This document shows positions 1 through 25,512 of a DNA stretch of 25,512 nucleotides, in pieces; position 1 is the stretch's first letter, and every line of letters begins with the position of its first letter. A program made the position numbers and the translations under genes. The notes below the pieces were generated by a model. The model ran no database searches. It had not been told where the DNA came from and saw only the letters and a program-made list of their open reading frames with translations. This stretch comes from a virus. The DNA lies in the IMG/VR virus record IMGVR_UViG_3300030406_002256, positions 1 through 25,512 of that record. One strand, 5' to 3'.

Positions 1-632
1 TTTAACCATATTTCTACCGGATTATAACCGTAAGGACGTTGATGTGTTCTGTATATTGCGCCAGCAGATATACTAAATTTCTTACCAATAGGTAACCTGG
101 CTCTTAATTCACCAGATGTATATTGAAAACCAACATTACCAGCTTCTCTAGCTTCAAACTTAGCTATATGATAATCGCCAGTATGTCTTATAAATAATCT
201 TTTATTATCAAACTCGTTACCGTTTCTTCTTTCTTTTTCCCAATGTAGCATGTATTCTAAACCTTGAACAGCTGATGTAGGTGCTGATAAAGCTACTTGT
301 TTTTCTATTTTGTTATTACCAGTCCAGAAATTACCAGGTTTTATCTCATAACCAAATCTAGCTAATTTACGTATACCAAAACCATATCTATAATCAAACG
401 GGTGATATATTGTTTGATCTACAACATCTGGTATTGCGTAGAAATCATCAGGATTTGTACGTATAAAATATTTAGGTTGTTCTTCTTTTGCATTACCTAT
501 GTTACCGGCAGCATAAAAAGTTCCGTACTTTAAAAAATCTTTATAAACTTCTTTGAAAAAGTTTTTCTTTTCTTCTTGAGCTATTGAATTAAAGCTTATA
601 AATAATGCTAATATTGTTAAAATTTGTTTCAT
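1..632 (-). CDS. Secreted outer-membrane-like protein, 3' part beyond window edge
   Basis: The reading frame opens at ATG (630-632) and runs without a stop to the left edge, giving about 210 residues of a longer protein. It begins with a clear Sec signal peptide, MKQILTILALFISFNSIA, followed by QEEK: a positive start, a hydrophobic core, then a cleavage site before Gln as is common in Bacteroidota. There is no lipobox cysteine. The mature part is rich in Tyr, Phe, Gly and charged residues in short alternating runs (for example YGFGIRKLARFGYE near residues 80-93 and SISAGAIYR near 190), which suggests beta strands of an outer-membrane barrel. It starts 50 bp after the giant ejection-protein gene in the same direction, so it is probably a late gene. 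Seen: signal peptide and composition. Inferred: export to the outer membrane. Function is unknown; superinfection exclusion, envelope remodelling or lysis are all possible. It could also be a periplasmic protein. Confidence 0.7.
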   Translation of the reverse strand, partial: MKQILTILALFISFNSIAQEEKKNFFKEVYKDFLKYGTFYAAGNIGNAKEEQPKYFIRTNPDDFYAIPDVVDQTIYHPFDYRYGFGIRKLARFGYEIKPGNFWTGNNKIEKQVALSAPTSAVQGLEYMLHWEKERRNGNEFDNKRLFIRHTGDYHIAKFEAREAGNVGFQYTSGELRARLPIGKKFSISAGAIYRTHQRPYGYNPVEIWL

Positions 633-682
633 CTGTAGTAAAGTTGTTATAGTTTAAGTAATCACTTGTTTTCGCTAATAAT

Positions 683-3600
683 TTAAAAAATTCTCTCTCT
701 TTTTCCTGTTGTCGACGTTTTCTTTTTCTTTTTCTTTTTGTCTTTATTATCATCAATACCTATTTCCCAGTCTTGCCAACCACCTAATAAAGCTAGTCTT
801 TCCCATGTTTCTAAATCATCTGATGTAGCGTTTACAACATTGTTTGTTTTCTTAACTAATCTATCAAGTGGTAAATTAGTTGTTGCTGATATAACATTTG
901 CGCCTGCTAATAATGCTGGGTTATCTATAGAAAAACCTTTTTCCATCATTTCTTCCTTTTCCCATTGTAACGATCTAGCAGCTTGATTTATCTTTGATAG
1001 CTTAGATGATACAGGTGGTGATATTCTAGTTAGTTCATAACCTATTTTTTCATACTTTGGATTAGGTTTTTCTGACTCGTTCATTATTCTTATTATAGCG
1101 TTTTTACCTACTGATACAAACGCACCAGCAATACCAACACCTCTTAATAATGAATCAGCCATACCATTTGCAATGTTTTGATACTTTTCTTGTTCATCTT
1201 CTTCTTCAACATCACCAAAGCTAATTGCAAATATAGCTTGTTGCAATGCGTTAAATATTAAGTTTTGTACAGCTGCGTAATAAATTATTTTAGAAGTATT
1301 AGTTTTCCAGTCACCTCTTCTATTTTTAAGATCTGAAGCAGCTTTCTTTATTAATCTAGCATACTGCATTGGTGTATTACCAAATGCTAGTATTATTCTA
1401 CCTAATGGTCCAGCTTGTTGAGCAGATATTCTATCAGGTCTACTAGACTGCTGTGACTCTTCAGCTATTTCTCTAAAATCTTTCATAGCTTGTATCTCTG
1501 CGGCTTTTTGGTCTAGACCTTGTTTCTTTAATCTATTTATTCTATTTCTGTAAAAACTTGCACCACCTGAAGCAATAGCAAAACTATCAGCTATTTGTGT
1601 AGGTAAAAATCCAAATTCTAATAATTTACTTATAACACCTCTTGGACCACCTTCTCTTGCCATGTTAGCAATATCTGCTTCATTAACGTTTATTTGTAAA
1701 CCTCTACGTCTATCAACTAAAAACTCAGAGTTCATTAATGTCATAAAGTCTTTCCAATACTGTGGTTGATTAGCAAAAGCTTTACCAGCAGCGAATATAT
1801 TATTATCTTTAAAATTAATAAAGTTAACAGAAGATATTGTTTGTAGTAACGCAGATCTTGTGTTAAAGAACATAATAGTACCAATACTATTAGTTAACCA
1901 GTCTGTTACTTTACCAGTTAATGAATCACCTTGGAAACTTCTGTTTCTACCAGTTCTCATACGTTCAAGTATACCTTCTAAAGCTTGTCTATGTGCTAAG
2001 CCAAACGCAGCTTCCATTTTATTTAAATTCTTTTCAGAGAATATAACATCTACATTTCTTTGCCACTCTGCTAAATGTTTAGCTCTTTTTGTAGTACCTA
2101 AGTTATCCATTAAATCAGTAGTGACAGTACCTGCTAACCAACTGCTTTTTGGAGCAGAATAACCATCATCTTTATTGATAGCTATTAACTGATCACCAAA
2201 AGCTTTATAAACAGGTTTACTTTCAACATGATCTGTTAATAATTTTAAATCAGCTTTACTCAACCCAGGTATTGGCATACCTTGCTTGTTCCATATATAA
2301 ACTCTTACAGCTTGCTCGTTTGTATAAGGTTCACCTGGTATTTTCTTTTGTAAGTTTTTAGGTACTACTTCTAGTTGATTCTTCAACGCTTTGTAATCAT
2401 TCATCAAAGATGTACGCTCTCTTGATATATTACCCATAGCTGTCGCATACGGATCTAATAAATTCTTTTTATACCAAGCCATTTGGTTATCACCAAGTTT
2501 ACCTTTAGCTAACGTATTGTAAAGTAATCCTACAAAATCTTCAGCTGATGGCGGTATAAAAAATGTAAATCTACCTTTGCTTGATCCAACTGCTTTTGCT
2601 TTTGCTTTGCTATACACTTTGTCTGCTCCAATACCTGTTTTAGCTTCTATAATATCGTTAAAGTCTCTATCTAGCTTTTGTATTCTACTTTCGTATGCTA
2701 ATCTTGATTTAGATTTTACATCTAATACTTCAAGCGCGTCTTGTACAGCTTTAACATTTTTATATACATCATCAGTAAAATAAAAATCATTATAACCGTT
2801 AGCTGCTTTACCAATAACCCAGTTTGCTTTTGCTTGTGGTGATCCGTCTTCTAAACCAGTTATATTTTCTAACGGTACTTCTAATCCTATACCTTTTAAA
2901 AAGTCGTATATAGCTTGCGCAGATGCTTGTGGTCTAGCTGTTAATACATATACGTCTTTATTACCAAACTTATCTATAGCTTTTTTAAGCTTAGCAGCTA
3001 ATGGTCCAGGTTTACCACCAATAACTTTATTAAACTCACTAAAATCAAATTCAGCACCTTGTTGTTCTAGTTTACTATGTTGTTTAGCAAATTCAGCTGG
3101 TGTTATTTTTTTAGTTTTTCCATCTATAGTTACTATTATTTTACTTTTGCTAGTAGCTAACGTATCGTCAAAATCAAACACACTAATACCTTTTTTAGGA
3201 GCATTTAAATTTTTAGCGTTACGCAATGCTTTATCGTAGTTATTTAAATCATTTACTAAACCATCGTTGTTTGTTGATTTACTGTATTTAGTTTGATTTT
3301 TTACAAAAGCTTTAGATTTACTAGTTTCTATGTTTTGGTTTGTAGCAAAACCTTTAGCATCAATACCAAACTCTTGTACTATATTATTACCATTTGCTAA
3401 AATAATGTTTGAAGGATCTATGCTGTTTACATTTTCATTAAAATATCTAGCCCATATATTATCTGTTAATTTCCAACCTTCAGGTGTGTTTTCCTTATAG
3501 TTATAAGGCTTACCGTTTGGTTTAAAACCTACTAAAGCATCGTCGTTTATTTTAGGTAAAGCACCTTGAAAATAATTTTTACTTATATTACCAAAGTCTT

Positions 3601-6600
3601 GATCTATTGTACCACCCGCAGCACTAGTAAATAAATACTTAGCTGTTATACTAGCTGGCAACGTGTGTTCTTGTACTATTTTGCCAAAAGTATTTTTTGC
3701 GTAAAATCTTACAGGTGCAGAAGTTCTAATAAAATGACCTTGAAAAGATCCTGTTGATTGTAACATTGCACCTACAAACCTAGCATTAGCTTTGTCATCA
3801 GCTATCATTTTTTCAAAAGCTTTAAATATCTTTTTTAAACCTCTAATACTTGCTTCTTGGTCTTGATTAAATTTATCTGTATTTAGCTTCTTTTCTATAT
3901 TAGTGTAATCTTCTTTTTTAATAGCAGCTTCAATATCAGCATCAGGTTTAGCATAAGTTTCAACGCTACTTAAATTATCCTTAACTTCTTGAGCTTTTAA
4001 AAAAGCATAATTACCTTTGTAAGTTCTAGTTCCATCAGGTAGTTTTGTAGTAGTACCAGTAAAAGTTCCAGTTGATTTTTTTAAAAAACTTTCAGGTAAG
4101 TATTTTGGTGCTATAGTTGATAAAAAATTTCTATATTCTTGTCTACCTTCTGGTGTTTTCATGTTTAGAGCATTAACACCTTTAGGTAAAACAGCTTCAA
4201 TTATTTTAATCCAGTTTTTATTTTCTGCGGCAAACTCAGTCGGGTTTTTCTTAAATGACTGATCTTTCATAAATACATTAAAAGCATTTTTTATTCTTTT
4301 ACTGTATACAACTCTAGTTTTTTGTGCAGCTGTTATATTAGCCGTTTGCTTTTTAACTGCTGCAGGATCTTTAGCTGTTTTAGTTTGACCTTCTAAAACT
4401 CTTTGTGCTGATGATAAACTAGCTTGTTGTGCGTATGTTTTAGCTACACCTTTTAATAACTGACCAATATCTCTATTATAGTTATTTAGTTGACCTGGTG
4501 GTGTAATACCTAAATCATCTTTTAGTTTGTTTATTGTCTCTACAGTTGGGTTTCTAAACTCAGGTTTTAATTCCCATATAGTTGGTTGTGATGTTAAACC
4601 TTTTGATCTTCTATTTGTTTTGTTGTAAAAATAATTAAGTACTTTACCTTTCATACCTATAGATAAACCACTTACATTTCTATCAACATCTATGTTTTCA
4701 CCTAATTCATTAATATCAGCGTCTGTTTCACTAACGTTTTCTTCAGGTAATAGTTTTATAAACTTATCAGCGTTTTGACCAACTCTAAAAAACTCCTGTA
4801 TATTACCAGCTTCAGAGTTTTCAGGTATACCATCTGTTATTTTCTTAGCGTATGTTAAGTTCTTTGTGCCATCTGTTATTTTATTAGCTGGTATGTTAAA
4901 TATTTTACTACCTATTTCACCAGTATTATTATTTATAACTTCTTTAAATGTATCACCTTCTTTTACTTTTACAGCTTTAACTAGATCAGCTTCATTTACT
5001 TTATCTAACTTTAATACATTGAGTTTACGTGACACTCTTGCTTGTGTTGTTGGTGTTTCTGTTTGTGCATCAGCTATTTGTTTAGTAGACTGATCTATTC
5101 TAGTTTCTACAGCTCTTCTAGCTGACTCTATAGCTAGTTCTTTATTAGCATCTAACTTAGCAAAATTAGTATTAGCAAAAACAAACTCACCAAACGTTTT
5201 ATTAAACGCTGGATCAAAGTTCATTAATCTACTTTGTATATTTCTTATAGTAGCGTTAGCTTGCTCAACACTAGTTGATCTAGATTTAACATAGTTACTT
5301 ATAACACCGTTTGGCTCTGTAGCAGCAAAAGCATCACCAAATACTTTAGGATCAGACTGAAACTGCTCTTTAGTTTTTATATTGCTAGGTATAATATTAT
5401 TAATAGCATCTAACGCGCTTTTTGATTCTCTTATTTGAGTTGTTTGATCTGCTTGTGTGTCAGATATTAGAGCACCTGTAGCAGCTTCTTGTGTTAGTTT
5501 TGTTTGCGCTTTTGTTAACTGACCTTTTACAATACTATTATTATAATCTTTTATAAAATTAAATACATCTCTTGAAGTATTAAACTTTATATCAGACAAA
5601 CCTGCTTGCTGTAATATTCTTCTAACTATATCACCTATTTTAGTAAATACAGTTTCGTTATATTTAATTTCACCGTTAGCTACAGCGTCAGCAAACAATG
5701 TTAACGTTTCTTCAGCTTGTATCGCTGTTGGATCGTTTTTATAAGCATCTAGTCTATTTTTAAAATCACTGTCTTTTAATATATCAGTATCTATTTTGTT
5801 TATTTCAACTTTAAGTGCTTCTGATAAAACTTCAGCTGCTTCTGGGTTTTTACCAACAGTATTAAATAAAACACCGTGTAATAACTCATGAGCAGCTACA
5901 TTTACTGCTGCATCTTCTGCAGCGATCTCTTTATTTATAACGATTGTTTGTTCACCTGATTCAAGGTCTTGAAGTATAAATCCTTGTTGTGACGATGCTT
6001 TCTTTTCTAGGTTTTTGTCTTTAGCAATTTTATCTGCAGCATCTTGATTTTCTGCTATTTCTATATTTATTTTATCAAGTCCACTAACTATGTCAGTAAC
6101 TTTTTCTGTTGTAAGATTTAATTGATTATCAGAACTTATTTTAGCTAGTCTAGCATCAACTTCTTTTAATCTATTTATTTCAGCATCGACTATAGCTTTA
6201 TTAGCACCAGCTAATTCTATTTTACCAGCTAAAGCGTTTCTTTCTTTTAATAACGTTACAGTTTCTTGTATTAAATCTTTGCCAATGTTTAGGTTATCAG
6301 CTAACGTTACAGCTGATTGTGTATCGCTAAAGTTCTTTTTTATTCTATCACGCTCTTCTACAGTCATTTCTCCATTGTTTACTTTTGACTGTAATTCAGA
6401 TTCTAAAACCATGCCAGAGTTTTGATTTCTAGCTATATCTATTACATCTTGATTTATATTGTCATTTAAAAAAGCAGAGTTAACATCATTTACATTTGTG
6501 TTATCTAATGTTTTTCTTACACTTTTTCTTTTAACACCAATACCTATTTCACCACCAGCTCTAAGTTTACCACCAACGGCACCACCTATAAGTATATTGT

Positions 6601-7600
6601 CTAGTATTTCATAATCATCAAATACTGAATTAAACACTTCGTCAAAAGTATTAGCATCACCTATGTAAACAGCTCTAGCTGCTTTACTTATAGCAGCTGA
6701 CGTACCTTCAGATAAACCTTCTTTACCGTAGTCTTTACCTATTCTTAAAAATATATCTCTTAATCTTCTTTCTACAACTTCCGTGCCTTGACCTTTTAAG
6801 TTTTTAAATACACTTTTACCAATACCTCTAGTTACTGTTTCTAAAGCACCTTCTGCCATACCAACAGTACTAGAATATATTAAATTATTAAGATCAACTT
6901 TTTTACCTTCTTTTATTGCTTCTGTACTTGATTGCGCAGCGCTACCACCTATTACTGATGGTATACCTACACCAGGGACCATTGCTTGTAAAACAGACGG
7001 TATAGCGCCAACAAACTCAGATATTGTTCTTGACGCAGCTTCGGGTACCGCTGTTATATCACCTTTAGCCGCTGCTATATAAGCTTCTGATAAAGATTTT
7101 TCATATTGAGGTAAAGACTCGTTTAATTTATCAATTTCACCTTGTAAATTTTCAGATAAATCTAGTCCTTCTTGACCAAATCTAGTAATACTTTGAGCTC
7201 CAGGAGCACCAATAGACATTGCAGCTTCATACTTTTGTATAAACTCGTCTTGTTTTTCAGGGTCTAAGCTATTGTAATATTTTTTTAATTTATTATCATC
7301 AGGTAAACGCTCCATACGAGCAACAAATTTACCTCTGTTTATAAATGCTGGTAGTTGACTCAATGAACTTCCAACTTGTAATACTCCTCTTCCAAATTTT
7401 TTAGCTAAATTAATTGGATTTATTTCTTCAAAAAAACTACCCTCTTCTTCTTGCATATCACTACCTATTCTATCAACCTTTACTTCGGTTAAACCTTTTT
7501 CTCGCAATTTACTTACAAGCTCATCAAATGATAAGTTTGCTTTGTCTGCGGCTAACTGTAATTGTTCGTTTGTGAACTGCTTACCGTTAAATTCCCACAT
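683..7600 (-). CDS. Giant multidomain DNA-ejection (internal virion) protein with zincin and HAD-like domains
   Basis: This 2305-residue protein is the last of three probable ejection genes, in the place of T7 gp16 (about 1318 residues). Residues 1-360 are helical with Gly/Ala-rich hydrophobic stretches (about 195-225 and 335-350) that could insert in membranes. A metallopeptidase signature HELLH lies at 571-575, with E630/E631 as a possible third zinc ligand. A long region (about 700-1460) is not recognised. A HAD-type phosphohydrolase domain spans about 1470-1640: DFDD at 1476-1479 (nucleophile and acid/base positions), T1554 in VLTARP (motif II) and D1610/D1611 in FTDDV (motif IV). The C-terminal third has hydrophobic and amphipathic segments, and the end is a seven-lysine run. 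I see no lytic transglycosylase motif. Domain make-up resembles the large polyvalent proteins of phages. ATG follows the previous stop by 2 bp (TAATTATG). Injection into the host and both activities are inferred. Confidence 0.72.
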   Translation of the reverse strand: MWEFNGKQFTNEQLQLAADKANLSFDELVSKLREKGLTEVKVDRIGSDMQEEEGSFFEEINPINLAKKFGRGVLQVGSSLSQLPAFINRGKFVARMERLPDDNKLKKYYNSLDPEKQDEFIQKYEAAMSIGAPGAQSITRFGQEGLDLSENLQGEIDKLNESLPQYEKSLSEAYIAAAKGDITAVPEAASRTISEFVGAIPSVLQAMVPGVGIPSVIGGSAAQSSTEAIKEGKKVDLNNLIYSSTVGMAEGALETVTRGIGKSVFKNLKGQGTEVVERRLRDIFLRIGKDYGKEGLSEGTSAAISKAARAVYIGDANTFDEVFNSVFDDYEILDNILIGGAVGGKLRAGGEIGIGVKRKSVRKTLDNTNVNDVNSAFLNDNINQDVIDIARNQNSGMVLESELQSKVNNGEMTVEERDRIKKNFSDTQSAVTLADNLNIGKDLIQETVTLLKERNALAGKIELAGANKAIVDAEINRLKEVDARLAKISSDNQLNLTTEKVTDIVSGLDKINIEIAENQDAADKIAKDKNLEKKASSQQGFILQDLESGEQTIVINKEIAAEDAAVNVAAHELLHGVLFNTVGKNPEAAEVLSEALKVEINKIDTDILKDSDFKNRLDAYKNDPTAIQAEETLTLFADAVANGEIKYNETVFTKIGDIVRRILQQAGLSDIKFNTSRDVFNFIKDYNNSIVKGQLTKAQTKLTQEAATGALISDTQADQTTQIRESKSALDAINNIIPSNIKTKEQFQSDPKVFGDAFAATEPNGVISNYVKSRSTSVEQANATIRNIQSRLMNFDPAFNKTFGEFVFANTNFAKLDANKELAIESARRAVETRIDQSTKQIADAQTETPTTQARVSRKLNVLKLDKVNEADLVKAVKVKEGDTFKEVINNNTGEIGSKIFNIPANKITDGTKNLTYAKKITDGIPENSEAGNIQEFFRVGQNADKFIKLLPEENVSETDADINELGENIDVDRNVSGLSIGMKGKVLNYFYNKTNRRSKGLTSQPTIWELKPEFRNPTVETINKLKDDLGITPPGQLNNYNRDIGQLLKGVAKTYAQQASLSSAQRVLEGQTKTAKDPAAVKKQTANITAAQKTRVVYSKRIKNAFNVFMKDQSFKKNPTEFAAENKNWIKIIEAVLPKGVNALNMKTPEGRQEYRNFLSTIAPKYLPESFLKKSTGTFTGTTTKLPDGTRTYKGNYAFLKAQEVKDNLSSVETYAKPDADIEAAIKKEDYTNIEKKLNTDKFNQDQEASIRGLKKIFKAFEKMIADDKANARFVGAMLQSTGSFQGHFIRTSAPVRFYAKNTFGKIVQEHTLPASITAKYLFTSAAGGTIDQDFGNISKNYFQGALPKINDDALVGFKPNGKPYNYKENTPEGWKLTDNIWARYFNENVNSIDPSNIILANGNNIVQEFGIDAKGFATNQNIETSKSKAFVKNQTKYSKSTNNDGLVNDLNNYDKALRNAKNLNAPKKGISVFDFDDTLATSKSKIIVTIDGKTKKITPAEFAKQHSKLEQQGAEFDFSEFNKVIGGKPGPLAAKLKKAIDKFGNKDVYVLTARPQASAQAIYDFLKGIGLEVPLENITGLEDGSPQAKANWVIGKAANGYNDFYFTDDVYKNVKAVQDALEVLDVKSKSRLAYESRIQKLDRDFNDIIEAKTGIGADKVYSKAKAKAVGSSKGRFTFFIPPSAEDFVGLLYNTLAKGKLGDNQMAWYKKNLLDPYATAMGNISRERTSLMNDYKALKNQLEVVPKNLQKKIPGEPYTNEQAVRVYIWNKQGMPIPGLSKADLKLLTDHVESKPVYKAFGDQLIAINKDDGYSAPKSSWLAGTVTTDLMDNLGTTKRAKHLAEWQRNVDVIFSEKNLNKMEAAFGLAHRQALEGILERMRTGRNRSFQGDSLTGKVTDWLTNSIGTIMFFNTRSALLQTISSVNFINFKDNNIFAAGKAFANQPQYWKDFMTLMNSEFLVDRRRGLQINVNEADIANMAREGGPRGVISKLLEFGFLPTQIADSFAIASGGASFYRNRINRLKKQGLDQKAAEIQAMKDFREIAEESQQSSRPDRISAQQAGPLGRIILAFGNTPMQYARLIKKAASDLKNRRGDWKTNTSKIIYYAAVQNLIFNALQQAIFAISFGDVEEEDEQEKYQNIANGMADSLLRGVGIAGAFVSVGKNAIIRIMNESEKPNPKYEKIGYELTRISPPVSSKLSKINQAARSLQWEKEEMMEKGFSIDNPALLAGANVISATTNLPLDRLVKKTNNVVNATSDDLETWERLALLGGWQDWEIGIDDNKDKKKKKKKTSTTGKRERIF

Positions 7601-7602
7601 AA

Positions 7603-9621
7603 TTAATCAATTGAATTTATAAGCTCGTCTACTGGGTCTGTTTCTGTTGAAGTGTTTGAACCACCGCCAAAGTTAAAATCAAACGCCTCAACATCAGGTT
7701 CGTTACCATCCATAAAACTTCTCATTATTTCTTTTACCATAGATATTTTACTAGGCGTTGTAATACCATATGTTAAAACACTCACAAGTGTATTAAATCC
7801 ATACTCAGAACCTTTACCTTGAATGTAATTACCTTTTTCATCTTTTTCTAACATTGGTATAGCCTTTGGTAACTTATCTCTAACAGGATCAACATCTTTA
7901 CCATACTCAATATTAAATACTTTATCTACAGGATCAAACTGTATTGTCTTTACGTGAGGTAAGTATTGAGATAAATCAGGGTACTCTATAAAAGTATCTC
8001 TTTGTTTATATTTTCTATACTGATCAAGAATTATTTGTTCTTCCTTGTTTAATTCTTCTTTATTTTTAGCCTTTTGTATAACATTATTTATATAGTCCTC
8101 AGGTGTTTGATCACCTAATAGTCCAAGTGTTACAACTTTTGTAAGTGACCATCTTTTTTCTCTACCACTATCAGCTTGAGCAAAAAGAGTAGAATCTAAT
8201 TTTTTAATATCTTCTATATCTTCTTCTGTTACCTCTTGAAGTTGATCGATAGGTGTATTTTTATTTAACTTATCATGTGGTTTAAAACCTTCTAAGTATA
8301 TAGCTTTTAATTCATTATAAAGACCTTTGTCTACATCTTTACCGCTACTTAATTTAATAGTGCCATCAGCTGTGTCATCATCATCTTCTTCAGGTGCGGT
8401 TTCTCTTCTGTACTTACTAGTTAAACCATCACTATATATTTCATCATATAGTTTTTCAGCAACCATTTCGTTTTTAAGATCATTTAATCCTTTAATAGTT
8501 GCTGGAATATCTTCTTTTTTTATACCTAACTTTAATAATAAAGATCTATTTAAAGTAGTATCGTTATGTTTTGTTTCTAACAAATCAGCTACAATTTCTT
8601 TTTTTACAACATCATCATCTTCTTCATCTACAAATGTTACTAAAGTTTTTAGAAAAGAATTTTTAGCTCCAAACTTAGTAAGCATGTTAAACCTTTTAGC
8701 TGTTCCAAAATCAACACTATTGTTAAATATGTCTGTAATCATTGTTTCGTCACTACCATCACCCTTAACAACGTTTACATATTCTCTTACATCATTTTTT
8801 AAAAAATCTTCAGGTGTTATAGCAAATCCTTTAGAGTTTCTAGGCACATTACCATCTGCATATATTTGATTCATTCTACTTGTATACTCACCTTTTAAAC
8901 TTTCTAATACACCGTCTTTACCACTGTAAGCCTCATCATATCTAGCTTTAAGCTGTGGATTATTATTGCCTATATATGTAGCCAACATCTTAGAATCAAC
9001 ATCGATATATTTTTTAGACGGATCATCACCTTCACGCCACTTTGGATTTTCTATTCTAATGTTCATGTCAAAGTCATTAGTACCTGTTTTTGAAAATTTA
9101 AACTGCTCTGGATTTTCTAAGTTTCCTTTAAAACCATTTCTAGCAGCTTGAACAACAGCTGCAAATTCTAAATATGTATCAGAGCTTTTGTTTAAACCAC
9201 CTTTTTCATCTAAGTCATTTAACATGCCAAATAGAGCATTTAAAGGCTGTGCTGCAGCTGTAAAATTTTGCGCAGCTAAATCTAAATCTGTTTTAGATCT
9301 TCTTTCTTGATCAAGATTTTTAGCAAAAAATCCTAGGCTATCTTTATCACCAGTGTCAACTCTTGTTGCTTCGTCATAAAATTGATTTACTGTTTTTAAT
9401 ATTTCAGCTTGAGTGCCAGCTGCTAAATCTTTTAAATTAGCAATATTTTGTTTCATTAAATCAGATCTTACTTGAACATCTGATTCATATTCTTTTTGCT
9501 CTGCTTCTATTTTGTCATAAAAGTCTTGTGCGCCTTTATACGCATCTTTAAAAGCAGCTTGAAAGCTTCTGTTTATTAACGTGTAATCTTCTTTGTAAAA
9601 TCTTGGATTTCTATAACTCAT
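7603..9621 (-). CDS. Probable internal virion / DNA-ejection protein (T7 gp15 position)
   Basis: The product is 672 residues, close to T7 gp15 (747) and in the same relative place between a smaller and a giant ejection protein. I recognise no enzymatic motif. The first 120 residues are charged and strongly helical, rich in Lys, Asp, Glu and Gln, and probably coiled coil. The middle has acidic runs (EEDDDD near 410). The last 40 residues are acidic with a Gly/Ser/Thr linker and end in DELINSID. There is no signal peptide or obvious membrane segment, as expected for a protein packed inside the capsid or built into an ejection tube. It lies 2 bp from each neighbour, so the three genes are probably translated from one mRNA and possibly coupled. 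The role rests on position, size and composition, not on a recognised domain; a tail-associated structural role is the alternative. Confidence 0.6.
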   Translation of the reverse strand: MSYRNPRFYKEDYTLINRSFQAAFKDAYKGAQDFYDKIEAEQKEYESDVQVRSDLMKQNIANLKDLAAGTQAEILKTVNQFYDEATRVDTGDKDSLGFFAKNLDQERRSKTDLDLAAQNFTAAAQPLNALFGMLNDLDEKGGLNKSSDTYLEFAAVVQAARNGFKGNLENPEQFKFSKTGTNDFDMNIRIENPKWREGDDPSKKYIDVDSKMLATYIGNNNPQLKARYDEAYSGKDGVLESLKGEYTSRMNQIYADGNVPRNSKGFAITPEDFLKNDVREYVNVVKGDGSDETMITDIFNNSVDFGTAKRFNMLTKFGAKNSFLKTLVTFVDEEDDDVVKKEIVADLLETKHNDTTLNRSLLLKLGIKKEDIPATIKGLNDLKNEMVAEKLYDEIYSDGLTSKYRRETAPEEDDDDTADGTIKLSSGKDVDKGLYNELKAIYLEGFKPHDKLNKNTPIDQLQEVTEEDIEDIKKLDSTLFAQADSGREKRWSLTKVVTLGLLGDQTPEDYINNVIQKAKNKEELNKEEQIILDQYRKYKQRDTFIEYPDLSQYLPHVKTIQFDPVDKVFNIEYGKDVDPVRDKLPKAIPMLEKDEKGNYIQGKGSEYGFNTLVSVLTYGITTPSKISMVKEIMRSFMDGNEPDVEAFDFNFGGGSNTSTETDPVDELINSID

Positions 9622-9623
9622 AA

Positions 9624-10616
9624 TTATATTTGTTTAAACTCTACGTCTAGTTGTGAGTAATCTACTAAATCGAAACCATCTATATCTTTTTTAACAGCTG
9701 ATTGTGGTATTTCATCAGACATTACACCTTGATAAGTTTTATTTCCGTTTATGTATTTAAATGAATATATTTTTAAACCACTAGGTGAAAGTTTTAAAAA
9801 CTTAATATCTTTTTTAAGTCGTCTATCACTAAAAAATGATGTTCTTCCCGATGTGTTAGTACCAACATTACCAGGGTCAAAACCTAAATCAACTTGAGTG
9901 CTAGTTAAATCAGGTGTTGTGTTACCACCTAAACCAAATGCCTTAGCTAATGATCCTTTACCACCAACTAAACCACCTAATGCAATACCACCTAAACTAC
10001 CTAATGCACTAGCAAAACCAGCTTGAGAAGCTTCTCTAGCTTGCATCATTTGAGCTCTAGATTGATCTAATAACGCAGCTGCTCTATCTTCATCTCTAAA
10101 CTGCCTAGCTTCTCTCATTTGCTGCGTAAATGATCTACCTCTTATTTTTAAAGCATCTGCTTGAGCTCCTATTTGTGCTCTTGCTACTTCAGCTTTTGCT
10201 TGACCTTGAGCTCTTAATACTTGATTTTGTATTTCTTGTTTTTCAATACTAGCACCAATATCTCTTTTACTTCTTAATGCAGCTTGTGCTAAAGCTGTAG
10301 CTCCACCTGCACCAGCACCTGTAGCTCTAAGAGTATCTAATGTATTTGCTAAAGCTACATCAGCTTCTTCTGCTTGAAACTCTGCAGCTTGTGTTGCAAC
10401 ACCGATATTTGCAAACGGGTTTGTTATATCACCAGATCTATCTCTAGCTAAAGCACCAAGATCGCTTAAATCTTGTCTTTGTCTTTTTAAGTTATTGAAA
10501 GCTTGTTCAGCTTTTCTATATCTTCTCTGTGCTGCTCTAGCCTTGTCTTTAGCGCCGAAACCTTGTATTAAGCCACCTACTATATTAGTAGCAGCTCCTA
10601 TTAAAGCCATGCTCAT
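9624..10616 (-). CDS. Small ejection-type virion protein with C-terminal S74 self-cleaving chaperone domain
   Basis: The product is 330 residues. Residues 1-25 form a hydrophobic Gly/Ala segment. Residues 25-205 are an almost continuous Ala/Gln/Arg-rich helix, and residues 205-225 are a second Gly/Ala/Leu segment. This layout is typical of T7 gp14- or P22 gp7-like ejection proteins. After a flexible linker, residues 263-330 match the intramolecular chaperone (Peptidase_S74) pattern: SDRRLKKDI, then a YSFKY strand, GVMSDEI and a final V-Y-Q-L segment. S263 and K268 are spaced like the Ser-Lys pair described for the endosialidase tailspike chaperone. If active, the protein would cut before S263 and leave about 262 residues in the virion. 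ATG at 10614-10616 is taken; a second in-frame ATG two codons later is possible. The S74 match is strong; the ejection role is inferred from position and composition. Confidence 0.75.
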   Translation of the reverse strand: MSMALIGAATNIVGGLIQGFGAKDKARAAQRRYRKAEQAFNNLKRQRQDLSDLGALARDRSGDITNPFANIGVATQAAEFQAEEADVALANTLDTLRATGAGAGGATALAQAALRSKRDIGASIEKQEIQNQVLRAQGQAKAEVARAQIGAQADALKIRGRSFTQQMREARQFRDEDRAAALLDQSRAQMMQAREASQAGFASALGSLGGIALGGLVGGKGSLAKAFGLGGNTTPDLTSTQVDLGFDPGNVGTNTSGRTSFFSDRRLKKDIKFLKLSPSGLKIYSFKYINGNKTYQGVMSDEIPQSAVKKDIDGFDLVDYSQLDVEFKQI

Positions 10617-10631
10617 ATTATAATAATTTTA

Positions 10632-11972
10632 TTAAACAGTAACTTCTCCATTAACTGAAAATAATTCAGCTTTTGAAGCATTGGAACTTTCTTCAGGTTC
10701 CCAGTACTGCATTGTTATGTTTGAAAAATATCCTTTTAAACCAGATGTTTGAAAGAAACTATTGTCTTGATAAAAGTCAGTTGCTTTGTTTCTTAATTCA
10801 CTGTAGTAGAAGTTTTCTTTTTTAATAAATCCTACAGTTTCACCTGTTCCTATTGTTGTACCTTCTTTAGGTATTTCATATGCTGTGTTTACGTCATCAT
10901 AGCTACCCGTAGCTCCGTAAACAGCGTAACCACCTGTTGAGAAATTAGTCATACCCCAACCAGTAGTTCCTTCGTAATCAAGAGTTAAAAACGTTTTAAC
11001 TCGTGATGGCTCCATGTTAAATAAAAACTTAACATATGATGGATCGTTATATGTTGCATCGTAAAAATTAGCTCTTGCTGTATCTTCATCATGCTGTCTA
11101 TATAAGTTTGATAAATAATATGTATAAAACTCATTTTTTAAACTTACACCGTGTGTTGCTTTATATGTGTAAAAACTAACCCAACCACCAGCTCTTTCAT
11201 CAAAAGACAATGTTCCGTAAGTTGTTATATCAGCTGTCGCTGTTAAACTACTTGCTGATAAACCACCATCAATATCAGTTCCTTCTAAGGTTATAACATA
11301 TTGTTTCTTTTGTTCATCAAACGCTCCATATATAGTATCACACACTTTTAGGTTATCTTTAAACCAGTCTTTCATGCCAGCATCTGATATAGGAGTTATA
11401 CCATCTGTTGATAATCTACATATAACACCTCTTTGTTTATCTGCAAAGTATTTTCTGTTACCAAAGTATGCAAAACTTTCAGGGTTTGTGCCAATACCAT
11501 ACTTACCAGCGTAAGGTGTTATTTGACCTATAACATTAGCACCTGATGCTGTTATTGGTTGTCCTTCAGCTGTAAATATAGCGTCTTTATCTATTAACGC
11601 TCTATTAACTTTGTTTTCTTGAAATATATTTAAATTAGTATCTTCAGCATGTAGTTTTTGTATACTACCATTATTTATATCAACAGCTCTTGTTATTGAC
11701 TGTCCTGATGGAAACTGGTTTAACTCATTAACAGTTGTTCTATCATTAAATATACCACTATGTATCATAGCGTTTTTTCTTACTTTACTTTTGTATTCTT
11801 CGTCTGTTATATGAGCTTTTGCACCAATATCCATAGCAACACCATTATACTCACCTTTTATCCTATTTTCTTCAATATGATACCTACCTGGCGCTTCGGT
11901 TGTTCCGTTTCCGCTTCTACCACCTTGTATTATTATGGCGTTTGAAAATGCTAATTCTATTACTGCTCCCAT
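10632..11972 (-). CDS. Tail structural protein, stabilization/tube-B-like
   Basis: The product is 446 residues and predominantly beta. I see no enzyme motif. The central part (about 150-235) has features I associate with beta-propeller-like tail and stabilization proteins of Bacteroidota phages: IGTNPESFAYFG, then RGVICRLSTDGITPIS, GMKDWF and YGAFDEQKKQYVITL. Such segments are often found in the same polypeptide as the N-terminal part encoded by the upstream gene at 11982-16055. The two genes are in the same frame, separated by TAA-AAT-TAA-AAC before this ATG, so they may be halves of an ancestral single protein. The C-terminal region (about 385-446) is also beta-rich. It probably sits at the tail tip or nozzle. 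A receptor-binding role cannot be excluded, because no obvious separate tail fibre is encoded in the window. Confidence 0.55.
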   Translation of the reverse strand: MGAVIELAFSNAIIIQGGRSGNGTTEAPGRYHIEENRIKGEYNGVAMDIGAKAHITDEEYKSKVRKNAMIHSGIFNDRTTVNELNQFPSGQSITRAVDINNGSIQKLHAEDTNLNIFQENKVNRALIDKDAIFTAEGQPITASGANVIGQITPYAGKYGIGTNPESFAYFGNRKYFADKQRGVICRLSTDGITPISDAGMKDWFKDNLKVCDTIYGAFDEQKKQYVITLEGTDIDGGLSASSLTATADITTYGTLSFDERAGGWVSFYTYKATHGVSLKNEFYTYYLSNLYRQHDEDTARANFYDATYNDPSYVKFLFNMEPSRVKTFLTLDYEGTTGWGMTNFSTGGYAVYGATGSYDDVNTAYEIPKEGTTIGTGETVGFIKKENFYYSELRNKATDFYQDNSFFQTSGLKGYFSNITMQYWEPEESSNASKAELFSVNGEVTV

Positions 11973-11981
11973 GTTTTAATT

Positions 11982-14900
11982 TTATGCTATTGGACAATCA
12001 TATGTACTCGCTGCTACAACACCACTTGTTACAGCGTGTCTAGGATTTAGACCAGAAACTGTAAATGTTCCTGTTGCTACAGCGTTATTTAATAATTTAT
12101 CTGAATATATTATATTACCAGCGTTTACACCACCACTTTGACTAGGTGTTGAACCACTACCATTTTTAACATAGTAAGTTGTAGCTGGTTGACTATATTT
12201 TATACTACAAGCATCTCCTGTAGAGTGATGACCATCTATAGCTGTTGATACTCTTGAAAATATCGTAAATGTTGCTGCGTTTGTTAAACCTCCATTATCT
12301 GTAAATGTTACAGTTATTTGTTTACTAGCAGCTGGTGTAGAACCAAAGAAACCTGCAAATGTAAATGTATTACTTGTTCTTATTCTAAACGTACCGGCTG
12401 TACCAGGTATTTCAGCTATAGTAAACATACTAGCATTAGTTCCACTTAACGCGGCTGTCATACCAGTTTGATTTAATGCTGAGTTAGCAGATCCATTAAC
12501 AGCTGATATATTACCTACTGTATAACTGCCTTTACCACCACCACTATTATAAGTACTTTGATTATCTATAAATCCGTTAGCGTTAGTTCCAACTGGATTG
12601 CTATTTGTTACACTAACTGTAATATCTTGTAATGATGAAGCGTTGTTACTTTGTATCGCTCTAATTTTAATTTCAAAATCATCTGAGCTATTATTGTTAA
12701 AAGCAAACTGATGTCCTACTTTCAACATGTATCTTGGATCAATATTACCTGATGCTCCAGCTTGTTCGTTGGTTATAGCTACTATATTATGACTAGCATC
12801 TACTTGAACAACAACTTGTCTTTGAGTAGCTATGTTTGTTGAGTGATTATCATAAAACCATATTTTATAAAAACCAGCGCCAGTGTTTGCTATTGAGCTT
12901 ATTGCCGATGCTTCAGCTATTGGTGAAATAATAGATACGTCTTCTGAAGATATTGCTAGTAACTCTGTGTGCTTAAATCTAACTAATGTTCCAGTGCTTG
13001 TTAAATCAACAGCATTAGCAGCGCTTGCTGTAGACTGTTTAGCAGAGTGTTTAACTACTGTAATATCATCTTCTTGATCAATAGCAAATTTACCTGTATC
13101 AATACCATCGGTACCATCGTTATTAGTAACAGCCATAATCTGAAAGTTAGATATACTTCCTGAATCTGGTGTTGCTGTTAATTCACCTATTTGTTTTTGT
13201 AATTTACTATTATTTGAGTAATCAAACTCTTCTGGAAAATTAGCTGTTAAAGCTGCTGAATAACTTTCTTTTACAGCTGTATTTGTTATTCTTATATTTG
13301 TTGGACCAGAAGACGCAGCGTCACACTGATCATTTAAATCAGCTACTAAACCACACGTTGCTGTTTCGTAGTATATATCTAAATTTGACTCAAAAGGTTT
13401 TGTTTCAAAAACAGTTAAACCTTTATCTTTTGTGTTTGGGTAACCAAATGGTGAATCACTTTGTAAATTATCAGCTGATCTAAGAACAGCCATTGTGCCG
13501 TCATTACTTTGAAATTCACCCCTTACGTTTACTTTTTCATTATCTAGGTTTGGTATTTCAGCTACTGTTGGATTTTTTTCAAAGTCTTGTATAAACGCAT
13601 ACACTCTATCTTTATCTTGTAAGTTTCTGGGTACTAAAGCACCGTCAGCATAAGGACCATTTTTAGCATTTGACTTACTAAATAAACCTTGTGACTTAGC
13701 ATCGCCAATACTCATAACATCAATATACTCTTGACCATCAACACCCATTTTAGAGTTAAAAGAAGATCCAATATTATCATTTATTTGTACAACTTTAGGA
13801 TATAATTGCACTTCTGAACCAGCTACACCATCTTTAAACTCATCAATATCTTTTACAGATCTAGGTACTTTGTTTATATTGTCACCTGTTAAACTAAACC
13901 ATGATCTTGACAATGATGTTGTATCATATTTACCAGCAATAACTTGATCTTGATCATCAGCATGGCCATTTGGATTTGTTGTTACACTATGACCATCAAT
14001 TGTCCAGTTGTTCATTGGGTGAGCTGTATAAACATTATAGTAGTCTTGCTCTGTTTGTTTTATTACAACTTTCCAAGAGTACCAACCTATTGGACTACTA
14101 GTTGAGTGTGTTTTATTTGTGTCTACCACTCTTGAATCTTGAAAATCTATATTTAAAGCTTTACCGTATGTTTTAAATGTATTTTCCCAGCTACCATCTG
14201 TGTTATTCTCGTATGAATCAGTTTCTGCTACTACCGTATGCGTGTCAGATAAATCATCAGTTTTGTAAGTTGATGGTATTACAGGTGACATTCTACCATA
14301 CTTGTCACATAATACTACACCTGCTTGATATGTTCTTCTTTGTTTTACAGTATGAAACCTGTGTGATTGTGTATTATAATACAAATGACCTGATGTAATA
14401 CCTTTTTCAATATTACCTTTGTTGTCACTAGATATAAAGAAACTTATACCTTTATTACCAGCTTCATCGTTTGGTATATCATAACCAGATGTTATGTTTC
14501 CGTAAACTATTCTATTACCAACTATTTCTTGAGCTTTTGCTCTAACAGGAACATCATCAGAAACTCTTATTAATTGTTTTTCCGGTAAAACTTTAAATGG
14601 TTCTTTTGCTTTATATGTGTACTCTATAGCTGTTCTATAATAAGTAGTACCAGTTTTTGGTGTTACTGTATAATTACTAAAAGGCGTTGTTGATTCATTG
14701 TTAGCAGCGGTTATATCTATACTATCTACTAATTTAAGTGCTATACCATTTGACTCTTTTAATAATATTTCTACTTCTTTTATTCTTAAACCTTTATCAT
14801 TATTGTAACCATTGTTTACTACATCAACATTACCACTATCAGTTTCAAACTCTGTGGCAACAAATTCATCTGTTATACTTGGTAAAGGTATACGCATAAT

Positions 14901-16055
14901 AACTTTATCATAAGCGTTTTGCATTATAGGAACAATACCTCTCTCAACAACATCTTGTGAAGATACAGATACTACTGGCTCAAATGTAAAAGCAGAAGCA
15001 TTTGTGCCTTGATTAAATTGTAGTGTACCAGCATTTAAAGGTTTAAATACAGGTTGCGTAAACGGTGATATTATAGAATATGTACCGTCCATGTACTTAT
15101 ATCTATATGCAAATCTAATAAATCTTTCTTGCATGTAGTCAGATTTAACACCTGTAGCAGATGTTGGATCTGATGTAATTAATGTTTGACCATCAGCTGT
15201 GTTAGGATAATCATTTAATTTTATTGTAGCGTTACCACCACCACCTGTTATTGTTATTACATCATTTACGCTATAACCATAACCTATGTCATCTGCAGAT
15301 ATTGTAACTGTTGTTACAGCACCAGCGTTAACAGCTGTTATGTTTACCTTTAAACCAGTACCTGTTCCACCTGTAGTTACAATATCATTACCTGTAGAAT
15401 AACCGCTACCCGCTGCAGTTATTGTAAAACCACTATTTGCTCCTTGAGATAAAGCAATAGTGTTTGGCTTATTTAACATCGGTGCTAAATATGGTGCTAC
15501 TTTTGCAACTGATATTTTTTCTTCTTGACCGTAAGTAGTATAATAGGTTGTATCGTTTCTAGCTAAATCTACATCTATAACTCTTGGTTGATTGTAGTTG
15601 TCTGTAAAATATAAATAATTACCTATAGTGTTTACACCTGTAATATGATGTGTAGTTGAAAAATTTAAGTACAAACCTGAAGCTAAAACTTCTTCAGCGT
15701 TGTTACCTTCTTTCATTATAACTTTACAAATATCATTACCACTAGCTTTTTGCATTTGCTTAATATCAGCATTTGGTGAATTACTAGTAAATGAAGTTAC
15801 AAACCAAAATATTCTATCATTAGATACATCTACATAAGATCCTATAGTAACAATAGAATTACCATCACTATCAGTTGTAGCTTGTGAAGTTACTTTTTTG
15901 TTACCTCTAATATTTTCAATAGCACCAACGTCTGAATCTTCACTTGTAGCTATAGATATATTTTGAGCTTCTCTGTATTCACCACCTGGGACAAGCCTCT
16001 CGTCCAGGTCTTTATTCATACGAGCTTTAGTAAAAATATTTTTTATCTTCGGCAT
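11982..16055 (-). CDS. Large tail tube / stabilization protein with added surface domains
   Basis: The product is 1357 residues, much longer than T7 gp12 (794), its positional equivalent. The N-terminus (NKDLDERLVPGGEYREA, about 14-30, then SEDSDVGAIENI) is the type I associate with large stabilization proteins of crAss-like phages. Conserved-looking core segments follow at about 300-335 (RFAYRYKYMDGTYS), 470-525 and 570-600 (YQAGVVLCDKYGRMSPVIPS). Two additions interrupt or extend this core. One is a Gly-rich tandem repeat at about 200-288. The other is a C-terminal region from about 1090, with a cadherin- or Ig-like stretch (about 1200-1270) and a final module holding YYVKNGSG, NIIYSD and two cysteines (DACS and YDCP). 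The end resembles small modules of Bacteroidota surface proteins and phage adhesins. It probably forms the tail nozzle and may contact the cell surface. Core assignment is moderate; the receptor role is inference. Confidence 0.65.
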   Translation of the reverse strand: MPKIKNIFTKARMNKDLDERLVPGGEYREAQNISIATSEDSDVGAIENIRGNKKVTSQATTDSDGNSIVTIGSYVDVSNDRIFWFVTSFTSNSPNADIKQMQKASGNDICKVIMKEGNNAEEVLASGLYLNFSTTHHITGVNTIGNYLYFTDNYNQPRVIDVDLARNDTTYYTTYGQEEKISVAKVAPYLAPMLNKPNTIALSQGANSGFTITAAGSGYSTGNDIVTTGGTGTGLKVNITAVNAGAVTTVTISADDIGYGYSVNDVITITGGGGNATIKLNDYPNTADGQTLITSDPTSATGVKSDYMQERFIRFAYRYKYMDGTYSIISPFTQPVFKPLNAGTLQFNQGTNASAFTFEPVVSVSSQDVVERGIVPIMQNAYDKVIMRIPLPSITDEFVATEFETDSGNVDVVNNGYNNDKGLRIKEVEILLKESNGIALKLVDSIDITAANNESTTPFSNYTVTPKTGTTYYRTAIEYTYKAKEPFKVLPEKQLIRVSDDVPVRAKAQEIVGNRIVYGNITSGYDIPNDEAGNKGISFFISSDNKGNIEKGITSGHLYYNTQSHRFHTVKQRRTYQAGVVLCDKYGRMSPVIPSTYKTDDLSDTHTVVAETDSYENNTDGSWENTFKTYGKALNIDFQDSRVVDTNKTHSTSSPIGWYSWKVVIKQTEQDYYNVYTAHPMNNWTIDGHSVTTNPNGHADDQDQVIAGKYDTTSLSRSWFSLTGDNINKVPRSVKDIDEFKDGVAGSEVQLYPKVVQINDNIGSSFNSKMGVDGQEYIDVMSIGDAKSQGLFSKSNAKNGPYADGALVPRNLQDKDRVYAFIQDFEKNPTVAEIPNLDNEKVNVRGEFQSNDGTMAVLRSADNLQSDSPFGYPNTKDKGLTVFETKPFESNLDIYYETATCGLVADLNDQCDAASSGPTNIRITNTAVKESYSAALTANFPEEFDYSNNSKLQKQIGELTATPDSGSISNFQIMAVTNNDGTDGIDTGKFAIDQEDDITVVKHSAKQSTASAANAVDLTSTGTLVRFKHTELLAISSEDVSIISPIAEASAISSIANTGAGFYKIWFYDNHSTNIATQRQVVVQVDASHNIVAITNEQAGASGNIDPRYMLKVGHQFAFNNNSSDDFEIKIRAIQSNNASSLQDITVSVTNSNPVGTNANGFIDNQSTYNSGGGKGSYTVGNISAVNGSANSALNQTGMTAALSGTNASMFTIAEIPGTAGTFRIRTSNTFTFAGFFGSTPAASKQITVTFTDNGGLTNAATFTIFSRVSTAIDGHHSTGDACSIKYSQPATTYYVKNGSGSTPSQSGGVNAGNIIYSDKLLNNAVATGTFTVSGLNPRHAVTSGVVAASTYDCPIA
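15192..15458 (-). repeat. Tandem Gly-rich protein repeat inside tail protein gene
   Basis: Two copies of a beta-type repeat are encoded 42 residues apart. GSGYSTGNDIVTTGGTG starts at residue 216 and GYGYSVNDVITITGGGG starts at residue 258. Each is followed by a stretch of alternating Val/Ile/Thr. The pair interrupts the presumed core between PYLAPMLNKP and the RFAYRYKYMDG segment. Similar GSGY repeats occur in neck and tail proteins of other phages. The residue boundaries are approximate. Confidence 0.6.
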
Positions 16056-16058
16056 GTA

Positions 16059-17165
16059 TTAGTGTTTAATTTGTTTTGACTTACCTCTCATAGTTTGAGT
16101 AAGTTCTTTTATATTTAAATTAGATAATCTAAGTTTAGCATTACGCATAGCTGCTCTTCTTTCTTTTCTATATCTATTAACAATATATTCTGGAACATTA
16201 GCTCTCGTAGATAACATGTTAAATAATACATATTTATATAAAGCATCTTCTGCCATTTTATGTACTTTCATTTCAGCATCTGTAGCTAAACCATCTGACA
16301 CGTATTTTATAGTTATAGTTCTACCACTCATTGATGAATCAAAACCAAAGTGACCTCCAACTTCATCAATAGTAAAATAACCGTTCATGTTTGTTAATTC
16401 AGGATCTGCACCATATCTACCCGAAAAAGAAGATAATCTATTAGCTATATAATGTGTGTATAAAAAGTAATCATCATTTGAAACAGTTCCGTCAAATACA
16501 TCTGAATTAAAGTTTGCATTAAAGTTATCAACAGTAATACCTGGTGTTACTTCTAATATACCTTCGTTTTCATCAAATAAATAATTACCATCACCATCTT
16601 GCGCTATAGATTCACTAGGCCTTGATGTAAACTTTGCGGGAAATACTGGGTGTTCAACACCGTGTGTATCAACCCAATGTATACCGATATAACTTACATA
16701 ATCTTGTGGCATAGGTATTTTTAACGTAGGTGGAACATCAACTTCTTGTATTTTTTCTAGTCTTGATATATCATAAGCGAACTCTTGTATACCTCTTTTT
16801 GCATGAAATAAAACTTCAGATCTATTAGCGTGTGGTACTAATTTACCATTACCAACATAAGCTATAACAAAGTTGTTAACTATATCTTTTAATTTTATAT
16901 ATCTATAATCACCAAGTTCTCTATCAATAAGTTTTACTTTTACTTTAGCTCCAGCTGTTTGACCACTTGTAAATGTTATATTAGGTGAACTATATGAGTA
17001 TGTACTAGGATTTACTTCAGTACCATCGACAAAAACTATAAAGTCAGACGTAGAAGAAGGTAAACTAGCTACTGTTAATTGAAATACAGTCTGGTTTGCT
17101 GTTGCCGTAAATTCCTGACTACTATTGTAGTACTGTTTTGCTGTTGTTGTTCCTAATAATCCCAT
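16059..17165 (-). CDS. Tail tube / tail tubular protein with fibre-type N-terminal domain
   Basis: The product is 368 residues. Residues about 10-80 form a small beta domain (a QTVFQL strand, FIVFVDGTEV, ITFTSG, AKVKVKLI). It resembles the short N-terminal domain found on T7-type tail fibres and many other phage tail proteins. Residues about 85-368 appear to be the main tail fold, with LKDIVNNFVIAYVGNGK, HAKRGIQEFAYDISR and IPMPQDYVSYIGIHW; these recall tail tubular proteins of crAss-like phages. The C-terminal 60 residues are basic (YRKERRAAMRNAKLR). The start ATG overlaps the stop of the adaptor gene in TAATG, so translation is probably coupled. It would form the ring that joins the neck to the large tail protein encoded 3 bp downstream. 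No enzymatic motif is seen. The tail role is well supported by context; the exact ring position is inference. Confidence 0.6.
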   Translation of the reverse strand: MGLLGTTTAKQYYNSSQEFTATANQTVFQLTVASLPSSTSDFIVFVDGTEVNPSTYSYSSPNITFTSGQTAGAKVKVKLIDRELGDYRYIKLKDIVNNFVIAYVGNGKLVPHANRSEVLFHAKRGIQEFAYDISRLEKIQEVDVPPTLKIPMPQDYVSYIGIHWVDTHGVEHPVFPAKFTSRPSESIAQDGDGNYLFDENEGILEVTPGITVDNFNANFNSDVFDGTVSNDDYFLYTHYIANRLSSFSGRYGADPELTNMNGYFTIDEVGGHFGFDSSMSGRTITIKYVSDGLATDAEMKVHKMAEDALYKYVLFNMLSTRANVPEYIVNRYRKERRAAMRNAKLRLSNLNIKELTQTMRGKSKQIKH

Positions 17166-17926
17166 TATTGTTGTTGTTTAGCCATTTGAGCACCTTGATT
17201 TAGTGATACAGCTTGTTGAACCACGTTAGGATCTTTAATTATAAATCCTGTATATGCTAAGATGCTTATTATTAATTCTGTTTCTTGTGATGGATGCAGT
17301 GTAAAATCTGTTGACCCTTGAGTATCTGTTTGAGCTACATAAGCAGTAGCATCATATGTTTGAGTACCATATGTAGAGTTTGTAGTATAACCCCATCTAG
17401 GATCTGCTGGTACTTTTATATATTTAATATTTGGATTACCTAAATTAGTTGTAGTTCCTGCTAAATAATCTGTTCTTATAGGTTCAACTACAATATCTGT
17501 AGCTCTCTGATAATAAACAGGAAATGAACTTGATGGTTTTGTTAATGGTGAGGATTTTAAATAAGGTAGTCTGTTTTTATCTATTTTTTCAACTTCAATA
17601 GTTTCGTTTGATATTGTTATATCAATAACCTTATATACATCTGTTGGTAGAGTACCAACTCCATTTGTAAGTGTAATATCACTTGAGGCATAAAACGGAT
17701 CTATTTGTTCTTGTATTTTTGTAGGTATATCAGCCAAAGCATCGTTTACTCTACCAGCTTTTTCAATATTCAAGAATTTATTATAGTCATAAAACAGTTT
17801 GTCTAATAATTCAAGCTGTGCTTGTCTTGCTAAATTATTATATTCAGATGGTGTTAGATAACCTCTTTGTTCTTTGTTTAATATTGACAAGACTGATTTA
17901 TATACTTTATTTATGTTTATTGCCAT
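17165..17926 (-). CDS. Probable head-tail adaptor / neck protein
   Basis: The chosen start is ATG at 17924-17926 (MAININKVYKSVLSILN), giving 253 residues. An in-frame GTG at 17953 would add nine residues, but it lies inside an inverted repeat and adds an unlikely TTYYKKEI leader. Residues 1-60 are helical (LTPSEYNNLARQAQLELLDK). The middle is mostly beta (YKVIDITI, FPVYYQRATDIVVEPI). The C-terminus is again helical, with ELIISILAYTGFIIKDPNVV and a Gln-rich end. A helical bundle followed by a beta region just upstream of a tail-tube gene fits a portal-binding adaptor, as in T7 gp11 or the ring proteins of crAss-like phages. It overlaps the tail gene by one base of TAATG. The role is inferred from context and overall pattern; no diagnostic motif was found. 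Confidence 0.58.
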   Translation of the reverse strand: MAININKVYKSVLSILNKEQRGYLTPSEYNNLARQAQLELLDKLFYDYNKFLNIEKAGRVNDALADIPTKIQEQIDPFYASSDITLTNGVGTLPTDVYKVIDITISNETIEVEKIDKNRLPYLKSSPLTKPSSSFPVYYQRATDIVVEPIRTDYLAGTTTNLGNPNIKYIKVPADPRWGYTTNSTYGTQTYDATAYVAQTDTQGSTDFTLHPSQETELIISILAYTGFIIKDPNVVQQAVSLNQGAQMAKQQQ

Positions 17927-17945
17927 AATTTCTTTTTTATAGTAA

Positions 17946-17976
17946 GTGGTCACCTATAGAGATGACCACCTCTATA
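17946..17976 (-). promoter_or_regulatory. Two interleaved inverted repeats before adaptor gene
   Basis: In the gap between the genes at 17985 and 17926 there are two perfect 7-bp inverted repeats that share bases. Pair A is GTGGTCA (17946-17952) with TGACCAC (17963-17969). Pair B is TATAGAG (17955-17961) with CTCTATA (17970-17976). Each alone makes a hairpin with an 8-10 nt loop. They interleave as in a pseudoknot, but the connecting loops (0, 1 and 2 nt) are too short for both to form easily, so they may be alternative folds. No U-run follows, so this is not a standard terminator. A role in translation or mRNA processing is possible. Confidence 0.5.
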
Positions 17977-17984
17977 AATGATTA

Positions 17985-18776
17985 TTATTTTAATCGTTTT
18001 TCAACTTGTTTGAAAACATCAACACCTTCATCGGTTTTAAACCAAGATGCTAGCGCTGAATATGGGTTTTCATCAAATGGTACATCAAATAATTTTCTAT
18101 CATTTGTTCCCCATTTAAAATGTCTGTTGTCATTGGATAATTTTATTATGCCAGCTTCAACAGCTCTAATACCCGTATTTCTAATACTTATGTCTTCATC
18201 ATTCGCAAGATCTAAGAACAATTTTGCATTATTCCTAGCAAATACCATTAAGTCACGTCTAAGTTCCTTAGAAGTCATCTGAGACACTCTATTTCCAATG
18301 TCTGTTCTTAATATTGCTTCTGCTTTATCAATATCCATTGACGCAGCAGCGTTTAAAGCTTCTAATTCCATTTCTAGGTAATCTATGTCACTTTCAGCTA
18401 TTGCTTCAGCGTTATGTTCCATGTATGTTTTACCTGACTCTGGATGATATTTTGATAAAAACTCTTGTAGTGTTCGTTGTTCTTTTTCTACAAACAATTG
18501 TCCATTTCTAAATACGATATGACCTAATCTTTGAGGTCCTTTCATTTCGTCAACGAATACTGTGTTTTGATTTCTACAATATTTTATTTCTCTTTCATAA
18601 CCTTTGTCTTCGTCAAAATAAAATAATTGTCTTGATCTTAATATATAAACAGGTGGTATAGCTGTTGTTTGAAGCTCATATAACCTGTCTTTTACCTCCC
18701 AACTTTGTCCTTTTGAAGCTGTTGGCTCTGGTAATGGCTGTTCAACTACAGCCTTTTTTTTAGTTTTCTTTTCCAT
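17985..18776 (-). CDS. Conserved-looking protein of unknown role between capsid and neck genes
   Basis: The product is 263 residues and I do not recognise a named family. The first 25 residues are Lys/Pro-rich and probably disordered. Residues about 25-110 look like a small beta domain (PPVYILRSRQLFYFDE, GHIVFRNGQLFVEKEQ), followed by LQEFLSKYHPESGKTY. Residues about 125-215 are helical (IDYLEMELEALNAAAS, RRDLMVFARNNAKLFLDLAN). The end is compact, with YSALASWFKTDEGVDVF. It has no signal peptide or membrane segment. It lies directly after the capsid-gene terminator and before the neck gene, so a head-completion, capsid-associated or regulatory role is plausible. The balance of a beta domain and a helical domain also allows nucleic-acid binding. 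It starts at ATG 18774-18776 behind an A/T-only leader. Confidence 0.55.
   Translation of the reverse strand: MEKKTKKKAVVEQPLPEPTASKGQSWEVKDRLYELQTTAIPPVYILRSRQLFYFDEDKGYEREIKYCRNQNTVFVDEMKGPQRLGHIVFRNGQLFVEKEQRTLQEFLSKYHPESGKTYMEHNAEAIAESDIDYLEMELEALNAAASMDIDKAEAILRTDIGNRVSQMTSKELRRDLMVFARNNAKLFLDLANDEDISIRNTGIRAVEAGIIKLSNDNRHFKWGTNDRKLFDVPFDENPYSALASWFKTDEGVDVFKQVEKRLK
18736..18761 (+). terminator. Plus-strand terminator-like hairpin inside an opposite-strand gene
   Basis: GGCTGT (18736-18741) and ACAGCC (18748-18753) form a perfect 6-bp stem with a 6-nt loop, followed on the plus strand by eight T residues (18754-18761). It has the shape of an intrinsic terminator for antisense transcripts. 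However, no plus-strand gene is present, and the T-run is explained by a lysine-rich start on the other strand, so function is uncertain. Confidence 0.3.
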
Positions 18777-18789
18777 GATATAATATAAT

Positions 18790-18829
18790 AAAAGTTAATA
18801 AAATAAAGGGCTGGGTGCCGAAGCACCCA
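18790..18829 (-). terminator. Intrinsic terminator after the capsid gene
   Basis: Nineteen bases past the capsid stop codon, the minus strand reads TGGGTGC-TTCG-GCACCCA (18812-18829). This is a perfect 7-bp stem closed by the very stable C(UUCG)G tetraloop, followed by GCCC and a T-rich run TTTATTTTATT. This is the only GC-rich element between genes in the window. It probably ends many transcripts after the capsid gene and so raises capsid mRNA relative to downstream genes, while read-through serves the neck and tail genes. Confidence 0.85.
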
Positions 18830-18847
18830 ACTCTTTAATATAAAGTA

Positions 18848-20308
18848 TTACTTAAGTAATACGAAGTTGTTTGCAGCTTGTACTACTAAACATCTTTCTG
18901 ATAGATAGTTAATCTCCATCTTGTCGATGTTTGAACTAGTTGGTCCACCAACTGATCCAGTCACCCAAGACTTTAATTTTCTATCATCTGCTTGACCTGC
19001 TCTATATCTAACGTGTAAGAAAGGTCTTCTTACATTAGATCCTACTTGCTGATCATATACTGAAGAAGTACCAGCTGGTATCATAATACCTTTGATACCA
19101 CCAACTAATCCTCTTGTAGAGAAGTCGTTTAAGTATTTCCAATCAGTTTTGTAGAAGTCATAAGAACCTCTTCTAAATCCAGAGAATCCTAGGTTTAATG
19201 CCATATCAGATGAGTTTTCAAATACACCGAAAGATGTACCACCATCATAGTTAGCATTAATTTGACCTAACATATCATCAAAGATTAAGTTTGAAGCTCT
19301 GTTAAGATATAACATGTTTTCTTCAATAGCACCTTGCTTATCTAGCTCAGCTAATAATAAATCGAAATCTGCTAATGCGTCAGTCGCGTTATCAACTAAG
19401 TTAGTAGCTACAATACCTCTGTTTTCAACAGCTGAGAATAAACCTTCAGAACCTTCAATATCACCATAAGTGTCATGAAGTTGAGAGTCTTCAGAGTCTG
19501 TACCAGAAGTATTAACTTTTTCAGCTTCAACCATTGTCATTTCCATGTAGTCATTAAATCTTACTCTTGTATCTCCAGAAGATTTAAGATACCATAAGTA
19601 TCCACCTTGTCCGCTTTCACCAGCTACTTCGATCCAACCGATCTGAGCAGTGTCAGAACCATTGATTTCAAAGTGATCTTTGATGATCATTGGTCTGTTT
19701 GTGAAAGTTAAGAACTTAGGCTCAAGAGACTTTTGCATAGTGTCAGTTCCTTTTCCGAATTCAGATCCGTATACAAAGAACTTAATCACTTGATTATCAG
19801 TACTTCCGATAGTTGCTGAAACGTTTTCTACGTTTTTAGCAGCATAAGGGAAAATATCTAACTGCTCACCATTAGCATAAGCTGTAGTGCTAGATTCGAT
19901 ACCCTGATTAACATAGGCCTTAAATACAACACCTGCTACTGTACAAACTACAGTTGCACCTTTTCTAATTGCGTGTGCTTCTGTTGCTCCTGTGTCGATG
20001 TTTTTAATTTGATCAACTAAACCAGTTGCTGGGTTGATTTGACCTTCGTATGCTAAATGCAATCTACCTTGTTCAGACCAAATAACTTGATCAGACTGTA
20101 GAGGCATTTCAGCACTTAACATTGATAAGAAACCAGAAATTGTTCTGTTTCCATATCTATCTACTTCCTGCTCGTATAATTCTGGCAAATACTGTTTAGC
20201 CCACCCGTCATTTTGAATATCTAGGTAGTTAGTATTTAATGCCATCTTTTGGTAAGCAGGAGAGATTACTGAGCCGGACGCCGGTCCGGCAAAACTTACT
20301 GTTGCCAT
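18848..20308 (-). CDS. Major capsid protein
   Basis: The product is 486 residues, in the typical size range for a podovirus coat protein. It lies directly after a scaffold-like gene and is followed by a strong terminator, as is usual for the most abundant virion protein. The N-terminus contains TNYLDIQNDGWAKQYLPELYEQEVDRYGN-type sequence near 27-56 (helix then loop). The middle holds alternating beta strands and a conserved-looking FNDYMEMTMVEAEK stretch near 250-265. The C-terminal part has FLHVRYRAGQADDRKLKSWV near 440-460. No membrane or enzyme motif is seen. An HK97-type fold is expected from family knowledge but cannot be read directly. Codons 7-12 are unusually GC-rich and encode a perfect RNA hairpin. 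The start ATG follows an A-rich, Shine-Dalgarno-free leader. Identity rests on context, size and composition. Confidence 0.85.
   Translation of the reverse strand: MATVSFAGPASGSVISPAYQKMALNTNYLDIQNDGWAKQYLPELYEQEVDRYGNRTISGFLSMLSAEMPLQSDQVIWSEQGRLHLAYEGQINPATGLVDQIKNIDTGATEAHAIRKGATVVCTVAGVVFKAYVNQGIESSTTAYANGEQLDIFPYAAKNVENVSATIGSTDNQVIKFFVYGSEFGKGTDTMQKSLEPKFLTFTNRPMIIKDHFEINGSDTAQIGWIEVAGESGQGGYLWYLKSSGDTRVRFNDYMEMTMVEAEKVNTSGTDSEDSQLHDTYGDIEGSEGLFSAVENRGIVATNLVDNATDALADFDLLLAELDKQGAIEENMLYLNRASNLIFDDMLGQINANYDGGTSFGVFENSSDMALNLGFSGFRRGSYDFYKTDWKYLNDFSTRGLVGGIKGIMIPAGTSSVYDQQVGSNVRRPFLHVRYRAGQADDRKLKSWVTGSVGGPTSSNIDKMEINYLSERCLVVQAANNFVLLK
20273..20290 (-). promoter_or_regulatory. GC-rich hairpin inside the start of the capsid gene
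   Basis: GCCGGAC and GTCCGGC form a perfect 7-bp stem with a 4-nt loop, at +19 to +36 of the capsid reading frame. The codons are GCC GGA CCG GCG TCC GGC (residues 7-12), very different from the AT-rich codons around them. The stem would sit at the edge of a ribosome placed on the start codon. An effect on initiation or mRNA stability is inference. Confidence 0.55.
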
Positions 20309-20339
20309 TATTTATTAATTTTTAATTTTTAACTTTGTT
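20309..20339 (-). promoter_or_regulatory. A-rich translation leader of the capsid gene
   Basis: The 31 bp between the scaffold stop and the capsid ATG read, on the coding strand, as tandem TTAAAAA units followed by TTAATAAATA directly before ATG. There is no Shine-Dalgarno purine box. Adenine-rich, unstructured leaders are known to favour initiation in Flavobacterium, so this fits strong expression of the coat protein. I see no convincing Bacteroidota -33/-7 promoter here. Confidence 0.4.
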
Positions 20340-21512
20340 TTAATAGTCTTTCAACTTAAATTTTCGGCTAGAACTAGTGTCGCCGCTTATAACTTTAAAT
20401 TTATTACCACCAACTTTAACAACACCATCAGACGTTTTTCTTCCATCAACATTTATATTTTTTGCTTCAGAAGTTAATTGTTTAATAGCATCTGCTTTTC
20501 CTTGTTGGTAAAAATGATTAGCCAAAGCGTCAGCGTTTCGCGCAGCAAATAAAGATTTATGATAACCCTTAGCGTCTTGTAGCATATTATTTTGATCAAT
20601 ATACTTGCTAAAAACATTTAGCACGTCAGACTGAGCATCTCTTGTTTGTTGCGCATCTTTAACGTTGTAACGATACTTTTTGTCTCCAACTTGAAAATCA
20701 AAACCTTTGAAGTTCTCATTAAAAACTTGATCAGTTTGTTGATTAAAGTGTTTTTGTTGCTTTGCTGTAAGTTCACTAACCTGAGCTTGTTCTTTATTAT
20801 AACGGTTGAAAAAGTCAATAGCCTTTTGTTGTTCTGGAGCTAATCTTGAGCCCAACTTGACCTCTTGATAGTATTGTGCTTTCAGACCATCTAAATGGTT
20901 TCTTGCTTGTGCAACCGCTTCTTTATGAGCAAGCTTTTTACGTTTTATGTCCCTTGGTTCATCTGTTTCTTCATCATAGCTAAAATTATCTTCTAACATA
21001 AAATTAACTTCTTCTGAAGACAAATGAGGTTTTGTAGACTTGTAATACTCTCGCAAGAGTGCTTCGTCATCTACATTTGAGTAATCCGCGTTGAGGCGAA
21101 CATAATCCTCTAACGTTCCACCAGTCTCATTCATAAACTTCACGAGTTCTTGAACATTTTCTGGTAGTTCCACTTCTGGAGTTTGTTGCTTTTGGTCTTC
21201 TTTAACAAGTAAATCACTTTCTTGTTTGTAAACCTCGTCAACAATATCGTTTGTTTCTTCTACTTCTTCTTCTTCTGTTACTTCTTGAATAATAGACTCT
21301 TCCTGTTGTTCAGGTTTTTCTTCTACTTTTTCTTCAGCTACAGGTTCTTCCACTTTTTCTTTAGCGGGTCCAGGCGCAGGCTTACTAAGATCTACTTTGT
21401 AATCTCCGTCTTCGTTTTTATTTGAGGGTGTTTCAACTTTAGTTTCTTCAGACTTAACATCTTCAGTCACTTTTGTCTCTACAACCTCTTCTTGTTGTTT
21501 TTCATTTTCCAT
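20340..21512 (-). CDS. Capsid scaffold protein
   Basis: The product is 390 residues. Residues 1-120 are extremely acidic and low in complexity, with Glu/Lys/Val/Pro repeats such as EEKVEEKPEQQEE and EVTEEEEVEETND. Residues about 120-330 are helical and Gln-rich (KFMNETGGTLEDYVRLNAD, LTAKQQKHFNQQTDQVFNE). Residues 330-390 are basic, with Gly/Lys/Ser, ending in SSSRKFKLKDY. An acidic disordered N-terminus, a helical centre and a basic C-terminal tail that could bind the inner capsid surface are hallmarks of phage scaffolds. The position right before the capsid gene agrees (as with T7 gene 9 before gene 10). No protease motif is visible in it, and no separate maturation protease is seen in the window. 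The start is ATG at 21510-21512, after an AT-only gap containing the 10-bp palindrome ATTATATAAT (21521-21530). Confidence 0.8.
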   Translation of the reverse strand: MENEKQQEEVVETKVTEDVKSEETKVETPSNKNEDGDYKVDLSKPAPGPAKEKVEEPVAEEKVEEKPEQQEESIIQEVTEEEEVEETNDIVDEVYKQESDLLVKEDQKQQTPEVELPENVQELVKFMNETGGTLEDYVRLNADYSNVDDEALLREYYKSTKPHLSSEEVNFMLEDNFSYDEETDEPRDIKRKKLAHKEAVAQARNHLDGLKAQYYQEVKLGSRLAPEQQKAIDFFNRYNKEQAQVSELTAKQQKHFNQQTDQVFNENFKGFDFQVGDKKYRYNVKDAQQTRDAQSDVLNVFSKYIDQNNMLQDAKGYHKSLFAARNADALANHFYQQGKADAIKQLTSEAKNINVDGRKTSDGVVKVGGNKFKVISGDTSSSRKFKLKDY

Positions 21513-21543
21513 AATAAGATATTATATAATTGTTTAAAAAATA

Positions 21544-21894
21544 TTATTTTCTTGCGTAATACGCTATGATACTTCCAGAGTTAACATTTATTTTGGTATA
21601 CTGACCAAATATGTCAATACCTGCTGGAAAACTATCACCTACTACTACTTCTTCACCACCAGATCCTTCATTATAAGTTTCAGATCCTGAAGCGGCGTCA
21701 CCAGCAGCGTCTTCTGTGTTAGCATATCTAGTAGCTTCTTCAGCGACTAATCCAGTAGTATTACTAAATGTAGTAGCAGCTAATGTTGTAATAGCTACAA
21801 AAATATGCTGGTCTGGTGGTACTATTACATCTCCACCTTTTGAAAATACTGATCCAGCTATGTTACCTGGAAAGTCGTTGTGTAATCTTGGCAT
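21544..21894 (-). CDS. Small virion-module protein, possibly capsid decoration
   Basis: The product is 116 residues with no recognised family. It is beta-rich with small residues: a central strand pair (DVIVPPDQHIFVAITTLAATTF), an acidic Gly/Ser/Thr/Glu loop (about 60-85), then strands ending IIAYYARK. There is no signal peptide or membrane segment. It lies 10 bp after the portal gene and 31 bp before the scaffold gene, a place where phages often encode head decoration, head-fibre or minor head proteins. Composition fits a small trimer-forming or decoration protein, but this is only inference. The reading frame is convincing because it fills the gap exactly with spacing like its neighbours. 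Confidence 0.5.
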   Translation of the reverse strand: MPRLHNDFPGNIAGSVFSKGGDVIVPPDQHIFVAITTLAATTFSNTTGLVAEEATRYANTEDAAGDAASGSETYNEGSGGEEVVVGDSFPAGIDIFGQYTKINVNSGSIIAYYARK

Positions 21895-21904
21895 AATTTA
21901 TTAT

Positions 21905-24325
21905 TTATCTTGGTTCAAATTGTTCTAAATCAAATCCACCTAAGTTGTCAAAGCCCGCAGACTCAAACTTTTTAGCTGGTAGATCTTTTTTTCTTTGATC
22001 GATTAACTCAGATTGTTGACTAGCTTGTATTCTAGTTCTTTCATCTTTACGATCTTCTTTATATTTCTCTTTATCTTTAATCACTTGTGATTCCATGTCT
22101 TTTAATCTCATATTTAAATTAAACTCATGTTCCATAAGTTCTTTTTTAATTTCAGCTTCTCTTTCCATTTTAGCTGTTTCAAAACCGGACTCAGCTTGAG
22201 CTAATTGAACTTTTTGCTCAGTGATTACTTGATTTTTTTGAGCTTCTGCTTGAGCGGCTCTTTCTGCTGCGTCAGCATTAGCTTGAGCTTGAGCTTGTAT
22301 ATTTTGTTGCGCTATAGCTTGATCTTGCTCAACCTTCATTCTTTTTCTTAATTTTAAAACTTGATTAGCTAATTTTAAGTTTCTAACTTCTCTAATATCA
22401 ATAGCGTCTTCTAAATTTATTTGTTGTTGTTGAAGAGCCATTTGTATATTATTTTCTAATCTTTGTTTTTCTTCATCATCAGGCGCTAACTCTAAAAATA
22501 TACCAAAGTCATGTAAATGTAATTCTCTAACCTGATCTAATGTACCAACATTGAACCTACCTAATGATAAAACAAATTGATTTCTAGATCTAGAATATTC
22601 TATTACATCAGATATTCTAAGTGATATAGCTTCAGCTGTTTTTAATGTTATATAAAGACCAGCTTGTAATATGTGTCTAGTAGCTGTGTTGCTATTTGCT
22701 GCGGCTAGTTTTTGTAAACCAACTAATGAATTTTTATCAGGCATACTACCATCTCTAGCTTCATTTAAGCCAGTTACATCTCTCATCATTTGTAGATAAT
22801 AATTATAAGACTGTATTAAAGCGCTAATTTTAGCATTACCACCAGAAGACTGTAACTCTTGTATCGGCATACGACCATTGTTAAAGTCACCGTCTTGCGT
22901 CATTGATCTACCAATAACACTACCAGTTTGGAAATACATATTTAAAGCTTCTTGTGGATTATAGTTAGTACCGTTGCCTAGATCTATTTCAGCTAAACCA
23001 TCAGCGTCTAAAAATACACCATCAGGAACTACTCTTGACATTACTTGTTGTAATTTTAAATGAGTAAGTTGTATCATGTCAGCAAATGTCATCATACGAC
23101 TAACTAAAGACTCAGGTCTACCTTTATACATACGAGGTGCAACTATGTTATAACTCATACCTACTTTAGTAATATCAGACTTAGGTCTTGTCATGTTTTC
23201 ACATTTTTTCCAGTCTAACATTATATCGTGGTTTAATATTTTTACACCACTATATAAAACCTCTATAGCCCTGTCTACTTTTTCAAATCTTGCTCTTGCG
23301 TCTTTTGGTGGATCAAATGTATCATCTTTTTGTAAAGCTTTGTCAGCACCAGATGCCATTTCTTTTATTTTAAACACTTGTCTATTAAAAGTTTTGTACT
23401 CAAAATACAACACGTTTATATATGCTTTATCACTAGCATCTTCTGGATAATATACGTATTTATCATTTTGTTGATTTTCGTATTTATCCTCTAATTCTTT
23501 TATTTGCTCCTCTGTTAACTCAGGATATTGCTTAATAAGATCTTTTATTAATACTCTTTTTACTTCACCAACATAATATAAATCTTCAAAGTACGGATCA
23601 TCACTATAAGAATAAACTATATTAGCAGGATCAACATATTCTATTTTAATTCCTTCAGCTTTATTAAAAGAGTTTTTAAGACAACCAATACCAATAACAG
23701 CTAAATCATAATCAAGTCTTTTCTTTATAAAATCGTATTTATTAAGAGACATTACATTGTCTAATGCTTCTTCTTCTGCTATTTCAATTGATTGTTTATA
23801 GTTTAATTGCATGTGTACAGAAAGCTCTTCATCACTTTGAGGTAATTCTTCAGGATTATTTTTAAAAGAATTTATACCTGTTTGAGCTTGAACATTAAGT
23901 TTAAATGATTTAAACTTCATATCTTCTTGCATATCTTTTATATAATCAGTTCTGTCTTGCGCAGCAACAGGATCAATTGAAAATGCTTTTATATCATAAG
24001 TTCTTTCTTGTATTCCATTAACAACAATATCTACAAATTTAGGTATAATAGGCACAGGTTTCCAGTCTAAATTAAGATATGATAAATCACCGTTAATAGA
24101 TAATTCATCTTTGTATTTTTGTATTGACTGTTCACCTCTAGCATATAGTCTCAGCTCGTGGTATTTTTGTTGAGTATCATAATAGCGATCAGTTCCACGG
24201 TCGCTCTTAAACCACTCTTGTTCTATAGCGTTAGCAACCGCTTTGCCATATTCAGGGCTAGACTTCTCAGCGTCAGGCACTGCCTGGCTAGGAAAACTAG
24301 ATTTTTTTGCTTTTGTTTTAATCAT
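21905..24325 (-). CDS. Portal protein
   Basis: The product is 806 residues, larger than T7 gp8 (536) and similar in size to portals of crAss-like phages. The N-terminal part contains HELRLYARGEQSIQKYKDEL (about 53-72), then LDWKPVPIIPKFVDIVVNGI, a pattern I associate with portals of that type. The middle (about 380-560) holds MYKGRPESLVSRMM, TGSVIGRSM, and MMRDVTGLNEARDGSMPDKNS, the usual portal DVTGL segment. Residues about 640-785 are a long Ala/Gln/Glu/Lys coiled coil. The dodecameric portal forms the DNA channel at one capsid vertex and docks the terminase. Its ATG lies inside the end of the terminase gene (8-bp overlap, AATGATTAA), so the two are probably translationally coupled. A short GC-rich inverted repeat (24274-24286) lies at codons 14-18. 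Confidence in the assignment is high. Confidence 0.93.
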   Translation of the reverse strand: MIKTKAKKSSFPSQAVPDAEKSSPEYGKAVANAIEQEWFKSDRGTDRYYDTQQKYHELRLYARGEQSIQKYKDELSINGDLSYLNLDWKPVPIIPKFVDIVVNGIQERTYDIKAFSIDPVAAQDRTDYIKDMQEDMKFKSFKLNVQAQTGINSFKNNPEELPQSDEELSVHMQLNYKQSIEIAEEEALDNVMSLNKYDFIKKRLDYDLAVIGIGCLKNSFNKAEGIKIEYVDPANIVYSYSDDPYFEDLYYVGEVKRVLIKDLIKQYPELTEEQIKELEDKYENQQNDKYVYYPEDASDKAYINVLYFEYKTFNRQVFKIKEMASGADKALQKDDTFDPPKDARARFEKVDRAIEVLYSGVKILNHDIMLDWKKCENMTRPKSDITKVGMSYNIVAPRMYKGRPESLVSRMMTFADMIQLTHLKLQQVMSRVVPDGVFLDADGLAEIDLGNGTNYNPQEALNMYFQTGSVIGRSMTQDGDFNNGRMPIQELQSSGGNAKISALIQSYNYYLQMMRDVTGLNEARDGSMPDKNSLVGLQKLAAANSNTATRHILQAGLYITLKTAEAISLRISDVIEYSRSRNQFVLSLGRFNVGTLDQVRELHLHDFGIFLELAPDDEEKQRLENNIQMALQQQQINLEDAIDIREVRNLKLANQVLKLRKRMKVEQDQAIAQQNIQAQAQANADAAERAAQAEAQKNQVITEQKVQLAQAESGFETAKMEREAEIKKELMEHEFNLNMRLKDMESQVIKDKEKYKEDRKDERTRIQASQQSELIDQRKKDLPAKKFESAGFDNLGGFDLEQFEPR

Positions 24326-25512
24326 TAGTTACTATTTTTGATAACATACCTTTATTGTTATATTTGGAAAAACCAAAATTAATTGTTGAGTTTTCTCTTT
24401 TAGGACTAGGCCTGTATAAATTTTTATTACAAGCCATAATTGCTAAACCTGAACTAATAGTAGCATCAAACTTTGTTCTATTATTAATATCAAATCTAGC
24501 CCAATCATTTAAAGTTGTATTAAATGATATATTACCATATTGTCCTTCTTGTGTTAAACCTACATGCTGTTGTATGTAACTTTCTATTGCAGCAGCATGA
24601 GCTTGTTTAATATCTTCGCTTGAGTTAGGTATACCACCTATCTCTTTTTCAGCTGTTGATAATTTATTCCATAATCGATCAGGTCTATTCATTGAATAAC
24701 CTCTGTAACCTCTACGTTTTAAATAATATAAAAGTCTAGGTTTATTGTTTTCCGCGAGTATTGGCATGCCATAAAATACTATTGCCATTAATACGTCTTC
24801 AAAAAACATTTCAGCTGTATCAGGTCTTGCAATATATTCTAAAAAAAATGTATTTGGTGGTGCGTCTTCCATGCTAAACTTAGTTAAGCCATGTAAAGCA
24901 CCTTTAGAACCTTTATTGTCAACAGTACCTGATATATCATAACTATCACAGCCAAAAGCACCTATGTGTTCATTAGCTGGTAGTTTTTTACCATTTTTTA
25001 ATATATATCTATTTTGCAAGCTTACTGGTGGTACCCATGATAAATTAAACCTACCTGTTTCGTCTGGATAAAATCTAACGTTTGTATCTTTAATACCATT
25101 TTCCCATACAAAACTACCTTTTATAGGTTTTGCTTGCATTTCATTATAATCAATTTGCTCGTATATTTTTACTAAGTTAAATATACTGTTTTTAGTTTCA
25201 TCTCTGAAAGCATGTTCTTCAGTTCTTGGAAACTGTCTATAATATTCGTTTAAAGCATCTTGATCATTTTTTAACCCATCCGCTTCATTTTGCCAGTGTG
25301 AAATAACTCCCGTATCAATGAGATCGTTATGAGGACCATATACTTCTTCCTTAGGATTTTCAAATACAGGTATCCCGTATTCGTCAATAAAACCTTCATA
25401 GTTCCACTCCATTGGAATAAAAAAAGAGTACAAACCCGAATTAGTTTGACCATTTCTGTTTCGTTTAGTAACATCTGAATTATAATATAACTTTTTAAAA
25501 TTATCACCACCC
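24318..25512 (-). CDS. terL: Terminase large subunit, 5' part beyond window edge
   Basis: The frame is open from the right edge (first visible residues GGDNFKKLYYNSD) to TAA at 24318, giving about 397 residues. An internal TTG at 25431-25433 is not a credible start, since the frame continues upstream of it. The ATPase motor lies outside the window. Visible here are the bridge segment FPRTEEHAFRDE (about 25200-25240) and the RNase H-like nuclease domain. The first acidic site is GCDSYD (codons at 24936-24947), the second is LAENN (Glu codon at 24750-24752), and the third is KFDATISSGLA (Asp codon at 24475-24477). TerL pumps DNA into the prohead and cuts it at the end of packaging. It heads the visible block and overlaps the portal gene. 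The small subunit must lie outside the window or be absent. Confidence 0.92.
   Translation of the reverse strand, partial: GGDNFKKLYYNSDVTKRNRNGQTNSGLYSFFIPMEWNYEGFIDEYGIPVFENPKEEVYGPHNDLIDTGVISHWQNEADGLKNDQDALNEYYRQFPRTEEHAFRDETKNSIFNLVKIYEQIDYNEMQAKPIKGSFVWENGIKDTNVRFYPDETGRFNLSWVPPVSLQNRYILKNGKKLPANEHIGAFGCDSYDISGTVDNKGSKGALHGLTKFSMEDAPPNTFFLEYIARPDTAEMFFEDVLMAIVFYGMPILAENNKPRLLYYLKRRGYRGYSMNRPDRLWNKLSTAEKEIGGIPNSSEDIKQAHAAAIESYIQQHVGLTQEGQYGNISFNTTLNDWARFDINNRTKFDATISSGLAIMACNKNLYRPSPKRENSTINFGFSKYNNKGMLSKIVTND

Follow-up and report, generated by a model that had tools for sequence, protein, structure and literature searches.

A predicted zincin domain and a HAD phosphatase domain are usually paired in a giant, probably virion-borne protein of a large uncultured phage clade

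The window, that is, the whole stretch of DNA that was analysed, is a virus record of 25,512 bases. It encodes a protein of 2305 residues in which a predicted zincin-type metallopeptidase domain is followed by a domain of the HAD phosphatase superfamily, and comparison of related open reading frames (ORFs) shows that across a large uncultured clade the two are paired as a rule. Injected phage proteins that contain zincins are already known; what appears to be new here is the pairing of a zincin with a HAD domain in a probable cargo protein. The interpretation that is slightly favored is that of an ejected polyvalent cargo protein, equipped with a self-processing zincin and a Pnkp-like 3'-phosphatase, in an uncultured lineage of podoviruses that has Pervagoviridae, Elemovirus, and Crassvirales as relatives. 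The features on which this account is based are collected in Table 1.

Table 1. Positions of the giant ORF, its domains and motifs, and the neighboring virion genes in the window.
Feature	Positions	Strand	Remarks
Giant ORF, probable virion cargo protein	683..7600	-	2305 aa, ATG start; slot of crAss001 gp47
C-terminal helical domain, residues 1646-2290	731..2665	-	best conserved of the long parts, directly behind HAD
HAD phosphatase domain (predicted; Pnkp-like as leading assignment), residues 1465-1640	2681..3208	-	model about 85 pLDDT; T4 Pnkp in top VIA-align rows; phrog_415
HAD motif IV, D1610-D1611	2768..2773	-	105/105
HAD motif III, K1591	2828..2830	-	105/105
HAD motif II, T1554-A-R1556	2933..2941	-	105/105
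HAD motif I, D1476-F-D1478-D-T1480	3161..3175	-	D, D, T 104/104
Pre-HAD conserved region with EH motif, residues 1256-1440	3281..3835	-	
Variable middle, residues 736-1250	3851..5395	-	A4 alignment (residues 736-1458), mean column identity 18%
Conserved segment KFN..DVFNFIKDYN after zincin, residues 672-700	5501..5587	-	A1 columns at least 90%
Zincin-type metallopeptidase domain (predicted), residues 505-665	5606..6088	-	AlphaFold2 model; lethal factor/Certhrax rows in VIA-align
Third zinc ligand E631 (predicted), glutamate helix	5708..5710	-	invariant in A1, 36/36 covering ORFs
HELLH, predicted zinc-binding and general-base motif, residues 571-575	5876..5890	-	invariant H571, E572, H575
N-terminal slot-conserved region, residues 100-345	6566..7303	-	similarity to Panino gene 69, phi38:1 gp101
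672-aa protein	7603..9621	-	positional counterpart of crAss001 gp46, from gene order only
330-aa virion protein, weak S74-like C-terminus	9624..10616	-	phrog_6121 1.5e-13; Peptidase_S74 0.072 (below its cut-off)
Muzzle-like proteins, two ORFs (446 and 1357 aa)	10632..16055	-	crAss_MUZ_C 5.3e-07 in the 446-aa protein; phrog_14478 in both

The limits and length given for the giant ORF in a first-pass annotation (683-7600, 2305 aa) proved correct; its strand is minus, as is that of every large gene in the window. The gene order is terminase, portal, proteins of 116 and 390 aa, major capsid protein, proteins of 263, 262, and 368 aa, the muzzle-like pair (1357 and 446 aa), proteins of 330 and 672 aa, the 2305-aa giant, and a 210-aa gene that is cut. 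The 390-aa protein is scaffold-like, judged by its position, and the giant gene is the last of the virion block. The position of T7 gp16, to which the ORF had been assigned, is only roughly right: the virion block resembles those of crass phages and Pervagovirus, and the ORF occupies the slot of crAss001 gp47. The 672-aa protein had no match among the phages searched at E 0.01. For the full giant protein, nothing significant was found in Pfam (DUF5975 at 0.011, below its cut-off), no PHROG matched, and none of the Pfam polyvalent families did. No lytic transglycosylase family was detected in it by Pfam, consistent, within the range of Pfam families, with the earlier remark that no such motif is visible.

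In crAss001, the muzzle protein gp44 is followed by the cargo proteins gp45 and gp46 and then by gp47 (2341 aa), and according to passages of PMC10172136, gp45, gp46, gp47, gp49, and gp50 were found in virions by mass spectrometry. Because its slot is that of gp47, a virion-detected protein, the giant protein is probably ejected cargo, and the location proposed for it in the first-pass annotation gains good support from this synteny. Besides a slot that follows the muzzle and two smaller cargo genes, crAss001 gp47 (NC_049977) shares with the giant protein a similar length and a single HExxH, but its motif (HEAFH at 2157) lies near the C-terminus, it has no DxDxT-type motif, and no profile similarity was detected between the two proteins. 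The only whole-protein relative among named phages at E 1e-5 was gene 69 of Maribacter phage Panino, with the match at residues 100-330 (31.7% identity over 259 columns of the N-terminal region).

Proteins in the same slot were compared in a search of nine sequences with filters off. The N-terminus was found to be common to the proteins of Panino (2.3e-23) and Cellulophaga phage phi38:1 (gp101, 3.8e-11), and was matched in Flavobacterium phage elemo gp18 and in MW202828 only at the per-domain level (1.3e-5 and 3.2e-4; whole-sequence E 9). The zincin is shared by elemo gp18 (Elemovirus, 'structural protein'; profile 1e-8), the MW202828 protein has two HExxH motifs and a per-domain zincin match of 0.0013, and the Panino and phi38:1 proteins are without HExxH. 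Neither a HAD motif nor a hit to the C-terminal domain (best whole-sequence E 0.2) was present in the Panino, phi38:1, and elemo proteins; a weak HAD-profile score in Panino (whole E 0.0016, best domain 0.022) came without DxDxT. The annotation of phi38:1 gp101 as a 'structural protein' was made by similarity to phi18:1 gp101. The available passages of PMC7077304 contain no virion proteomics for elemo phages.

Matches to crAss_MUZ_C and to PHROGs speak for membership in Crassvirales, yet the nearest named portals and capsids are those of MW202828, Panino, and Elemovirus, followed by those of Cellulophaga phages; for the portal, identities were 52.2% (MW202828, an uncultured record), 46.4% (Panino), and 42.5% (Elemovirus). 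The crAss RNA polymerase subunits gp49 and gp50 were not found in 10 contigs, possibly fragments, in searches of which that for gp49 was run without a control and that for gp50 had a control that matched its own record. Since the cultured portal relatives infect Maribacter and Flavobacterium, the host of the phage is likely a member of the Bacteroidota. Some MAG titles, and these only, hint at a marine habitat.

HELLH at residues 571-575 is the sole HExxH in the protein. A homolog set collected with the whole protein as query comprised 40 ORF pieces from 39 contigs, with the zincin covered by 36 and the HAD domain by 38, and H571, E572, H575, and E631 were kept in 36/36 of the ORFs that cover the zincin. 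The motif, with glutamate ligands nearby, had been pointed out in the first-pass annotation, which did not name E631. The invariant columns of the A1 alignment (34 rows, omitting the near-copies L003, L011, and L016) were H571, E572, H575, Y620, and E631, and HExxH was present in 85/85 zincin-profile hits. The AlphaFold2 model of residues 430-760 (pLDDT 83.2, pTM 0.82) has zincin topology: three strands (511-516, 540-544, 551-556) precede a helix that carries HExxH (568-577), and E631 sits on a further helix (625-641). Searched with this model, Foldseek returned no zincin at E <1. In VIA-align, 11 of the 50 listed rows aligned at least 160 residues, all of them lethal factor or Certhrax (Z 5.2-6.2), and the remaining listed rows aligned over short stretches in the N-terminal helices, in some cases at a higher Z (up to 7.8). 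Of these 11, just three fall clearly inside the catalytic end of lethal factor (457-776); several others fall in its N-terminal domain, which has a zincin-like fold that lacks the motif, and all zincin Z values were below 8. Because Foldseek gave no match and the support from VIA-align was modest, residues 505-665 are assigned to the zincins by the topology of the model and by the invariant ligands. A match of the N4 zincin to lethal factor was also reported by Iyer et al. (PMC5512222).

The HAD motifs named earlier (DFDD at 1476, T1554, and DD at 1610) were confirmed at these residues, and K1591 adds motif III; DFDDT at 1476-1480 is the sole D-x-D-x-[TV] in the giant protein. For the motif count, rows that exceeded 230 residues because of kinase inserts or scored below 150 were dropped, which left 115 rows, 105 of them distinct. 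Among the distinct sequences, D, D, and T of motif I were kept in 104/104, and T-A-R, K, and D-D in 105/105. All four motifs were also invariant in the A3 alignment (30 rows) and present in 32/32 HAD-bearing ORFs of the query-based set. A second model, covering residues 1440-2305, had a mean pLDDT of 65.6, rising to about 85 across the HAD domain, where the HAD fold is seen. By this modelled fold and by motifs I-IV, residues 1465-1640 belong to the HAD superfamily.

Within the superfamily, Pnkp-like is the leading, though not a settled, assignment. The top VIA-align rows for the HAD part were 5uj0 (Z 12.7, 128 residues aligned, 2.6 A), 4xru (12.2), 1ltq (12.1), 8a0m (11.8), and 2ia5 (11.6). 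The first of these is the 3'-phosphatase of T4 Pnkp, and Pnkp phosphatases occupy rows 1, 2, 3, and 5; 8a0m is not a Pnkp and, since rows within 1 Z were counted as tied, is tied with the top. The 50 listed rows (Z 9.4-12.7) were taken to be of HAD type, largely on the basis of their names. The best Foldseek row was a phosphoserine phosphatase (E 0.031, probability 1.00), and matches in BFVD included a polynucleotide kinase/phosphatase of a Hafnia phage (E 0.029) as well as acid phosphatases for the model that contains the HAD domain. At E 0.1, phrog_415 ('polynucleotide kinase') matched 26/30 members, at best with 5.1e-9 and across the domain of the window's own protein with 4.7e-4, and phrog_1238 ('phosphoheptose isomerase') matched 19/30; at E 1, DUF2608 matched 28/30 and the Pfam HAD family 5/30. 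Alignment with T4-type Pnkp by hhalign was weak (38.7% and 43.0%, over 29 columns each; 0.06% in global mode). Searches of PDB sequence profiles gave no confident relative and nothing significant for the HAD domain, for which PNKP stood at 0.71 and 0.81, behind an unrelated entry at 0.47. Judged from the model and the profile matches, the domain resembles phosphatases of polynucleotides more closely than it does general phosphatases of nucleotides or proteins. T4 Pnkp (PseT) has the best fold match, motif I, and a phosphatase joined to a P-loop kinase in common with the family, but sequence similarity to it is weak, and it is a 301-aa enzyme whose kinase stands in front and is not inserted in the HAD domain. 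T4 Pnkp is made after infection.

The pairing of the two domains had been singled out in one ejection protein as worth study; it is not peculiar to that protein but usual across the relatives, since an HExxH was present upstream in 91/95 distinct ORFs whose HAD domain starts after residue 1200, where 0.7 were expected from shuffling of the first 1400 residues. Scanning of viral contigs with the HAD alignment confirmed at least 543 relatives, the best 80 of which were kept, and 137 loci were then compared, among which some contigs occur twice, one is the window's own, and two are named phages. Profile hits to the zincin, the HAD domain, and the C-terminal domain were combined in 74 ORFs, and hits to HAD and the C-terminal domain in 43. 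The rest had the C-terminal domain only (12), zincin and C-terminal domain (7), zincin and HAD (3), zincin (1), or HAD (1), and some partial architectures are ORFs cut by contig ends. Of the ORFs that reach at least 2000 residues and match HAD and the C-terminal domain without matching the zincin profile, 28/32 still have an HExxH before the HAD domain. The gap between HAD and the C-terminal domain is 5-11 residues in 114/117 ORFs; in one of the 117, L133, the HAD domain is broken and does not pass the motif check. The HAD domain is dispensable, since in the set fetched with the whole protein it was present with all motifs in 32/38 covering ORFs and absent from six (L028, L029, and L035-L038); the later loci were fetched by HAD and are therefore uninformative on its frequency. 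It was found in 24/30 contigs, solely within the giant gene, with none detected elsewhere in the 30. On a tree of the C-terminal domain (114 rows, nine of them marked as lacking HAD), presence and absence of HAD switch at least five times, in a quick reconstruction with no mixture model and a long-branch warning, and with a kinase label pattern that misses L039.

Outside the two enzyme domains, the N-terminal region contains a moderately hydrophobic stretch at residues 193-218 or so (hydropathy 1.5 at best). The A2 alignment (residues 1440-2305) has a mean column identity of 46%; confidence of the structure model is low in the C-terminal domain, with pLDDT often below 50 in the last third of the model. 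When the variable parts (34 middle, 34 N-terminal, and 24 further N-terminal parts) were searched for other enzyme families in Pfam at E 0.01, only a kinase and single weak matches were returned; LPD14 matched the N-terminal part of one relative (0.0012). A PD-(D/E)xK nuclease in the middle was rejected as a feature of the family, a loose pattern being present in 36/117 ORFs where 32.3 were expected, and is convincing only in the group L028/L029/L037/L038.

With several unrelated enzyme domains in one chain and its gene among virion genes, the protein is probably of the polyvalent type. It resembles the polyvalent proteins of Iyer et al. (2017) in being a giant multidomain protein encoded among virion genes, with a zincin hub, a variable middle, and a further enzyme domain. 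In BFVD, models near the second model, and so near the C-terminal half, include some named polyvalent or ART-PolyVal (1.5e-05, 6.3e-05, 1.5e-3, and weaker), with low TM and in low-confidence parts. Four uncultured-virus proteins in BFVD match most of the second model, one of them named UDP-N-acetylglucosamine kinase. The C1/C2 part of the virion RNA polymerase of coliphage N4 is comparable in that an HExxH domain adjoins a large helical C-terminal domain in an ejected giant protein, but N4 has an RNA polymerase, and a HAD domain is not mentioned in the available passages of PMC12633501. In the main text of PMC5512222, 'phosphatase', 'haloacid', and 'HAD superfamily' are absent as word starts, and the three occurrences of 'had' are the verb. 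No description of a HAD domain in an injected zincin protein was found in the open-licence literature searched, mostly abstract starts and passages, in which Pnk-HAD repair phosphatases and injected polyvalent proteins are both treated, as separate matters, in work on jumbo phages (PMC7824862).

A P-loop kinase module is present in seven ORFs from six contigs (L026 and L069 belong to one), all seven of which carry the HAD domain. It lies inside HAD in L027, L039, L044, and L052 and between zincin and HAD in L030 and L026/L069, and modules at the two placements are 76-80% identical (L030 and L044, 76%). In L030 it matches the Pfam families Zeta_toxin (4.7e-12) and AAA_33 (4.8e-13); its profile aligns with the T4 PseT kinase over residues 2-145 (14.7 bits), and Pfam cannot separate it from zeta toxin. 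AAA_33 was found in 3/30 contigs, always within the giant gene, most HAD-bearing members being without the kinase, and Pfam gave no P-loop kinase match in the window's own protein. Genes for minimal ATP-dependent DNA ligases were found in 4/30 contigs. A setting of tRNA repair was rejected: RNA ligase PF09414 was found in 0/30 contigs, and no tRNA genes were found in the window or in 13 related loci. The lack of this RNA ligase counts mildly against RNA repair; absences from contigs are weak evidence, since many may be fragments. The rank of the HAD fold matches, the kinase partner, and the DNA ligases are in keeping with healing of nucleic-acid ends.

Under the favored interpretation, the N-terminus, common to the same-slot proteins of cultured relatives, would probably serve packaging and passage through the membrane. 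The zincin would most likely cut its own polyprotein, in the head or after entry, and so free the parts. The HAD domain would be an active phosphatase of the aspartyl-phosphate type, most likely a polynucleotide 3'-end phosphatase like that of T4 Pnkp, which would be delivered along with the genome and heal nucleic-acid ends, and the C-terminal domain coupled to it would probably dock or package the unit. A bolder extension, tentative and rather doubtful, is that a widespread aquatic clade injects, within a self-cleaving cargo protein, a phosphatase that heals nucleic-acid ends and is accompanied by a kinase in some members, and that from the very start of infection it repairs 3'-blocked breaks in phage DNA or in host RNA that defence nucleases have cut.

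According to passages of PMC5512222, zincin is the commonest domain of polyvalent proteins, and three roles are proposed for it: processing of its own polypeptide, processing connected with packaging, and attack on the host as an effector; the processing could come earlier than packaging, during it, or later. The effector role, there an accepted alternative for such peptidases, is the one suggested by the first-pass annotation: once injected, the zincin would cleave proteins of the host, such as those of its defence, and the HAD domain would dephosphorylate host nucleotides, signalling molecules, or proteins. HAD domains are diverse, and the matches to DUF2608 and to phosphoserine and acid phosphatases would suit such targets. 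This host-directed reading is considered rather unlikely: four of the five top fold rows are Pnkp phosphatases, phrog_415 matches most members, and the zincin is kept in every ORF that covers it, unlike an effector, which is often swapped. Catalysis during virion assembly, in which the zincin would trim cargo or scaffold inside the head and DNA or proteins would be the HAD target during packaging, is distinctly improbable; the passages of PMC5512222 describe both the P1 protein DdrB, processed before packaging, and the N4 vRNAP, which has an HExxH domain and is packaged unprocessed, and the tie between the C-terminal domain and HAD would fit an assembly role. A purely structural role, with catalysis lost and the domains kept for ejection or packing, would agree with the DNA-ejection channel that podovirus ejection proteins build (passages of PMC12633501), but is very improbable given catalytic residues invariant in 105 distinct HAD domains and an HExxH in all zincin-profile hits.

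The pairing of protease and phosphatase, in what is probably virion cargo, is a design maintained stably across a large uncultured group and no chance fusion, and a testable function can be offered for a very large phage protein that is unnamed in family libraries. If the HAD domain does heal polynucleotide ends, the particles of these phages would carry repair enzymes into the cell ahead of any gene expression, and the encounter between injected cargo and the nucleases of the host could be viewed from a new side.

Ahead of the HAD domain (residues 1465-1640), the giant protein of the window contains a further conserved region in which a Glu and a His were found to be invariant across 24 divergent relatives, the motif reading QEHTLP in the window's protein. 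No family match was obtained for this region (residues 1256-1440). Where HAD is absent, a GDIV...VEVK stretch occurs (related loci L028, L029, L037, and L038), which lies upstream of the C-terminal domain at a distance of ~230 residues and spans residues ~1600-1644 of the L028 ORF; it is similar to a PD-(D/E)xK nuclease motif.

Genes at the same place in the virion block of named phages were also compared (see table). The Panino protein has its N-terminus in common with the window's giant protein but carries neither HExxH nor the DxDxT of HAD motif I. Elemo gp18 shares the zincin and additionally has a DUF3293 domain (1e-12). Among the neighbouring genes, a muzzle-like protein is divided over two adjoining ORFs (L005 has two ORFs that match the sizes of this pair), and an incomplete neighbour begins with a stretch that, judged by eye, resembles a signal peptide.

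Coordinates of the features compared
Feature	Location	Size or residues	Remark
Panino same-slot protein	L041 19812-25301		annotated 'tRNA methyltransferase'
Flavobacterium phage elemo gp18	L160 15719-26803	3694 aa	
Pre-HAD conserved region	window 3281-3835	residues 1256-1440	bears E-H motif
Muzzle-like ORF pair	window 10632-16055		
Incomplete neighbour	window 3-632	210 aa	
PSS2 'minor head protein'	GQ334450 18959-19324		

A single family of P-loop kinase module was found in two placements, within HAD (L027, L039, L044, and L052) and upstream of it (L030 and L026), as if the module had been relocated. In L027 and L039, it follows HAD motif I and precedes a conserved LxAxEFA stretch. The giant gene of L026 is disrupted between two frames at 14461, which may reflect either an assembly error or a genuine break. 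The 'minor head protein' of cyanophage PSS2 matched the kinase part of the L039 kinase-HAD query (6e-4) and is perhaps another virion protein with the same kinase.
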